Assembly (NCBI RefSeq): GCF_945952365.1
Contig: NZ_CAMFHX010000003.1
Coordinates: 62,001 to 126,000 of the forward strand
From: an uncultured Cetobacterium sp.
GTDB taxonomy: Bacteria; Fusobacteriota; Fusobacteriia; Fusobacteriales; Fusobacteriaceae
Reading direction: 5' to 3'
Length of the DNA: 64,000 nucleotides
The position numbers and the translations under genes were made by a program. This document shows, piece by piece, positions 1 to 64,000 of the stretch (its first letter is position 1; each line of letters begins with the position of its first letter). The notes below the pieces were generated by a model that saw only the letters and a program-made list of their open reading frames with translations, searched no databases and was not told where the DNA came from.

Positions 1-1
1 T

Positions 2-805
2 ATCGGAGATTGGGCAGCTGTATATGTTGCTAAAAAAATATTAGCAGCAAAGCCGACTGCTGAAAAACCATTTGTTTTAGGACTACCTACTGGTGGAACA
101 CCTTTAGAGATGTATAGAAGATTAATTCAATTCTGTAAAGATGGAATTATTTCATTTGAAAACATTATTACATTTAATATGGATGAGTATGTTGGATTAT
201 CTCCAGCAAATGACCAAAGTTACCACTACTATATGTATGAAAACTTCTTTAAGCATATCGATATTAAAGAGGAAAATATAAACATACTTAATGGATTAGC
301 AACTGATTATAAGCAAGAGTGTGAAGAATACGAAGCTAAAATAAAAGCTGTTGGAGGAATTGATTTATTCTTAGGAGGAATCGGACCTGATGGACATATC
401 GCTTTCAATGAGCCAGGATCATCTTTAAGTTCAAGAACTAGAGATAAAGAGTTAACTATGGATACAATTATAGCTAATGCTAGATTCTTCGGTGGAGATA
501 TTGATAGAGTACCTAAACTTTCTTTAACTGTAGGAGTTGGAACAATTCTTGATGCAAAAGAAGTTTTAATAATGGTAAATGGGCATGGAAAAGCAAGAGC
601 TTTACACCATGCAGTTGAGCAAGGAGTAAATCATATGTGGACTATCAGTGCACTTCAGTTACATCCAAAAGGTATTATCGTTTCTGATGAAGCTGCTTGT
701 ACAGAGTTAAAAGTTGGAACTTATAGATATTTCAAAGATATTGAAAGTGCTAATTTAGATACAGATCTACTAATAGAAGAGTTATACAAAAGTTGTGGAA
801 AGTAA
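2..805 (+). CDS. nagB: Glucosamine-6-phosphate deaminase, 5' end missing
   Basis: Converts glucosamine-6-phosphate to fructose-6-phosphate and ammonia in the cytoplasm. The reading frame is open from base 2, ahead of the first ATG at 110, and reads [13 protein letters not shown], which matches the family N-terminus, so the start lies a few codons outside the window and the protein is truncated only by the window edge. Visible family motifs are [10 protein letters not shown] (phosphate loop), NMDEYVGL (catalytic Asp), [17 protein letters not shown] (catalytic Asp/His/Glu) and SSRTR. The 267 visible residues are close to the usual ~270. The nagA start follows within 20 bases, so the two form the aminosugar-phosphate catabolic pair that feeds glycolysis. 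Confidence 0.95.
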
Positions 806-820
806 GGAGATGAATTGTTG

Positions 821-1960
821 ATGAAAGCTATAATAAATGGAGAGTTATTTATAGGAAATAAATTCTATACTGGAAAAGCTTTGATTCTTGATGGAGAGAG
901 AATAGTAGATATAATATCTGAAGATGAATTAAAATCAACTTACGGAGATATAGAAACTGTAGATGCAGAAAAAGGATATGTTACTCCTGGATTTATAGAT
1001 TTACAACTAAATGGTTGTGGAGGAGTTCTTTTCAATGATAATATAAGTTTAGAAACTTTAGAAATCATGCACAAAACAAATTTAAAATATGGATGTACTT
1101 CTTTTACTCCAACATTAATTACAACTGGAGATGAAAATATACAAAAAGCTTTAGATTTAGTTCAAAGTATTGAGAACAAAGGTAAGTATGGAATTTTAGG
1201 TTTACATATAGAAGGACCTTATATCTCTAAAGATAAAAAAGGAATCCATAATCCTAAATTTATAAGAAAAGCTGACGAAGCTATGATAGATAAAATTGTT
1301 GCTGCTGGAAAAGAAAATGTAAAAATAATTACATTAGCACCAGAAAATACAGAAAAAGGAATCATTTCGAAACTTCATACAGCGGGAATTCATGTTGCTG
1401 CTGGGCATTCTAACGCTACTTATGAAGAAGTGAAAGAAAAAGAAGGTTTTGGAATTACACTTGCAACTCATCTTTACAACGCTATGACATCTTTCAATCA
1501 TAGAGAGCCTGGAGTTGTAGGAGCTATTTTTGATAGTGATATAAAAGCAGGAGTTATTGCTGATGGTTTCCACTGTCATTATTCAGCTATCAAATCAGCT
1601 ATCAAAATTATGGGTGAAAGATTATTCTTAGTTACTGATGCTGCTGCTCCTGTAGGAACAAATATGGAGTACTTCTACTTTGAAGGAAATAAAGTTTACT
1701 ATAAAGATGGTAAATGTTTTGGAGAGGATGGAACTTTAGGTGGTTCAGCTTTAACTATGGATGCAGGAGTTAGAAATCTAGTTAAGTTCTGTGATATAAC
1801 TTTAGAAGAGGCTATAAGAATGGCAACTCTTTATCCAGCTAAAGCAGTAAACATTGATAATGAATATGGGAAAATATCACCTGGATATTTTGCTGATATA
1901 GTAATTTTAGATAAACATTTAAAATTGAAAAAAGTTATAGCAAAAGGTGAGTTAGTATAG
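821..1960 (+). CDS. nagA: N-acetylglucosamine-6-phosphate deacetylase
   Basis: Metal-dependent amidohydrolase that removes acetate from GlcNAc-6-phosphate to give the NagB substrate. Visible motifs are HIEGPYISKDKKGIHNP, AAGHSNATYEE, HLYNAM, VIADGFHCHY, LVTDAAAP (metal-site Asp) and LGGSALTMDAGVRN, all in family order; length 379 residues is normal. The stop of nagB sits inside the nagA Shine-Dalgarno (TAAGGAG at 803-809). I placed the start at ATG 821; in-frame TTG codons at 815 and 818 are alternatives with better SD spacing. The gene ends in a strong terminator, so nagBA is one transcriptional unit here. Confidence 0.95.
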   Translation: MKAIINGELFIGNKFYTGKALILDGERIVDIISEDELKSTYGDIETVDAEKGYVTPGFIDLQLNGCGGVLFNDNISLETLEIMHKTNLKYGCTSFTPTLITTGDENIQKALDLVQSIENKGKYGILGLHIEGPYISKDKKGIHNPKFIRKADEAMIDKIVAAGKENVKIITLAPENTEKGIISKLHTAGIHVAAGHSNATYEEVKEKEGFGITLATHLYNAMTSFNHREPGVVGAIFDSDIKAGVIADGFHCHYSAIKSAIKIMGERLFLVTDAAAPVGTNMEYFYFEGNKVYYKDGKCFGEDGTLGGSALTMDAGVRNLVKFCDITLEEAIRMATLYPAKAVNIDNEYGKISPGYFADIVILDKHLKLKKVIAKGELV

Positions 1961-1966
1961 TTTTAT

Positions 1967-1995
1967 AAGGGGTAGAGTCTTCTACTCCTTTTTTT
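1967..1995 (+). terminator. Rho-independent terminator after nagA
   Basis: AAGGGGTAGA pairs with TCTACTCCTT (one G-U pair) around a 4-base loop and is followed by a run of T. Confidence 0.85.
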
Positions 1996-2074
1996 ATATA
2001 AATTATAAAAAAGAAAAAATAATTTTTTGCCGAATAAAAAGGTTATGAACACACTTTCTATAAGGAGGAGAATT

Positions 2075-2593
2075 ATGAAGAATAGATGGATTTTAAAAGG
2101 TATTGTTCTTGGGTCAGTTTTTTTCATATCATTACTTTTAATAAAACCTGTTGGAATTTCAACTCAGTTTAGTGTTGTCTCTGGAATGATGCAAAATGCA
2201 TTTCAAGAAGATATAATCTTTAGAGTTGGAAAAGAGTTTCAAAGTACAGTAGATTATTATAATCAAGATGGAATAGCTAAAAGTATCGCAGTTCCATATA
2301 ATTTTGGAGTCATCTTCGCTTTAGGAATATTTTTAGGTGGAATGCTAGGAAAAATATTTTTTAGAAAAAATAGTGATTTTGTAGAGATGTCAAATCTTTT
2401 AGAAAAAGACAAGATATCTAGAGTTAAACTTTTTATTGGTGGAGTTCTTTTACTTTTTGGGGCGAGAATGGCAAATGGATGTACAAGTGGTCACATGATG
2501 AGTGGAGTGATGCAACTTGCAATAAGTAGTATAATTTTTACAGTTATATTTTTTCCAATAGCTATATTAATAGCGAAAAAGGTAGGTGAATGA
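2075..2593 (+). CDS. YeeE/YedE family membrane protein, first half-transporter
   Basis: Integral membrane protein of the YeeE/YedE (sulfur transport) family, whose characterised members import thiosulfate or related sulfur species. I start it at ATG 2075, behind TAAGGAGGAG; an upstream in-frame start at 2027 has no SD. The 172 residues hold about four to five hydrophobic segments and the family signature GARMANGCTSGHMMSG with its conserved Cys. It overlaps or abuts the next gene, a second half of the same family, so the two probably assemble as one transporter. No rhodanese, TusA or sulfurtransferase gene lies beside it, so the substrate is inferred only from the family. Confidence 0.85.
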   Translation: MKNRWILKGIVLGSVFFISLLLIKPVGISTQFSVVSGMMQNAFQEDIIFRVGKEFQSTVDYYNQDGIAKSIAVPYNFGVIFALGIFLGGMLGKIFFRKNSDFVEMSNLLEKDKISRVKLFIGGVLLLFGARMANGCTSGHMMSGVMQLAISSIIFTVIFFPIAILIAKKVGE

Positions 2594-2594
2594 T

Positions 2595-3170
2595 ATGAAG
2601 CATTTAATCTTAGGAAATATTCCATTTTTAGGTTTGGCTCTCGGAATTTTATTTGGATTGGCACTTTATTATGCGGGTGCCACAAACAGGGTTATTATTA
2701 CTAGAATGTTAAAACTAAAAGAGTTAACTCTTATGAAAATAATTTTATTTGCTATTGGTTGGGGTATGAGTTTAACATATTTTGCAGTAGTTTTTAAAAT
2801 TATAGATTTAGGTCACTTTAGTATAAAGAGTATGAATTTAGGGGTTGTTTTTGGAAGTTTTATTTTGGCGATTGGATTTGGGTTTATTGGACTTTGTCCA
2901 GGGACAGCTATTGCAAGTTTTGGTGCAGGTTATCTAAAAAGTATTTATGTTATTATTGGTGGTTTAGTAGGAGCGTATCTGTTCACATTGTCATATCCCA
3001 TATTAAAAAGTATAGGACTTTTTGAAAATATACTAGGTGGTAAAACTACTCTAATATTTTTAAGTGATAAATATAACTTTTTATTCAAAGGAACTCCTTG
3101 GATAGGAGTTGTTATAGGAATAACTCTGATATTGATTTCAATAGTGATTCCTCATTCAATGAAAGAGTAA
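2595..3170 (+). CDS. YeeE/YedE family membrane protein, second half-transporter
   Basis: Partner of the preceding gene; 191 residues with about five membrane segments and the second family signature IGLCPGTAIASFGAGYL, again with a conserved Cys. The first gene ends at 2593 and the ATG at 2595 follows AGGTG with 6-base spacing, so translation is probably coupled; a GTG at 2586, overlapping the upstream gene, is an alternative start. In many bacteria these two halves are a single polypeptide; here they are split. Substrate is unproven and inferred as a sulfur compound. Confidence 0.85.
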   Translation: MKHLILGNIPFLGLALGILFGLALYYAGATNRVIITRMLKLKELTLMKIILFAIGWGMSLTYFAVVFKIIDLGHFSIKSMNLGVVFGSFILAIGFGFIGLCPGTAIASFGAGYLKSIYVIIGGLVGAYLFTLSYPILKSIGLFENILGGKTTLIFLSDKYNFLFKGTPWIGVVIGITLILISIVIPHSMKE

Positions 3171-3185
3171 AAATATTTAAATATA

Positions 3186-3221
3186 AAAGAGATAGAAAGA
3201 TTTAACTTCTATCTCTTTTTA
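3186..3221. terminator. Bidirectional terminator between YeeE/YedE and nnrD
   Basis: AAAAGAGATAGAA pairs with TTCTATCTCTTTT; A-run on one side and T-run on the other serve both converging genes. The last codons and stop of nnrD lie inside the hairpin. Confidence 0.8.
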
Positions 3222-4038
3222 TTATTTTTGGAAGTATATTTAATAATTCTGTTGGAGTTACTGAATGATACGAGTTTGAGAAAAAATCTCCAGCATCTCC
3301 GTGGAAATATGTAGCTAAAATAGTTGCATCTAAAGGTGAGTATTTTTGACTGATAAAACTACCGATCATACCACTTAAAACATCACCCATTCCGCCGGTA
3401 GCCATAACACTATTTCCGGCTGTATTTATAAAAAAGTTTTCATTTTCTGCAATCAAAGTTTTGTGATCTTTTAAAAGTAAAATGCAATTATAATTTTTAG
3501 CAAACTCTTTTCCAAGTTCTATCCGATTTGATTTTATATATTCAATATCTAAATTTGTCATTCTAGAAAACTCTCCATAGTGCGGTGTTAAAATTGTGGG
3601 GAATTGTCTAGATTTTAATAAATTTAAATTGTTATTTTTGCAGAGTAGAGTAATTCCATCTGCATCTATAACTATAGGTTTTTTATACTTTAAAAGTAAC
3701 TCTTTTAGTAAAGTTTCATTTCTATCATTTACACCAAATCCGCATCCAAAAACGATACTTGAATACTTAGATAAATTTTCTAAAATATTAACTTCATCTA
3801 AATCTATGAGCATAACTTCATTTAATTTTATAGAGAAAATATCAAAAGTTTCATGATAACTTCCTAAAGTTGTAAGCCCTGAACCAGATTTTACAGCTCC
3901 CATACTAGAAAAAAATCCAGCTCCAACCTTTCCTTTGCTTCCACATAAAATTAAAGTGTGTCCAAAATCACCTTTATACTCATCACCTTTTCGAGGAGAA
4001 AATATAGTTTTTATCAAATTAGAATCAATGAAATGCAT
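3202..4038 (-). CDS. nnrD: ADP-dependent NAD(P)H-hydrate dehydratase
   Basis: Ribokinase-fold repair enzyme that dehydrates S-NAD(P)HX back to NAD(P)H using ADP. The 278 residues cover only the dehydratase (YjeF C-terminal) domain; the NnrE epimerase domain that is often fused is absent from this window. Motifs: GSKGKVGAGFFSSMGAVKSG near the N-terminus, VIDADGITLL, LTPHYGEF, and near the C-terminus NTAGNSVMATGGMGDVLSG, the nucleotide-binding and catalytic Asp region. Start at 4038 is supported by TAGGAGG upstream. It converges on the YeeE/YedE pair through a shared terminator and stands apart from the recombinase gene by about 150 bases. Confidence 0.92.
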   Translation of the reverse strand: MHFIDSNLIKTIFSPRKGDEYKGDFGHTLILCGSKGKVGAGFFSSMGAVKSGSGLTTLGSYHETFDIFSIKLNEVMLIDLDEVNILENLSKYSSIVFGCGFGVNDRNETLLKELLLKYKKPIVIDADGITLLCKNNNLNLLKSRQFPTILTPHYGEFSRMTNLDIEYIKSNRIELGKEFAKNYNCILLLKDHKTLIAENENFFINTAGNSVMATGGMGDVLSGMIGSFISQKYSPLDATILATYFHGDAGDFFSNSYHSVTPTELLNILPKIIKRDRS

Positions 4039-4092
4039 AAAAACCTCCTATAATTATTTCGAGTAATTATTATTTCTAAGATATAAAACTAT

Positions 4093-4122
4093 AACTACAT
4101 ATAATGTTAATTATATGTAGTT
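4093..4122. repeat. 11-bp inverted repeat between recombinase and nnrD
   Basis: AACTACATATA and TATATGTAGTT flank an 8-base loop. On the minus strand it lies between the recombinase stop (4195) and nnrD (start 4038). The following T-run is weak (ATAGTTTTAT), so it is either a weak terminator for the recombinase gene or an operator upstream of nnrD. Confidence 0.45.
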
Positions 4123-4194
4123 GTTTAACAAAAATAACAGTTATTTTAATTAAAATTATTTTTATAATCTTGTAATTTGTTATATTATAAAGTT

Positions 4195-5187
4195 TTAAAA
4201 GTCGTCATCCATACTTTGCACTGGTATTTTATCAAGGACCCTCTTTTCAATAAGTGATTTAGCATTTATATAAACCTCTGTAACTTTTGTATCTGAATGC
4301 CCTAAGAAGTCTCTTATCTCTATTAAATCTGCTCCATTTAATGAAAGCTCTGTTGCAATAGCATGACGAATATTATGTGGACTGATATCTTTATTTATAA
4401 CAGTTCCCATCTCTTGAATAACATTGTACAAACCTCTATAAGAAAGTGGTTTGTTTTTTTCAAAAGAGCTATAAAAAAGATACTGCTCTTCTAAAAAATC
4501 TTCATCTACTCCATATACATTAGTTAGGTAATTTTTATAATCATCAATCTTCTTTATTAAAAAATTGTGTAAAGGTTTATACTGCTCTCTTCCACTTTTA
4601 GTCTTTTCTAACTTTACAAAATACTCTCCATTTCTTTTAAGAATATGTTTAAATTGTAAAGACAACAATTCCTGACTTCTCATCCCAGTATAAAAAAGAG
4701 TATGAAGAATCAGAGTGTTTCTATACTCTTTTTCTCCATTCACTTTATAATTTTTTAGAATCTCTTTTATATCATCAAAAGATACTTTTAAAATATTATC
4801 TAGATTTCTACTGGTTTTAAAAAGTCCAATATATTTAAATGGATTTTCATAACCATTTTTTTCGAGCTCTCTATAAAGAGATTTTAAAGAAGATATAACT
4901 TTGTTGACAGAAGTTTTTTTCATATCTCTTTCATTTATGAGATGAGAAAGATAATCCTCAATATCACTTTTTTCAATTCCAGTCATAAGTTCGATTATTT
5001 CATCTCCCTCTATCGGTGAATCACCATCATATACATATGTTAAAAAATCTTTCAGATAAAAAAAATAATCCTTCATAGTTTTAGGAGATTTATATATTTC
5101 AAATATACTTTTCTTATCCTCTTTCGGTTTTCTTTTTCTACGTTGGGTACTTATTTCGTGTTTTTCTTTAATGATAATCTCGTTCAT
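4195..5187 (-). CDS. Tyrosine recombinase, XerC/XerD-like
   Basis: Site-specific recombinase of the phage-integrase family. An N-terminal SAM-like core-binding domain (about residues 30-120, with KTMKDYFFYLKDFLTYV) is followed by the catalytic domain: Arg in TGMRSQELLSL, His-X-X-Arg in HNIRHAIATE, His in LGHSDTKVTE and the nucleophile in VYINA. Length 330 is close to XerC/D. I start at ATG 5187 behind GAGGAGG; an upstream in-frame start at 5214 lacks an SD. It follows rsuA by 42 bases on the same strand, and no excisionase, att repeats or phage genes are beside it, so a chromosomal Xer role is more likely than a mobile integrase. Confidence 0.88.
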   Translation of the reverse strand: MNEIIIKEKHEISTQRRKRKPKEDKKSIFEIYKSPKTMKDYFFYLKDFLTYVYDGDSPIEGDEIIELMTGIEKSDIEDYLSHLINERDMKKTSVNKVISSLKSLYRELEKNGYENPFKYIGLFKTSRNLDNILKVSFDDIKEILKNYKVNGEKEYRNTLILHTLFYTGMRSQELLSLQFKHILKRNGEYFVKLEKTKSGREQYKPLHNFLIKKIDDYKNYLTNVYGVDEDFLEEQYLFYSSFEKNKPLSYRGLYNVIQEMGTVINKDISPHNIRHAIATELSLNGADLIEIRDFLGHSDTKVTEVYINAKSLIEKRVLDKIPVQSMDDDF

Positions 5188-5229
5188 GTTCCTCCTCTTA
5201 ATAAGTCCTATCATTTTTTATACGGAAAT

Positions 5230-5910
5230 TTAAATTATATCATCTCTTTCTATCTCTCTAACTTCACATGGAACCATATCATCAAGAGTTAACTTTCCGA
5301 AAGTTTCTCTTTTTAAATATAAAACTTCATTGTTAACAGCTTTTAGCATTTTTTTAACTTGATGGAATTTCCCCTCTTTTATATTTAAAAGAATCTCTTT
5401 CGAATGAACAACTTCTACTTTTGCAGGTTGAGTTACATATCCTCCTATATCCACACCTGTTTCTAGTTGAGCAATCTCTCCCTCTCCAATCTCATCTCTT
5501 AAAATAACACGATATATTTTATCTACATGTTTTTTAGGAGAAGTAACTTCGTGGGCTAACTTACCATCATTTGTAAACATAAGTAATCCCTCTGTATCTT
5601 TATCTAATCTTCCAACAGGAAATAGATCTTTTTTATTCACCCAATCAGGTAGTAAATCCATAACCGTTTTTTCTTTCTTATCTTCTGTTGCAGTTATATA
5701 ACCATCTATTTTATAAAGCTTATAGTATCTAAACTCTTTATATATAACTCTTCTTCCATCATATTCAATAACACTGTTTTGTTCATCTATATTCTTATTG
5801 TTATCTTTACATATAGCTCCATCTATTGTAATTAAAGCAGAAGAGATTAATTTTTTTACTTCACTTCTACTTCCTATTCCACACTCTACTAAAAACTTAT
5901 CTAATCTCAA
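5230..5910 (-). CDS. rsuA: 16S rRNA pseudouridine synthase, RsuA family
   Basis: Isomerises a specific uridine (U516 in E. coli 16S rRNA) to pseudouridine. An S4 RNA-binding domain covers about residues 1-55 (MRLDKFLVECG, SALITIDG). The catalytic domain carries FPVGRLDKDTEGLLMFTNDG with the catalytic Asp, followed by HEVTSPKKHVDKIYRV and EGKFHQVKKML. Length 226 is typical of RsuA. Start is supported by TAGGAGGAATAA directly upstream. It is first in a two-gene transcript with the recombinase. RluB/RluE/RluF relatives are the alternative, but the short S4 domain and the overall layout favour RsuA. Confidence 0.88.
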   Translation of the reverse strand: MRLDKFLVECGIGSRSEVKKLISSALITIDGAICKDNNKNIDEQNSVIEYDGRRVIYKEFRYYKLYKIDGYITATEDKKEKTVMDLLPDWVNKKDLFPVGRLDKDTEGLLMFTNDGKLAHEVTSPKKHVDKIYRVILRDEIGEGEIAQLETGVDIGGYVTQPAKVEVVHSKEILLNIKEGKFHQVKKMLKAVNNEVLYLKRETFGKLTLDDMVPCEVREIERDDII

Positions 5911-6072
5911 TTTATTCCTCCTAATATTGTTATATTATAATTATAATTCTTAAAAAATATAAAATCAAGTTTTAAATATTTTTATATTTTTTAGCTAGTA
6001 TAAAATATTGGTAACAACGACTAAAATTCGTTTAACACATAAATTACAAATTTATAAAAATAATTATTTTTT

Positions 6073-6113
6073 CATGTTTTTTATTTGTTCGATAATAAAA
6101 AACATGCTATAAT
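6073..6113 (+). promoter_or_regulatory. Promoter overlapped by a 13-bp inverted repeat
   Basis: TTGTTC (6085-6090) and TATAAT (6108-6113) are separated by 17 bases. A perfect inverted repeat, CATGTTTTTTATT at 6073-6085 and its complement at 6094-6106, spans the -35 box and the spacer, as an operator would. It lies 42 bases upstream of the start at 6155. Confidence 0.6.
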
Positions 6114-6154
6114 AACTTTAAGAATACAATATTTTATCAAAGGAGATACTTAAA

Positions 6155-6697
6155 ATGGTTGATTTTAAAAAAATAGATATTTTAATGGAGCATATAGAAA
6201 ATGGAACTATTCCAGAGAATAAAACATTTAATGAGTTTGCACTAGATTTTTATTTAGAAACTAGAACCCTGACACTTTCGAAATATTTAAGACTTAAAGA
6301 TAGAACTTCTAAAATGCCTAAAATTATGAATACTAAAAAGGCTGGAGAGATTCTTTTTGAAACTGAAAAAAATGATGAAATTAGATCTTTTCTTTCTAGG
6401 AAAGGATTTAAAGAACTTCCAGAATTAAACTATACTGCTGTAATGCTACTTAGAAAAGTAGATTTGTTAAGCAATTGGCAAAAATTAGTATTTTTCTTTG
6501 AAGGTGGGAGAACAATCCAAGAGATAAATAGTTCATTAAAAAAAGAGTTACTACCTATGGAGGTAGAGAAGCTTGAAAAATTTATAAAAGATGAACTACG
6601 TTTAAATGACCAAGAACTAAATTGGCTTTTGGGTAAAATTGAGAAAATTGAAAAAGATAAAGCTTTAGTTAAAGCTGTTAAGAAGTTAACGAGATAA
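6155..6697 (+). CDS. Hypothetical protein, 180 residues
   Basis: I do not recognise a family. The protein is soluble, charged (many Lys/Glu) and predicted mostly helical; the last ~60 residues (LLPMEVEKLEKFIKDELRL onward) look like two amphipathic helices. There is no signal peptide or membrane segment. The start is well supported by AAAGGAG, and a promoter with an overlapping inverted repeat lies just upstream, so expression is probably regulated. It stands alone between rsuA (divergent) and nfo (convergent, shared terminator). Possible roles, such as DNA or RNA binding, are guesses from composition only. Confidence 0.75.
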   Translation: MVDFKKIDILMEHIENGTIPENKTFNEFALDFYLETRTLTLSKYLRLKDRTSKMPKIMNTKKAGEILFETEKNDEIRSFLSRKGFKELPELNYTAVMLLRKVDLLSNWQKLVFFFEGGRTIQEINSSLKKELLPMEVEKLEKFIKDELRLNDQELNWLLGKIEKIEKDKALVKAVKKLTR

Positions 6698-6703
6698 TAA
6701 AAT

Positions 6704-6750
6704 AAAGACGTACTTCCAAGTTGTTTAAATATACATGGTCGTACGTCTTT
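6704..6750. terminator. Bidirectional terminator between 6155 gene and nfo
   Basis: AAAGACGTAC and its exact complement GTACGTCTTT enclose a 27-base loop between two converging genes. T-runs are short, so confidence is moderate. Confidence 0.6.
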
Positions 6751-6754
6751 AATA

Positions 6755-7621
6755 TTAATCTATTAAACTTCTAAGTAACTCTATCTCTTTTTTCCAAATA
6801 TTTTCATCTATAGTTTCCATAACAATAGGTATATTTCTAAATCTATCATCATTCATAAACCTTTTAAAGAAGTTCATTCCGATAGTTCCCTCTCCTATGC
6901 TGTGGTGTCTATCCTTTTTACTTCCAACTCCAAACATAGAATCATTTAAGTGAACTCCTTTTAAGTATTTAAATCCAACTATACTTTCAAAAGCTTCCAT
7001 TGTAGAATCATATTCTTCATCTGTTGAAAGAGGATATCCTGCTGCAACAGTATGACAAGTATCTAAACAAACAGCTATTCTAGACTTATCTTCTACTAAA
7101 GATATTATATCTCTTAAATGTTCAAACTTATATCCCATATTAGAACCTTGCCCTGCTGTATTTTCTAATACTACTATTACATTAGGAACAAGCTTATGTG
7201 CTTCATTTATTGATTGAGCAATTAGTTTTATACACTCATCTTCAGTTACCTCTTTTAAATGACTCCCAGGGTGAGTGTTTAAATATATCAATCCCAATTG
7301 ATTAACTCTTTGCATCTCATCTATAAAAGCATTTAACGATTTCTCTCTTTTTTCAGGATCGGGACTTCCTAAATTTATTAGATACCCATCATGTGGAAGA
7401 ATCTGTTCTGGTAAAAACTTATGTCTTCTCATAGCATCTTTAAAAGCTAAGATTTCATCCTCTGTATACTGTTTTGCATCCCATCTTCTTTGGTTTTTCA
7501 CAAACATTCCAAATCCATTCGCATCTATATCCATAGCATTTTTAAATGCATTAACTACTCCACCTTGTATAGAAACATGTGCACCCAAATATGTATTTTT
7601 AATTTTTTCCTCTCTAGTCAT
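6755..7621 (-). CDS. nfo: Endonuclease IV
   Basis: AP endonuclease of base-excision repair: cuts 5' to abasic sites using a trinuclear zinc centre in a TIM barrel. Metal-ligand segments visible in order are LGAHVSIQGG, NTHPGSH, VLENTAGQGSNMG, VCLDTCHTVAAGYPL, GVHLNDSM and DRHHSIGEG, ending with PIVMETID. Length 288 is normal. The ATG at 7621 is preceded by AGAGGTG. The gene is single and convergent with the unknown gene at 6155. Confidence 0.95.
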   Translation of the reverse strand: MTREEKIKNTYLGAHVSIQGGVVNAFKNAMDIDANGFGMFVKNQRRWDAKQYTEDEILAFKDAMRRHKFLPEQILPHDGYLINLGSPDPEKREKSLNAFIDEMQRVNQLGLIYLNTHPGSHLKEVTEDECIKLIAQSINEAHKLVPNVIVVLENTAGQGSNMGYKFEHLRDIISLVEDKSRIAVCLDTCHTVAAGYPLSTDEEYDSTMEAFESIVGFKYLKGVHLNDSMFGVGSKKDRHHSIGEGTIGMNFFKRFMNDDRFRNIPIVMETIDENIWKKEIELLRSLID

Positions 7622-7764
7622 AACTACACCTCTATATTTATATCTTTTTATATATAGTATAACACAAAGTATACTTTTTGGATAGAGTTTGAATACTGAA
7701 TAAAACTATTGAAATACTCTCTATAACATTATAAAATAAAGTATCAAGGTTTTTAGGAGGAAAG

Positions 7765-8859
7765 ATGATTAAAGTACTTTCGTGTGTAAAAGAAAAAGAT
7801 AATTGGTTGATAGAGGTTGAAACTCATAATCTATATATAGATGGAAAAGGTGGGCAAATAGGTGACCAAGGTTTTATAGGAGATACCAAGATTATAACTG
7901 TTCTTGATGATAAAAAAATTATAGTTGAAGGAGAGTTAGTAGCAGGAGAGTATACATATAGTATAGATAAAAATAGAGTTTTTGATATTGGAGTTCAACA
8001 TACAGCTCAGCATCTTTTCTCAGCTATTGCTTATAACGACTACTCTTTAAATACAGTTGGATTTAGAATGACCGAAACATATACTACAGTAGACTTAGAT
8101 TCTAAAGATTTGACTGAAACATTTGTAGATGAATTAGAGAGCAAAATTAATAAAGCTATAGGAGAGGGGAAAGAGGTCTTTGAGAAAACTCTTACTAGAG
8201 ATGAAGCTAACAACATAGATACTTTCAGAAAAAAGATAAGTGATAAAGTTGTAGGAGATGTTAGAATTATATCTATTGAGGGCTTAGATACGAGTGCTTG
8301 TGCTGGATATCATGTAAAAAATATATCTGAAATAAGATTATTTAAAATAATTAATTTCGAAAAAATAAAAGGTAATTATACTAGATTTTATTTCTTAGCT
8401 GGAGAGAGAGCAATAGATGATTTCATCAGTAAAAACAAAACAATAAAAGAACTAAATAGAGTTTTTAGTTGTAGAGATAATGAGATTATCTCTATGATTG
8501 ATAAGTTCAACTTTGAAAAAAAAGAAAACGAAACTAAGCTTAGGGAGTTAAGTGTTAAATATTGCGAACTTTTAGCACCTTCTCTTATAAACGAAACCAT
8601 AGAAAAGAATGAAAAGAAATATATCGTATATAAGGATGAAAAGCATATAATAGAAAATTTAAATAAAGTAATTCCTGATGAATATGTTTTTATTGGAATT
8701 TGGGAGAATGGAGGAGTTATTTCTAGTAAATCTCTTCACTGTGGAGAGTTATTAAAAGAGCTTTCAAAAACTATAGCTGATATAAAAGGAGGGGGAAAAT
8801 CTGAAAGAGCCAACTTTAAAGGAAAGCTTTCTGTGGAAGAGGTTACAAATATATTGTAA
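7765..8859 (+). CDS. Alanyl-tRNA editing protein, long AlaX type with DHHA1 domain
   Basis: Free-standing homologue of the AlaRS editing domain, expected to hydrolyse mischarged Ser- or Gly-tRNA(Ala). The zinc/catalytic motifs are HTAQHLF (first HXXXH) near residue 77 and CAGYHV (CXXXH) near residue 177. A coiled linker (about 230-285) and a C-terminal DHHA1-like domain with the Gly-rich GGGKSERANFKG follow. The aminoacylation domain is absent. Length 364 suits the AlaX-L group. SD AGGAGG precedes the ATG. It runs just ahead of rlmN, another translation-fidelity gene, with a 59-base gap. Confidence 0.88.
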   Translation: MIKVLSCVKEKDNWLIEVETHNLYIDGKGGQIGDQGFIGDTKIITVLDDKKIIVEGELVAGEYTYSIDKNRVFDIGVQHTAQHLFSAIAYNDYSLNTVGFRMTETYTTVDLDSKDLTETFVDELESKINKAIGEGKEVFEKTLTRDEANNIDTFRKKISDKVVGDVRIISIEGLDTSACAGYHVKNISEIRLFKIINFEKIKGNYTRFYFLAGERAIDDFISKNKTIKELNRVFSCRDNEIISMIDKFNFEKKENETKLRELSVKYCELLAPSLINETIEKNEKKYIVYKDEKHIIENLNKVIPDEYVFIGIWENGGVISSKSLHCGELLKELSKTIADIKGGGKSERANFKGKLSVEEVTNIL

Positions 8860-8918
8860 ATAATTGGAATATCTGTTATAATGGAAATTAGGTATTTATT
8901 AGTAACAATGGAGGAAAT

Positions 8919-9965
8919 ATGTCAAATAAAATAAATTTACTGAATTTAAATGAACAAGAGCTTACAGATTTTATCGTTTCTTTAGGAATGAAGAAATTCT
9001 ACGGAAAACAAATCTTCACATGGTTAAACCAAAAAATTGTAAGAGATATCAACGATATGACAAACATATCATTAAAGGATAGAGAGCTTCTAATAGAAAA
9101 AGCTTATATTCCATTTTTAAACCTATTAAAGCATCAAGTATCTAAAATAGATAAAACAGAAAAATTCCTATTCAAATTAGAAGATGGAAATACGATAGAA
9201 AGTGTTATCTTAAGACACAAAGATAGAACAACTCTTTGCATCTCATCTCAAGTTGGATGTGCTGTTAAGTGTGGATTCTGTGCTACTGGATTAGGTGGAT
9301 TCACTAGAAACTTAGATGTACATGAAATTGTAAATCAATTCTATACAATCGAGAGAAGATTATTAAAGCAAGGGCTTCAAATAAACAATATCGTATTTAT
9401 GGGAATGGGAGAACCTATGCTTAATATCGATAACGTTATAAAAGCTATAGATATTCTTTCAAGCGAAAGAGGAGTTAATGTTTCTAAGAGAAGAATCACT
9501 ATCTCAACTTCTGGAATCATTCCTGGAATTGAAAAGTTATTAGAAGAGAGAATCCCAGTTGAATTAGCAATCTCTTTACACAGTGCTATCGATGAGAAGA
9601 GAAGCGAGTTAATGCCAATAAACACAAGATACCCATTAGCTGATTTATTCCCAGTTTTACAAGAGTATCAAAGACAAACAAAAAGAAGAATTACATTTGA
9701 ATATATTTTAATAAATGATTTCAACGTATCTGAAAACGATTTATCTTACTTAGCTGATTTCGTTCATAACTTTGATCATATATTAAACTTAATTCCTTGT
9801 AACCCAGTAGAAGGAAAAGATTACCAAAGACCTTCTCAAAAGAAGATTGAAAAAGTACTTAACTACTTAAAAGATTTCAGAAAAGTAAACGCTACTATCA
9901 GAGGAGAAAAAGGAACTGATATTGACGGTGCTTGTGGACAGTTAAGACAAAAAAATTCAAAGTAG
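8919..9965 (+). CDS. rlmN: Dual-specificity 23S rRNA/tRNA adenine-C2 methyltransferase
   Basis: Radical-SAM enzyme that methylates C2 of A2503 in 23S rRNA and A37 in some tRNAs. The [4Fe-4S] motif [21 protein letters not shown] and [13 protein letters not shown] are typical. The C-terminal GACGQLR holds the second catalytic Cys. Length 348 is normal. Start by GGAGG upstream. It precedes the penicillin-binding protein gene by 28 bases, so the two are likely cotranscribed. Confidence 0.96.
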
Positions 9966-9993
9966 TCAAAATAATTAAAAATGGAGATATTTT

Positions 9994-12210
9994 ATGAAAT
10001 GGAAAATTCTTAAATATGTTGCCATCTTTATTGTATCTTTAGGAATAGTTGGGGGAATTGGTGCAGGTCTTTTAGTAAATAGATATTACAAAGAGTTGCC
10101 AAATATTTCAGAGTTAGTTGAAAACTACAGTCCTCCTATTCCTACTACTATTTATGATAGAAATGGACAGATAATTGACGTTATTTCAAAAGAAACAAGA
10201 GAACCTGTGGATATTGAAAAGATTCCACAAAGTCTTCAAAAAGCATTTATTGCTATAGAAGATAGACAGTTTTTAACTCATTATGGAATTGATCCATTTA
10301 GAATTTTAGGATCTGCAATAGTTAACTTAAAATCAGGTAGAGCTGCACAAGGTGGAAGTACTATCACTCAACAGTTAGCTAGAAATGCATTTTTATCTCA
10401 TGAAAAAAAATTCTCTAGAAAAATAAAAGAGATTATAATAACATTTGAAATTGAAAGAAAATATACTAAAGATGAGATAATGGAGAAATATTTAAATGAA
10501 ATCTATTTTGGTGCTGGAGCATATGGTGTTAAAATAGCAGCTCATAATTTTTTCAGAAAAGATATTAGTGACATCAATTTAGCTGAAGCTGCTATTTTAG
10601 CAGGTATTCCTAATAGACCTAATATGTATAATCCAAGAACTAACTTGGAAAGATCTCTGAGTAGACAAAAATTAATTTTAAGACAGATGTTAAAGTTTAA
10701 CCTAATAACTCAAGAGGAGTTTGATACAGCTATAAATTATAAATTTGTAAATGAATCGAAAGCTTCATCAAATGATTATAAGGATAAGAATACAACAATC
10801 GTATATGATGGTGTTGATAAAAAAATTGAATTCAATGCACCTGACTTTACAGATTTAGTTCAGAAGTTTTTATTTGAAAACTTTGAAGAGAAACAAATAT
10901 ATAATGATGGATTACTTGTGCAAACAACTCTGGATTTAAATATCCAAAAGGTTGCTAAAACTTCATTTGAAAATTACCCGCGTTTAAAAAATGATAAAAA
11001 ACTTCAAGGAGCAATGGTAACAATCGATGCTAAGAATGGAGAGGTTATCAGTATAATAGGTGGAAAAGGATTTAAAACAGGAAACTTCAATAGAGCGGTT
11101 CAAGCTAAACGTCAAGTTGGTTCATCTTTCAAACCATTTATTTATTATACAGCTTTAGAAAAGGGATATGAAGAAAATTTAGTTGTAGAGGATTCTAGAA
11201 TTGTTTATGGTACTTGGGCTCCAAGAAACTTTGGAGAGAGATACTATAATGGTATGACTTTAATGCAAGGTTTTGATAGATCACAAAATATTGTTTCTAT
11301 AAAACTTTTAAATAAAGTTGGAATTCCAGCTCTTATGGACACAATGAAGAAAATAGATGCTGGATTTGTTGTTCCTAACAACTTAACAGCTGCTCTAGGT
11401 ACTACAGAGGGAACTCCATTACAAGTTGCACAATCATATGCAGTTTTTGCAAATGGTGGGTATTCAATCAAACCATTCTTTGTATCTAAAGTAATTGATA
11501 AATTTGGAAATACCTTATATGAAGCTAAGCCAGAGATAGAACAGAAATTTAATAGTGCCGATATCGCTTTAATGACTAACATGATGAAAAACTCTGTTAA
11601 GCAAGGAACGAGTAAAGGAGCTACAGTTAAAATAAATAATGTTCCTATTGAACAAGGTGGAAAAACAGGTACAACAAATAACTCAAGAACAGTTTGGTAT
11701 TCGGGAATGACTCCTGATTACGTTACAACAATTTATGTTGGATATGATAATAATGACCCTTTAGTTAAAGCTACTGGAGGGGGAGTTGCAGCTCCTATTT
11801 GGAAAAATTTCTATACAGAGATTATTGAAAAAGGATACTACACTCCAACAACATTTAGCTTCTTAGATAACCATGTTAAAAATGGAGATCTTGTTTACCA
11901 AGAGTTAGATCCAATATCTGGATTACTTAATGGATCAGCTTCAGATAAAACATTCCTTTTAAGAAGAGGAAGAATGGCTGTAGAAAGAGATGGAAAATAT
12001 TCAAATGGTATAGCTGGAGTTTTAGGTTATTATGTACCTACTCAAACTACTACTTCAAAAACAGAAGCTATGTCTTCTGAAGAGGTTACTGGACCAGCAC
12101 CTCAAGTGATATCTCCACCACAACAGCAACAAATTCAACAAAAAACTCCTCAGCGTCCAAAACCTGAAGAGCAGAAAAAAGGGTTCTTCCAAAGAATCTT
12201 CAATTTCTAA
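9994..12210 (+). CDS. Class A penicillin-binding protein (PBP1A type)
   Basis: Bifunctional peptidoglycan polymerase and crosslinker anchored in the inner membrane by one N-terminal segment (about residues 7-29). The GT51 glycosyltransferase domain shows FIAIEDRQFLTHYGIDP (catalytic Glu) and GGSTITQQLARNAFL. The transpeptidase domain has SSFKPF (Ser-X-X-Lys, about residue 378), SRTVWYSG and GKTGTT (Lys-Thr-Gly). The last ~60 residues are a Pro/Gln-rich, low-complexity tail. Total 738 residues. It is last in the rlmN transcript and followed by a terminator. Confidence 0.94.
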   Translation: MKWKILKYVAIFIVSLGIVGGIGAGLLVNRYYKELPNISELVENYSPPIPTTIYDRNGQIIDVISKETREPVDIEKIPQSLQKAFIAIEDRQFLTHYGIDPFRILGSAIVNLKSGRAAQGGSTITQQLARNAFLSHEKKFSRKIKEIIITFEIERKYTKDEIMEKYLNEIYFGAGAYGVKIAAHNFFRKDISDINLAEAAILAGIPNRPNMYNPRTNLERSLSRQKLILRQMLKFNLITQEEFDTAINYKFVNESKASSNDYKDKNTTIVYDGVDKKIEFNAPDFTDLVQKFLFENFEEKQIYNDGLLVQTTLDLNIQKVAKTSFENYPRLKNDKKLQGAMVTIDAKNGEVISIIGGKGFKTGNFNRAVQAKRQVGSSFKPFIYYTALEKGYEENLVVEDSRIVYGTWAPRNFGERYYNGMTLMQGFDRSQNIVSIKLLNKVGIPALMDTMKKIDAGFVVPNNLTAALGTTEGTPLQVAQSYAVFANGGYSIKPFFVSKVIDKFGNTLYEAKPEIEQKFNSADIALMTNMMKNSVKQGTSKGATVKINNVPIEQGGKTGTTNNSRTVWYSGMTPDYVTTIYVGYDNNDPLVKATGGGVAAPIWKNFYTEIIEKGYYTPTTFSFLDNHVKNGDLVYQELDPISGLLNGSASDKTFLLRRGRMAVERDGKYSNGIAGVLGYYVPTQTTTSKTEAMSSEEVTGPAPQVISPPQQQQIQQKTPQRPKPEEQKKGFFQRIFNF

Positions 12211-12235
12211 ATATCAAAGAGTATAAAAAAATATA

Positions 12236-12276
12236 AAAGAGAGAAATTTTTTATAATTTCTCTCTTTCTCTTTTTC
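12236..12276. terminator. Terminator between PBP and ATPase genes
   Basis: AAAGAGAGAAATT and AATTTCTCTCTTT form a 13-bp stem with a 6-base loop, followed by CTCTTTTT; an A-run on the other side lets it serve the converging gene. Confidence 0.8.
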
Positions 12277-12292
12277 ACATATTTTATTTAAG

Positions 12293-13654
12293 TTAAAAAT
12301 TGCTAAGTAAGATATTTGAATTCACTTTACTATATTCTATTAACTCTTCACTGAATCCAGATTTTGAGAATAAGATATAGAACTCTTTTTTTCCTTTTTT
12401 ATCTACTTTCTTAGCTTTTTCTTGTAGTTTGAAAAGAACACTTAAGCCTACATGCTTATTTGACCATTTACACTCTCCAAAAAGAATCTCTTTTTCTCCT
12501 AATGCAACAACATCAATCTCCTCATTTTTATCCCACCATCTACCAATAGATTTTATGGGAAAAGGAATTGTACTATCCCAAAGTAAACTTTCTCTAGCTA
12601 AATCCTCATAAGTTTTAGATACCCATAAATCAAAACTTGTTGTCACCTTTTCAAGAGGAAAATTTATATTTTCAATCTCTAAATAACTTTGATATGGATA
12701 TACATAATTAAACCAAAAATTTAAGTAGTTATCTTTTATCTTATATAAAGCTTTTTTACCATTTAAAATATCCTCTGTTATAGGTACTTCTTTTTCCAAA
12801 ATATCAAGCTCTATTAATTTTGATATATATGGAGTTAGTCCACTTGAGTTTATTTGTAATTGAGAAGAAATTGATGATATTTTTGTATTTCCCGAAGCAA
12901 TTGATTGAAGAATCGAAAAATATCTTGAGAGATCATTTATCTCTTCTTGTAATAAAAACTTAGGTTCTGAATACAAATAATTGTCTCTATCAAAGATATT
13001 ATTTTCAATATTCCAAAGAGGTGTTTCCTCTCTATCAAAACTTAAAATATACTTTGGAATTCCACCAGTTATAGAGTACATTTCAATTAGCTTTTCTCTT
13101 GAGATATCACTATAGAACTCTTTGTAATATTTAAATGATATCGGCTTTAACTTTATTTGTGCAGTTCTTCTTCCAAATAAAGGACTATCATAAGCTAAAA
13201 CTTCAGAATACATCATAGATATTAGTGAACCACACAATATAATCATAATATTTTTATTTTTTAATCGTTCATCATATATTCTTTGAAATATTGATGAAAA
13301 ACTTTTATTAATCATACATAGATATTGAAACTCATCAATAACAAGTATAAACTTTTGGTCAATACTATCTATTTTAGCAATAAAATAATCAAAAAGAGTA
13401 TCCCAATCTTTTATATCAATTTTTTTAATAAACTCATCTTTAAAAAAATCACCTAATTGATTTTTAAATCTTTCTATTTGTAAATATTCACTTTGCTTAT
13501 CTGCAAAAAAGTAAAAAGATTTCTTATCCTTTATAAACTCTTTAATCAAAGTTGTTTTTCCTGCTCTTCTTCTTCCATATATAACAGTAAAACTTTCTGG
13601 TTTTTTAAACTCTTTATTTAAAGTATTCATCTCTTTAACTCTATTTATAAACAT
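12293..13654 (-). CDS. AAA-family ATPase with C-terminal DUF234-type domain
   Basis: Member of the archaeal-type ATPase group. The N-terminus has the P-loop YGRRRAGKTTL (about residue 27) and a Walker B segment FILVIDEFQYL (about residue 125). A winged-helix-like middle (GNTKISSISSQLQINSSGL) and a C-terminal DUF234 region with LFGECKWSNK, reminiscent of PD-(D/E)XK nuclease folds, follow. Such genes occur singly in many bacteria and archaea, often as accessory genes, and their function is unknown. Start at ATG 13654 follows GAGGTG. A promoter with an overlapping palindrome lies upstream. Confidence 0.85.
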   Translation of the reverse strand: MFINRVKEMNTLNKEFKKPESFTVIYGRRRAGKTTLIKEFIKDKKSFYFFADKQSEYLQIERFKNQLGDFFKDEFIKKIDIKDWDTLFDYFIAKIDSIDQKFILVIDEFQYLCMINKSFSSIFQRIYDERLKNKNIMIILCGSLISMMYSEVLAYDSPLFGRRTAQIKLKPISFKYYKEFYSDISREKLIEMYSITGGIPKYILSFDREETPLWNIENNIFDRDNYLYSEPKFLLQEEINDLSRYFSILQSIASGNTKISSISSQLQINSSGLTPYISKLIELDILEKEVPITEDILNGKKALYKIKDNYLNFWFNYVYPYQSYLEIENINFPLEKVTTSFDLWVSKTYEDLARESLLWDSTIPFPIKSIGRWWDKNEEIDVVALGEKEILFGECKWSNKHVGLSVLFKLQEKAKKVDKKGKKEFYILFSKSGFSEELIEYSKVNSNILLSNF

Positions 13655-13673
13655 GTATAATCACCTCATTTTT

Positions 13674-13702
13674 ATTATACAATAAAAATTATAATAATTC
13701 AA
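13674..13702 (-). promoter_or_regulatory. Promoter of the AAA ATPase gene
   Basis: On the minus strand TTGAAT (13702-13697) and TATAAT (13679-13674) are 17 bases apart. The -35 box lies inside one arm of the 23-bp palindrome at 13691-13740. Confidence 0.6.
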
Positions 13703-13740
13703 ATTATAATAATTTAGATTATTATAATTTGAATTATTAT
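13691..13740. repeat. Perfect 23-bp inverted repeat, 4-base loop
   Basis: Bases 13691-13713 and 13718-13740 are exact reverse complements separated by TTAG. The arms are almost pure A/T with one TTCAAA core. It covers the -35 region of the ATPase promoter, so it could act as an operator or cruciform; it has no coding potential of its own. Confidence 0.85.
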
Positions 13741-13762
13741 CTTTGCTGAAATATGAAGTGGA

Positions 13763-13805
13763 ATAAAAAAATATTCCTAGTTTAATTAAATAAACTAGGA
13801 ATATT
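13763..13805 (-). terminator. Terminator of the HAD phosphatase operon
   Basis: AATATTCCTAGTTTA and TAAACTAGGAATATT form a 15-bp perfect stem with a 6-base loop; on the minus strand it is followed by TTTTTT. Confidence 0.88.
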
Positions 13806-13820
13806 AAAATTAAATATATC

Positions 13821-14618
13821 TTATAAGAATAACTCTCTAAGTTTTTGAGCAACTCCATTTTCAGAGTTAGTTTTTATAACCTCATTCTCAGGAAGAAGAG
13901 CTTTTAATCTAGGACTTCCATTTCCCATAATGAACCCTCTTCCAACAGAAGATAACATCTCAAGGTCATTTAGTCCATCTCCAAAAGCGATTGTATCTTT
14001 TATACAGATCCCCTCTCTTTTTAAAACTTCTTCTATAGCACTTGCTTTAGAAACTCCATCCTTCATAATCTCTAAACAAGACCCTAAAGAAAGAGTTATA
14101 TTAAATCCTTCTGTAAATTCTGCTCTAAGATTTTTTTCTAAAGAAGCAATTGCCTCTTCATTTTGACTTATAAAGAAGAACTTAGTTATATCTTTTCCAA
14201 CTAAATTTTCAAAAGGAGTTACAATATGATGGAATCCAGATTCCTTATGGAATAGTAAAGCTTCCTCTAAGGGTCTTTCTACAAACCACTCTTCATCTAA
14301 ATAGATATTTTTATGTAACTCTTCATTGTAATTATAATTTAATAAATCTTTTGCTAATTCAGCAGGTATATTATGAGAGATAATCTCATTATTGCTATAA
14401 TCATGTACCTTAGCACCGTTCGAAGTAATTAAAAAACTATCTAATCCTAGCATATCTTTAAATGTCATAGCATCGTTATGATGTCTTCCTGTTGCTATAA
14501 TAAATTTTACACCAGAATTTACAATCTCTTTTATAGTTTCTTGTGTCTCTTCTGAAATAGTGTGATGTTCATTTAATAGTGTTCCATCTAAGTCACATAT
14601 AATCGCTTTGTATTTCAT
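13821..14618 (-). CDS. Cof-type HAD-IIB family hydrolase
   Basis: Haloacid dehalogenase-superfamily phosphatase acting on small phosphorylated metabolites such as sugar or cofactor phosphates. Motif I is ICDLDGTLLNE (nucleophile Asp), motif II FIIATGR, and motifs III/IV are the Lys in GVSKASA and FGDGLNDLEML; the large C2B cap lies between about residues 80 and 190. The 265 residues are typical. I start at ATG 14618; an in-frame TTG at 14636 lies in the ribosome-binding site region TTGAGGAG. It is last in the operon with the OmpV-like protein, 23 bases downstream of it. Confidence 0.9.
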   Translation of the reverse strand: MKYKAIICDLDGTLLNEHHTISEETQETIKEIVNSGVKFIIATGRHHNDAMTFKDMLGLDSFLITSNGAKVHDYSNNEIISHNIPAELAKDLLNYNYNEELHKNIYLDEEWFVERPLEEALLFHKESGFHHIVTPFENLVGKDITKFFFISQNEEAIASLEKNLRAEFTEGFNITLSLGSCLEIMKDGVSKASAIEEVLKREGICIKDTIAFGDGLNDLEMLSSVGRGFIMGNGSPRLKALLPENEVIKTNSENGVAQKLRELFL

Positions 14619-14641
14619 CCTTATTGTTCTCCTCAATTTTT

Positions 14642-15382
14642 CTAGAAGTAGTATTTTGCTCCTACTCCAACTAAATATAAAACTCCATCTTCTACGATAG
14701 GTGAATCAGAAATCTCACTTGAGAATTTCTCTACACCTAAAAATGCCATAAGTGCTACGTTATCAGTTAATCTATAGTCAGCTGTGATGTTTAATCCAAT
14801 TGAGTAAGCAGTATCAGCTTTATAAGAATCATTTATTTTAGAGTTTCTTCTAGCTTCCTCTTTACTTACACCGAAGTAGTAATCAGTGAAATCTCCACTG
14901 TATCCTTTAACGTGAACAGATGGAACAATTGTAAGTTTCTCATCAACTTTATAAGCTTTGAAAGCACTAAGTTTTCCCTCTCCTCCATGTTCACCAACTT
15001 GTGCAGTAAGTCCAGTTCTAACTCCATAGAATCCTGTGTCTGCATCCAATCTTAATCCAAACATAGCTTGGAATTTTCTATCATCTATATTGTTATATCC
15101 AGATTTTAAATCTTCTGCATCTACTGCAAATCCAGCTAAAGGATCTAAGAATAATGATGCTGCAAAAGCATCATTATTATAAAATTCATAACCAACAGTA
15201 ACACCTTTAACATAAAAATCACCGTAGTTGATATCTAATAATGGCATTGGATAAGCCTTATCTTCAGCACCTTTGTACATGCTATCTGACAATCCCATTC
15301 CAGCCCCTATTCCAAATTTATCTTCAGCAAACATAGTTGCTGACATTGTTAGTGCTAATAACCCCAATAATATTTTTTTCAT
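14642..15382 (-). CDS. MipA/OmpV family outer-membrane protein
   Basis: Beta-barrel outer-membrane protein. The signal peptide is MKKILLGLLALTMSATMFA with cleavage before ED. The mature part alternates polar and aromatic residues as transmembrane strands do (FGIGAGMG, YGVRTGLTAQVG, GVGAKYYF) and ends in an aromatic Phe as OMPs do. MipA/OmpV members scaffold murein enzymes or act as osmotic-response porins; which applies here is unknown. I start at ATG 15382, behind GGGAGGA; an upstream in-frame start at 15412 overlaps the previous gene. It sits 16 bases after the glycosyltransferase-deacetylase gene, implying a shared envelope role. Length is 246. Confidence 0.85.
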   Translation of the reverse strand: MKKILLGLLALTMSATMFAEDKFGIGAGMGLSDSMYKGAEDKAYPMPLLDINYGDFYVKGVTVGYEFYNNDAFAASLFLDPLAGFAVDAEDLKSGYNNIDDRKFQAMFGLRLDADTGFYGVRTGLTAQVGEHGGEGKLSAFKAYKVDEKLTIVPSVHVKGYSGDFTDYYFGVSKEEARRNSKINDSYKADTAYSIGLNITADYRLTDNVALMAFLGVEKFSSEISDSPIVEDGVLYLVGVGAKYYF

Positions 15383-15398
15383 ATTAATCCTCCCTAAG

Positions 15399-17201
15399 TT
15401 ACTTTTTCCCATAACTTTTTTCTTCTCTTTTAACTTTTATAAAGTTATATCTACCAGATACCTTTCTTTTAAAATTGAAAAGATTGTTTGTTGGGAATAT
15501 TCCCACTCTTCTAATTTCAAATAGATCGTCTGAGAAGGTAATACTTCCTGAGTCCGTTGCTACTGCAAATTGATATCCAGATTCTTGAGCAATTTTTTTA
15601 ACATCCTCATTTAAACTTCCGTATGGATAAGCAAATGATAAAAGCTCTTTTCCAACTAAATTTTCAATATTATTTTTAGATAAAATTATCTCTTTCTTAA
15701 CATTTTCAAGTGACAGTTCTGCTAATTTAGGATGAGTGGATGTATGCCCGCCAAACTCTATTCCGTATTTTTGCATCTCTAGTAACTCTTCAGCATTCAT
15801 AAGTGGAAACTCCTTCTCAGGATTGTTTTTATCATCTACATCCCACTTATTATATTTAACTCCATCTAATATGTATATAATACCTTTAAACTGATATTTT
15901 TTCAAGATAGGAAAAGCATTTTCATAGTTGTCTTTATATCCATCATCGAACGTAAGCATAATCCACTTTTTATCTTTATCAAATCTTTGTTTATACTTAT
16001 TTTTTAATAAATCTTCAAACGTTACAGTTTCATAACCTTTATTTTTTAGATATTTCATCTGCTCATCAAATTGTTTTACAGTTACATAGGTTCCATGAAC
16101 ACCTTTTTCACTTTCATCTTTAATAACTCTATGATACATAATTACTGGCATCTCATATTTTTTCTTTTTAACAATTTGTTGTTGATAAACATCCTCTATT
16201 TTATGAACAATATTTTCAATAGAAAATTCTTCAATTACCTTTTCTCTTAAAAGAGATAACTCATCTTTGTTCATATTGAATCCCTTATCAATTTCAGGAA
16301 TAACATCTGTCCATCTAAATAGTGGAGTATGATTTAAAGATATATCTCCAAAATTTGATTTTAAAGCTGTATTTAATCTATCTTTAGTTACTATTCCAAC
16401 AGATTCAGCTTCTCCAATTGCTAAAACAGGAACTTCACAAAGAATAGCTTCAACAGCAACTCTTCCTGCACCTATAACAATAGAAGATTCTCTAATTCTT
16501 TCAGAAACATTGTTAACATACCCTAAGAACTCAACATTCCCTGTGAACTTTTTAAATCTTTGAGGAATATCTTTTCCTCCGATAACTTGGATTTTAAAAT
16601 CTTTTCTTCTATGTAGAATATCTAAAAGATTATATGTTACATCACCCTTTGGGCCAGACAATCTTCCAATGATTGATATTATCTTCTCATTTTTTGTAGC
16701 TTGACTTACAGATTGCTTTTGATACTCTTTTGTATTTATCATATTTCTTAAAACTGTTATATTTTCTGGTTTTACTTTTAAGTCATTAACAACATGATCT
16801 CTTATATTTTCACAAACACTTAAAGAGTAATCTCCAAATGCTTTAACTATTTTTCTACTTAGGTGTACTGGTTGTCTTCCATGAATAGTTGTAACTAATG
16901 GAATTTTAGCTATCCTACAAGCTATAGCACAACTCCAAGATGAAGCTCTAGAGTGAGCATGAACAACTTGGATATCTTTCTCTTTTATAATTTTCAGCAG
17001 TTTTCTAACTTGACTAACCCTATTTATAAATTTTCTTTTGTTAAACTCTATTTTTTCATACTGTGCATTTGTTGGTTTTGTTAAAGTATCTGAAACTATA
17101 TATACTTTATTCCCTCTCCTAATAAGTTCATCACTTAAAACCGTTCCGTACACCTCAGCACCAGTTACTTCTAACTGAGATAGTGCCATAAGTATATTCA
17201 T
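15399..17201 (-). CDS. Glycosyltransferase (GT4) fused to polysaccharide deacetylase
   Basis: A 600-residue two-domain protein. Residues about 1-345 are a GT4 glycosyltransferase: Gly-rich start MALSQLEVTGAEVYG, HAHSRASSWSCAIA, SIIGRLSGPKG and the donor-site ILCEVPVLAIGEAES. Residues about 350-600 are a NodB-type deacetylase: MPVIMYHRV, LTFDDGYKDNY (motif 1), GGHTSTHPKLAEL (motif 2, metal His) and FAYPYGS (motif 3). Each domain is normally its own protein. No signal peptide is seen, so both domains appear cytoplasmic, which suggests an N-deacetylated lipid-linked or surface glycan precursor. Start follows AGGAGG. It lies between an aminopeptidase and an outer-membrane protein gene. Confidence 0.88.
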   Translation of the reverse strand: MNILMALSQLEVTGAEVYGTVLSDELIRRGNKVYIVSDTLTKPTNAQYEKIEFNKRKFINRVSQVRKLLKIIKEKDIQVVHAHSRASSWSCAIACRIAKIPLVTTIHGRQPVHLSRKIVKAFGDYSLSVCENIRDHVVNDLKVKPENITVLRNMINTKEYQKQSVSQATKNEKIISIIGRLSGPKGDVTYNLLDILHRRKDFKIQVIGGKDIPQRFKKFTGNVEFLGYVNNVSERIRESSIVIGAGRVAVEAILCEVPVLAIGEAESVGIVTKDRLNTALKSNFGDISLNHTPLFRWTDVIPEIDKGFNMNKDELSLLREKVIEEFSIENIVHKIEDVYQQQIVKKKKYEMPVIMYHRVIKDESEKGVHGTYVTVKQFDEQMKYLKNKGYETVTFEDLLKNKYKQRFDKDKKWIMLTFDDGYKDNYENAFPILKKYQFKGIIYILDGVKYNKWDVDDKNNPEKEFPLMNAEELLEMQKYGIEFGGHTSTHPKLAELSLENVKKEIILSKNNIENLVGKELLSFAYPYGSLNEDVKKIAQESGYQFAVATDSGSITFSDDLFEIRRVGIFPTNNLFNFKRKVSGRYNFIKVKREEKSYGKK

Positions 17202-17216
17202 TATTAAATCCTCCTA

Positions 17217-18332
17217 CTACTTTAAATTTTCTGGATTTAATACTTCTAACTCTTCGATAACGAAAACTCCGTCTTTTCTAATTAAAACGTCATCAAACCA
17301 AATCTCTCCACCACCGAAGTCTGGTCTTTGAATTAGAACTAAATCCCAATGAACTGCTGATTTATTTCCATTGTCTGCAAGTTTATAAGCTTGTCCTGGT
17401 GTGAAATGAATACTTCCAGCTATTTTTTCATCGAATAGTGTATCTTTCATAGGTTTTAAGATGTATGGGTTCACTCCTAATGCAAACTCTCCAATATATC
17501 TAGCACCATTATCTGTATCTAAAATCTCATTTAATCTTTCTGTATTGTTAGCTGTCGCTTCAACGATTTTTCCATTCTCAAACTTGAAACAAACATTTTC
17601 AAAAGTTGTTCCTTGGTAAACTGATGGAGTGTTGTAAGTTATAACTCCATTTACTGAATCTATTACAGGAGCTGAATAAACCTCTCCATCTGGAATATTT
17701 CTAAGTCCACAACACTTAACAGATGGAATATCTTTTATAGAGAACGATATATCTGTTCCTGGTCCTGTGATTCTAACTTTATCTGTTCTGTCTAATAAAG
17801 CAGTTAATGAATCCATAGCTTTACTCATTTTTGAATAATCTAAATTACAAACGTTGAAATAGAAATTCTCAAATGATTCTAATGATGTGTTTGCTAATTG
17901 AGCCATAGAGTTATTTGGGTATCTTAAAACAACCCACTTAGTGTTGTTAACTCTCTCTCCTAAATGAACTGGCTTCATAAAGTAATCTGTATAAACTTTC
18001 ATTCTACCCGATTCTATATCTGATAACTCAGATGCATTTTCTGCTGCTCTTATAGCAATATAAGCATCCATGTCTTTCATTCTTTCTAATTCATATTTAG
18101 CCATTAATTCAGCTTGTGTTTGGTCCATACCTTTTAGTAATTCTCTTGTTACACTTTGGTCTTTAATCGTTACGAAAGGATGTCCTCCAACTGCGTAAAC
18201 CTCTTTCACAAGAGCTTTCACTAAGTCTTTCGTGTCTTCTCCAACTGTTTCTATTAAAACTTTTTCACCTTTTTGTACTCTACAAGAGTAAGTAACTAAA
18301 TTCTTTGCTAGTATTTCAATTCTTTGATCCAC
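17217..18332 (-). CDS. M29 family aminopeptidase
   Basis: Dinuclear-metal cytoplasmic aminopeptidase of the thermophilic-aminopeptidase/AmpS family. Metal-ligand segments are IPDGEVYSAP (Glu), ARYIGEFALG (Glu), GSIHFTPGQAY (His) and SAVHWDLV (His and Asp); about 370 residues is normal. The most likely start is GTG 18332, because GGAGGT lies 5 bases ahead of it. The alternative ATG at 18344 has its own first codons inside that SD and no SD further upstream. It is the first gene of the leftward operon leading to the GT-deacetylase, OmpV-like and HAD genes. Confidence 0.9.
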   Translation of the reverse strand: MDQRIEILAKNLVTYSCRVQKGEKVLIETVGEDTKDLVKALVKEVYAVGGHPFVTIKDQSVTRELLKGMDQTQAELMAKYELERMKDMDAYIAIRAAENASELSDIESGRMKVYTDYFMKPVHLGERVNNTKWVVLRYPNNSMAQLANTSLESFENFYFNVCNLDYSKMSKAMDSLTALLDRTDKVRITGPGTDISFSIKDIPSVKCCGLRNIPDGEVYSAPVIDSVNGVITYNTPSVYQGTTFENVCFKFENGKIVEATANNTERLNEILDTDNGARYIGEFALGVNPYILKPMKDTLFDEKIAGSIHFTPGQAYKLADNGNKSAVHWDLVLIQRPDFGGGEIWFDDVLIRKDGVFVIEELEVLNPENLK

Positions 18333-18501
18333 GGTAACCTCCATTTAATCACATATTTTATTCTATAATTATACACTGAATCTTTATAAATATACAGTTA
18401 ATTTTTCATAAAAATAACTTTTAATGTCATTTAATAACTATATTTTAAAAAAAATGATATAATTATATTCTAAATAAAATATATAAGTAGAGGTGGGATT
18501 T

Positions 18502-19242
18502 ATGAAACTATTTTTTTCTCCTAGTAAAGGAATGAAATATAAGAACTTTAAAAATTTAAAAGAGTTTCAAAGTTCATCACAAAATGGTGATTTAAAAATA
18601 AAAACAGAAAATTTGGTAGAGACTTTAAAAACATTATCAAAAGAGGAGTTAGCTAAATTATTGAAAGTAAAAGATACTCTTTTAGAGGATACATATAATC
18701 AATATAAGTTTTATTATGAGCAAGAGGAGAGGGAGGCTATATCTCTTTATGATGGAGTTAGTTTTAAACAACTTGATTTAGAAAGTTTTTCAGATTTAGA
18801 GTTTGATTATATTAAAAGTAGTGTTTTAATATTTTCAGCTCTATATGGAATTAATTTTGGCTCTAATCTCATAAGGCCTTATAGATTAGATATGACAAAT
18901 AAGATTTTAGATATCTCTCCATATACTTTTTGGAATGAAAGTATTGAAAACTTTCTTCTTCCGTATAAAGATGAAATTTTTGTAAATATAGCTTCAAAAG
19001 AGTTTTCTAAAATTTTAAATAGAAAGCTTTTCAATGTAATTGATATTGAGTTTAGACAAGTAGTTGATGAAAAAATTAAGAATATAAGTACAGAAGCTAA
19101 GAAAGCTAGAGGAGCTATGCTAAATTACTTGATACAGATTAAAGCTGACAATATCTCTCAAATTAAAGAGTTTGATAGATTGGGGTATAAATTCTCAGAA
19201 GATGATTCTTCTGAAAATGTGTTCATATTTTTAAAAAGGTAA
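18502..19242 (+). CDS. yaaA: Peroxide stress protein YaaA (DUF328)
   Basis: Member of the YaaA family, a helix-hairpin-helix DNA-binding fold that lowers intracellular free iron during peroxide stress in E. coli. Signatures are MKLFFSPSKGM at the start, FSALYGINFGSNLIRPYRLDM in the middle (split here by family spacing) and KKARGAMLNYLI near the end. Length is 246. ATG 18502 is preceded by AGAGGTGGG; a GTG at 18493 falls within that SD. It is transcribed divergently from the aminopeptidase gene and converges on the DeoR regulator through a shared terminator. Confidence 0.92.
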   Translation: MKLFFSPSKGMKYKNFKNLKEFQSSSQNGDLKIKTENLVETLKTLSKEELAKLLKVKDTLLEDTYNQYKFYYEQEEREAISLYDGVSFKQLDLESFSDLEFDYIKSSVLIFSALYGINFGSNLIRPYRLDMTNKILDISPYTFWNESIENFLLPYKDEIFVNIASKEFSKILNRKLFNVIDIEFRQVVDEKIKNISTEAKKARGAMLNYLIQIKADNISQIKEFDRLGYKFSEDDSSENVFIFLKR

Positions 19243-19243
19243 C

Positions 19244-19274
19244 AAAAAAAACGAAATTTTACTTTCGTTTTTTT
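19244..19274. terminator. Bidirectional terminator between yaaA and DeoR gene
   Basis: A-run plus ACGAAA pairs with TTTCGT plus T-run around a short loop, between two converging genes. Confidence 0.8.
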
Positions 19275-19276
19275 GA

Positions 19277-20041
19277 TTACTTCATTATTTTAACATCACT
19301 ATCAAGAAGCTTAGTTTCGATATCATGCGAAATATTTTTATCTGTTATAATTGTCATCCCATTTTTTATCTCTGAGAAATTATAAAGGTAATCTTGGAAG
19401 AACTTTTTATTCTGAGCGAGTATATATGTTTCCTTTCCTATTTTTAATGCGGTATTTTTAAATTTACCCTCATCAATTGTAGAAGCACTTAGTTGCATCC
19501 TATCGACATTTATTCCACACGTTCCTATAAAAACTTTATTCGGATTAAATCTTTCTAAGTTTTGTCTAGCCATTTCACCTATAAAAGAATCTGTTCTTGA
19601 ATCGTAGATTCCACCTAAAGATATAACTTCTATACTTTTATTTTCAGATAGTATCTTTTGAATTCCTAACATATTAGTTATAACTGTGAGTTTCATTTTT
19701 TTCTTTTGTAAAAGTGCAGCAACTAAGATTGTAATTGTTGAGTCATCTAAAAAAATCACATCATTTTCTTTTATTACACTGACAACTTTTTCTGCGAGTT
19801 CTGTTTTCTCAGCTAACTCCTCTTTTGCTATATCCTTTAAAACTATTTTATCTATAAGCTTTCTTTTGAATATCGCCCCACCGTGAGTTCTAGTTAAAAG
19901 GTCCTCCTCTTCCATGTTACATAAATCTTTACGGATTATAACTTTACTTACAGAAAATAAACTACTCAATTCATTTACGCTTACCTTCTCTTTTTGCTTC
20001 AATATATTTAAAATTCTTTGTTTTCTCTCTTCAACAAACAT
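19277..20041 (-). CDS. DeoR/GlpR family transcriptional regulator
   Basis: Sugar-phosphate-responsive repressor type. An N-terminal winged helix-turn-helix (residues about 5-55: RKQRILNILKQKEKVSVNEL, RKDLCNMEEEDLLTRTHGGA) is followed by the DeoR C-terminal effector domain (VIFLDDSTI, LTVITNMLGI, GGIYDSRTDSFIGEMA, FIGTCGI, DEGKFKNTAL). Length 254 is standard. AGGAGG lies 11 bases before the start. The ligand and target genes are not shown by the window: the nearest gene it could control is the CrtI-like gene, from which it is separated by the TnpB element. Confidence 0.9.
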   Translation of the reverse strand: MFVEERKQRILNILKQKEKVSVNELSSLFSVSKVIIRKDLCNMEEEDLLTRTHGGAIFKRKLIDKIVLKDIAKEELAEKTELAEKVVSVIKENDVIFLDDSTITILVAALLQKKKMKLTVITNMLGIQKILSENKSIEVISLGGIYDSRTDSFIGEMARQNLERFNPNKVFIGTCGINVDRMQLSASTIDEGKFKNTALKIGKETYILAQNKKFFQDYLYNFSEIKNGMTIITDKNISHDIETKLLDSDVKIMK

Positions 20042-20186
20042 TGCTTTTAAGCCTCCTACTAGTAATGATTAACTGTTTAAGTACATAAAAATTATACCAT
20101 AAAAAAGTTTTTTAAAAAAGAAAGTTAGAAATATAGCGTATAAAATTGTAGATAATATAATGCCTGGTATATATTTTTAAGTGTAT

Positions 20187-20194
20187 AAAGGAGG
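20187..20194 (+). promoter_or_regulatory. Strong SD with no usable start, probably stranded by the TnpB element
   Basis: AAAGGAGG is followed only by TTG AAA TAA, which stops at once. I infer that it was the SD of the CrtI-like gene now starting near 21605, separated from it by the insertion. Confidence 0.4.
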
Positions 20195-20262
20195 CAAATA
20201 ACTGTTGAAATAAATCTGTAAATTTATATAAAAATATAGTCTAATTTTATAGAGGTGATTAA

Positions 20263-20343
20263 ATGGAATTTATTTCAATAGAAGAATTTGCTAAGAAAAT
20301 GATTAAGGAGTTGATTGAAGATGATCCTAGCCAAGAAGATTAG
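20263..20343 (+). pseudogene. 26-codon ORF overlapping tnpB, possible IS607-type tnpA remnant
   Basis: ATG at 20263 with SD AGAGGTGA opens a 26-codon frame, MEFISIEEFAKKMIKELIED then DPSQED, whose stop (20341-20343) lies inside the start of tnpB. The first part resembles the MerR-like N-terminus and the second part the acidic C-terminus of IS607-type serine transposases, whose genes overlap tnpB in just this way. I infer an in-frame internal deletion of tnpA. The alternative is a short leader peptide that couples translation to tnpB. Confidence 0.45.
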
Positions 20344-21436
20344 ATTAAAACCTAATAAAAATCAGGAGATACTTCTTTGGCAATCTGTAGGAACAGCAAG
20401 ATTCATATATAACTGGACTTTAGCAAGACAGAAAGAAAATTATGAGAAGGGTGGAAAGTTTTTAAGCGATAATGAGTTAAGAAAAGAGATAACAGTACTA
20501 AAAAAAACTGAGCTAAATTGGTTAAATAATGTTTCAAACAATGTAGCTAAACAAGCAGTAAAAGATGCTTGTAATAGTTATAAAAGTTTTTTTAAAAAGC
20601 AAACAGGATTTCCTAAATTTAAAAGCAGAAAAAAATCTAAACCTAATTTCTATAATGATACTGATAAACTTAAAGCAAAAGAAAATCTAGTTTTAATTGA
20701 AAAAGTTGGCTGGATTAAAACCGCTGAACAAGTTCCAATATATGTTAAATACACAAATCCTAGAATTAGTTTTGATGGAAAATATTGGTATATTTCTGTA
20801 GGAATAGAAAGAGAAAACAACACTTTAGAATTAAGTGAAGTTTCTTTAGGGATAGATTTAGGTGTTAAGGATTTAGCAACTTGTTCTACTGGTAAAGTAT
20901 ATAAAAATATAAATAAAAAAAAAACTATTAAAAAATTGAAAAAGAAGTTAAAAAGACTTCAAAAACAGGTTTCACGAAAATATGAAAAATCTAGGGAGGT
21001 GACAAACCGTTATCATAAGAGCCAAAATATCGTGAAACTAGAGAAAAAAATAAGGCTCGTTCATAGAAGAATTTCTAATATTAGAAACAATAATCTTCAT
21101 CAAATTACTAATGAGATAGTGAAAACCAAGCCATCTCGAATTGTAATGGAAGATTTAAATGTGAAAGGTATGATGAAAAATAAGCATCTCTCAAAGGCAA
21201 TAGCTGAACAAAATTTCTATAAGTTTATAACTTATATGAAATATAAGGCTGAATTTAATGGAATAGAGTTTATACAAGTACCTAGATTTTATCCGAGTAG
21301 TAAAACTTGTTCAAAGTGTGGAACTATTAAGAAAGATTTAAAACTTTCTGACAGAGTTTTCAAATGCGAATGTGGTCATATTATGGATAGAGATTTAAAT
21401 GCAAGTATAAATTTAAGCAATTATAGAGTTTCCTAA
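20321..21436 (+). CDS. tnpB: TnpB RNA-guided endonuclease of an IS200/IS605/IS607-type element
   Basis: Transposon-encoded RNA-guided DNA nuclease, the ancestor group of Cas12. The N-terminus has the family pattern KKIRLKPNKNQE and ARFIYNWTLARQ; the RuvC-like catalytic residues appear intact: Asp in LGIDLGVKDLA (about 178), Glu in VMEDLNVKG (about 276) and Asp in DRDLNASINL (about 357). A zinc ribbon CSKCG...CECGH lies between the last two. At 371 residues it is full length, so the nuclease is probably active. ATG 20321 has AAGGAG 10 bases upstream; TTG 20315 is an alternative. No intact transposase is present, so the element can move only with help in trans. Confidence 0.93.
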   Translation: MILAKKIRLKPNKNQEILLWQSVGTARFIYNWTLARQKENYEKGGKFLSDNELRKEITVLKKTELNWLNNVSNNVAKQAVKDACNSYKSFFKKQTGFPKFKSRKKSKPNFYNDTDKLKAKENLVLIEKVGWIKTAEQVPIYVKYTNPRISFDGKYWYISVGIERENNTLELSEVSLGIDLGVKDLATCSTGKVYKNINKKKTIKKLKKKLKRLQKQVSRKYEKSREVTNRYHKSQNIVKLEKKIRLVHRRISNIRNNNLHQITNEIVKTKPSRIVMEDLNVKGMMKNKHLSKAIAEQNFYKFITYMKYKAEFNGIEFIQVPRFYPSSKTCSKCGTIKKDLKLSDRVFKCECGHIMDRDLNASINLSNYRVS

Positions 21437-21500
21437 AGAAGAAAACTATAATATGTACCGTTCGTTATGCGGGAATTTAAGCCTTCTGAGAGTTATATAC
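21380..21500 (+). ncRNA. Probable omegaRNA (reRNA) at the 3' end of tnpB
   Basis: TnpB elements make a guide RNA from the 3' end of tnpB and the right end of the element. Downstream of the stop, GTACCG, GCGGGAATTTAAGCC and TTCTGAGAG resemble the conserved scaffold seen in that position in related elements. Exact ends and guide are not determinable by eye. Confidence 0.45.
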
Positions 21501-21604
21501 ACTAAAGTAGATAAAGTGATTTATTGAAATAGAATTCTATGAACAAGGAATTGAACTTATAAAATTTTATAGAGTTTTATAGGTTTATGATAACGGTGCT
21601 AGAA

Positions 21605-23110
21605 ATGAAAAAGGTCGATATTATAATTGTCGGAGCTGGTCCAGGTGGATTAGCCGCTGGATTACTTCTTTCAAGCAAGGGGTACTCTGTTAAAGTTTTT
21701 GAAAAGAAACCATATGTAGGTGGAAGAAATTCCTCTCTTAAATTAGGAGAATATACTTTTGATTTAGGCCCTACTTTTTTTCTAATGCCTCAGATGTTAC
21801 AAGATATTTTTACTGAAGCAGGAGAGAGACTAGAGGATCATGTTAATTTAATTGAGATAAATCCAATGTATAGATTAAAATTTTATGGTTTAGATGATTT
21901 CAATCCATACTCTCACAATAAAAAGCTTTTAATGTACGGTGAGATGGAAAAGATATTTCCGTATAGTTCTAAAGATTATGATAGGTATATTGAAAGAGAG
22001 GAAAGAAAGTTTGCTAAATTAGAACCATGTTTAATGGTTCCATATCTCTCTCCTACAGATTACTTAAAATCTAATTTCTTAAAAGCAATTCCATATTTAG
22101 ATGCTTTTAAATCTTTACATGATGTATTAGGTGGATATTTTAAAGAAGAGGAGCTCAAACTATCTTTTACATTCCAAGCTAAATACTTAGGGATGTCTCC
22201 GTGGGTTGCTCCAGGAACGTTTTCCATAATTTCATATTTAGAGCATAAGTATGGGGTTTATCATGTAGAGGGTGGACTAAATAGATTATCAAAAGTTTTA
22301 AGAGAACTTATAGAAAAGAGAAAAGGTCAAATCTATTTAGATTCAGGTGTTAAAAGGGTTTTATTCGAAGGAAAGAAAGCTATTGGAGTGGAACTTCAAA
22401 ATGGAGAGAGCTATATGGCTGACCACATAATATTAAATGCAGATTTTGCATCAGCTATGAAAAATCTTATACCAGAAAAGCTTAGAGATAAGTATTCAGA
22501 TAAAGAACTACAGAAGAAAAGATATTCTTGTTCAACATTTATGCTGTATTTAGGTGTAAATAAGATATATCGTAATATTCCACATCACAGCATTATTTTT
22601 GCTAAAGATTATAAGACAAATGTTGGGAAAATAAGTGAGTATAAAGATATCGGAGGCGACTTTTCTTTTTATATACAAAATGCTTCTGTAACAGATGAAA
22701 CTTTAGCACCAAAGGATAAATCATCAATTTATATTTTAGTTCCTGTAGCTAACAATAAATCAAATATTAATTGGCAACTTGAAAAAGATGAGTTTGTTCA
22801 ATTGCTATTAGATAAAGTTGAAAAAATTGGAGAGTTTAGAGGAATTCGTAATCATATAGAGGAAATGAAGATTATAACTCCTTTAGATTGGGAAGAAGAC
22901 TATGATGTTTATAACGGAGCTGTTTTTAACCTCTCTCATGATTTGGGGCAGATGCTATGGCTTAGACCACGTAATAAATTGGAAGGGTATGAAAATCTAT
23001 TTCTTGTAGGAGGGGGAACACATCCTGGAAGTGGACTTCCTACAATTTACGCATCAGCTAGAATTGTTGCTGATTTAATTGATAAAGAGGTTAAACAGAT
23101 TTCAAAATAG
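21605..23110 (+). CDS. CrtI-type FAD-dependent oxidoreductase (phytoene desaturase family)
   Basis: Flavoprotein amine-oxidase fold: N-terminal FAD motif IIIVGAGPGGLAAGLLLSS, YVGGRNSSL, FDLGPTFF, and C-terminal LFLVGGGTHPGSGLPTIYAS, the CrtI signature. Length is 501 from ATG 21605; an in-frame ATG at 21587 adds six residues. Both starts have poor SDs, unlike almost every other gene here, consistent with the TnpB insertion having removed the native leader. Family members desaturate or isomerise carotenoid precursors, or saturate retinol-like lipids. No phytoene or diapophytoene synthase is nearby, so the substrate is unknown. It ends at a strong terminator. Confidence 0.85.
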   Translation: MKKVDIIIVGAGPGGLAAGLLLSSKGYSVKVFEKKPYVGGRNSSLKLGEYTFDLGPTFFLMPQMLQDIFTEAGERLEDHVNLIEINPMYRLKFYGLDDFNPYSHNKKLLMYGEMEKIFPYSSKDYDRYIEREERKFAKLEPCLMVPYLSPTDYLKSNFLKAIPYLDAFKSLHDVLGGYFKEEELKLSFTFQAKYLGMSPWVAPGTFSIISYLEHKYGVYHVEGGLNRLSKVLRELIEKRKGQIYLDSGVKRVLFEGKKAIGVELQNGESYMADHIILNADFASAMKNLIPEKLRDKYSDKELQKKRYSCSTFMLYLGVNKIYRNIPHHSIIFAKDYKTNVGKISEYKDIGGDFSFYIQNASVTDETLAPKDKSSIYILVPVANNKSNINWQLEKDEFVQLLLDKVEKIGEFRGIRNHIEEMKIITPLDWEEDYDVYNGAVFNLSHDLGQMLWLRPRNKLEGYENLFLVGGGTHPGSGLPTIYASARIVADLIDKEVKQISK

Positions 23111-23144
23111 AAAAAACTCGAAGGTTTTAATCTTCGAGTTTTTT
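23111..23144. terminator. Bidirectional terminator between CrtI-like and ABC genes
   Basis: AAAAAACTCGAAG pairs with CTTCGAGTTTTTT around an 8-base loop, between converging genes. Confidence 0.88.
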
Positions 23145-23810
23145 CTATTTTATAACACCATCGCTAATCTCTACAACTCGATCACAAAGTGCTGCAATTT
23201 CAGGATTATGAGTTACAATTAAAAATGTAGTTTTATATTTTTTATTTATATCTCTTAAAAGATTATAAATTTGAGAACTAGTTTTAGAATCTAAATTTCC
23301 TGTGGGTTCATCAGCTAAAACTATTGCAGGTTTATTTATCAGAGCTCTTGCTATTGCAACTCTTTGTTGCTGTCCTCCTGATATATTTTGTGAATCTCTA
23401 TCTACAATATCTTCTAATTTCATATCTCTTAAAATATCTAAAGCATCCTCCTTTTTATCATGCGAATTATTGCCACTATCTATCCAATTTGGAATAAGTA
23501 TATTTTCAATAACATTAAATTGAGGAAGTAAAAAGTGAAATTGAAATATAAATCCTATATTTTTGTTTCTAAATTGAGCTCTCTTTTCAGAGTTATAGTG
23601 AGATATATTTTCACCGTTAAAATAGATGTCTCCTTTAGATGGAATATCTAAAGCACCTATTATATTTAAAAGAGTACTTTTTCCACTTCCACTTTGACCA
23701 ATTATTCCTATAAACTCACCTTTCTCTATATTTAAATCTATATTTTTCAAAACATTGTTTTTACCATCGTAAGATTTGAAAACTCCTACTAATTTTAGAA
23801 TTTCACTCAC
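23145..23810 (-). CDS. ABC transporter ATP-binding protein, MacB/LolD type
   Basis: ATPase subunit of a MacAB- or Lol-like export complex. Walker A is GQSGSGKST (about residue 38), the Q-loop lies in FIFQFHFLLPQ, the signature is ISGGQQQRVAIARAL, Walker B is VLADEPTGNLD and the switch His is in VTHNPEI. At 221 residues it is a stand-alone ATPase. It overlaps the permease gene by 8 bases, so their translation is coupled. It is the last gene of the three-gene operon. Confidence 0.93.
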   Translation of the reverse strand: MSEILKLVGVFKSYDGKNNVLKNIDLNIEKGEFIGIIGQSGSGKSTLLNIIGALDIPSKGDIYFNGENISHYNSEKRAQFRNKNIGFIFQFHFLLPQFNVIENILIPNWIDSGNNSHDKKEDALDILRDMKLEDIVDRDSQNISGGQQQRVAIARALINKPAIVLADEPTGNLDSKTSSQIYNLLRDINKKYKTTFLIVTHNPEIAALCDRVVEISDGVIK

Positions 23811-24996
23811 CTTTAATCACCTCTATTGGATTTAATTTCATAGATTTTCTACCTGGGATATATGCGGCAATAACTCCCGATACAGTGGAGAAAATTATAA
23901 CTTTTAAAAGTTGTAAAAACTCAATCTCTATTTTGAAGCTAGGTTTTGCTGTGAGTTGGAAGATATTTATTAGAATACTTCCAAATATACAACCTAAAAC
24001 AGCTCCTAAAAACCCAACAAAAGCTCCTTGAAATAAAAATATAAATCCTATAGAAAAATCTGTTGCCCCAATAGCTTTTAATATTCCAATCTCTTTTGTT
24101 TTTTGAACAACGGTTATGTACAAAACACTCGCTATACTCAAAGTTGTCGAGAGTAAAATGACGGTTCTTATAACTGTTGTTGAGATTGTTTGAGATCTCA
24201 AAGCATTTAGTAGTTGTTTCCCATCTTTCATCCAAGAGGTTGCTTTTAAATCTGAAAAATTATTCTCTAAATCATGTGCGACTTTATCCCCTAAAAAAAT
24301 ATTGTTAAGTTGGATATTTATCTTATTTACATATCCTTTTTTTTGAAAAACCCTTTGAGCTTTCTGCATATCCATATACACCAATCCATTATTTGATATT
24401 GAGTTTTCTAAATCAAATATTCCATTCACTATGAAGCGTTCTTTCTCTCCATTTGGAAGAGTGATATTTAAAATATCATTAGGAGAGAGATTATAGTCTT
24501 CTGCTACTCTTTTTCCAATCAAAATTTTATTGGACTCAATTGTATTTTTACCAGAATAAACTTTATTTTTTACTTTAAAAATCGAATCCCCTACTTCTAA
24601 ATCAACACCACGTATTTGCAGTGCGATAGATTTCCCACCTCTTTCATAAAGTGCATTACTCTCTAAAGTTGGAACTATGTTTTTTATATTTTTATTTTTT
24701 TTCAAACTATTTATCACATTTTCATAATTACCTATCCTATCTCTTTCGATTGAGAAATTTCCATAGTTATAGGTATCACTACTTTTTTTAAGAGAGCTTC
24801 GATTGTCTCCATCTTCTACAACTATATGAGCTATATTTCCAAGAACTGTATCTATGATATTATTTTGAAGAGATACAATCAACAATGAAATAAAAACTTG
24901 TACAGCAACCCCTGTGGCTATAGCTGTCAGTAAAAAAAGAGTTTGCCCTTTAGATCTCATTAAAAATTTATAAGCAATTTTAATTTCGTATCTCAT
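23803..24996 (-). CDS. ABC transporter permease, FtsX/MacB type
   Basis: Inner-membrane permease of the same exporter: one N-terminal membrane segment (about 18-40), a large periplasmic domain (about 45-265), then three C-terminal segments with the FtsX-type VQKTKEIGILKAIGAT between the first two and YIPGRKSMKLNPIEVIKGE at the end. In MacB the ATPase is fused to this part; here it is a separate gene, as in LolCDE. It overlaps the adaptor gene upstream by 17 bases and the ATPase downstream by 8. Length is 397. Confidence 0.9.
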   Translation of the reverse strand: MRYEIKIAYKFLMRSKGQTLFLLTAIATGVAVQVFISLLIVSLQNNIIDTVLGNIAHIVVEDGDNRSSLKKSSDTYNYGNFSIERDRIGNYENVINSLKKNKNIKNIVPTLESNALYERGGKSIALQIRGVDLEVGDSIFKVKNKVYSGKNTIESNKILIGKRVAEDYNLSPNDILNITLPNGEKERFIVNGIFDLENSISNNGLVYMDMQKAQRVFQKKGYVNKINIQLNNIFLGDKVAHDLENNFSDLKATSWMKDGKQLLNALRSQTISTTVIRTVILLSTTLSIASVLYITVVQKTKEIGILKAIGATDFSIGFIFLFQGAFVGFLGAVLGCIFGSILINIFQLTAKPSFKIEIEFLQLLKVIIFSTVSGVIAAYIPGRKSMKLNPIEVIKGE

Positions 24997-26179
24997 AGTT
25001 TATCCTCTCACCAGATTCTATATTTTTATCTGGTTTTAAAAAAATCATCTCATCTTCTGAAAGACTACTATTTTCTTTTAAGACTACTCCATCTAAAACA
25101 TCAAATGTTTCAACTTCAACCTCTTCAGCTTTTCCTTTCCTCTCTCTCCATACAGATTTTTTCTCATTTTTCGAAACTATATAATCTTTTGGAACTAGAT
25201 AACTACTTTCTAATTTTTGACCACTAATCTCTACGTTCACACTGCTCCCATATATAAATTTTTCAGAAGAGTTTTCAAAATTTCCTTTAAGCTGAAGAAC
25301 TCCTTTTTTCTCATTTACACTTTTTCCAACAAAATATATATTTCCAACTCCTGTCGTTTTTTCGTTCCCAAAAGAATAGATTATAATTTTATCTCCAACT
25401 TTTACTTTTTCAGAGTACTTTTCATCTAGCTCTATCTCTATTATTTTAGATTCTAGTGAAGAGATTAAGAAAAGTTCTGAGTATGGTGCGACAGTTTCTC
25501 CGATATCGACATATCGCTCTCTTATATATGAATCGTAAGGAGCGAAAATATAATATTTTTTTTCCTGCTCTTTTTCATATTTTAAATTCTCCTCTTTATT
25601 CTTTAAGTTTGCTAATACTATTTTTTTATTAGGACCACTTTTAGATGAGAATAAGTCGTTCATAGCATTTTGAGCTTTAATCTCTTTTTCAATTAAAGTA
25701 TTACGCTTTGAATTTAGTTCTATTACATTGACATATTTATTTTCATAAAGTTTTGAATATTTCTCAAACTCACTTTTAGCGTTTTCATACTCTATTTTGG
25801 AGTTTTTTAATAGGAGAGAGAGATTAGAGACTACTATTGTTTCTGTATTTTCTAATTCAGCTTTTGCGGATATAAGCTCTGCTTCTTTTTGTTTAATTGA
25901 TGCCTCGATATCTGCTGTTAAAAACTTTGCAATTAAATCACCTTTTTTTACAAAATCGCCCTCTTTAAAAAATATTTTGTCTATTGTTCCATTTAACGAA
26001 CTTGAAATGATTGAATTTTCAATTCCACTAACTACCCCAGAGACAAGGATTTTCTCTGTATAATTTTCTTTTTTTATTTTTATAGCTTCTACTTTTTTAG
26101 GTTTTAATACGATATACGACACTACTGCTCCACCTAGAAGAAAAAGGAGCGGTAGAACTATTTTTTTGCTAACTTTCAT
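24980..26179 (-). CDS. Periplasmic adaptor subunit, MacA/HlyD type
   Basis: Membrane-fusion protein that should link the permease to an outer-membrane duct. An N-terminal anchor (residues about 7-25) is followed by the barrel-sandwich half GTIDKIFFKEGDFVKKGDLI (about 70-90), a long coiled-coil hairpin (about 90-205) and the second half with IFAPYDSYIRERYVDIGE. The first gene of the operon, with GAGGAG ahead of ATG 26179. No TolC-type duct gene is in the window. Substrate could be a macrolide, peptide or lipid; the sequence does not say. Confidence 0.9.
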   Translation of the reverse strand: MKVSKKIVLPLLFLLGGAVVSYIVLKPKKVEAIKIKKENYTEKILVSGVVSGIENSIISSSLNGTIDKIFFKEGDFVKKGDLIAKFLTADIEASIKQKEAELISAKAELENTETIVVSNLSLLLKNSKIEYENAKSEFEKYSKLYENKYVNVIELNSKRNTLIEKEIKAQNAMNDLFSSKSGPNKKIVLANLKNKEENLKYEKEQEKKYYIFAPYDSYIRERYVDIGETVAPYSELFLISSLESKIIEIELDEKYSEKVKVGDKIIIYSFGNEKTTGVGNIYFVGKSVNEKKGVLQLKGNFENSSEKFIYGSSVNVEISGQKLESSYLVPKDYIVSKNEKKSVWRERKGKAEEVEVETFDVLDGVVLKENSSLSEDEMIFLKPDKNIESGERINYEIRN

Positions 26180-26221
26180 AAGATACTCCTCTATTCAAAT
26201 TTATTTGAGTCTATTTAAGAA

Positions 26222-26264
26222 AAATCCTCCTAACATAAGAGTAACTCTTTCATTAGGAGGATTT
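26222..26264 (-). terminator. Terminator of the MscS-like gene
   Basis: AAATCCTCCTAA and TTAGGAGGATTT form a 12-bp perfect stem around a loop that itself can fold (AAGAGT/ACTCTT); on the minus strand it is followed by GGATTTTTC. Confidence 0.75.
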
Positions 26265-26269
26265 ATTAA

Positions 26270-27742
26270 CTAATCTTCTCTTTCTTCTTCTTCATCTTTT
26301 TTACAACAATTCAACTTTTGAAGTTTCTCTTTTGCTAAATCTTTTCCACCTATTCCAAATGCTACTGCAAACGCTATAGCTATAGCACCAACTGTAAATC
26401 CAAATGCTAAGTTTATAATTTCATTTGCAATTCCCATCTGTCCAAGTCCCATAGCACCAACAAATACTATTATTGCTACTTTAGCAACTAAAGCTATCTG
26501 CTCTTTATTGTCTAATGATGTATTTTTTACTATTTTAGAAACATAGTTTGCAACTACAATTCCAATCGCAACAATCACAACTCCTAAGAAGATATCTCCT
26601 AAAAGTAAAGTTAATTTTAAACTTAAATCTTGAAGTGCTCCAAAGTTTAAAATCTCAATCGATTGAATAATTGCAAAGTACAGTATCAATATCTTAGATA
26701 TTTTTCCAACTAACTTTGAATAGTTATTTTCATCTGTTTTTAATCCAGCTTTTTCTAAATATAAATCAAATTTTAAACCTATTAATAAGTTAGTAATTAT
26801 ACTTTCTATTATCTTTCCAAAGTAAAGAGCGATTACAATAACTAAAGCAACTCCCACTAAGTTAGGAACATAGTTAAATAAAATATGTAACATACTTATA
26901 ACAGGTGATATTATTAGTTCTAAACCTAAATAATTAAGTGAAGCTGAGAACACTGGTATTAAAATCAGTATGTAAACTATATTAGATAAAATTGTTGAAA
27001 GTTTACCTTCAAATAAAACCTTACCATCGATACTTAGCTTCTCATCTAAATTCAATGAATCTAAAACTCCTCTTAAAATGTCTCTTAATTTTGAAGCTAT
27101 AAACCATCCTACTATTAAAACTAAAACTGCAGCTATTAAGCTTGGAATATAGTTTAAAAACTTCGTTAACATATCTGTTATTGGAATAAGAATTCTATCT
27201 AACTTTAAAGCCGCTAAAACTCCAGGTAAAATTAGTATAAACACTAGTAAAGATATAATCTCACTAAATATTTTTGAAACTGATACTTTACTTTCCTTTG
27301 AGTTTATCTTCTCATCTACATTCAGTTTTCTAAAGAAAATCTCTGAAAACTTCTGAGCTAATTTAGCTAAAATAATCGCAATTATTAAAAGAACAACACC
27401 ACCTAAAACATTTGGTATGTATGAGAATATAGGATCTAATAGATTTAATATTGGATTAACCAATCTACTAAAACCTAATTTCTCCATTATTATTCCAATT
27501 ATAAATATTACAAATATATAATAGATAAATTTAAGTAGTGTTTTTATTGCGTAAGTGCTACTGCCACCCTCTTTTCCTGTTATTTCATGTTCTAGATTTG
27601 AAAATAGCTTTGTCTTTATAAAAATGTGTTCCAATTTGCTAACTACAACTGATGCTATAGCTAAGCCTACCAATAAAATAATAATCGATGCAATAATATT
27701 AAGTGTTACGTTGTTGAGAACTAAAACTTTAAGCTCCTCCAT
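26270..27742 (-). CDS. Mechanosensitive-channel-like membrane protein with TM-helix repeats
   Basis: A 490-residue polytopic membrane protein of the conserved-TM-helix (CmpX/MscS-related) group. Internal repeats carry the pattern YIPN/YIPS/YVPN followed by a hydrophobic helix (SYIPNVLGGVVLLIIAI, NYIPSLIAAVLVLIVGW, NYVPNLVGVALVIVIAL), each followed by a short charged loop with LNLDEK or similar. The cytosolic beta-domain of classical MscS is not evident; the C-terminus ends in NCCKKDEEEERED. The role is probably osmotic or envelope-stress-related ion flux, from the family only. It starts one base after the stop of a 29-codon membrane-peptide ORF. Confidence 0.85.
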   Translation of the reverse strand: MEELKVLVLNNVTLNIIASIIILLVGLAIASVVVSKLEHIFIKTKLFSNLEHEITGKEGGSSTYAIKTLLKFIYYIFVIFIIGIIMEKLGFSRLVNPILNLLDPIFSYIPNVLGGVVLLIIAIILAKLAQKFSEIFFRKLNVDEKINSKESKVSVSKIFSEIISLLVFILILPGVLAALKLDRILIPITDMLTKFLNYIPSLIAAVLVLIVGWFIASKLRDILRGVLDSLNLDEKLSIDGKVLFEGKLSTILSNIVYILILIPVFSASLNYLGLELIISPVISMLHILFNYVPNLVGVALVIVIALYFGKIIESIITNLLIGLKFDLYLEKAGLKTDENNYSKLVGKISKILILYFAIIQSIEILNFGALQDLSLKLTLLLGDIFLGVVIVAIGIVVANYVSKIVKNTSLDNKEQIALVAKVAIIVFVGAMGLGQMGIANEIINLAFGFTVGAIAIAFAVAFGIGGKDLAKEKLQKLNCCKKDEEEERED

Positions 27743-27743
27743 G

Positions 27744-27833
27744 TTACCATCCTCCTATCTCTTCTAGTTTATTTACAATCAGGTAAATTATAAATACTGC
27801 CATGAAAAATCCAATTGATAACATCATATTCAT
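27744..27833 (-). CDS. 29-residue single-span membrane peptide upstream of channel gene
   Basis: Below usual ORF length limits. ATG 27833 is preceded by GGGAGTG with good spacing. The peptide MNMMLSIGFFMAVFIIYLIV followed by NKLEEIGGW is one hydrophobic helix with a short charged tail. Its last codons (GAGATAGGAGGATGG) contain the SD of the channel gene, whose ATG starts one base after this stop, so the two are translationally coupled. It may be a small subunit or regulator of the channel; I know of no named family. Confidence 0.7.
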   Translation of the reverse strand: MNMMLSIGFFMAVFIIYLIVNKLEEIGGW

Positions 27834-27935
27834 CACTCCCTAATTAATTTATTTCATGATTTTTATTACGCTCTATTTTCGAATTTTCTTTTTTTATTCT
27901 TTATTTTTTCGTAATCTTCAAAGCATTTATAGAAA

Positions 27936-27970
27936 ACAAAAAAAGTGGAGCTTCAAATGACTCCACTTTA
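27936..27970 (-). terminator. Terminator of the quinate/shikimate operon
   Basis: AAAGTGGAG and CTCCACTTT form a perfect 9-bp stem around a 10-base loop; on the minus strand a T-run (TTTTTTT) follows. Confidence 0.85.
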
Positions 27971-27980
27971 AAATTTTAAA

Positions 27981-29963
27981 TTATATATTTTTTATAAAAT
28001 CTACTAAATCTCTTCCTTCAGATACACCTTCAAGAATCTTTCTTGGTCTTACACTATCACCAATATTTAAAACTTTTACTCCTTTTGCTTCAAAGTTTTT
28101 CTCTAATTCCTCTAGTATCTCCATATTACTTTGCATACCTAAACATACAAACCCGTAATCAAACTTCAACTCTTTTATCTCTTTGTTTGAAGTTTCAACT
28201 ATAAATCTATCTGTTTTAACTTCTGTTAAAGATGTTTCAGTATATTTTTTTACATCTTTCTTATTTAATAAACCAAGCATATCGATTCTAGTTATAAAAT
28301 CTAAATCTTTTCCTATCTCTTGCATTCTCTCAACAATAGTAACATTAGCTCCTTTTTCAGTTGCAAATTCAACTACATCTAATCCTACAGCTCCACCACC
28401 AATAACAACAACCTCTTTTCCTTCAAAGTCAAAGTTATCTATATTTTTCATAGTTCCAAATATTGAATAAACATTTGAGTTTTCTTTATCAATAAGTTCT
28501 CTCAGTCCTTTTATTGGAGGTAGTAGTGGTTTTGATCCAGTTGCATTTATAACTAAATCTGGCTTAAAGTTTTTAATTATCTCTGTTGTTGCTGTAACTC
28601 CTGTAAGTGTAATCAGGTTCTTTAAGTTCTCAGCTCTTTTCTCTAAATACTCAGGGAAGAAACTAATCTTTTGCTTTGCTGGGAATTTCGAAATATCTTT
28701 AGCTAATCCCCCTAACTCTTTCTCTTTTTCTAAAAGGAAAGTTGTACATCCTACCTCAGCTAAACTACAAGCAGCTTCTAATCCTGCTGTTCCCCCTCCA
28801 ACAACTACAACATTTATATTTTTATCAATCTTCTCTTTTTTATATTCATCTTCTAAAATCAAATCAGGATTTACTGTACATTCGATTGGTCTATTTAGTC
28901 CTATTCTGTGTCCAGCACATCCAATATTACAAGATATACATTTTCTAATCTCATTTTCTCTTCCAGAAGAACTTTTTTCACACCAATTTGGCTCAGCGAT
29001 AAGCCCACGTCCTATTCCAATAAAATCAGCTTTTCCAGATAATAAAATCTCTTCAGCATCTTTTGGATCTCTTATATTCCCCATAGTAACAACTGGTTTT
29101 TTAAATCTCTTTTTTACAGCCTCAGCCATATATACTCTCCAACCTGATTTTAAATGAATCGCATCTATTTGATATTGAATAGAATCATTTAAAGCTGCTG
29201 ATACATTATATACATCAACTCCAAAATCTAAATACTCAAGAATTTGTAAACTATCTTCAAGTGTATTTCCACCTTCTAAAAGTTCATCAGCACTTATTCT
29301 TAAAAATATTGGATAAAATTCTCCAACCTCTTTTCTAATTTTTTCGATTATCATCTTACAGAATCTAGCTCTATTTTCAAAACTTCCACCAAACTCATCA
29401 GTTCTTTTATTGTAAACTGGAGATAAAAACTGACTGATTAAATATGAATGCCCTGCATGTATTTCAACAGCATCAAATCCTGCAACTTGTGCTCTTTTAG
29501 CTGCTAGAGCATACATCTGTGCAGTTTCTTCAATCTCATCTTTTGTCATTGCTCTTGGAATAGCTCCACCAGTTTTTGATGGAACATCTGAAGATGATAC
29601 AGGTTGGCAACCTATTCTTCCAGGTGCAGCTGAAGCTCCTGCATGATTTATTTGAAGTATCGCTTTTGCTCCATGTTTATGTAATCTAGAAGTAAGATTA
29701 TATAATCCTGGTATAAATCTATCCTCATTTATTCTCAATTGAGTTGTTCCGTTAGATCCAATTGGGAAACTTACACATGCATTTTCAACTATAATTGCAC
29801 CAGTTCCACCTTTTGCTCTTTGCTCATAATATTTTATATGCTCTTCTAATATCTCACCGTTTGGTCCAGCAAAGTTAGTTCCCATAGGAAGCATAATTAC
29901 TCTATTTTTTATTTTTAAATTTTTAACCACAATAGGACTAAATATATTTTCATATTTTTTCAT
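27981..29963 (-). CDS. NADH:flavin oxidoreductase, dienoyl-CoA reductase-like (FMN/FeS/FAD)
   Basis: A 660-residue enoate-reductase-type enzyme. Residues about 1-370 are an Old-Yellow-Enzyme barrel binding FMN (NRVIMLPMGTNFAG, GFDAVEIHAGHSYLISQFL, TDEFGGSFENR). A [4Fe-4S] motif CISCNIGC is near residue 345, then CTVNP. The C-terminal half binds FAD and NAD(P)H (VVVVGGGTAGLEAACSLAEVG; VVIGGGAVGLDVVEFATEKG). Homologues reduce activated C=C bonds of enoyl-CoA, dienoyl-CoA or bile-acid intermediates. Being last in the aroD-ydiB-MFS operon, it probably reduces an unsaturated cyclohexene carboxylate such as a dehydroshikimate derivative; this is inference. Confidence 0.9.
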   Translation of the reverse strand: MKKYENIFSPIVVKNLKIKNRVIMLPMGTNFAGPNGEILEEHIKYYEQRAKGGTGAIIVENACVSFPIGSNGTTQLRINEDRFIPGLYNLTSRLHKHGAKAILQINHAGASAAPGRIGCQPVSSSDVPSKTGGAIPRAMTKDEIEETAQMYALAAKRAQVAGFDAVEIHAGHSYLISQFLSPVYNKRTDEFGGSFENRARFCKMIIEKIRKEVGEFYPIFLRISADELLEGGNTLEDSLQILEYLDFGVDVYNVSAALNDSIQYQIDAIHLKSGWRVYMAEAVKKRFKKPVVTMGNIRDPKDAEEILLSGKADFIGIGRGLIAEPNWCEKSSSGRENEIRKCISCNIGCAGHRIGLNRPIECTVNPDLILEDEYKKEKIDKNINVVVVGGGTAGLEAACSLAEVGCTTFLLEKEKELGGLAKDISKFPAKQKISFFPEYLEKRAENLKNLITLTGVTATTEIIKNFKPDLVINATGSKPLLPPIKGLRELIDKENSNVYSIFGTMKNIDNFDFEGKEVVVIGGGAVGLDVVEFATEKGANVTIVERMQEIGKDLDFITRIDMLGLLNKKDVKKYTETSLTEVKTDRFIVETSNKEIKELKFDYGFVCLGMQSNMEILEELEKNFEAKGVKVLNIGDSVRPRKILEGVSEGRDLVDFIKNI

Positions 29964-29984
29964 TACTTAAACTCCTCAATTACC

Positions 29985-31178
29985 TTACTTATTTAATTTG
30001 TAATATCTTATATTTACAAAGATAGCTACAAGTACTCCTATCATTGTTATCATTCCTGCAAATAGAAGTGTATATTCGATACCAAAATTATTTGTTATTA
30101 CTCCTGCCATTGCAGTTGTTGAGAATGTTGCTATACTTGATGACAACATAACTAAACTTGTCATTTTCCCTTTCGAACCTTGGAATAAATCAATCATTGT
30201 TGCAACAGTTAACTGAAGTACTCCACCTGCTGCTGTAAATCCAATTATAAATCCACCAGCTATACAAATAACTTCACTTTTTGTTATAAATATTGTAAAT
30301 AGTGTTATTGCTGAAATTAGTGGATAGATAAATAGGAAATTAACTGGTTTAATCCATTTTTTAACTAAAACTGCAGTTATTAGCACTGCTAAAATTGAAC
30401 CCAAAGCATAATATGATTGTATTTTTCCAGCCATACTTTCTGTCATTCCAAGAACCGTCATAGCATATGCTTTATTAACATTTAAAAATATTTGGAAAGT
30501 AGCTGTTGAAGTAAATCCTATCAAAATAATTGCTAATCCATCTTTAAAGAAATTTGCTTTTGTATTTTTCTCATCTACTGAAGTTTCATCTTTTGGTTTT
30601 GCCACTTCACTTTTAGGAAACGGTAAAAACATAAGAGCTATACCATTTATAATCAATAGTGCTACACAAAGTAAAAATGAATATCCATAGTTCAAATGAT
30701 TTCCAGCTAAGTATCCCACAAATATCGGTAACATATATTGTCCGATTGAAATAAATAGTTTCGTTAAAATACTAGCAAATCCTGTTGAAGCTGATAAAAT
30801 TTCAAGAACTGCTGGTATACATCCAGTATCAAAAAACGAGTTAGCTACTCCACCAAGTATAGCTATGAAAAAGGCTACTTTTGCATTAGGAGCATTATAT
30901 ATTAAAGCAAAGAACAATGCATATAAAATCATTCCACTGAGAATAGTGACTCTTCTTCCGAATTTATCAGAGATAGCTCCGGAAATAGGAAGAACTACAA
31001 ATCTTCCTATTCCCATAGCTGAAATGATATATAGAATTGTTGAATGATTAGTATTCCACTGAGCTTGTAAAAAATTTGTATTTTGAGCTAAAATTGAAAC
31101 ACCTATTCCATGTATAAAGTAGTTTATATATATACAAAAAGCCGTTAAGTATAATATGTTGAATCTCTTTTCTTTCAT
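29985..31178 (-). CDS. MFS transporter, YdiN-like
   Basis: Inner-membrane major-facilitator protein of 397 residues with about twelve hydrophobic segments. The loop 2-3 motif is GAISDKFGRRVTIL, and a long hydrophilic centre (about residues 195-215, PKSEVAKPKDETSVDEKNTK) separates the halves. In E. coli the related MFS gene ydiN is next to ydiB-aroD, the same neighbours as here, so quinate or shikimate uptake is the likely role. AGAAGGA precedes the ATG. It is 29 bases downstream of ydiB. Confidence 0.88.
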   Translation of the reverse strand: MKEKRFNILYLTAFCIYINYFIHGIGVSILAQNTNFLQAQWNTNHSTILYIISAMGIGRFVVLPISGAISDKFGRRVTILSGMILYALFFALIYNAPNAKVAFFIAILGGVANSFFDTGCIPAVLEILSASTGFASILTKLFISIGQYMLPIFVGYLAGNHLNYGYSFLLCVALLIINGIALMFLPFPKSEVAKPKDETSVDEKNTKANFFKDGLAIILIGFTSTATFQIFLNVNKAYAMTVLGMTESMAGKIQSYYALGSILAVLITAVLVKKWIKPVNFLFIYPLISAITLFTIFITKSEVICIAGGFIIGFTAAGGVLQLTVATMIDLFQGSKGKMTSLVMLSSSIATFSTTAMAGVITNNFGIEYTLLFAGMITMIGVLVAIFVNIRYYKLNK

Positions 31179-31207
31179 AAATCATTCCTTCTATAACTTT
31201 ATTTTTA

Positions 31208-32080
31208 TTAGTATTTGATATCTAAAACTTCTTTCATATGCTCAATTGGCATCTTTTTTCCAGTCCATAATTCGAAAGCTGCAGCACCTTGGAATAACAT
31301 CATACCTAATCCATTTAAAGTTCTACATCCAGCTTCATTAGCTAATTTTAATAGTGCTGTTTCTCTTGGAGAGTAAACAATATCTAAAACTACTAAATCA
31401 GGTCTCAAGTATGATTTATCAGGAATAAATGTCATACCTTCTAAAGGTTTCATTCCCATTCCAGTAGCGTTTATTAAAAGCATACTCGAAGCAATCTCCT
31501 CTTTTAATCTATTTAAATCATTTAAATCATAAAGGTTTACAACACAGTTTGTTTTCTCTTTAAGTTTTTTTACTGTTTTTTCAGCGTTTTCGAAGAACTT
31601 ATCTTTTTTATTGAAGATAGAAATTTCAGCTACACCATCTAAAGCTGCTTGAACTTGAATAGCTGTTGCTGCTCCACCAGCTCCAACAATAGTTATTTTC
31701 TTTCCAATAACATCTACACCAGCATCTTTTAATCCATACATACAACCGATACCATCTGTTATATGCCCAGTTAAAACTCCATTATCATTTACAACAGTAT
31801 TTACTGCTCCACAAAGTTCAGCTGCTGGTGATATTTTATCTAAGTATTTATGTACAATAGTTTTATTAGGCATAGATACATTACATCCACGAACATCCAT
31901 CGCTCTAAATCCTTTTATTGTATTTTCTAACTCTTCATTTCCAACCTCAAAAGCTAAGTAAGCGTAATCTAATCCTAATTTAGCAAAAGCCTCATTATGC
32001 ATAGCTGGTGAGCTTGAATGTCTTATTGGATATGCAATTAATCCTATTAACTCTGTATGTCCTGTTATTCTTTCTGCCAT
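31208..32080 (-). CDS. ydiB: Quinate/shikimate dehydrogenase, YdiB type
   Basis: Interconverts shikimate with 3-dehydroshikimate, and in the YdiB group also quinate with 3-dehydroquinate, using NAD(P)H. Substrate-site motifs are AYPIRHSSSPAMHN and CNVSMPNKTI (catalytic Lys); the dinucleotide site is IVGAGGAATAIQVQAA. C-terminal GLGMMLFQGAAAFELWTGK matches YdiB. The usual NTDG around the catalytic Asp reads ITDG here, so the Asp is kept but the preceding Asn is lost. Length 290 fits. It lies between aroD and the MFS gene; the set contains no biosynthetic aro genes, suggesting catabolic use. Confidence 0.9.
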   Translation of the reverse strand: MAERITGHTELIGLIAYPIRHSSSPAMHNEAFAKLGLDYAYLAFEVGNEELENTIKGFRAMDVRGCNVSMPNKTIVHKYLDKISPAAELCGAVNTVVNDNGVLTGHITDGIGCMYGLKDAGVDVIGKKITIVGAGGAATAIQVQAALDGVAEISIFNKKDKFFENAEKTVKKLKEKTNCVVNLYDLNDLNRLKEEIASSMLLINATGMGMKPLEGMTFIPDKSYLRPDLVVLDIVYSPRETALLKLANEAGCRTLNGLGMMLFQGAAAFELWTGKKMPIEHMKEVLDIKY

Positions 32081-32110
32081 TTTTTCCTCCTAAAATTTGA
32101 ATTTTATATT

Positions 32111-32875
32111 TTATAAAGCTTCGTGTAAAGTTTCTAAAATTGTAACTAATTTTTTAGCTTCTAGTTGTCCTGGTGCTGATACTTTATTAACTGCTCCGAA
32201 AGTAAGTGCTGAACCAAAAATCTCTCCAGCAACTCTTGAGATAACTCCTTTTCCACCCATTGACATAGTTACCACTGGAACTTTAGCATGATTTTCTTTC
32301 ATCTCTAGTGTTGCTTCTAAAAGAACTAACACATCCTTCAATGTATTTGGCATAACTGCAATCTTAGCAACATCTGTACCTAACTCTTGCATTCTAACTA
32401 ATCTTTCAATAATTACATTTTTTTCTGGAGTTTTAAAGAAGTCATGATTTGACATTATTACTTTTACTCCTTCAGAATGAGCTACTTCAATTATCTCTTT
32501 TACATATTCATCTCCAGAGAATAACTCTACATCTACTAAATCTACTAATCTACTTTTAGCAACTTCACAATTTAACTTTACATACTGCGCTATGCTAAGT
32601 TCTTTTTCTCCACCCTCTTTTAAACTTCTGAATGTAAATAGAATCGGAGTTTCTTTTAAAATCTCTCTCAATGATTTTAAAAGATCAATAACTGCCTCTA
32701 TATTTTCAACTTTTTCAAAATGGTCAATTCTTAACTCTACAACATCTAAAGTTACACCCTCTAAGTTTTTTGCATATTCTAGTATTTCAGTTTTAGTTTT
32801 TGCTACCAATGGTATACATATTTTAGGAATACCCTCACCTAATTTCATATTTTTTATTTCAACTGTTTGTATCAT
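32111..32875 (-). CDS. aroD: 3-Dehydroquinate dehydratase, type I
   Basis: Schiff-base dehydratase that converts 3-dehydroquinate to 3-dehydroshikimate. Motifs follow E. coli AroD closely: LRIDHFE, FTFRSLKEGG, LVDVELFSGD, VIMSNHDFFKTP (catalytic His), DVAKIAVMPNT (Schiff-base Lys), VTMSMGGKGVISR and FGAVNKVSAPGQ. Length 254 equals the family. I start at ATG 32875 (SD AAGGT plus AGAGGA); the open frame runs further upstream to 33052 but that stretch is the promoter region shared with the divergent LysR gene and is unlike AroD. It is first in the four-gene operon. Confidence 0.93.
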   Translation of the reverse strand: MIQTVEIKNMKLGEGIPKICIPLVAKTKTEILEYAKNLEGVTLDVVELRIDHFEKVENIEAVIDLLKSLREILKETPILFTFRSLKEGGEKELSIAQYVKLNCEVAKSRLVDLVDVELFSGDEYVKEIIEVAHSEGVKVIMSNHDFFKTPEKNVIIERLVRMQELGTDVAKIAVMPNTLKDVLVLLEATLEMKENHAKVPVVTMSMGGKGVISRVAGEIFGSALTFGAVNKVSAPGQLEAKKLVTILETLHEAL

Positions 32876-33037
32876 TTCCTCTACCTTTCCCTTTATTCTT
32901 AATAACAAGCTTGCTTTTGATAACTCATTATATTGTTTTATAAAAAATAAATCTAATACTAATTTTTTGAAAATCGATAGTTTTTTTCTATTAATTATGG
33001 TATGATAAAACAAAGTAAAGATGTTATGGAGGTTATT
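32876..33037. promoter_or_regulatory. Divergent promoter region of aroD operon and LysR gene
   Basis: 162 bases between the divergent starts, the usual place for LysR-type operators. TATGAT at 33001-33006 could be a -10 for the regulator. I could not fix a T-N11-A operator with confidence. Confidence 0.45.
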
Positions 33038-33904
33038 ATGAATTTGAACCAATTGTATTACTTTAAAACTATCGCTAAACTAGAACACTATAACCTAGCT
33101 GCTCAAAAATTAAACGTTTCACAGCCAAGTCTTAGTGCTGCCATAGCAAATTTGGAAAAAGAATTATCAATTTCTCTTTTTAAAAAGGTTGGTAGAAATA
33201 TAAAACTAACTGAACATGGAGAGATGTTTTTAAATTATGTCGAAAACTCATTAGATGTTTTAGAAGAGGGCATCAATAAATTAAAAAAACTCAACTCTTC
33301 AATGATAAAACTTGCCTATGTTTTTCCACTTTCAACCTCTTATATTCCTAAATTAGTTAAAGAATATTTAGAAAACCCACAGAATAAAGATGTTAATTTT
33401 ACTTTAAAGCAGGATTTGACTTTTGATATCATAAAGAAAATTAAAGCTGATGAATATGATATTGGATTTTGCTCAAAAGTTGGAAATGAACCCACTTTAA
33501 ATTTCATACCTTTGATTGAACAAAAAATAGTATTGATTGTTCCTAAAAATCATAAATTGGCAACTAAAACTGAAATTGAAATTAAAGAGCTCCAAAACTA
33601 CGATCTTATTAGTTATTTTAAAGAAAGCGGAATGGGACGTTTTTTATCAAAAGCTTTTGAACATCACAATATAAAACCAACAATAAGTTTCGAAGCGGAA
33701 AATGAGCAGGGAATAATTGGATTGGTTTCACAAAATTTTGGAATTGCTGTTATTGCTAAAACATCGTTGATAGAAAATAAGAATTTAGTTCAAATATCAA
33801 TTAAAGATTTAGATTTGAAAAGATATATTTATTTGGTTTATTTGAAAGAAAAGGCTTTAAGACCTCATATAAAAGAGTTTTTAAAATATGTTGAAAATTA
33901 TTAA
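33038..33904 (+). CDS. LysR family transcriptional regulator
   Basis: Likely activator of the divergent quinate/shikimate operon. The N-terminal winged HTH (about 1-60) reads MNLNQLYYFKTIAKLEHYN, AAQKLNVSQPSLSAAIANLE and GRNIKLTEHG; the rest is the periplasmic-binding-protein-like effector domain (DIGFCSKVG, VPKNHKLA, FGIAVIAK). Length is 288. I use ATG 33038 because GGAGGT lies 6 bases ahead; an in-frame ATG at 33002 is in the promoter. The inducer is probably quinate, shikimate or a dehydro form, from context only. Confidence 0.9.
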   Translation: MNLNQLYYFKTIAKLEHYNLAAQKLNVSQPSLSAAIANLEKELSISLFKKVGRNIKLTEHGEMFLNYVENSLDVLEEGINKLKKLNSSMIKLAYVFPLSTSYIPKLVKEYLENPQNKDVNFTLKQDLTFDIIKKIKADEYDIGFCSKVGNEPTLNFIPLIEQKIVLIVPKNHKLATKTEIEIKELQNYDLISYFKESGMGRFLSKAFEHHNIKPTISFEAENEQGIIGLVSQNFGIAVIAKTSLIENKNLVQISIKDLDLKRYIYLVYLKEKALRPHIKEFLKYVENY

Positions 33905-33925
33905 TTTATAAAAGGAGATAACTTT

Positions 33926-34486
33926 ATGAATTTGAATTTTTTAAAAAAATATTTTTTCTTTTTATTTTTAGTCTATACGATTATCGGATGTTCTTCTAAT
34001 GAATATAGATGGCAATCATCTCAACTAGCAATTAACAACTCTTATAAATTAAAAACTGGAGATATTATTGTTAAAGATAAACTTCTTACAGATCCTTTAT
34101 CTTGGCTTGGACATAGCTCTGTTATGATTAGCGATAATCGTATAGGCGATTTTCCTATGCCTGGAAAAGATTACTATACAATAAGTGTAAATGCTTGGTT
34201 GAATGAACCATCTAGAAAAGTGATTGTTCTCAGATATAAACATTTTGACAAAGCTTTTGAAAAGCAATTTCTGAAAAATATTCAAACCTATGGCTATGGA
34301 AAATATCGAACATCCTTTTTCAAAAAGAAAGATAGTGATTTTTATTGTTCTAAGTTTGTTTGGTTTTTATTTTATAAAACTGCTCAAGATTTAGGATATA
34401 ATTTAGATTTAGATTCAAATCAAGGTATACTTATATTTCCTTATGATTTTTTAAATTCTTCTGATTTAACTCAAATAATTTTATAA
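33926..34486 (+). CDS. Lipoprotein with YiiX/NlpC-P60-like (permuted papain) domain
   Basis: A lipoprotein signal with lipobox TIIGC (Cys at residue 22) leads into a YiiX/DUF830-type domain: KLKTGDIIVKDK, WLGHSSVMISDN (His) and, near the C-terminus, SDFYCSKFVWFLFYKTA (candidate nucleophile Cys). In this permuted NlpC/P60 family the His precedes the Cys, as here. Predicted anchored to a membrane facing the periplasm, possibly a peptidase, amidase or lipid hydrolase. Length 186 is normal. AAAGGAG precedes the start; it is 21 bases after the LysR gene but probably unrelated to it. Confidence 0.8.
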   Translation: MNLNFLKKYFFFLFLVYTIIGCSSNEYRWQSSQLAINNSYKLKTGDIIVKDKLLTDPLSWLGHSSVMISDNRIGDFPMPGKDYYTISVNAWLNEPSRKVIVLRYKHFDKAFEKQFLKNIQTYGYGKYRTSFFKKKDSDFYCSKFVWFLFYKTAQDLGYNLDLDSNQGILIFPYDFLNSSDLTQIIL

Positions 34487-34500
34487 CCTATTTTAAATTA

Positions 34501-34529
34501 TTGACCTCTTATTTCAAAAAGTGTATAGT
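34501..34529 (+). promoter_or_regulatory. Promoter of the 34562 gene
   Basis: TTGACC (34501-34506) and TATAGT (34524-34529) with a 17-base spacer, 32 bases upstream of the start codon. Confidence 0.65.
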
Positions 34530-34561
34530 TAAAGTAGTTTTAATAAATAGAAGGAGAAATG

Positions 34562-35137
34562 ATGGATAGGCAAGTCACAATTGAATCGGTTAAATTGGTT
34601 GAACAATTAAAAAAAATATTTCCTAAAGATGGATATCATCTTATTAGTTTACAAGAAAAATTTTATGTTTGGGAAAAAAATATGGATATATCAAAAGAAA
34701 AACCTATAGAACAACACGACACTGGAATCAGAGGAAGAGATTTACTGAATAGTACAGAAAAGAATTTTTTTGAAAATCTTTATGGGAATATTAAACCTGA
34801 AATGCTTATAAATTTTAATTTGAAACCAAAATTTATTGAAAATAGCGATGAATCATTAGAAAAAACTCTTATTTTAGGTGAAGATTTTATTAATACAAGA
34901 AAGCAAAGAGTTTTAAAATTTACTTTTTTAAATTTTAGAGAGTTAGATCCTGATGAACTGAAAGATAAAAAACTTTCAGAGGATGAGTTTATAGACTCTT
35001 TATTAAATAGTTTTCATCCAGCTCAAATAAAAGAGAGTGAAGAGGATGATGGACCAGGATACTATCTTTTTGAATCTGAAAAAGTGGTAATTCCAGGATT
35101 ACTGATTCTAATTATCTCTATTCTTTATATGGTATAA
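34562..35137 (+). CDS. Hypothetical protein with C-terminal membrane segment
   Basis: I do not recognise a family. 191 residues, acidic and hydrophilic for most of the length, then a C-terminal hydrophobic segment VVIPGLLILIISILYMV that would anchor it in the membrane with its bulk in the cytoplasm. The second ATG (34562) has better spacing (5) from AAGGAG than the first (34559, spacing 2). It has its own promoter and starts a run of three small same-strand genes of unknown function that ends at the terminator at 35812. Confidence 0.75.
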   Translation: MDRQVTIESVKLVEQLKKIFPKDGYHLISLQEKFYVWEKNMDISKEKPIEQHDTGIRGRDLLNSTEKNFFENLYGNIKPEMLINFNLKPKFIENSDESLEKTLILGEDFINTRKQRVLKFTFLNFRELDPDELKDKKLSEDEFIDSLLNSFHPAQIKESEEDDGPGYYLFESEKVVIPGLLILIISILYMV

Positions 35138-35208
35138 AAATAAAAGGATTTAAATTTATTTTTAGTATATACGTTGTGAAATCTATTTCAATTACTTGGG
35201 AGGCCATT

Positions 35209-35508
35209 ATGTATTACAGAGAATATTTTTTCTATCTTAAAGAAAGATTACCAGAAAGATGTTACGATATCCTTAAAGAGTGCTATAAAACACAAAAAAA
35301 TGATATTGAAAACAACTTTAAACAACTGCACAGTAGTACTAAAAAAATTGAGATTACTGATATCCTACTTCCTATAAAAGAGGAATACTATCATATGGAT
35401 TATGAAATTCTCTTTAGAGAAGAGCTAATTATAAAGGATAGCTCAAGAGAAAACCGTTACAAACTTGATCGGTTTGGAATATATCTTTTACACTATTTAA
35501 ATAGTTAA
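35209..35508 (+). CDS. Hypothetical protein, 99 residues
   Basis: No family recognised. A small soluble protein, rich in Lys/Glu/Tyr, with a helical N-terminal half (MYYREYFFYLKERLPERC) and a C-terminal RYKLDRFGIYLLHYL. ATG 35209 has GGGAGG at proper spacing; an in-frame start at 35176 has no SD. It is the second of three small unknown genes in a row. A 71-base gap separates it from the first. Confidence 0.65.
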   Translation: MYYREYFFYLKERLPERCYDILKECYKTQKNDIENNFKQLHSSTKKIEITDILLPIKEEYYHMDYEILFREELIIKDSSRENRYKLDRFGIYLLHYLNS

Positions 35509-35549
35509 TTAAGCAACAATATAAAATTAATATAAATATGGAGGAATTA

Positions 35550-35804
35550 ATGAAAGATGCAATAAGTTTTGCAGATACCCTTTACCTTTTAATGGAAGAT
35601 TTTGAATACACTATTATGGAGCTTGAAGATGATATATTCTCACTTTTACGTGCTGAGTTTCAATTAACACTAAATGAAGAGAATAAAAATTGTTATTTCA
35701 TTTTAGAAAGTCCTAATTTAAGTCAAAATATCAAACTTTCTGTTGAAAGAGCTGAATATGATGGCGAAGAGTTCTTTCTTGTATCTTCTGTAAAAGTAGC
35801 ATAA
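35550..35804 (+). CDS. Hypothetical protein, 84 residues
   Basis: No family recognised. Acidic protein (DFEYTIMELEDDIFSLL) with a predicted beta-rich second half (NCYFILESPN, EFFLVSSVKVA). ATG 35550 is chosen because GGAGG lies 5 bases ahead; the in-frame ATG 35538 overlaps that SD. Last of the three small genes and followed by a strong terminator. The fold hints at a small ligand- or protein-binding domain but nothing more can be claimed. Confidence 0.65.
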   Translation: MKDAISFADTLYLLMEDFEYTIMELEDDIFSLLRAEFQLTLNEENKNCYFILESPNLSQNIKLSVERAEYDGEEFFLVSSVKVA

Positions 35805-35811
35805 AATATTT

Positions 35812-35842
35812 AGGAGTGGATTATAAATCCACTCCTTTTATT
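35812..35842 (+). terminator. Terminator after the 35550 gene
   Basis: AGGAGTGGA and TCCACTCCT, perfect 9-bp stem with a 7-base loop, then TTTTATTT. Confidence 0.88.
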
Positions 35843-35914
35843 TGTTTAAATTTTATTTATGAAGTTCAATTTTTATACACTTATTTTAAAAAACTTTTCT
35901 ATAAAAAAACATAT

Positions 35915-35943
35915 TTGACATTCTCATCCTTTTATAGTACTAT
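35915..35943 (+). promoter_or_regulatory. Near-consensus promoter of candidate small RNA
   Basis: TTGACA (35915-35920) and TACTAT (35938-35943) with exactly 17 bases between. No ORF with an SD follows before the terminator at 36032-36065. Confidence 0.75.
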
Positions 35944-35949
35944 ATCTTT

Positions 35950-36065
35950 GAAACCGAATTTGATTGAATAGATCTATATACCCCCCAAAATCTATTTTAA
36001 TCTTTTTATTTTAACACTCCCCCGTGTTAATAAAAACTCCTTTTCCCCAAAAGGAGTTTTTTTAT
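35950..36065 (+). ncRNA. Candidate small RNA with three C-rich-loop hairpins
   Basis: Independent unit between a terminator and the next gene, with its own strong promoter and terminator and no coding frame. Hairpin 1: GATTGAATAGAT (35962-35973) pairs with ATCTATTTTAATC (35990-36002, one bulge) and its loop carries CCCCCC. Hairpin 2: TTAACAC/GTGTTAA (36011-36017, 36024-36030) with loop TCCCCC. Hairpin 3 (terminator): 13-bp stem 36032-36044 with 36049-36061, loop CCCC. Exposed C-rich loops are typical of small RNAs that pair with Shine-Dalgarno sequences, for example RsaE-type RNAs. Target and length are inference. Confidence 0.7.
36032..36065 (+). terminator. Terminator of the candidate small RNA
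   Basis: AAAAACTCCTTTT and AAAAGGAGTTTTT pair perfectly around a CCCC tetraloop, then T-run. Confidence 0.9.
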
Positions 36066-36144
36066 TTCTTTTTATTTTTATAAAAGGAAACCAATATATT
36101 TTGAGAATAATAGATAGGAGCATTAAAATATAGGAGGGATTTAT

Positions 36145-36513
36145 ATGAAAAAAATAGTTTTAGGACTAACACTTCTTTTATCATTAACATCATTTGCTAA
36201 TTCTAAAGAGGATATGATTGAGGTGGGACTTATGAGTAGATTTCCTATTTTAACTGATGATGTCACAACAGTTAATGTACATGAATTCGATGTGGATTTA
36301 GACCACGAAAAAATAGAGATCAAACTAGAACTTAAAGGTGTTGGAAGAAAAGAGGAGTTTGAAAAAATAGATAAATCTAAGCTTGAAACTTTAATGGCTG
36401 ATATGGCTAAATACGCTCAAAATGAATCAGGAAAAAATCTACCGGTACATATTGAGGTTGAAGTTGATAGAGATATGATTCCAGATGAAACTCTTTATAA
36501 AAATATATTTTAA
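36145..36513 (+). CDS. Small exported protein, function unknown
   Basis: 122 residues with a clear signal peptide (MKKIVLGLTLLLSLTSFA, cleavage near ANS). The mature part is acidic and probably mixed alpha/beta (EFDVDLDHEKIEIKLELKG; LPVHIEVEVDRDM). No Cys, no lipobox, no recognised family; likely periplasmic. TAGGAGGGA precedes the ATG. It stands alone between the small RNA terminator and its own terminator. Confidence 0.75.
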   Translation: MKKIVLGLTLLLSLTSFANSKEDMIEVGLMSRFPILTDDVTTVNVHEFDVDLDHEKIEIKLELKGVGRKEEFEKIDKSKLETLMADMAKYAQNESGKNLPVHIEVEVDRDMIPDETLYKNIF

Positions 36514-36539
36514 AATGAAGTAAAAAAATAGAAAACTAA

Positions 36540-36586
36540 AAAGGCACCTTTCAATGTAAAAACATTTAAAGTTGCCTTTTTTTAAA
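36540..36586 (+). terminator. Terminator after the 36145 gene
   Basis: AAAGGCA/TGCCTTT closes a longer imperfect hairpin (ATGT/ACAT at the tip), followed by TTTTTTT. Confidence 0.82.
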
Positions 36587-36590
36587 AATC

Positions 36591-36606
36591 TAATACCCCC
36601 GTATTA
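36591..36606. repeat. Small palindrome TAATAC-CCCC-GTATTA
   Basis: Perfect 6-bp stem with a CCCC tetraloop, resembling hairpin 2 of the candidate small RNA (TTAACAC-TCCCCC-GTGTTAA). It lies between the terminator of the 36145 gene and the stop of the 36668 gene on the other strand. Confidence 0.55.
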
Positions 36607-36667
36607 TCTATAATATATCACATCCCTTAATTAATTTCAAGTTTTTTTGTTCATTTTTTGTAAGTTT

Positions 36668-37099
36668 TCATTCAAAATCATCTATTAAGAAGTTTTTTTT
36701 GACTCTATCTGATATGTGATCAAAATAAACTGAACGATCTATATAACAATCTATAAACTCCTCATTCAAAATATTATAATTCTCTAATCCTTCCAATAAA
36801 TCAGAACGATTTATTATCAATCTTCCCTTAAAAATCTCATTAATATAATTCTTTATATCTTTTGCTGAAAATATTGAGATATAACTTTCGAAAAATAGAT
36901 GCAATCTATTTTTGCTATAATTCTCATACATTTCTAAAACTTCAATATGATTTTTTACATAGTTTATATTGTCAACATATCTTCTAAACTCATCAACTGG
37001 TATTACAGATCCAGAAATATAAAATATACTGTCTATATAAACCAAATACGGTTGTACTTTATAAACTGATTTTAATTTTTCTTCTGCTAAATTATTCAT
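36668..37099 (-). CDS. Hypothetical protein, 143 residues
   Basis: No family recognised. A soluble, Tyr/Asn-rich protein (PYLVYIDSIFYISGSVIPVD; SYISIFSAKDIKNYINEIF) with no signal peptide or membrane helix. I start at ATG 37099, 9 bases after GAGGAGGA; the open frame extends to 37156 without an SD. It stands alone between the small-RNA region and murI. Confidence 0.65.
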   Translation of the reverse strand: MNNLAEEKLKSVYKVQPYLVYIDSIFYISGSVIPVDEFRRYVDNINYVKNHIEVLEMYENYSKNRLHLFFESYISIFSAKDIKNYINEIFKGRLIINRSDLLEGLENYNILNEEFIDCYIDRSVYFDHISDRVKKNFLIDDFE

Positions 37100-37185
37100 A
37101 ACTTTATCCTCCTCACAATACCATATCCGTTGATTTATTATACTAAAATTAATCACTCTTTCTTTTCTTTAATCTATTTTTTCTT

Positions 37186-37220
37186 AAAAAAATGACGGTG
37201 ATATTTTTTATCACCGCCAT
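37186..37220 (-). terminator. Terminator of the gltS-murI operon
   Basis: ATGACGGTGATA and TATCACCGCCAT pair (one G-T) around a 5-base loop; on the minus strand TTTTTTT follows. Confidence 0.88.
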
Positions 37221-37224
37221 CCTT

Positions 37225-38022
37225 TTAATCTGTTAAAGGTTGATACACATTTGAAAGTTTTTCTCCTAAAAATCTTTCTCCAACCTTTTTAAAAATCTCT
37301 ATATCTCCACTTACAAAATAATCTACTTTAATTTTTTCTTTTTTTTCTTTTTTAAATCCAGTTCTTAAAGCCAACTTATTCAGTTCAAACAAAACTTGCA
37401 TCGCGACCTCTTCTGCAGGATCAACTATTTTTTTATCTATCAAAATCTCTATATCATCTCTTATCAGAGGATAATGAGTACAACCTAATACCAACGTATC
37501 AATCTCTTCTGGAAGCTGATGAATATACTCTTTTAATAGATTCAAATTTTTCTCTGAACTTTCCCATCCTCTTTCAATCATAGGACAAAGCAGTTCACAA
37601 CCTTTTTGAAACACTTCAGATTTTGGATTTATTTTTTTTATAGCTTTTTCATAAACTTTACTTTTCGCTGTTAGAGGTGTTGATAAAACTCCAATCTTTT
37701 TATTTTTACTTTCTTTTATAGCTATCGCTGCTCCTGGCTCTACAACACCTATTATTGGAACACTTGTAAACCTTTCCTTTAACGTTTCTAATGCCGCTGC
37801 TGTAGCTGTATTACAAGCTACTACAATAATATTAACTCTATTATCAATTAAAAATTCCGCAATCTTTAAACATAGCTTTTGTATCTCTTCAACACTTTTA
37901 CTTCCATAAGGTGAGTTTAAACTATCTCCATAATAGATTACATCTGCAAAATCTATCTTCTCTTTAATTTGTTTTAAAACACTTAACCCTCCAACTCCAG
38001 AATCAAAAACACCAATTTTCAT
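37225..38022 (-). CDS. murI: Glutamate racemase
   Basis: Makes D-glutamate for peptidoglycan. The two catalytic Cys motifs are VVACNTATAAAL and LGCTHYPLI; the N-terminal GVFDSGVGGLSVL and YYGDSLNSPYGSKS are diagnostic. Length 265 is normal. ATG 38022 follows GGGGAGGG; an in-frame start at 38037 overlaps that SD. The gene is 24 bases downstream of gltS, so uptake of glutamate and its racemisation are on one transcript. Confidence 0.94.
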   Translation of the reverse strand: MKIGVFDSGVGGLSVLKQIKEKIDFADVIYYGDSLNSPYGSKSVEEIQKLCLKIAEFLIDNRVNIIVVACNTATAAALETLKERFTSVPIIGVVEPGAAIAIKESKNKKIGVLSTPLTAKSKVYEKAIKKINPKSEVFQKGCELLCPMIERGWESSEKNLNLLKEYIHQLPEEIDTLVLGCTHYPLIRDDIEILIDKKIVDPAEEVAMQVLFELNKLALRTGFKKEKKEKIKVDYFVSGDIEIFKKVGERFLGEKLSNVYQPLTD

Positions 38023-38046
38023 TCTAACCCTCCCCAAAAAGCTATT

Positions 38047-39246
38047 TTACTTTCCAAATATATTTATAAAAACTGTTATTATAGAAGCATTTGTAAAATC
38101 TATAAATAGTGCACCAACTAAAGGAAGAACAAAGAACGCTGTTGGTGATGGACCATTAGCTGCTGTAAATGACTCCATATTTGCCATTGCATTTGGTGTT
38201 GCTCCCATTCCAAATCCACAATGACCAGAAGACATAACTGCTGCATCATAATCTTTCCCCATAATTCTAAATGTTACGAAGTATGCATAAAGAGCCATTA
38301 TCACTGTTTGAACTAGTAAAATTACTATCAATGGAACTGCTAACGCTGCTAACTCCCAAAGCTTCATTGACATCAAAGCCATCGCTAAAAATAGTTGTAA
38401 AGATATATTCCCCACTATATTTATTGTGTGTAGTGGTAACTCTGTATCCTTTGTATCTACAACATTTCTTATTATTGCTGCAACTAACATAGGGCCAATA
38501 TATGCTGGTAAAACAACTCCAACTTTTTTTGCCACTGGAATCATCAATCCACCTATTCCCATAGATATAACTATATATACAATCGCATGGAAAAGTTTAT
38601 CCTCTGTAACCTCTTCCTTTAGAACCTCTTTTGAGTTCTCCTCTGAAATTAAAAACTCCTCTTCTTTATGACCAACCAATCCATAACGCTGCATCAATCT
38701 TTTTGCAACAGGTCCTCCTATCATGCATCCTGCAACTAATCCAAAAGTTGCTGAGGCTATTGCTACTGACATAGCTCCCGTTGCTCCAGCTGCCTCTAAA
38801 ACAGGACCAAAGGCTCCTGATGTCCCATGTCCTCCCGTAAGTGGAACAGAACCTGCGGCTATTCCTAAAAGCGGATGAAGTCCAAAGAATTTAGCTAAAC
38901 TTACGCCTACTAAATTCTGAATTATTACTAAAATACTTGCCACACATAAAAATATGAATACTTGAATTCCACCTTTTTTAAGAAGTTTTAAACTTGCTAA
39001 AAATCCTATTGTGGTAAAGAAGGCTATCATCAATAAATCTTTTAATGAGGCATCGAACGAAAATGAAAATAGTTCAGTGTTTCTACCGATTAATGTAAGT
39101 ATAGAAAATATAACTCCACCAATTACAGGCGCTGGTATGAAAAACTTTTCAAAAAAGTAAACTTTTTTCTTTATCCATCTTCCAACTAATAACAAAACTA
39201 CTGCCGTCGCTAATGTCTCTGCCATATTAAATTGATATTCAAACAT
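38047..39246 (-). CDS. gltS: Sodium/glutamate symporter
   Basis: Sodium-coupled glutamate importer of the ESS family in the inner membrane. About ten membrane segments; the two re-entrant pore motifs are visible: GSVPLTGGHGTSGAFG in the first half and SSGHCGFGMGATPNAMANM in the second, plus FIPAPVIGGVIF near the N-terminus. 399 residues is typical. GAGGAGGGA precedes the ATG and a promoter lies about 40 bases upstream. It is the first gene of the pair with murI. Confidence 0.93.
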   Translation of the reverse strand: MFEYQFNMAETLATAVVLLLVGRWIKKKVYFFEKFFIPAPVIGGVIFSILTLIGRNTELFSFSFDASLKDLLMIAFFTTIGFLASLKLLKKGGIQVFIFLCVASILVIIQNLVGVSLAKFFGLHPLLGIAAGSVPLTGGHGTSGAFGPVLEAAGATGAMSVAIASATFGLVAGCMIGGPVAKRLMQRYGLVGHKEEEFLISEENSKEVLKEEVTEDKLFHAIVYIVISMGIGGLMIPVAKKVGVVLPAYIGPMLVAAIIRNVVDTKDTELPLHTINIVGNISLQLFLAMALMSMKLWELAALAVPLIVILLVQTVIMALYAYFVTFRIMGKDYDAAVMSSGHCGFGMGATPNAMANMESFTAANGPSPTAFFVLPLVGALFIDFTNASIITVFINIFGK

Positions 39247-39287
39247 TTAAATCCCTCCTCAATATTTTTATAGATCATCCTAGCACA

Positions 39288-39316
39288 AGTATACTTCCAA
39301 AAAAACACTTTTTCAA
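39288..39316 (-). promoter_or_regulatory. Promoter of gltS-murI
   Basis: On the minus strand TTGAAA (39316-39311) and TATACT (39293-39288) with a 17-base spacer. Confidence 0.65.
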
Positions 39317-39377
39317 ATATATAAATAATATATCGTATATAAACTAAATATATATACAATTGATAAACGTTCTCTGT

Positions 39378-39405
39378 TTGACATACTTTGAAAAATTAAT
39401 ATTAT
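39378..39405 (+). promoter_or_regulatory. Promoter of the HdeD-like gene
   Basis: TTGACA (39378-39383) and TATTAT (39400-39405) with a 16-base spacer; it is divergent from the gltS promoter. Confidence 0.55.
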
Positions 39406-39480
39406 TAAAGGAGATTTTTATTTTATTTAGAATATATAAGCATAGATATTATTTTACCCTTAAACTTAGGAGGCTTTATT

Positions 39481-40017
39481 ATGGAAAATTTTGATAAAAA
39501 AATCTTTAGATATCTTTTATTCACAGGGATACTTTTTACTTTAGTTGGTATTTTTGGTATTTTTACTCCCACTACTTTCTCTGTATATATTGTTGATATT
39601 TTAGCAGCATTTTTCTTTGTAAGTGGTATTAAAAATTTTATAAAAGGTTTTCAATTTAGAAAAGTGCCACATTTTCATTGGGGATTATATATCTTCATAG
39701 GAGTTCTTGAAATTGTTATTTCAATATCTTTATTTAGTCAACCTTTTTTAAGTCAACTTTATATGATTATATATGCTGGAATATTTATGATTTTTAAAGG
39801 TATTTTTATGTTTATAAATACTATTTTCAATCGTAAAACTTTTCCTGATTCAGTTAAATTTAGTTTAAATCCTGGAATTACAGATATACTTTTTGGAATT
39901 CTTTTAGTAGCTTTACCATTTATCTCACAACGTTTTATTACTCTTTGTGTAGCTTGGTACATACTATTTAGTGGTGCTAACTTAATTCTATCAGCTTTCT
40001 ACTTTAAACGTTCATAA
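39481..40017 (+). CDS. HdeD/DUF308 family membrane protein
   Basis: 178 residues with six hydrophobic segments in three hairpins, the pattern of the HdeD/DUF308 family, whose E. coli member is linked to acid resistance. Segments include YLLFTGILFTLVGIFGIF, YIFIGVLEIVISISLF and ITDILFGILLVALPF. The start follows TTAGGAGG. It is a single-gene unit, divergent from gltS and convergent with the LD-carboxypeptidase. Precise function is unknown. Confidence 0.82.
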   Translation: MENFDKKIFRYLLFTGILFTLVGIFGIFTPTTFSVYIVDILAAFFFVSGIKNFIKGFQFRKVPHFHWGLYIFIGVLEIVISISLFSQPFLSQLYMIIYAGIFMIFKGIFMFINTIFNRKTFPDSVKFSLNPGITDILFGILLVALPFISQRFITLCVAWYILFSGANLILSAFYFKRS

Positions 40018-40026
40018 TTTCCAATA

Positions 40027-40077
40027 AAAAAGAGAGTACACTTTCCTCAAAACGAAATTAAAATGTACTCTCTTTTT
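40027..40077. terminator. Bidirectional terminator
   Basis: AAAAAGAGAGTACA and TGTACTCTCTTTTT form a 14-bp perfect stem with a 23-base loop, between the HdeD-like and LD-carboxypeptidase genes. Confidence 0.8.
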
Positions 40078-40083
40078 ATTTTG

Positions 40084-40989
40084 CTATATTTTATTTTTTA
40101 CTAAGATAGTTCTTTTATCTCCATCAATCTCTAAAATTTTTCCAAATTCTAAAGTTAACATTGAATTACAATGCCCTGATTCTAAATCAAAAATAACAGG
40201 CTTATCAAACTCTTTAAAATGATTATCAAACACCTCTTTTAAAGACATATCACTCTCAGCAGATTTTTCACAGTTTGCAAAATCTCCCAAGATAACTGCT
40301 GCAACTTTATCAAAAACTCCAAAATTTTTAAGTTGCCATAACATTCTATCAATTTTATAAGTTGATTCACCTATATCTTCTAAAAATAGAATTTTTCCAA
40401 AGTAATCATAATCAAACTCTGTTCCTAAGCTAGAAACTAAAACTGCTAAGTTTCCACCAACAAGCTCTCCCTTAGAAGAAAGTTTGTTATAAAAACCCAA
40501 CTCTTTTGAAATATTTTCTAAATAGTAATCATCATTCGTTTCCATAACTTTTAAAAAGTGATTCAAAGTTTCTTTTGTATAATCTCCTGAAAAATTACTC
40601 GCTGCCATTGGCCCATGAAAAGTTTTCAGATTACACTTTTTAGAAAAAGCCATATGTAAAGAGGTTATATCACTGTAACCAATAAAAGGTTTTAGATTAT
40701 TTTTAATCATCTCATAATCCAATAGATTTAACAATCTAATAGCACCATATCCACCTCTAACACACATAATTCCATCAACTTCATCATCTTTGAAAAGCTC
40801 ATTTATATCCTCTGCTCTTTCTAAATCCGTTCCAGCAAAAGAGTACCAAGATTTATCGGCATTTTTTCCAAGTTTAATTTTAAATCCAATACTTTTTAAA
40901 TTTTCTATTGCACTTTTTAATTTTCCTAAATCAACACTATTAGCGGGTGATACTAATCCTATAGTATCACCTTTTTTTAACTTTTTCAT
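40084..40989 (-). CDS. LD-carboxypeptidase (S66 family)
   Basis: Serine peptidase that removes the terminal D-Ala from murein tetrapeptides during recycling (LdcA), or a self-immunity enzyme of the MccF group. The nucleophile Ser is in PFIGYSDIT (about residue 107), after CVRGGYGAIRLL; the catalytic Glu and His are in KILFLEDIGE and SGHCNS. Length is 301. No signal peptide, so cytoplasmic. It follows spmB by 14 bases and is probably cotranscribed with spmAB. Confidence 0.9.
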   Translation of the reverse strand: MKKLKKGDTIGLVSPANSVDLGKLKSAIENLKSIGFKIKLGKNADKSWYSFAGTDLERAEDINELFKDDEVDGIMCVRGGYGAIRLLNLLDYEMIKNNLKPFIGYSDITSLHMAFSKKCNLKTFHGPMAASNFSGDYTKETLNHFLKVMETNDDYYLENISKELGFYNKLSSKGELVGGNLAVLVSSLGTEFDYDYFGKILFLEDIGESTYKIDRMLWQLKNFGVFDKVAAVILGDFANCEKSAESDMSLKEVFDNHFKEFDKPVIFDLESGHCNSMLTLEFGKILEIDGDKRTILVKNKI

Positions 40990-41003
40990 ATTTATTCTCT
41001 CTT

Positions 41004-41543
41004 CTAAGCAAACATTAGATTACAAATCCAAACCGCTGCTAAAATACCAGCTATATCCGCCAATAATCCAGCTACTACAGCATGTCTTGTTTTCCTAATA
41101 CTTACAGCACCAAAATAAACTGCTAACACGTAGAATGTTGTCTCTGTCGATCCCATCATAACAGAAGCTATTCTTCCTGCTAAAGAATCTGGTCCATGAG
41201 TTATAAATATATCATTTAGTATCCCAGTAGACCCACCACCAGAAAGTGGTCTCATTATAGCCATCGGTAAAACTTCCCCTGGCATTCCTATAAACTCTAA
41301 AACTGGGTTTATCGCTTTTATTATTACATCAATCGCTCCAGAACTTCTAAACACTCCAATTCCTACTAACATTGCTACTAAGAATGGAATAATTCTTATT
41401 GCAGTTGTGAATCCCTCTTTTGCTCCTTCACAAAAAACTTCATACACTTTTACTTTTTTAACAAAGTAAGCATAAGATAAAATAAATAAAATTATGGCTG
41501 GAATTGCATATAGTGATATCTTCTCCATTATAACTGTAAACAT
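41004..41543 (-). CDS. spmB: Spore maturation protein B-like membrane protein
   Basis: Nucleoside-recognition (Gate) domain membrane protein, 179 residues, with PFLVAMLVGIGVFRSSG, AIMRPLSGGGSTGILND and MGSTETTFYVLAVYFGA, all SpmB hallmarks. In Bacillus SpmA and SpmB act in spore dehydration; in non-sporulating bacteria the pair is common and its role is unknown, possibly transport. Its ATG overlaps the stop of spmA (TAATG), so translation is coupled. Confidence 0.9.
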   Translation of the reverse strand: MFTVIMEKISLYAIPAIILFILSYAYFVKKVKVYEVFCEGAKEGFTTAIRIIPFLVAMLVGIGVFRSSGAIDVIIKAINPVLEFIGMPGEVLPMAIMRPLSGGGSTGILNDIFITHGPDSLAGRIASVMMGSTETTFYVLAVYFGAVSIRKTRHAVVAGLLADIAGILAAVWICNLMFA

Positions 41544-42166
41544 TACTTATCCCCTCCCACTGTATCTTTTGAAACTTTCTCTCTTTTAAATGTCGGTAAC
41601 TTTTGTAAAACTTTACAAGAAACTACCGCTACAATAGTTGAAATAACTGTTGCTATTATAGTTGGAGCTATTATCTCTGTTACATTAGCTGAGTTTGCAG
41701 CTGCTCTATAAGCTATTACACTTGAAGAGATTAAAGTCACTGATGAAGTATTTATAGCTAAGAATAAAACCATCGCATCTGTTGCTTCATCTTTATTATC
41801 ATTTAACTCTTGTAACTCTTGCATAGCTTTTATTCCTAAAGGTGTTGCTGCATTTCCAAGCCCAAAGAAGTTTGCTGCCACATTTGCAACTATACTTCCA
41901 ACTGCTGGATGATCCTCTGGAATCTCTGGGAACAATCTTTTCATAATAGGTCTCAATCCTTTTCCTAGCGCTTTTACAAGCCCAGCTTCTTCAGCTACCT
42001 TCATAAGTCCTAACCAGAAAGACATTATCCCCACTAAACCTATCGCTATTTCCACTGCTGTTTTTGATGATGAAATCACTGAATCTGTTACAGCCTGAAC
42101 ATTCCCTGTAAACATCGAGATAATAATTCCTATCATTATCAATCCTAACCATATTGCATTTATCAT
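41543..42166 (-). CDS. spmA: Spore maturation protein A-like membrane protein
   Basis: Partner of SpmB, 207 residues, with several membrane segments. Family motifs are SSKTAVEIAIGLVGIMSFWLG, KRLFPEIPEDHPAVG, NFFGLGNAATPLGIKAM and NTSSVTLI. GGGAGGGA precedes ATG 42166. It lies 11 bases after the thiamine-type permease gene on the same strand, so the transport genes and spmAB may form one transcript ending after the LD-carboxypeptidase. Confidence 0.9.
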   Translation of the reverse strand: MINAIWLGLIMIGIIISMFTGNVQAVTDSVISSSKTAVEIAIGLVGIMSFWLGLMKVAEEAGLVKALGKGLRPIMKRLFPEIPEDHPAVGSIVANVAANFFGLGNAATPLGIKAMQELQELNDNKDEATDAMVLFLAINTSSVTLISSSVIAYRAAANSANVTEIIAPTIIATVISTIVAVVSCKVLQKLPTFKREKVSKDTVGGDK

Positions 42167-42177
42167 ATTTTCCCTCC

Positions 42178-43683
42178 CTATTCTTTTTCTGTAATTTTAT
42201 TTGATACGTAAAACAATACTAGCACTATTATTATATTCACAGATGATAGTGCTGCTCCTTCTAAGAGTTTTTTATCTGAAAAAAGTGAATAGTTTACAAG
42301 TGCAATCGTTGGGAAATCTCTTCCTAACTGCATCGAGTAAGATATTGTAAACTCTCCTAGAATAATTGCAAATATCTGTAGATATGTTCCTAAAAATATA
42401 TTTTTTAATATTGGACACTCAATCAATAAAAAAGTTTTCAACGGTGAAAGTCTATCTATCTTAGCTAAATCTAAAATATCTTTTGGAAACTCTCTCACAT
42501 ATTGATACATAAACGAATATGCAATTGGAACTGTTATTAAAAAATATCCTACAATTAAAAGTACCCATAGTTTTATATCGTAAAGTATATTTAAATAGAT
42601 TAAAGCTATCCCTAAAAATGCACTCGAAAATCCCATAGTTGAAAATACAACGGCACTACTAACCTTTGTAAAATTTTTTAAAAGTAGATATGTAAACACT
42701 ATTACAAATATTGGCGTTATAGATGCCATTATTAAAGAGTTTCTAATTCCTTCTAAAACAGGATATGATGAGTTAAAAGCACTACTAAAAAGTTTTAAGA
42801 ATCCTTCTAATGAAAACTGTCCAGTATAATAGTTATAAAACCCATAGAACACTCCTATTAAAACTATTGAAAACTCTAATAACAGATATACTAAAGAGTA
42901 AATAAATACTCCAATTGAAACCTTTTTCTGCTGAAAATCTCCCTCTAACTCATATGGTGAGTAAAGTTCTCCTAAAAGATTTATACCTATTAAAAATAGA
43001 AATTGAAATGCCCCTAGAACTAAAGCCTTTGTAAAGTTTGCATCCCTTAAAAGAGTATTTGCTATCTCAACTTCAAAGTTTGAATACCTTATTCCTCCTA
43101 AGGCTAAAACTACACCAAAAGAGGCAAAAGTATATATGAAAACTAAAAACATTCCTCTAAAAACTTGAGGAAATATTAAAGGTAGTTTTATTTTAAAGAA
43201 AACTCCAATCTCATTTAGTCCATCTATTTTAGCAGCTTCAACAACATTTCTCGGAATATTTCTCATTCCTTGACTTAGATATTTTATCATAATTGGACTA
43301 TTATAAAATACATTCGCAAATACAATAGCTTTTAAGCTGTATAAAATATTAAAACCTCTTAAAAATGGAAGATTAAACAGAAGTGTAAAAGCAACTACTG
43401 TCGATATCGTCGGAAAGAAAAAAGGAATAAAGATTAATCCTTCTAAAATTTTTGTAAGAGTATTTTTTCTGTAACTCATATAGTAAGCTGGTATCAATGC
43501 AACTATTGTTGAGAAAAATACCGAAACCACCCCTTGAAGAAGTGAGATTTTAAAAAGTTTAAAATACTCTAGATAATCTAAGCTTTCAATCTCACTTATT
43601 TGGAAAAAATCTTTTACAAAAAATATCAAAGGTGTTACCCATAGAACTAAATATATATAGCTATAGGTTCTATTTTTTTTCAT
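42178..43683 (-). CDS. thiP: ABC transporter permease, thiamine/iron (ThiP/FbpB) type
   Basis: A fused double permease of 501 residues with two binding-protein-dependent permease modules of about six segments each. The first has the EAA loop NVVEAAKIDGLNEIGVFFKIKL split over family spacing (EAAKIDG); the second has DILDLAKIDRLSPLKTF. Its ATG (43683) overlaps the stop of the binding-protein gene (TAATG). An in-frame start at 43719 lies inside the upstream gene. Substrate is taken from the binding protein: thiamine is likely, ferric iron is the alternative. No ATPase gene follows. Confidence 0.82.
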   Translation of the reverse strand: MKKNRTYSYIYLVLWVTPLIFFVKDFFQISEIESLDYLEYFKLFKISLLQGVVSVFFSTIVALIPAYYMSYRKNTLTKILEGLIFIPFFFPTISTVVAFTLLFNLPFLRGFNILYSLKAIVFANVFYNSPIMIKYLSQGMRNIPRNVVEAAKIDGLNEIGVFFKIKLPLIFPQVFRGMFLVFIYTFASFGVVLALGGIRYSNFEVEIANTLLRDANFTKALVLGAFQFLFLIGINLLGELYSPYELEGDFQQKKVSIGVFIYSLVYLLLEFSIVLIGVFYGFYNYYTGQFSLEGFLKLFSSAFNSSYPVLEGIRNSLIMASITPIFVIVFTYLLLKNFTKVSSAVVFSTMGFSSAFLGIALIYLNILYDIKLWVLLIVGYFLITVPIAYSFMYQYVREFPKDILDLAKIDRLSPLKTFLLIECPILKNIFLGTYLQIFAIILGEFTISYSMQLGRDFPTIALVNYSLFSDKKLLEGAALSSVNIIIVLVLFYVSNKITEKE

Positions 43684-44645
43684 TATTTTTTCAATACCTC
43701 TACTAATTGTTTTTTCCATCTCTCCATATTTTGAGCTACATACTCTGGATCTAACTTCACAATTTTATTTGTTGTTGGAACAAGTTTATAATCTTCAGGA
43801 AGCTTATAATCTATAACTGGGAACATATAATTTTTCTCAAGAGCTAACTTTTGAAACTCAGGTTCTAAAATAAAATCTAAGAATTGTTGCGAAGATTCTT
43901 TTATATTCTTTTTGTTTACTAAAGCAGCTCCTTCTATGTAAACATATCCGCCCTCTTCTGGAATATAACTTTTATATTTATCTCCATTTCCATCTTGGTA
44001 GAAGTAAAGTGAGCTTGAAGCATATCCACTCATGATAGCTCCCTCTCCTACTGAGAACTTAGCAAAAGAGTCCGACCATCCTGATGAAGTCGTCAAAATA
44101 GCTGGTTTTAAATCTTCCCAGAATTTCAGCCAATTTTCACCATAAACCGCTATTGTCCAAAGCATAAACCCTTCTCCTGTAAAACCTCTAGGATCTTGAA
44201 CTAAAAGCTCTTTTGAATATGTTTTTAACTCTTCGAAAGTTTTTAAATCTTTATTTAGCTTTTCATAATTATAATTTAAGGCTAACATTCCATAATCTAT
44301 CGGAGTTACTGACCACTCACTATCAATTATAAAATCCTTATTCACTATATTTGAAGCTGTTTTTGGTTTATAATTTTTTATAAGTGAATCTTTCTTAGCA
44401 TCTAAGTAGTTTATATCTGTTAATCCAACTACTATATCTGCCTTTGGATTTCTTTTTTCCAACTTCATTCTAGGAATTAATCCATCTATTGGAATAAACT
44501 TTATATCCACTCCTGTTTTCTCTTTAAAAATTGCTCCTGCTGAACTCTCTATCCATTTCATTGACTCGGGTCCATATACCACTACCTCTTCACCAAATGA
44601 AACTAAGCTCATAAAAAATAATCCTGTTAATACTGACTTTTTCAC
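43683..44645 (-). CDS. thiB: ABC transporter substrate-binding protein, thiamine (TbpA) type
   Basis: Periplasmic binding protein with signal peptide MKKSVLTGLFFMSLVSFG (320 residues total). Features of the thiamine/iron class are VVYGPESMKWIES, NPKADIVVGLTD, PIDYGMLALNYN, LVQDPRGFTGEGFMLWT and YIEGAALVNKK. The start is GTG 44645, preceded by AAGGGGGAA. The permease is coupled downstream, but the ThiQ-type ATPase is absent, so it must be supplied from elsewhere in the genome. Iron or another cation complex remains a possible substrate. Confidence 0.8.
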   Translation of the reverse strand: MKKSVLTGLFFMSLVSFGEEVVVYGPESMKWIESSAGAIFKEKTGVDIKFIPIDGLIPRMKLEKRNPKADIVVGLTDINYLDAKKDSLIKNYKPKTASNIVNKDFIIDSEWSVTPIDYGMLALNYNYEKLNKDLKTFEELKTYSKELLVQDPRGFTGEGFMLWTIAVYGENWLKFWEDLKPAILTTSSGWSDSFAKFSVGEGAIMSGYASSSLYFYQDGNGDKYKSYIPEEGGYVYIEGAALVNKKNIKESSQQFLDFILEPEFQKLALEKNYMFPVIDYKLPEDYKLVPTTNKIVKLDPEYVAQNMERWKKQLVEVLKK

Positions 44646-44672
44646 GCTGTTCCCCCTTCTTATTTTTCTAAT

Positions 44673-47600
44673 TTATAGTTTTATCTCTAAAAATTCTCCC
44701 GTAACAACATACTCTTCAGATACATCTAAGCTATTCAGATGAGCTTTTACTATGGTGATATACTCATCTAACTGTGCTTGGTTTATTCCTCCAGTTTTAT
44801 AATCGGCAACAAGAATTCTTCCCTCACTACTTCTAGTTGGTTTTTTTATCATAATTCTATCTATTCTTTTCAGCTCTCCGTCATGGTATATCTCATACTC
44901 TGGGTATATATAATCCCACTCCTCTGAAAATATAATTGGGTTATCTCTAAAGAAGTTTTTAAATTCAACTCCATTTAAAATCTCTGTCAATCTTTCCTCA
45001 CCTATTATAGATGCATGCTTTGAATAAGTTCTCTCTTTTGCTTCGATATGTTCCTCTTCACTATTATTTATAATAAATTCTAAGTAATAGTGAATTGCAT
45101 TTCCGACTCTTCTTTTTTCCTCTGTAATTACATCAACTAGTAACATTCTATTAGGCTGCTCACACTCTGCAATCTCTTTTTCAATAAAGTCTATCGAATT
45201 TAATAGTTCAATATTTTTCTCTCTAGTAATCTCTTCATTTTTTTCAGTTCTACTAATTTTACCACATTTTAAGGTCAATAGTCCATCTATTGAGCTCTTT
45301 AAATATCTATTTTCACTATTCCCCAGCACTAAAAATAGATTTTTTTTAGCTCTTGTAAGAGCAACATAGATATTATTTATCTCCTCTTGCTCCTCTTTTA
45401 TCTCTAACTCTCTTAAAAAATTATAGTTACCATCTAAATATTGTAAAACTTTTTCATATTTTTTATCTACAAATATATAGTTTTCTATCTCACTAAATGG
45501 TGATTTAAAATCTATATGAAATTGAATTCCACTATTTAACCCTTTTCTCTGTACTTGATGGAAATAGTAAACAGTTTCAAACTCTAATCCTTTAGATTTA
45601 TGTATACTTAAAAGTGTTATAGCCGATTCCTCCTCTAAAGAAACCTGTTTAAACTTTGGATTTTTTTTCTCCTGACTCAACGAGCTATAAAAATCATAAA
45701 GGTTTTCATGCTCTTTTGATAGCTCTAAAAACTGAAATATATTTTTTAAATCTGATTTTCCTGAGAAGTGTTCTGAGATATTAAACTTTTCTATTACATC
45801 TAAAACAAAGTTTTTATTCTCTAAACCTTTTTCTAAAATTTCATCTACTCTTCTAACTACCTCTTTTAAGTTTTCAGGCAGACTCTCTCTCTCCTCTAAA
45901 TATCCTTTAAGCAAGTATTTCATCTCTATATTTCCTATTTTCACTATATCACTACGTAAAAACTCTAGCAGTGAAAACATATCTCTATTCACTGTATACT
46001 TTAACAGCTTATATATGGGATTAACAGCTCTATGATATATTATAGAGTCATTCGAATCTATTATAAATGGTATTTTCCTATCACTTAAAGCGTTTGCAAT
46101 CTCATTCAATTGCTTGTTACTTCTAGCTATAATACCTATTCCACCATAATCTCCTCTAAAGTTATCCTCTATAGAATCTACCATAGTTTCTATCATATTT
46201 TCCTCTTCAAGCTCTTCAGTTGATTTTTCTTTTTTGCCAAAATCTATCGGCTCAGGTAAATCCTCATCGTCCTCATCTTGAAGTAGCTCTTCTTTTCTTA
46301 AAACTTCAAAATATCCAAGCTCCTCACTTTTTCCATCTACAGGTGTGAAACTCCATTTATAATCGTGTGATTCTAGCTCTGCAACATCATCATATGTTTC
46401 TGACACACCAGAAAACACCTTATTTGTAAAATCTACAATGTGTCTACAACTACGATATGAAGTACTCATAGTTTCTTCTGAAACTCTAATTATATCTGGT
46501 AGGTTTTCAAAAAGAGTTTTCTCTCCCCCTCTCCAACCATATATACTTTGCTTTTCATCTCCAACACATATCAGATTTTCACAGCTATTTATAAGACCTT
46601 TTAAAATTCTCCATTGAAGAACACTTGTATCCTGAAACTCATCAATAAAAACAGTTTTAAATTGGCTATCGAAAATATCTTTAAAATATTCAGTTATATA
46701 TCCATCTTTTATAAGATTTATCTCTGGCTTATCGATATATTGGAACATATAGCTACTTATATCTAAATGAGTAAACCTTTTATCAGCAAACTTTATCTCA
46801 TCATATATAGAGTATAGATTTTGAATAAAGTATAAAATCTCTTTTTCAAAAGTCAAAATCTCTCTATTGAAAACCTCTTTTGAAACTTCCTCTTTCAGTT
46901 CAGAAAAAGCTTTTGATAAGATCTCTAACTCACAATCTAAATCTATAGATTTTGTTGTTCTAACTCTTCTTCCATCCCAGCACTTTTCACTTTTCAATAT
47001 CTCATTCCAATTTTCAATAAGATGATCTAGATGCTGAGCAGTTTCCTTTTCAACAATCCATTTTATAACTTTTGACATATAATCAGTTAGAGGCTTCCCA
47101 TCCTTTTTCTTTTCTTTTACAGCAGTAAATGTTGCAATCAGATGATTTATAAGCTTATCTATAGATATAGTCGAATCATATCCATCTTTAGATTTCAAAT
47201 TTTGAGATTGATCTATCAATATCAACTTCCATCTATTGTCTATCAATTTTCTAAGTATATCTAAATACTTTTCAATATCTCTTTCAGTTCTATTTTGTAA
47301 AAATATTTTGAACCTATCAAACTCAGATTTATCCTCTACAATCTTTTCAAAACACTTCAATAAAATCTCTATATTTTCAGAGTCATCTATGATTTCATAT
47401 GAAAATATATTTAAATATGGAGCTATAACGTTTTTAAATATATTATTTATAAATCCATCTATCGTTGAAATTTTCAACCTATCTTTATTATCTAAAACCT
47501 CATAATAAACTTTTTTTACATTTTCTACTGATAAATCCAGTTCTGGATATAGATTTTTTAAATTTTCATATAACCCAGAGTTTTTATCTCTATACATCTC

Positions 47601-47771
47601 CTCTAAGAATAAAATAACTCTCTCTTGAATCTCTGAAGTTGCTTTTTTAGTAAATGTCATAACAAGAACATCTTTATAGTTCTCACCTTTTAAAAGTGAA
47701 GCTAAATACTCTAAAGATAGTCTATACGTTTTTCCTGTTCCAGCACTAGCTTTTAAAACTATCCCTTTCAT
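44673..47771 (-). CDS. AddA-like UvrD-family helicase/nuclease
   Basis: A 1032-residue subunit of an AddAB/RexAB-like helicase-nuclease for double-strand-break resection ahead of RecA. Helicase motifs: ASAGTGKTYRL (Walker A, residue about 8), VMTFTKKATSEIQERV (Ia), FIDEFQDTSVLQWR (II), VGDEKQSIYGWRGGE (III), SITLLSIHKSKGLEFETVYY-type motif V region (LSIHKSKGLEF) and NIYVALTRAKKNLFLV (VI). The C-terminus has a PD-(D/E)XK-like part (ILVADYKTGGINQAQLDEYI). It overlaps the upstream AddB-like gene by TAATG. Confidence 0.88.
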   Translation of the reverse strand: MKGIVLKASAGTGKTYRLSLEYLASLLKGENYKDVLVMTFTKKATSEIQERVILFLEEMYRDKNSGLYENLKNLYPELDLSVENVKKVYYEVLDNKDRLKISTIDGFINNIFKNVIAPYLNIFSYEIIDDSENIEILLKCFEKIVEDKSEFDRFKIFLQNRTERDIEKYLDILRKLIDNRWKLILIDQSQNLKSKDGYDSTISIDKLINHLIATFTAVKEKKKDGKPLTDYMSKVIKWIVEKETAQHLDHLIENWNEILKSEKCWDGRRVRTTKSIDLDCELEILSKAFSELKEEVSKEVFNREILTFEKEILYFIQNLYSIYDEIKFADKRFTHLDISSYMFQYIDKPEINLIKDGYITEYFKDIFDSQFKTVFIDEFQDTSVLQWRILKGLINSCENLICVGDEKQSIYGWRGGEKTLFENLPDIIRVSEETMSTSYRSCRHIVDFTNKVFSGVSETYDDVAELESHDYKWSFTPVDGKSEELGYFEVLRKEELLQDEDDEDLPEPIDFGKKEKSTEELEEENMIETMVDSIEDNFRGDYGGIGIIARSNKQLNEIANALSDRKIPFIIDSNDSIIYHRAVNPIYKLLKYTVNRDMFSLLEFLRSDIVKIGNIEMKYLLKGYLEERESLPENLKEVVRRVDEILEKGLENKNFVLDVIEKFNISEHFSGKSDLKNIFQFLELSKEHENLYDFYSSLSQEKKNPKFKQVSLEEESAITLLSIHKSKGLEFETVYYFHQVQRKGLNSGIQFHIDFKSPFSEIENYIFVDKKYEKVLQYLDGNYNFLRELEIKEEQEEINNIYVALTRAKKNLFLVLGNSENRYLKSSIDGLLTLKCGKISRTEKNEEITREKNIELLNSIDFIEKEIAECEQPNRMLLVDVITEEKRRVGNAIHYYLEFIINNSEEEHIEAKERTYSKHASIIGEERLTEILNGVEFKNFFRDNPIIFSEEWDYIYPEYEIYHDGELKRIDRIMIKKPTRSSEGRILVADYKTGGINQAQLDEYITIVKAHLNSLDVSEEYVVTGEFLEIKL

Positions 47772-50299
47772 TAGAACTCCCTCCTACATATCTCACCATA
47801 TTCACAATATTGGCAACCACTTTTTTTCTCACTTAAAGAGTAAATTTCCTCTTTAAAGAACTCTACCAATCTCTCTTTTAAAATCTCCCTCGTCAACTTA
47901 ACTCTGTCTTGGTTTTCTAGTTTTCCTTCAAAAGCATTATAGATTGATTTATGAGATTTTGTTTCATCTCCATATAACATAATACTATAAAAATCTAGCT
48001 GGTTATCTATCTTACTTCCTGTTTTAAAATCTATTATATGATTATTAGTTGTCGTTTCAATAACTAAATCGACTCTTCCACTTAAAGTGACTTCTACATC
48101 ACTTTTCAAAAATGGCTCTTTTCTACTATTTTTTTCACTCTCTATACGCTTTACTTTTTTCTCTATATATAAATCTTCAATCTCTTTATAAAACTTCAGT
48201 ATATTTCTAGCAAAACGTGGTATCAAAATTCCTGTAAAATAGTTGTCTAGATAGATAGGTATTTTTTTTCTATTGTTACGGAAGCTAGTGTATAGTAACT
48301 CCTCAACCTCTTCATAGCTCACACTATAGTCTGAAAGATTTAAAATCTTTTTCCACATCTTATCCGTTAATTTTTCAAAAACATCATGAACATATGTTCC
48401 TAAGAATTTAAGTGATAAGCCCAAAGTATCCTCTTTCTCAAAACTTTCTAACGAACAAAGTTTATTTAGATAGAATCTATACTCACACTTCATTAAAGTA
48501 TCGTAATCGTATGGTCCTATACTCAGTTCAGCATTTTTAAAGTCCTCTTTCTCTTTTAATAGATTACTCTCTACAAACTCTGGAAGTTCCTCGGTTTTTA
48601 AAGCTCTTAATCTTTCTAGAATATCCTCACTATAAACTGTTTTTTCCAATCTATTTATCTTATATCTATTTAAAACTTCAGAAAGAATAGGTGAAACTGC
48701 TTCGCCACTGTTTTCATTTTTTATATAGATTAAAATGTTATATCTATTTTTTAAAAGGCTTTGGTAGAATCGATATTTCTCCTCTTTTCTTTCTTTCTCA
48801 TAGTATGTAAACCCATTCTCTTTTTTTTGTTTTTCTGTCAGATAAAGAGAGTCTCTTTTTATTTTTGGAAGATGTCTTGTACTCATATTTATAAATATAG
48901 ATTCTCTAGATAAAATAACTTTACAATTCTCCATAGGTTTTATAAGATATTTACCTTCACTGTTATCATTTCTAATAATCTCAACATCATTAAAATATTG
49001 TAGTAAAAATTTTAATATATCTCCGCCAGTTTTAAAACAACCTTTTATCTCACTTGATTCTAGCATTATCTCTGTTGTCTTAGCATACCCCATATACTCT
49101 TGAAGTTTATCATAAAAATCCTTATATATTTTTTCACGGAACATCTCTAACGAAAATAACTCATTAAAATAATCTATAAATCTATCTATACTTTCAAACT
49201 TTGAAACTCTTAAAATATCTTGATAAATTTTAGTTATTTTTTCATTTTCCTCTTCACCAATATATTTATAATCCCAATCAACTCTAGAATATATATACTC
49301 TATATCAGCTTTTTCTATCCCGTAGTACTCTTGCATCTCCAAACCTCTTATCCCTTCTAAAAACTTTTTTATAGGAATAAGATTGTCCATCCTAGGTTCT
49401 AAACTAGATATCAAATCACTTTGAGCTGTTAAGAATTTAAAAAATTTCGTATCATTTATTGTATAGAAGCTTCCTCTTTTAAAATTATTTGGGAATATTT
49501 TAGAGTACTCGTTTTTATCCGCTTCTGGTGAAAATATATTTGTCATATGATTTTTCATCTTCATTATATCTAAAAGGTTTCCAATTAATTCTAGCTCATC
49601 TTGAACCTCTAAAATCGAAATCTCATTTTTTTGAACTTTAGGAAGATAAACATCTTTTAACTCTAAATTCTCCTCATCAAAAACTCCAAAATCTCCTTGA
49701 ACTCTAATTACTACCTCTATAAACTCTTTTAGTTTTGAGATTATAACTTTATCTAAAGGTGTAAAATTAACTATATCTATAAACACAATTTTTTTATATT
49801 TTTTAAAAGATGAGAGATTCAGATACTTTAAATTCTCAATCCAATCTTTTGGAATATAGTTTTTTTCCTCTAAATACACATCATATTTAGCTTTAAATTT
49901 TTCAAATATTTGAAAATATTTTTTCTGCCACTCCTCTAGTTCAATTGACTCTGTACATAAACTACGATTCAACTCTGTATAGTATTTAAAAAACTTATCT
50001 GAAAACTCAATTGATTCAAAATAGTTGTTTATATTTATCTCTTTAAACTCTTTTTTTAAATAGTTATATAAACTTACAAATCTTTTTGCTTCACTTAAGA
50101 CTATTTTATCTGTTCTAAAAGCCATATCCTTAAACTCTTCAATTGTTAGATATACTGGATCAGGCTCAAATATATTTCTTTTACTCTCTTTTCTTTGACT
50201 ATTTTTTAAAGGGTAATCAGAAAATATGTACAGAACAGAGGGATCTTTTTTCAATCCCTGAATTAAAGATCCCCCATAAGGTATATATTCAAATTTCAT
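47771..50299 (-). CDS. AddB-like PD-(D/E)XK nuclease
   Basis: An 842-residue partner of the AddA-like helicase. The C-terminal nuclease domain shows DLVIETTTNNHIIDFKTGS (Asp...Asp-X-Lys) and ends with CQYCEYGEIC, which with an upstream Cys (LMKCEYRFYLNKLCSLESF) can form the iron-sulfur staple found in AddB. The N-terminal part is a degenerate, inactivated helicase, as in that family. Shorter than Bacillus AddB (about 1160). Start ATG 50299 follows TAGGAGG. Translationally coupled to the helicase gene. Confidence 0.85.
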   Translation of the reverse strand: MKFEYIPYGGSLIQGLKKDPSVLYIFSDYPLKNSQRKESKRNIFEPDPVYLTIEEFKDMAFRTDKIVLSEAKRFVSLYNYLKKEFKEININNYFESIEFSDKFFKYYTELNRSLCTESIELEEWQKKYFQIFEKFKAKYDVYLEEKNYIPKDWIENLKYLNLSSFKKYKKIVFIDIVNFTPLDKVIISKLKEFIEVVIRVQGDFGVFDEENLELKDVYLPKVQKNEISILEVQDELELIGNLLDIMKMKNHMTNIFSPEADKNEYSKIFPNNFKRGSFYTINDTKFFKFLTAQSDLISSLEPRMDNLIPIKKFLEGIRGLEMQEYYGIEKADIEYIYSRVDWDYKYIGEEENEKITKIYQDILRVSKFESIDRFIDYFNELFSLEMFREKIYKDFYDKLQEYMGYAKTTEIMLESSEIKGCFKTGGDILKFLLQYFNDVEIIRNDNSEGKYLIKPMENCKVILSRESIFINMSTRHLPKIKRDSLYLTEKQKKENGFTYYEKERKEEKYRFYQSLLKNRYNILIYIKNENSGEAVSPILSEVLNRYKINRLEKTVYSEDILERLRALKTEELPEFVESNLLKEKEDFKNAELSIGPYDYDTLMKCEYRFYLNKLCSLESFEKEDTLGLSLKFLGTYVHDVFEKLTDKMWKKILNLSDYSVSYEEVEELLYTSFRNNRKKIPIYLDNYFTGILIPRFARNILKFYKEIEDLYIEKKVKRIESEKNSRKEPFLKSDVEVTLSGRVDLVIETTTNNHIIDFKTGSKIDNQLDFYSIMLYGDETKSHKSIYNAFEGKLENQDRVKLTREILKERLVEFFKEEIYSLSEKKSGCQYCEYGEICRREF

Positions 50300-50308
50300 T
50301 TTTACCTC

Positions 50309-50812
50309 CTATTTTTTCATAGGTGTTGCACACTCTATCGCTTTACCTTTCAGTATCTCAATCCCGTGAACCAATGCATCTATAACAAAATTTAGATTCT
50401 CTGTTGCACCTTTTGGACTTCCAGGAAGATTTAAAATTAAACTACCTTTTCTGATTCCACATCTAGCTCTACTCAACATAGCCTTTGCAGTTATTTCAAA
50501 AGATTTCGCTCTCATATACTCTGCTACTCCAGGTGCTTCTCTTTCTATAACAGCAAGAGTTGCCTCTGGTGTTACATCTCTTTTTGAAAACCCTGTTCCA
50601 CCATTTGTCACAATCAAATCTGCAACATCTTCATCCGCTAACTTTTTTAGCTCCTCTACAATCTCCTCATATGTATCTGGTAACATATTATAGTAAACAT
50701 TTTCGTAACTCGAATGATTTTCAAAAATCTCTTTTAACTTCTCTCCAGTTACATCTACTCTCTCTCCTCTTGAACCCTTATCACTCAGTGTTATTATAGC
50801 TACTCTTATCAT
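50309..50812 (-). CDS. mog: Molybdopterin adenylyltransferase-like protein (MogA/MoaB)
   Basis: Activates molybdopterin by adenylylation for metal insertion. Fold motifs: VAIITLSDKGSRGER, LIVTNGGTGFSKRDVTPEA (TGGTG-type loop) and LILNLPGSPKGATENL. Length 167 is normal. AAGGAG precedes the ATG; the stop is 9 bases ahead of the AddB-like gene. No other molybdenum-cofactor genes are in the window. Confidence 0.9.
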   Translation of the reverse strand: MIRVAIITLSDKGSRGERVDVTGEKLKEIFENHSSYENVYYNMLPDTYEEIVEELKKLADEDVADLIVTNGGTGFSKRDVTPEATLAVIEREAPGVAEYMRAKSFEITAKAMLSRARCGIRKGSLILNLPGSPKGATENLNFVIDALVHGIEILKGKAIECATPMKK

Positions 50813-50824
50813 CTCTATCTCCTT

Positions 50825-52255
50825 TTACAGTATCGGTGCTATCAGTTTAGATATTGATTCTAGCACTCTATCTTTTTTTCCTCTTTCTCTATACTCTTTT
50901 AAAGTCACTCTTCTCGACTCTAATATATCAGACTTTATTCTGTTTTCCAACTCAATTATACTACTACCTAAAATCAATAAACTTATTTCAAAATTTTGAT
51001 ACATACTTCTATAATCAAAGTTTGCTGTACCTAAAAGTGCAATCTCTCCATCCACTACAATAAGTTTACTATGAATAAACCCATCTTTATATTTATAAAT
51101 TTCAGCTCCTAGCTCAATCAGTTCTCCATAAAAATATTGATTTGCCCAATATACAAAAGCATGATCTCCAACACTTGGAATAACAATCTTAACCTTTATT
51201 CCTGATATAAGAGCACCTTTTAAAGCTTCTAAAATTGGTTCATCTGGAATAAAATATGGTGTTTCTATATGTATACTTCTTTCTGCTTTTATTATAAGGT
51301 TAAGTATTGTATCTTTTATAGTATGAAACTCATAGTTTGGTCCAGAGCTCACAACTTGAATAGGTGTCAGTTGATAATCTCTTTTTTTCAAAACTGGATT
51401 TTCAAAAACATCAGTAGTATCTTTTTTTAAAAACTTCCAACTTCTTTCAAACTCATGAAGATAATCTATAATAGCCTCACCTTTAATTGAAAAACCTATA
51501 TCTTGCCACTTTCCAAGTCTCCCTTTTCCAACATAATCTTTTCCTATATTCAATCCTCCAGAAAAACAAATCTCATTATCTAGCAAAGTTATTTTTCTGT
51601 GATCTCTATAGTTTGCTCGTAGATTTCCAATTTTTATAAATGGAAAATATGATGGGAAAAATATCTCAATCATAATTCCAGCTTTTCTTAGAGTCTCAAT
51701 TCTACTTTTAGAAACTCCTCTTGTACCAGCTCCATCTATAATAATTTTTATCTCAACTCCATCTTTTGCACGCTCTAAAAGCAAGTCATATATAGGCCCA
51801 CCAACCTCATCATCATCAAATATATAGTACTCCATATAGATATATTTTTTTGTATTTTTAATAGCTAAAGTCAAACTATTAAAAAAATACTCGTTTTTAC
51901 GATAGAAAATAAAACTGTTGTTGTGTGTCATCTTACCTAAAAGAACTCCATCTAAGTATCTACTTAAACCAATCCATTTTTTTATACTGATCATCGATTT
52001 TTTATTTAACCCCTTAGAATATTCGTGATTACTTTTCAAATAATATTTTGCTAATGCTCTTCTTTTTTTGAAACTAACACCAAAAAAAAGATAGACTATA
52101 AATCCAAAATATGATGTTAATAGTAATATCGTTATCCAAAATAAAGTGAATACAGGTCTTTTTCTCTCGAAAAATATAATGATTATTGCGAATATAATAT
52201 TTACGAAAACTAAGTAATCTTTTAGTGCTATGAATATCTCTTTCACATAACTCAC
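50825..52255 (-). CDS. cls: Cardiolipin synthase
   Basis: Condenses phosphatidylglycerols into cardiolipin at the inner membrane. Two N-terminal membrane segments (about 10-30 and 35-57) are followed by two phospholipase-D HKD motifs: YRDHRKITLLDNEICFSGG and FIHSKLIVVDGEIALLGT. Length 476 matches ClsA. The start follows GAGGTG. It is followed by mog on the same strand with 12 bases between. Confidence 0.94.
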   Translation of the reverse strand: MSYVKEIFIALKDYLVFVNIIFAIIIIFFERKRPVFTLFWITILLLTSYFGFIVYLFFGVSFKKRRALAKYYLKSNHEYSKGLNKKSMISIKKWIGLSRYLDGVLLGKMTHNNSFIFYRKNEYFFNSLTLAIKNTKKYIYMEYYIFDDDEVGGPIYDLLLERAKDGVEIKIIIDGAGTRGVSKSRIETLRKAGIMIEIFFPSYFPFIKIGNLRANYRDHRKITLLDNEICFSGGLNIGKDYVGKGRLGKWQDIGFSIKGEAIIDYLHEFERSWKFLKKDTTDVFENPVLKKRDYQLTPIQVVSSGPNYEFHTIKDTILNLIIKAERSIHIETPYFIPDEPILEALKGALISGIKVKIVIPSVGDHAFVYWANQYFYGELIELGAEIYKYKDGFIHSKLIVVDGEIALLGTANFDYRSMYQNFEISLLILGSSIIELENRIKSDILESRRVTLKEYRERGKKDRVLESISKLIAPIL

Positions 52256-52267
52256 CTCAACTTTTTT

Positions 52268-52300
52268 TTAGAAAAAAGAGAAGAGTCTAAACTCTTCTCT
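52268..52300 (-). terminator. Terminator of the SIR2-like/(p)ppGpp synthetase operon
   Basis: AGAGAAGAGT and ACTCTTCTCT form a 10-bp perfect stem with a 4-base loop; on the minus strand a T-run (TTTTTTC) follows. Confidence 0.85.
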
Positions 52301-53086
52301 CTATTTGAATTTTAAATCCAACTCTCTAAAGTTATCTTCTAACCCTTTTCCATTAGAAAACTCTTTTTTTATTTTCTTTATAAACGTTCCCATCTCATCT
52401 GCACTTCCAACAAGTCTGTTAAAAATTCCAAGATATTCAGTTATAATAGGATTATCTACATCATATGGATATCTCATCAGATGATCTATCTCACTCCAAG
52501 CCTCTTCAAACACTGTTCTAACCTGTATCTCTACAAGAACTTCATCCTGTTTTGTAACTGGAACACCAATTAGATAATGAATAGATCTGTATCCATGATC
52601 TCTCACTATGATTTCACAGTCTAAATCTTGAATTGTATTTTTCAAGTCTTGGATATTGTAGTCTCCTCTTCTAATATTGATTTGAGGAGTCTCTTTTGTA
52701 TCCCAAAGTTTCGTAATCTCTCCATGAATTCCACGCCAGTCATCTTTAAATAGATGTAGCACACGAATACCTATAAGGTCAGTGATAATCTCTTTATAGT
52801 TCTCAGCATTTATTCCACGGTCAGCATATTTACGACCTTTTCTTATAATCTTTTCTACAAGGTGAGTTGCTTTTTTTACCCTTCTTCTCACCGAGTGAAC
52901 TCCTACACTATCAATTAGTTTCGAAACTATATGCTCGGCTTCTTTCTCTAAATAAGGTACCAGCTTTAGATAATCTGCATAAATCTTCATAAGTTCATCC
53001 CAATCTAAACCTGTAGACTCAAAATACTCCTCAGTTATTGAAAATATTTTGAAGAACTCATCCTTGTTTATATTACCATTCAACAT
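52301..53086 (-). CDS. Small (p)ppGpp synthetase (RelA/SpoT synthetase domain only)
   Basis: Transfers pyrophosphate from ATP to GDP/GTP. Motifs: DLIGIRVLHLFKDDW, RDHGYRSIHYLIGVP (substrate Tyr) and VEIQVRTVFEEAWSEIDHL (catalytic Glu). There is no HD hydrolase, TGS or ACT domain, so it is a stand-alone synthetase of 261 residues. I start at ATG 53086, with AAGAGGTG 9 bases upstream; the open frame runs to 53158 but that would overlap the preceding gene. It lies 19 bases after the stop of the frameshifted SIR2-like gene, likely in one operon. Confidence 0.88.
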   Translation of the reverse strand: MLNGNINKDEFFKIFSITEEYFESTGLDWDELMKIYADYLKLVPYLEKEAEHIVSKLIDSVGVHSVRRRVKKATHLVEKIIRKGRKYADRGINAENYKEIITDLIGIRVLHLFKDDWRGIHGEITKLWDTKETPQINIRRGDYNIQDLKNTIQDLDCEIIVRDHGYRSIHYLIGVPVTKQDEVLVEIQVRTVFEEAWSEIDHLMRYPYDVDNPIITEYLGIFNRLVGSADEMGTFIKKIKKEFSNGKGLEDNFRELDLKFK

Positions 53087-53105
53087 CAAAATAAACACCT
53101 CTTTA

Positions 53106-54113
53106 CTATTTTCTAGGTATCTTCTCCAGTGAAATTTCACAAGTTTTTCTGTAAGCAACTACCTCTGTCTCGTTTAATTCTCTCGCTTCTATAGGAGAAG
53201 TAGTAACTATCGTTTCTTTTATATTAAAGTCATTTCCTTTAATAATATGAACTCTTTGTATAGATATCTTGTCCCCTTCGATAAATTGAACCTTATCTAA
53301 GTCACATCTGAAGTTTATCCAGCTTTGTAGCACTGGTGTCTTATCTATTGTATTCAGAAGTGCTAAAGAGTATAATGAATTTTCCTCTTGAAGTAATCTC
53401 TCTTTTTTAGCATCTCCTAATTCTAAAACCTCTTTTTCTAACAAATCTAATTTCATAATTTCGATTCTGTTTTCAAAAGATACTTTCCCTGTTAATAGCT
53501 CTCCTTTTAATTCAATTAAATGTCCAACAAAAATCTCTTTTAAAAGTTTTATATTAAACAGGAATCTTTTTACATTATTACTTTTTAATATCTTATAGTA
53601 ATAGTTATTCTGAACTGTATTAAAAGATCCATCCTCTTTTAAGTCTATCTCTAAACCTAATTTAAACTCTCTATTTTTTAGTTCTAAATATTTTTTTCTA
53701 TTTATTTCAACGATTCTACTGTTACAATCTTTTAATTGTAACTCGTCAATTTTTAAATCGGTAACTCCAAAAGTTTTTATTAGATTTTGATTTTTCATAT
53801 CCTTTATAGTTGAAAATTCAATTGGCAACTTATCCAATTTTAAAGAGCTATACCTTATCTCTAAAGCACTCTCTATCAATTTAAAATCTTCACTTTTAAC
53901 CTCTAACACCTCTGGCTCTCTTGTTATAACATCTGATACTGATACTATAGGCAGCTCTACAACTTCCGAAGTTTCTTCTACAACTTCCTCTACAGTTTCT
54001 AAAGTAGGTTCTGAAATCTCTTCTGAAACTTCAATCTCCTCTTCAATTACCTCTACCTCTACTATCTCATCACATGCTACTGCTTCAGAGTCCTCTGAAA
54101 TTACCGAAAGAGC
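53106..54113 (-). CDS. C-terminal half of SIR2-like protein, reached by -1 frameshift
   Basis: A continuous frame of 335 codons, -1 relative to the SIR2-like ORF, entered at the A AAA AAG site (54119-54113). It begins with a strongly acidic linker of about 65 residues (VEVEVIEEEIEVSEEI; VEEVVEETSEVVELP) and continues into an unrecognised globular domain (KSEDFKLIESALEIRYSSL to ISLEKIPRK). No ATG, GTG or TTG with an SD lies near its beginning; the first candidate, GTG 53909, is inside and would discard the linker. A frame this long and coding-like must be translated, most simply as a 607-residue fusion. If the A run was miscounted in sequencing, it is one ordinary gene. Confidence 0.7.
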   Translation of the reverse strand, partial: ALSVISEDSEAVACDEIVEVEVIEEEIEVSEEISEPTLETVEEVVEETSEVVELPIVSVSDVITREPEVLEVKSEDFKLIESALEIRYSSLKLDKLPIEFSTIKDMKNQNLIKTFGVTDLKIDELQLKDCNSRIVEINRKKYLELKNREFKLGLEIDLKEDGSFNTVQNNYYYKILKSNNVKRFLFNIKLLKEIFVGHLIELKGELLTGKVSFENRIEIMKLDLLEKEVLELGDAKKERLLQEENSLYSLALLNTIDKTPVLQSWINFRCDLDKVQFIEGDKISIQRVHIIKGNDFNIKETIVTTSPIEARELNETEVVAYRKTCEISLEKIPRK

Positions 54114-54134
54114 TTTTTTCCAAAATATGCCTCT
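54084..54134 (-). promoter_or_regulatory. Programmed -1 ribosomal frameshift signal
   Basis: Read on the minus strand: SD-like AGAGG (54134-54130), 10 bases, slippery A AAA AAG in the correct phase (codons GGA AAA AAG, 54121-54113), zero-frame stop TAA three codons later (54103-54101), and a hairpin TTCAGA-GGAC-TCTGAA (54099-54084) 13 bases after the heptamer. The heptamer and 10-base SD spacing are the same as in E. coli dnaX. Confidence 0.65.
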
Positions 54135-54928
54135 TGTAATTCAGACTCTTCTAGCTCCTCTGAGCAAAGATAATCCTTTAGCTCCTTGAAGAACTCATCC
54201 TCACTATGAGGTAATAACTTAATTCCTAAGTCATTCAATCTTTCAATCGTTTTTGTTTTTAAAACGTTTGAATTACTTACTGCATAAATAATATCTCTTT
54301 TCTCTACTCCAGATAATATCGATTCTAACATATCAATAAAATCTACATTATTTAAATCTAATCCTAAAATTAGCGTCGGATAATTTTTTATATCCTCTCT
54401 CATGTTATTAAAGAATTTTTTATAGAAATCTAAAACATTTAACTTTCTATAATCTTGAATAGAAACAAATATTTTTTCATGCCTATTTACATCACCTAAA
54501 ACCTTGTAATGCTTAATCTCTCCATTTGTCGTTGGACATATATTTTCATCTGTCGGTAATATTTTTACTACCTTACTTGAATTTATATCATCTAAAATTA
54601 TATCGTAATCTGTTGAAAAAACAGCATTTAATTTATTACTTTCAGAAAAAACATTTAGTAACTCTGAAGTTTCTCTGTTTGTTTCATACAAATTTTTGAT
54701 TTTTCTCAACAATGAACTTCTACTGCTAATAACTCCATCTAAGTAGATTTGACTAACTTGGAATAAAGAGTTTTCATCTCTTATATAACCTTTTATACTT
54801 TCTTTCATATCTTTCATTAACAGTCTTGCTAACTCTCTTCTTGTTGGATATCCAGCTTGTTTAACCAAGAAGTCTCCTAAGAAAAGATTTATTTTATCTG
54901 TATCATTAAATTTATTGAAAAAACTCAT
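54101..54928 (-). CDS. SIR2-like domain protein (zero-frame product)
   Basis: Residues 1-275 look like a divergent SIR2 (NAD-binding) domain: INLFLGDFLVKQAGYPTRRE at the place of the Gly-Ala-Gly loop, NAVFSTDYDIILDD at the place of the T-N-Y-D motif and YKVLGDVNRHEKIFVSIQDY at the place of the catalytic HG-D motif, with the His apparently replaced by Leu. NAD hydrolysis is therefore doubtful. ATG 54928 follows AGAGGTG. The frame ends three codons after the slippery site; without frameshifting it yields a 275-residue protein, with it a 607-residue one. Next downstream is a (p)ppGpp synthetase gene. Confidence 0.72.
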   Translation of the reverse strand: MSFFNKFNDTDKINLFLGDFLVKQAGYPTRRELARLLMKDMKESIKGYIRDENSLFQVSQIYLDGVISSRSSLLRKIKNLYETNRETSELLNVFSESNKLNAVFSTDYDIILDDINSSKVVKILPTDENICPTTNGEIKHYKVLGDVNRHEKIFVSIQDYRKLNVLDFYKKFFNNMREDIKNYPTLILGLDLNNVDFIDMLESILSGVEKRDIIYAVSNSNVLKTKTIERLNDLGIKLLPHSEDEFFKELKDYLCSEELEESELQEAYFGKKLFR

Positions 54929-55021
54929 AACTAACACCTCTCTTTCTTAAAAAATAAACACTTTGGCAATATAAGTATATCTTAATTTTAGCTATTTAAC
55001 AAGCATATTCTTACAAAAAAT

Positions 55022-55063
55022 ATAAAAAAAACCTGTAATAAGACTTAATCTACTTACAGGTTT
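55022..55063 (-). terminator. Terminator of mnmA
   Basis: AAACCTGTAA and TTACAGGTTT form a 10-bp perfect stem; on the minus strand TTTTTTTTAT follows. Confidence 0.88.
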
Positions 55064-55080
55064 AAAACTAATTACCGATT

Positions 55081-56136
55081 TTATTTTATTATGAAAGAAC
55101 TTGCTATAACTTTTCCATCTTCAGTGTATAAAACAGCTCCTTGTCCTGGAGTTACTGCTCTAATGTTATCCTCTGTGAATATAACTTCAATAGTATCGTT
55201 ATCTATTACTTTAACTTTACAAGGATGAAGTCTATCTCTTGAACGAGCTTTTATAAAGCAATCCATTCCATCTAACTCTTTAACCTCTTTTACTAAGAAT
55301 AGATTTAAGCTATTTGCTATAAGAGTATCTCTCATTAAATCATCATTATCTCCAACTATTACAGTATTGTTCTCTTTATCTAAAGCTACTACATAAAGTG
55401 GGTTCGCTGACGCTATTCCTAATCCTTTTCTTTGTCCGATTGTATAGAAAGCTAATCCATTGTGTTTCCCTAAAGTTTTTCCGTTTAGGTCTACTATTTT
55501 CCCTGGTCTTCCTATTTTTCCATCCGTTTTATCCATTAAGAACTCTTTTAATTTTCCATCTTCAACGAAACAGATCTCTTGTGAATCTCTTTTAGCGTAA
55601 ACTCTTACACCAAGATCTTTTGCTAGCTCTCTAACAGCTGGCTTTTCCATTTTTCCGATTGGGAAGATTATATAGTCTAGATTCTCTTTTTTAATTTGTG
55701 AAAGGAAATAAACCTGGTCTTTATTCATATCGTCACCGATTGCTAAAGTTCCATCAATTATATTTGCATAGTGACCAGTTGCTAAAGCCTCTGCTCCCTT
55801 TTCTCTTGCAAACTCTATCAGTTTTCCAAATTTAATCTTTCTGTTACAAACCATACAAGGGTTAGGTGTTCTTCCTGAGCTATACTCATCTACGAAGTAA
55901 TCTATAACCTCTTCTCCAAACTCTTTTGTAACATCTAAAAGGTAATGCTCGATTCCTAAATCATCACATATTCTCTTAGCATCTTTATCCTCTTCTCCAC
56001 AAGTTTTCATTGTCACACCAAAAATTGTGTAACCTTGCTTTTTTAGAAGATAAGCAACTGTTGACGAATCAACACCACCACTCATAGCCACAGCTATAAC
56101 TCTTTTTTCATTCTCTTTTTTAAACTCTAAGTTCAT
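55081..56136 (-). CDS. mnmA: tRNA-specific 2-thiouridylase
   Basis: Introduces the 2-thio group at U34 of Lys, Glu and Gln tRNAs. The PP-loop AVAMSGGVDSSTVAYLL is at the N-terminus; the two catalytic Cys are in RTPNPCMVCNRKIKFG and SQEICFVEDG; ATGHYANI and GQRKGLGI are also diagnostic. Length 351 is normal. AAGGATGG precedes the ATG. It follows the LysE-type gene by 34 bases on the same strand. Confidence 0.95.
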   Translation of the reverse strand: MNLEFKKENEKRVIAVAMSGGVDSSTVAYLLKKQGYTIFGVTMKTCGEEDKDAKRICDDLGIEHYLLDVTKEFGEEVIDYFVDEYSSGRTPNPCMVCNRKIKFGKLIEFAREKGAEALATGHYANIIDGTLAIGDDMNKDQVYFLSQIKKENLDYIIFPIGKMEKPAVRELAKDLGVRVYAKRDSQEICFVEDGKLKEFLMDKTDGKIGRPGKIVDLNGKTLGKHNGLAFYTIGQRKGLGIASANPLYVVALDKENNTVIVGDNDDLMRDTLIANSLNLFLVKEVKELDGMDCFIKARSRDRLHPCKVKVIDNDTIEVIFTEDNIRAVTPGQGAVLYTEDGKVIASSFIIK

Positions 56137-56170
56137 AAATTACCATCCTTAAGAAATATTATTTCTATTA

Positions 56171-56782
56171 TTATTTGTAGAAGGCAAATATAATAGTTGC
56201 TATACCAAATATTAGAATTATAAGACCTGAAAACTTACTGATCTTGATTAGAATATCACGTGTTACTCCTTTTTTAAAATGATAAATTAAAAACATTGTA
56301 ACAAACCACATCGATGCTCCACCAATTCCAATTCCAGTTCCTAACTCTAATACTGTCATCTCTCTTACATCACAGTCAACTACACCTAATAAAGTGTAAA
56401 TTCCTGCAATAACTAATAGAGATGATATATTAAATATTGAAAGTAAAAACATCTCGAAATAATCCTGCACCAAAGTGTAGTTATCATCCTCTGACTCTTT
56501 TATCTCGGGTTGAGTTAAAAGTTTTCTACTTCCAACAAATATCAAAAACACACTTATCAGCACTTTTAAAGGAGTTTGAAATTTTATAATATAATCATCA
56601 ACTCTACTTATAAAAAGAAATGATATTATTCCATAGATAACATCTACAGAAACCATTCCCAGTGCTGACACATACCCTTTTTTCTCTCCCTCGGTCATAC
56701 CTTTCTCCATACAATAGATCCCAACTGGACCAAATGGAAGAGATAATATTATACCTGTTATTATACCTTTAAAAAAAATCAT
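56171..56782 (-). CDS. LysE family amino-acid exporter
   Basis: Inner-membrane exporter of the LysE/RhtB superfamily. 203 residues with about six hydrophobic segments and the family N-terminus GIILSLPFGPVGIYCMEKG. I start at ATG 56782 behind GAGGAG; the open frame to 56857 has no SD. The substrate is not evident from the sequence. It sits between the deoxynucleoside kinase and mnmA. Confidence 0.82.
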   Translation of the reverse strand: MIFFKGIITGIILSLPFGPVGIYCMEKGMTEGEKKGYVSALGMVSVDVIYGIISFLFISRVDDYIIKFQTPLKVLISVFLIFVGSRKLLTQPEIKESEDDNYTLVQDYFEMFLLSIFNISSLLVIAGIYTLLGVVDCDVREMTVLELGTGIGIGGASMWFVTMFLIYHFKKGVTRDILIKISKFSGLIILIFGIATIIFAFYK

Positions 56783-56881
56783 ATTCAATCTCCTCAAAAG
56801 TGTATTTCCATAAATATTTTGTTTTCTAAATTTTAACACAAAAATACTAAAAAACAAAGCAAATTCCTTATTCTTGAGAGT

Positions 56882-57499
56882 TTACAGGCTTAGCTCCCTC
56901 AATTTAGACTTAACCATATCAAAAAATAGCTTTCTGTCCTCTTCATTATCTCTTATATCCATATTATCTATATTTATTTTTAAAACAATTGATTCGCTAT
57001 AACTATCGAAGAAGTTCGAATACTCCTCATTCAGAGAGTTCCAATATTCTTTCTCAACGTTCATCTCGAAATCTCTACCTCTCTCTTTTATCTTTCTTAT
57101 AGCATTATCTACACTTGTTTCTAAATAAACTATCAATAATGGATGCTCTCTTGCTGATATTAATTTTTTCCAAAAAGATTCATATAAATTAAACTCATCC
57201 TCACTCATGAATCCATTTTTCAGATGCATCCTAGCGAATAAAAAATCACCGTAGATACTTCTATCCATAATACATCCATTGAATTTAGAGGCTTCCTCTA
57301 TTATATCTATTCTTTTATTTAAAAAATACATCTGGCTTAGTAATGAGTATCTCTCTTTATTGTAATAGAATTTATCTAAAAAAGGGTTATCTATATAAGG
57401 TTCTTGAAAAAACTCAATAGATAATTCTTTCGCTAATAGTTCTCCTAAAGTTGTTTTTCCAGCTCCAACAACTCCCTCTATACAGATAACATTTTTCAT
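56882..57499 (-). CDS. Deoxynucleoside kinase (dGK/dCK/dAK family)
   Basis: Salvage kinase phosphorylating deoxyribonucleosides. The P-loop is IEGVVGAGKTTL, then FFQEPYIDNPFLDKFY (substrate site), MDRSIYGDFLFA (Asp-Arg-Ser motif) and the lid KIKERGRDFE. Length 205 is typical. It starts 4 bases after the end of udk, so both salvage kinases are cotranscribed. Confidence 0.92.
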   Translation of the reverse strand: MKNVICIEGVVGAGKTTLGELLAKELSIEFFQEPYIDNPFLDKFYYNKERYSLLSQMYFLNKRIDIIEEASKFNGCIMDRSIYGDFLFARMHLKNGFMSEDEFNLYESFWKKLISAREHPLLIVYLETSVDNAIRKIKERGRDFEMNVEKEYWNSLNEEYSNFFDSYSESIVLKINIDNMDIRDNEEDRKLFFDMVKSKLRELSL

Positions 57500-57503
57500 A
57501 ATC

Positions 57504-58136
57504 TTATCCTAACACTCCTTTTTGAAGGAATCTTTTTAAGTTACTTGTCACCATTCCGATTGCAACTTTGTTTTCTCCACCTCTTGGGATAATTACATCC
57601 GCGTATCTCTTACTTGGCTCACAGAACTCTAAGTACATAGGCTTTACAGTTTTTAAGTATTGATTTTTTACAGATTCGAAACTTCTTCCTCTCTCTGTCA
57701 TATCTCTTTCAATTCTTCTTAGAATCATCTCATCTGCATCTGTATCCACGAATATTTTTACATCGAATAACTCTCTGATTTCTGGTACTGCAAATATAAG
57801 TATTCCCTCAACAATTATTATTTTAGAAGGCTCTAATCTTACACATCCCTCTTTTCTAGAGTGAGTTGTGAAATCGTATATAGGTCTATCGATAGCCTCT
57901 CCATTTACTAATTTAGTTAAGTGCTCTCTTAAAAGATCAAACTCGATAGAATCTGGATGGTCAAAGTTTACAGCTGCCTTTTCTTCTAATGATAAGTTCG
58001 TTAGCTCTCTATAATAAGCATCTTGCTCAACTAGTACTGCGTCTTCTGATTTGAAAGCTTTTGCTAAATTATGTGCTATAGTTGTTTTTCCGCTTCCACT
58101 TCCTCCAGCTACTCCGATCAATATGCAATTTTTCAT
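57504..58136 (-). CDS. udk: Uridine kinase
   Basis: Phosphorylates uridine and cytidine. P-loop GVAGGSGSGKTTI, then VEQDAYYRELTNL, NFDHPDSIEFDLL, IYDFTTHSRKE and DMTERGRSFESVKNQYL. Length 210 is normal. AAGGAGG precedes the ATG. First gene of the leftward salvage operon. Confidence 0.95.
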   Translation of the reverse strand: MKNCILIGVAGGSGSGKTTIAHNLAKAFKSEDAVLVEQDAYYRELTNLSLEEKAAVNFDHPDSIEFDLLREHLTKLVNGEAIDRPIYDFTTHSRKEGCVRLEPSKIIIVEGILIFAVPEIRELFDVKIFVDTDADEMILRRIERDMTERGRSFESVKNQYLKTVKPMYLEFCEPSKRYADVIIPRGGENKVAIGMVTSNLKRFLQKGVLG

Positions 58137-58298
58137 TTTTTGTTTTCCTCCTTAAGTGTTACTGTATCTAATTTTTTATAATCTTGTATATTATAGCATA
58201 TTTTTCATAAAAAAATAAAATATAATATAAATATAGACTATATATTTTTTTTGATGTATACTTTACGATATAGTTGTTTTTAAAGGAGAAGATTTTTT

Positions 58299-58436
58299 AT
58301 GAGTATGACAGAAAAAGACATTGACCTTCAGATGAGAAAGGCTTTGGAAAAAGTTCCCTTTGAAATAAAAAAAATTAAATTTGTACTGTCTTTGATAAAG
58401 ATGGTAAAGAGAGTTAAAAAAATTTTTAAATTTTAG
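58299..58436 (+). CDS. Small basic protein, 45 residues
   Basis: Shorter than usual gene-finding limits. ATG 58299 has AAGGAG 10 bases upstream. After an acidic start (MSMTEKDIDLQMRKALEKVP) the rest is very basic and amphipathic (KMVKRVKKIFKF). The stop overlaps the SD of the next gene (TTAGGAGG) and 9 bases separate the two, so they are cotranscribed. No family recognised. The shape would suit membrane or RNA contact. Confidence 0.65.
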   Translation: MSMTEKDIDLQMRKALEKVPFEIKKIKFVLSLIKMVKRVKKIFKF

Positions 58437-58445
58437 GAGGAAGAT

Positions 58446-58727
58446 ATGACAGAAGAGTTAATGAAAAAAATAGATAGAGTGAACGAGGAGTTTGAGAAAA
58501 GAGATTTCTTTATAAAAGAGGATATCATCGAACTTTTTGAGCAAAGAGAGGATTTAGCTGAAAAATTAGATGCTACGAAATTTAAGAAAATTGAATTTTT
58601 CACTGTTGCTGAAGAGAACTGTGTTGGATTTACTTTAGAGGATGTTCAAGTAAACTTCTTTATCGAGTTTGGAGAGGATGAAGAGGGTGAGTGGTACGAA
58701 GCTACTGCTGAAATAATCTCTTTCTAA
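58446..58727 (+). CDS. Small acidic protein, 93 residues
   Basis: No family recognised. Highly acidic (long Glu/Asp stretches, GEDEEGEWYEATAEI), with an N-terminal helical half (KKIDRVNEEFEKRDFFIKED) and a beta-rich second half (VQVNFFIEFG). TAGGAGGA precedes the ATG. It directly follows the small basic ORF, so an acidic-basic partner pair is possible. A terminator shared with rnmV ends the transcript. Confidence 0.75.
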   Translation: MTEELMKKIDRVNEEFEKRDFFIKEDIIELFEQREDLAEKLDATKFKKIEFFTVAEENCVGFTLEDVQVNFFIEFGEDEEGEWYEATAEIISF

Positions 58728-58750
58728 TTTAGATAGTAGAAGTAAAAGAA

Positions 58751-58782
58751 AAACCAAGGGTTATTAACCCTTGGTTTTTTGT
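58751..58782. terminator. Bidirectional terminator between 58446 gene and rnmV
   Basis: AAACCAAGGGTT and AACCCTTGGTTT, 12-bp perfect stem with 3-base loop, A-run before and T-run after. Confidence 0.88.
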
Positions 58783-59324
58783 ATTCTATCCATAGCTTCT
58801 AAAAACTGCTCCATAGTTATTCCATATCTATTTAGTTTAGATAGCATCTGTTTTGCATTTGAATATCCTATTCTTAACTCTGTTCCTAGTTGTGCTCTTA
58901 AATCTTTTGATTCAGGTGCTCCTGAAAGTTTATGGTCAATCAATTCATTCATAGTGAAAACTGCTTCTGTGTCTTGGACTACTTCACACTTAGCGTTTTC
59001 TAAAGCTTTTATAATAGCTTCTGGAGTTGCATTTTCAACACCAACATCTCCATCTTTAGATCCTTCTTTTCTACTTATATACGCTTGTTTTGCTGCTGGG
59101 AAAAACTTTAGAATATATTTTCTTAGCTCTTCACCAACAAAGTCTGGATCAGTTAAAACTATAATTCCTTTATTTTCATAAGCTACTCTTAGCTTTTCAA
59201 TATTTCCTTTTTTTCTTATAGCAAACCCATTTGTTTGTATAATTTCAGCATCTACTGCTGCTTTTACTGCTGAGATATCATCTCTACCTTCAACAACGAT
59301 AACCTCTTTTATCTTTTTTTTCAT
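58764..59324 (-). CDS. rnmV: Ribonuclease M5
   Basis: Toprim-domain nuclease that matures 5S rRNA. Motifs: EVIVVEGRDDISAVKAA (catalytic Glu), GIIVLTDPDFVGEELR (Asp-X-Asp) and VGVENATPEAIIKAL; the C-terminal part RIGYSNAKQMLSKLNRYGI is typical. Length 186 is normal. Its last codons lie within the shared terminator. It is divergent from the guaA leader. Confidence 0.93.
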   Translation of the reverse strand: MKKKIKEVIVVEGRDDISAVKAAVDAEIIQTNGFAIRKKGNIEKLRVAYENKGIIVLTDPDFVGEELRKYILKFFPAAKQAYISRKEGSKDGDVGVENATPEAIIKALENAKCEVVQDTEAVFTMNELIDHKLSGAPESKDLRAQLGTELRIGYSNAKQMLSKLNRYGITMEQFLEAMDRIQKTKG

Positions 59325-59453
59325 ACTTTTATATATCCTTTCAAAATATATTTAACTTTATAATTGTAACATTTTTTTATAGCTAATACTATTTTTTTAT
59401 TTAGTAATGGTTATAGGACTAAATGCTTGTGATTAAAATATTTAATTATAAGT

Positions 59454-59482
59454 TGACATATTTAGCAATTACATGCTAGAAT
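59454..59482 (+). promoter_or_regulatory. Promoter of the guaA transcript
   Basis: TTGACA (59454-59459) and TAGAAT (59477-59482), spacer 17. About 20 bases downstream the riboswitch begins. Confidence 0.78.
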
Positions 59483-59501
59483 GTTTCAAAAGTAAATACA
59501 A

Positions 59502-59568
59502 ATATTCGTATAAGTTGCAAATATGGTGCAGCGTCTCTACAACTAACCGTAAATTAGTTTCTATGGAA
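59502..59568 (+). ncRNA. Purine (guanine-type) riboswitch aptamer
   Basis: Three-way-junction sequence in the family order: TTCGTATAA, P2 GTTGCA/TGCAGC with loop AATATGG, GTCTCTAC, P3 AACTAA/TTAGTT with loop CCGTAAA, then CTATGG closing P1. The specificity position before TATG is C, the guanine type, which fits guaA. Two bases differ from the consensus core: C at the position corresponding to U48, and U in place of A73. Confidence 0.82.
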
Positions 59569-59576
59569 AAAAGTTT

Positions 59577-59628
59577 AAGGGATTAGTCTATTTTCTATTT
59601 TTTTATAGTATGAGATTGTCCCTTTTTA
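59577..59628 (+). terminator. Riboswitch expression platform, terminator-like hairpin
   Basis: AAGGGA (59577-59582) pairs with TCCCTT (59619-59624), extended by a G-U pair, followed by T-run. It lies between the aptamer and the guaA SD and would stop transcription when purine is bound. Confidence 0.6.
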
Positions 59629-59647
59629 TTATATTTTGGAGGTTTTT

Positions 59648-61186
59648 ATGAAGAAAAATAGCATCATTATTCTTGATTTTGGTTCTCAATACAACCAATT
59701 AATAGCAAGAAGAGTAAGAGAAATGGGAGTTTACGCAGAAGTAGTTCCTTATTTTGAACCATTAGAGGATATTTTAGCTAGAGAACCAAAAGGTATCATC
59801 CTTTCTGGTGGACCTGCTTCAGTTTATTTAGATGGATCACCAACGATCGACAAGGCATTATATGAGCAAGGAATCCCTGTATTAGGAATCTGCTACGGAA
59901 TGCAATTAACATCTCAATTACTTGGTGGACAAGTTGAAAGAGCTGACAAGCAAGAGTTCGGAAAAGCTGAGCTTATTATCGATGACTTAGAGAGTCCTCT
60001 ATTTAAAGATGTTCCTAACTTAAACCAAGTTTGGATGAGTCATGGAGACCACGTTACTGTATTACCAGAAGGATTCAAGCAAATCGCTCATACAGATTCT
60101 TGTATAGCTGCGACTGCTAACGTAGAGAAAAACATCTACTGTATCCAATACCATGCTGAGGTTACTCACTCTGAGTATGGAACAAAGATGTTAGAAAACT
60201 TCGTATTTGGAGTTGCTAACTGTGAGAAAAACTGGTCAATGGGTAACTATATTGAAGAAACTGTAAAATCAATAAAAGAGACTGTTGGAGACAAGAAAGT
60301 TCTTCTAGGACTTTCAGGAGGAGTTGACTCTTCTGTTGCCGCAGCATTAATACATAAAGCTATTGGAGATCAATTAATCTGTATCTTCGTTGATACTGGA
60401 CTTCTTAGAAAGAACGAAGGTAAAAACGTTATGGAGATATACGGAAAGAACTTCAACATGAACATCAAGTGTGTAGAAGCTGAAGAGAGATTCTTAAGCA
60501 AACTTGCTGGTGTTGCTGATCCAGAAGCTAAGAGAAAAATAATTGGAAAAGAGTTCGTTGAAGTATTCAACGATGAGGCTTCTAAGTTAACTGACGTAGA
60601 CTTCCTTGCTCAAGGAACAATCTACCCTGACGTTATCGAGTCTCAATCTGTAAAAGGTCCATCTGCTACAATTAAATCTCACCACAACGTTGGAGGACTT
60701 CCTGAAGATATGAAGTTCCAACTATTAGAGCCTTTAAGAGAGTTATTCAAAGATGAGGTTAGAGCTGTTGGAAGAGAGTTAGGAATTCCTGACCACATGA
60801 TCGACAGACATCCATTCCCAGGTCCAGGACTTGGAATCAGAATCCTTGGAGAGGTTGATAAAGAGAAAGCTGATATCTTAAGAGAAGCTGACGATATCTT
60901 CATCCAAGAGTTAAGAGATGCTGACTTATACAGACAAGTAAGCCAAGCTTTCGTAGTACTTCTACCTGTTAAATCAGTTGGAGTTATGGGAGACGAAAGA
61001 ACTTATGAGTACACTGCTGTTTTAAGATCTGCTAACACTATCGACTTTATGACTGCTACTTGGTCTAGATTACCATATGAGTTCTTAGATAAAGTATCTA
61101 ATAGAATCATAAATGAGGTTAAGGGAATCAACAGAATGACGTATGATATCTCTTCTAAGCCACCTGCAACTATCGAGTGGGAATAA
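59648..61186 (+). CDS. guaA: GMP synthase (glutamine-hydrolysing)
   Basis: Converts XMP to GMP with glutamine nitrogen. The N-terminal class I amidotransferase has [17 protein letters not shown] (nucleophile Cys) and [11 protein letters not shown] (His, Glu). The ATP-pyrophosphatase domain has [13 protein letters not shown] and the dimerisation domain ends in [11 protein letters not shown], the universal C-terminus. Length 512 is normal. ATG 59648 follows GGAGG; an in-frame TTG at 59636 precedes that SD. Regulated by the purine riboswitch. The 3' end is a known integration site in other bacteria. Confidence 0.97.
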
Positions 61187-61199
61187 TAATTTAAAATAT

Positions 61200-61231
61200 A
61201 AAACACCTCAGTTCATTCCGAGGTGTTTTTT
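61200..61231 (+). terminator. Terminator after guaA
   Basis: AAAACACCTC and GAGGTGTTTT, 10-bp perfect stem with a 10-base loop, then TTTT. Confidence 0.9.
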
Positions 61232-61528
61232 CATCTTATTTCTATATTATTTAATTGATATCTTTGAGTATTATCCTCTTTTACTCCTCCATAATTTACA
61301 TTCCAAGGTTGGTCTATAAATACTAAATCAGTTTTATCTGTTAGCATAACCTTTGTATTACATCTTCAACTTCTAATTGTTGGATCTTCCATGACCTCCT
61401 ATAATCACATTATTTTCATCTACTGCTATTGGATCATTAAAACTAAACTCTTTTATACTTCCTTTTATTTGATCTATTTGTTTTTGAGGGTGCTCTTTAG
61501 CATTCTTTATATCTGGTGTTATTTCACT
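61231..61528 (-). pseudogene. Broken ParB-domain DNA methyltransferase fragment
   Basis: On the minus strand the first frame (from 61528) reads NAKEHPQKQIDQIKGSIKEF and NDPIAVDENNVIIGGHGR, the ParB-like N-terminal domain found in phage and island DNA methyltransferases. A frameshift then gives LEVEDVIQRL. After missing sequence a third piece (from 61347) reads DLVFIDQPWNVNYGG, a decayed D-P-P-Y catalytic motif IV. Stops, frame changes and missing middle and C-terminal parts show a dead gene. It starts just past the guaA terminator, suggesting remains of an integrated element. Confidence 0.72.
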
Positions 61529-61556
61529 CAGTTTTCAATTCACAATTTTAATTTAG

Positions 61557-63266
61557 CTAATACGACGGCCAATATTGTGGGCCAGCTTCCCACAAAACAA
61601 CTTTTCTTCCATCTTGATACTCTCCATTCTCCTTCAACGCTCCATTAGAAAAATATATTTCATAAGGACCTTGTAACTCACCATCAACATAACTAAAAGA
61701 TGACTCTAAATCACCTCTAGAAGAGTCATAGCTTTTCCAAACCCCATTTTTCAACCCATTTTTAAAATATCCAGTTTTTACAACAGTTTCTATATTATAT
61801 GGTGATCCTGTTATAGATGATGCTCCAGGAAAATATCCTAAATCAAACTCTTCAAAATATCCATCTTTAACTATGTCTTCATAAGAGTTTATTTTTTCAC
61901 TCTTTCTCTCTCCATAAAAAATCTCTTTTATCCCAAAATACTTAAGAGGGTCTTCATACCAACGAATACCATCTTGAGAAGTTTTTCCAGGAGAGTAATT
62001 TTGAAATACTACAAAAATCTCTTTATCATCCGAATCCTTTAAAGAGTATAGATTAAGCTCCTCATTCTCCAATTTGGCAGCTAAAAGATTCAAATTTTTA
62101 AATTGTGTTAAAGACTCCCTAGCTTTATAATACTCATACCCAGTTTTTGGATGAACTAATCTATCATATATCGAATAATCTCTTTTATAGTGAGAATAGT
62201 TTACAACTTTCTCTAAAATAGAATCCTTATAAGTTTTAATTTGTGACACCTCACCATGCTCCTCAAAATATTTTATCTCCACCACCTCATTTTTGGAGTT
62301 ATAAGTAGTTGTAGAAAATATATGAAGCTCTTCTGATTTTCTATAGAGAATATCTTTTTGAGTCAGTACTTCATTAATAAAATACTTTTTTATGGGAAGG
62401 TAACGCTTTAATTCCTCAAAATACTCATAGGAGTTCCAAACCCCTATTTTTCTATTTTTCTCATAGCTTCCATTTTCATATTCATTGAAGTATTCACCAT
62501 TTTTTACAATCTCTTTCTCTAAGATTTCCCCTTGAAAAACTTCCTCTAAGGTAATCAATCCCAATCTTTGAATCTGAAAAAGAAAATAGTAATCTCCATC
62601 ACTAAATACCGCACTGCTTCCTATCTTTTTTATAAATTTCAATTTATCAAGGGAATATATTTTAAAATACTTCTGGAGATTAAACTTCTCATAATCTTCA
62701 AGAAGAAGTTCATATTGATAAAGGTAAGCCTTGCTGTTATATTCATCTTTCCCCATTCGTTTTGAAACATCCCAAATATTATACTCATTAAAATTTACAA
62801 CTTTATAGTAAGGTACGAGTTGCTCTAACTCTTTTTTAGCTAATTCTGCATTAAAATTCTGAATATTTTCAACTCTTTTATTTAACTTTTGAGAAGTAGC
62901 AATATTAAGTGTTTTAAAACTATATAAATCTCCTAGTGAATACCCTTCTAAAAAGTTTTTATTATTTTGACTATAGATTATAAATATCTCTTTAATATTG
63001 TCTTTATTAATATCATATAAAAAAACGCTTTTGACCTCTTTTGTTATATTTAAACTATCTAAAACTGTACTCAAATTTTTTTCTGGCATTTCAAAAATAA
63101 TATCATACCTATTTTTATTTTTTTGAAATTTCAAAACTCCATTAATTTTTATTGTTTCGTCCTTATATAGTTCCAATTCTAAGTCTTTATGAATAGAGTC
63201 TCCATATAAATTCAACTGAAATAAAAAAATCATAGATATTAAAAACTTATAATAAAATTTATTCAC
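61557..63266 (-). CDS. Exported protein with YwqK/MORN-type repeats
   Basis: 569 residues, signal peptide MNKFYYKFLISMIFLFQLNLYG, predicted periplasmic or outer-surface. YwqK-type (MORN-variant) repeats occur in the middle (NGSYEKNRKIGVWNSYEYF) and at the C-terminus (GYFKNGLKNGVWKSYD; GELQGPYEIYFSNGALKENG). Such repeats occur in proteins annotated as antitoxins or immunity proteins and in surface proteins. The start is GTG 63266 behind AGAGGGGG. It runs after a second predicted membrane gene in the same direction. Function is not known. Confidence 0.78.
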   Translation of the reverse strand: MNKFYYKFLISMIFLFQLNLYGDSIHKDLELELYKDETIKINGVLKFQKNKNRYDIIFEMPEKNLSTVLDSLNITKEVKSVFLYDINKDNIKEIFIIYSQNNKNFLEGYSLGDLYSFKTLNIATSQKLNKRVENIQNFNAELAKKELEQLVPYYKVVNFNEYNIWDVSKRMGKDEYNSKAYLYQYELLLEDYEKFNLQKYFKIYSLDKLKFIKKIGSSAVFSDGDYYFLFQIQRLGLITLEEVFQGEILEKEIVKNGEYFNEYENGSYEKNRKIGVWNSYEYFEELKRYLPIKKYFINEVLTQKDILYRKSEELHIFSTTTYNSKNEVVEIKYFEEHGEVSQIKTYKDSILEKVVNYSHYKRDYSIYDRLVHPKTGYEYYKARESLTQFKNLNLLAAKLENEELNLYSLKDSDDKEIFVVFQNYSPGKTSQDGIRWYEDPLKYFGIKEIFYGERKSEKINSYEDIVKDGYFEEFDLGYFPGASSITGSPYNIETVVKTGYFKNGLKNGVWKSYDSSRGDLESSFSYVDGELQGPYEIYFSNGALKENGEYQDGRKVVLWEAGPQYWPSY

Positions 63267-63286
63267 ACCATGCCCCCTCTATTTTT

Positions 63287-64000
63287 CTAAATGTCTTCAG
63301 ATATCTCCAATTTATTTTTTACAAACCAATATTTATATAGATACACAAAAAATAGATATAAATATAACAGAACAATTAAAATATAAAACTTAAACATCTT
63401 TTTTAAATTTTGAAACTCCTTTTCACCGAAATCTTTTTTAGAGGCATCTAACGTTATTATTTTAGTCATTTTATTTTTCTTTGTGATAACTCCTGTTGTA
63501 CTAAACTCGATTCCATTTACAAACTTTAAAATTTGTTTTGAATTTCTTTTTAATAAATCGTAACTGACACCTCCAGTCGAAAAAGTATAGTAGCGCCTTA
63601 CATTTTCAGGTATCAAATCTATCTTAAACATAAAATCATTTTTTCTAATCTCTCTACGCTCTTTTAAAAATTCAATCTCTTGTTCATAAAAACTATAAAC
63701 GTCAGCCATTTGAATAACGCTTTCATTTCTCAAAGGATATACTGGAAGTTCTTTTAGACGAGTTACTATCTTATTACCTTCGGTAGAGTTTTCCTTTCTT
63801 AAAAGATAGATTGTTCCTGTAGATTCATCTGACATAACCTGAATATTTTGCAAAATTAATTTATCCCCTATTTCAAAATCTGAAAAACTATACTCTTTCT
63901 CTCTCGTAATAACTATCTCTTTTGGAGCACCTTTATGTAGCCCATCACTATAGACTTTAAAAGCTTTAAATGAAAAAACTAAACAAACTATTAACGTTAA
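63287..64000 (-). CDS. Hypothetical exported membrane protein, 5' end outside window
   Basis: The frame is open to the window edge, so the true start is beyond 64000; an internal TTG at 63853 is not a plausible start. The visible N-terminal part is a hydrophobic segment (LTLIVCLVFSFKAF) followed by a soluble region (VYSDGLHKGAPKEIV; YYTFSTGGVSYDLLKRN), and the C-terminus is a second membrane segment (FKFYILIVLLYLYLFFVYLY) with a short charged tail. No family recognised. It ends 20 bases ahead of the YwqK-type gene, so the two are probably cotranscribed and may act at the envelope together. Confidence 0.72.
   Translation of the reverse strand, partial: LTLIVCLVFSFKAFKVYSDGLHKGAPKEIVITREKEYSFSDFEIGDKLILQNIQVMSDESTGTIYLLRKENSTEGNKIVTRLKELPVYPLRNESVIQMADVYSFYEQEIEFLKERREIRKNDFMFKIDLIPENVRRYYTFSTGGVSYDLLKRNSKQILKFVNGIEFSTTGVITKKNKMTKIITLDASKKDFGEKEFQNLKKMFKFYILIVLLYLYLFFVYLYKYWFVKNKLEISEDI

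Follow-up and report, generated by a model that had tools for sequence, protein, structure and literature searches.

The analyzed window comprises 64,000 nucleotides of a contig from an uncultured Cetobacterium sp. with a genome of about 2.5 Mb. On the minus strand of the window, two overlapping reading frames meet at an A-rich heptamer, and a gene for a RelA/SpoT-domain protein adjoins them downstream (Table 1). A preliminary description of this region had reported that the frames meet at A_AAA_AAG in the correct phase, with AGAGG exactly 10 bases upstream, and that the second frame is open for 335 codons and acidic at its start. It had further predicted products of 275 and 607 residues. Coordinates, phase, distance and the length of the second frame were found again, and the product sizes were derived anew.

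Table 1. Features of the frameshift locus (positions in the window; fusion and stem features are predicted)
Feature	Position	Strand	Remarks
Short-product ORF, zero frame, 275 aa, SIR2-like (PF13289)	54104..54928	-	stop TAA 54103-54101
-1 frame continuation, 335 codons	53106..54113	-	acidic linker, then ~255-aa domain; stop TAG 53108-53106
Slippery heptamer A_AAA_AAG	54113..54119	-	X_XXY_YYZ phase of zero frame
SD-like AGAGG	54130..54134	-	ends 10 nt before heptamer
Long-range stem, 5' arm TCGGTAATTTCAGAGG	54092..54107	-	5 nt after heptamer; contains zero-frame CGG TAA
Long-range stem, 3' arm CTTTTGGAGTTACCGA	53758..53773	-	codons for FGVTD of C-terminal domain
RelA/SpoT-domain gene, 261 aa, small alarmone synthetase type	52301..53086	-	19 nt past TAG of long product
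Fusion junction			around GKKALSVISEDSEA; C-terminus of short product GKKLFR

The zero frame starts with the ATG at 54928, which is preceded by AGAGAGGTG, and ends three codons after the heptamer. The -1 frame is already open before the heptamer and continues to its TAG, and about the first 70 of its 335 codons past the shift point encode an acidic stretch. Together with 272 residues from the zero frame, this results in the predicted fusion of 607 amino acids.

The exact 21-mer around the heptamer occurs a single time in the genome. In-frame A_AAA_AAG was observed 11 times in the genes of the window, compared to 11.2 occurrences expected from codon use, and the scarcity of the heptamer was therefore dropped as evidence. 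Because codon use alone accounts for the number of heptamers, the argument is based on conservation. It is the place of the heptamer and its conservation, not its mere presence, that go beyond chance.

For the analysis of conservation, 61 genomes of the family were searched and the gene was found in 52 of them; the counts given for the genus refer to the 10 genomes with a readable junction. All 10 have an A run with G directly behind it, a stop of the zero frame after three more codons and an open -1 frame. An A-run slip site with a zero-frame stop at most four codons on and an open -1 frame was also found in six other genera, namely g13 (10 genomes), g14 (3), g4, g5 (2), g7 (3) and g10 (1 of two genomes). 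The run lengths of these relatives range from A6 to A9, with A5 in g5. Both halves of the gene are conserved, and the pN/pS of the -1 half is between 0.11 and 0.26, which indicates purifying selection. The programmed -1 frameshift proposed in the preliminary description is thus strongly supported by the conservation of the slip site, the -1 relation of the frames and the nearby stop of the zero frame, and by the selection on the -1 half. A one-base error in the A run, which had been named there as an alternative, is suggested by the homopolymer location only. The same arrangement is present in independently sequenced species and genera, so that a sequencing error can be excluded, and a decayed gene would not show purifying selection in its second half; this explanation was given practically no weight. 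It had also been stated that the idea would fail if all homologues were single-frame and lacked the heptamer, which is contradicted by the conserved frameshifted homologues.

Single continuous ORFs were found in five lineages (g11, g12, g2, four g7 genomes and G041), and a tree of the first half requires five changes between the shifted and the single-ORF state. In G041 (L043) the single ORF contains a run of A10. The loss of one A would lead to a short product ending in LSR, so that the frames have exchanged roles, as in dnaX; the long-range stem is still there. The single-ORF copies of g12 (L021, L062, L064, L066) carry a run of A8 at the end of the SIR2-like domain, where a -1 shift would meet a stop a few codons on. 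This could be due to chance in AT-rich DNA.

Instead of a fusion, the gene could yield two separate proteins, the short SIR2-like product and a C-terminal one whose translation begins by reinitiation within the -1 frame. A possible start is the GTG at 53909, which belongs to this frame. The absence of a start with an SD in the second frame, noted already in the preliminary description, holds in that no conserved one was seen in the linker. In addition, right from the shift point the linker is acidic and in frame, and the two halves form one continuous protein in 15 relatives. Reinitiation was considered very improbable on these grounds.

Two of the 43 tRNAs of the draft assembly are tRNA-Lys, both with the anticodon UUU, and no other Lys anticodon was found in it. 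A_AAA_AAG is the shift site of E. coli dnaX, where tRNA-Lys(UUU) is the sole Lys tRNA (PMC5009743). The dnaX gene of the window genome itself is a single ORF. Among 20 invariant Lys columns of the eight genus members of equal length, Lys 271 is the sole column in which all codons are AAG. GAGG was identified at position -10 in nine of the 10 genus members and is missing in L036. L007 has lost two codons nearby, yet its GAGG is still located 10 nt upstream.

Downstream of the heptamer, a 6-bp hairpin had been described as the third part of a dnaX-type signal. The hairpin (TTCAGA-GGAC-TCTGAA) is present and begins 13 nt after the heptamer. As a stimulator it was rejected, because the genus does not keep it and shows no significant local folding past the heptamer (z ~0). 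Its 5' half falls inside a longer element: TCGGTAATTTCAGAGG pairs with CTTTTGGAGTTACCGA, 318 nt further on, at 16 of 16 positions (G-U counted). Pairing at the homologous place was found in all 10 genus members and in both genomes of the sister genus g10, with energies of -17 to -24 kcal/mol in these 12 genomes. The distance between the arms ranges from about 136 to 883 nt, owing to the variable length of the acidic linker. In each of the 10 genus members, all of the 60 control arms were weaker, whereas 13% (G020) and 0% of the control arms reached this strength in the two g10 genomes. The mean pair probability of the stem was 0.81-0.99 in unconstrained partition-function folds of up to 960 nt.

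The covariation score of the long stem was reached by 1 of 500 shuffles, the percentage of paired positions by 2 of 500 and the number of doubly changed pairs by 47 of 500, and every sliding control was lower in covariation. The compensatory changes include A-U to U-A and C-G to U-A, and six of the 16 pairs never change. The covariation is moderate, as the arms vary little. The rare codon CGG (0.3% of Arg codons) is kept in the 5' arm in 10 of 10 genus members and the rare ACC (3.6% of Thr codons) in the 3' arm in 12 of 12 genomes; the homologous Thr codon is ACT, ACA or ACG in genera without the long stem. For the genus, the long-range stem is the better supported candidate for a putative stimulator compared to the local hairpin. 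A search of Rfam gave no match of note, and promoter and terminator scans revealed no excess over shuffles.

A different element was found in g13, g5 and two g7 genomes, where a strong local stem lies 5-8 nt past the slip site. Its 5' arm is GGTA(A/G).. or similar and surrounds the zero-frame stop. Changes on both sides were seen between lineages in five of the eight pairs, and the covariation score was reached in none of 500 shuffles. These arms were chosen by hand from folds, which results in a bias toward pairing. In g5 (L044, L072) a very stable local stem (GTAGAAGAAGA..TCTTCTTCTAC) accompanies the non-canonical slip sequence CAA_AAA_CAG. The two g8 copies (L020, L069) retain the -1 relation and the startless acidic linker without any slippery run. 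In L069 a hairpin (GGUGAUGCUCC..GGAGUAUGCC) ends at the first-frame stop codon and is followed by a second hairpin. Inspection of g8 at the first-frame stop revealed no codon for -1 or +2 re-pairing, and bypassing or another mechanism remains possible. Owing to g8 and the slip sequence of g5, the mechanism is not uniform.

The same two products would also arise from transcriptional slippage, in which the RNA polymerase adds one A, so that a fraction of the transcripts carry the fusion as a single frame. Runs suited to it are present among the relatives, namely A9 in g14, g4 and two g13 genomes and A10 in the single ORF of G041. The run is A6 in the window and likewise in nine of the 10 genus members, compared to runs of about 9 on which slippage has been described in bacteria (PMC5009743). 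Moreover, the conserved AAG, the SD at 10 nt and the covarying stems at a spacer of 5-8 nt are features of ribosomal frameshifting. Slippage, also raised in the preliminary description, was therefore regarded as unlikely for the A6 run, but possible in the relatives with A9-A10.

Taken together, programmed -1 ribosomal frameshifting is the favored reading, with a probability of roughly 0.8 in our estimate, and in the genus the internal SD and the long helix are its putative stimulators. At A_AAA_AAG some ribosomes would continue and terminate three codons on, releasing the short protein of 275 aa. Others would slip one base back, with both tRNA-Lys(UUU) re-pairing with AAA, and produce the 607-aa protein consisting of the SIR2-like domain, the acidic linker and the C-terminal domain. 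In the genus, this slip may be promoted by the SD 10 nt upstream and by the 16-bp helix, which starts 5 nt downstream and would pair with the FGVTD codons across a loop of several hundred nt. In other genera, longer A runs may serve instead, or the short local stem, whose 5' arm is similar and surrounds the zero-frame stop. The slip site, the frame relation and the arms are established at the level of sequence comparison. That both products are made, the efficiency of the shift and the action of the helix as a stimulator are inferred, as no expression, ribosome profiling or mass-spectrometry data were available. The helix would remain intact until the leading ribosome meets the 3' arm, so that frameshifting could depend on ribosome spacing or on the lead of transcription over translation.

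The signal shares with E. coli dnaX the heptamer A_AAA_AAG, an SD about 10 nt upstream, pairing that begins about 5 nt after the heptamer and tRNA-Lys(UUU) as the sole Lys tRNA. The designation as dnaX-type is hence appropriate for the heptamer and the SD, but not for the local hairpin, since the genus shows no significant local fold 5-6 nt downstream. Furthermore, it is the zero frame that encodes the short product, which is the reverse of E. coli dnaX, the partner strand of the stem lies 318 nt away and the protein is unrelated. In Thermus, dnaX is expressed by transcriptional slippage (PMC5009743). The relatives with A9-A10 are similar to it in that two length forms would come from an A run, whereas the gene described here has A6 with ribosomal stimulators.

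Pairing of the sequence beside a shift site with a distant element is also known from the plant viruses BYDV and RCNMV, over about 4 kb, and from the distant-loop (ALIL) pseudoknots of IS elements, over 44-104 nt (PMC5009743). These cases join the loops of stem-loops, whereas the present gene, a cellular one of bacteria, has a simple helix, and the distance spanned varies from 136 to 883 nt between species. On balance, this appears to be a bacterial cellular gene with a long-range helix as stimulator, which related genera may have exchanged for local stems, A-run slippage or, in one genus that lacks a slippery run, an unidentified mechanism, with both products kept; this wider interpretation is held with less confidence than the frameshift itself.

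A search of the available literature found no paper on the present SIR2-like frameshift case, and SIR2 is unmentioned in the text of the GeneTack survey, whose database could still hold the cluster. To our knowledge, conserved frameshifts in cellular bacterial genes are few beyond transposons, prfB and dnaX. We know of shift sites joined by a helix to a sequence hundreds of bases on only from viruses otherwise. A stimulator acting over such a distance in a cellular gene of a bacterium, if true, would apparently be new. It raises a testable question, because translating ribosomes and incomplete transcripts must interfere with the helix. As the frameshift is family-wide and kept while the stimulators change, the family offers a natural series for testing the evolution of such signals.

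The first half of the protein matches PF13289 (SIR2_2) with 37.1 bits, compared to the Pfam gathering cut-off of 24.5, and is homologous to the SIR2-like domain of ThsA (PDB 6lhx, E 2.4e-10). The SIR2-like label of the preliminary description is therefore right with respect to the domain, but the catalytic His of ThsA is lost: L, F, M, N or Y is found at its position in 50 of 50 family copies. At the position of the catalytic Asn, the window protein has Asp and the residue varies among the other copies; the GAG motif is altered as well. An identity as NADase or Thoeris effector (ThsA) was set aside because the His is absent from all copies, and the domain is probably non-catalytic and not an NADase, which is inferred without activity data. 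ThsA, the Thoeris effector, has a C-terminal SLOG domain and the partner ThsB. The protein described here shares the homology of the SIR2-like domain with ThsA and the SIR2_2 NAD hydrolases and differs from ThsA, besides these changes, in its conserved chromosomal neighborhood and apparently also in its C-terminal domain. No match to the C-terminal half was found in Pfam, NCBIfam or the PDB, nor any copy of it in the phylum outside the family. AlphaFold models of both halves, with three sequences as input, reached a pLDDT of 40.5 and 42.6 and were unusable.

The RelA/SpoT-domain gene adjoins downstream in most genera sampled, where a phospholipase D-type gene is also nearby. In the window, the encoded protein has no other domains, and its own SD lies just past the stop of the long product. 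Ribosomes that have not shifted stop before the end of the upstream gene, and frameshifting may therefore also tune the translation of the alarmone synthetase; such coupling is possible, although weakly inferred. The SIR2-like domain might act as a non-catalytic scaffold or nucleotide-binding domain, and complexes could assemble via the part common to both products, with the short form setting the number of C-terminal domains; these inferences are weak as well. That the two length forms have a regulatory role connected with alarmone synthesis is a tentative inference, which rests weakly on domain anatomy and linkage. In Cetobacterium and its relatives, the findings draw attention to an uncharacterized SIR2-like protein that is probably non-catalytic and whose gene is linked to that of an alarmone synthetase. 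A second PF13289 SIR2_2 protein with a stronger match is encoded in the same genome (L105; G000:C5:24400-24795; open frame of 911 aa) and is perhaps a defence protein.
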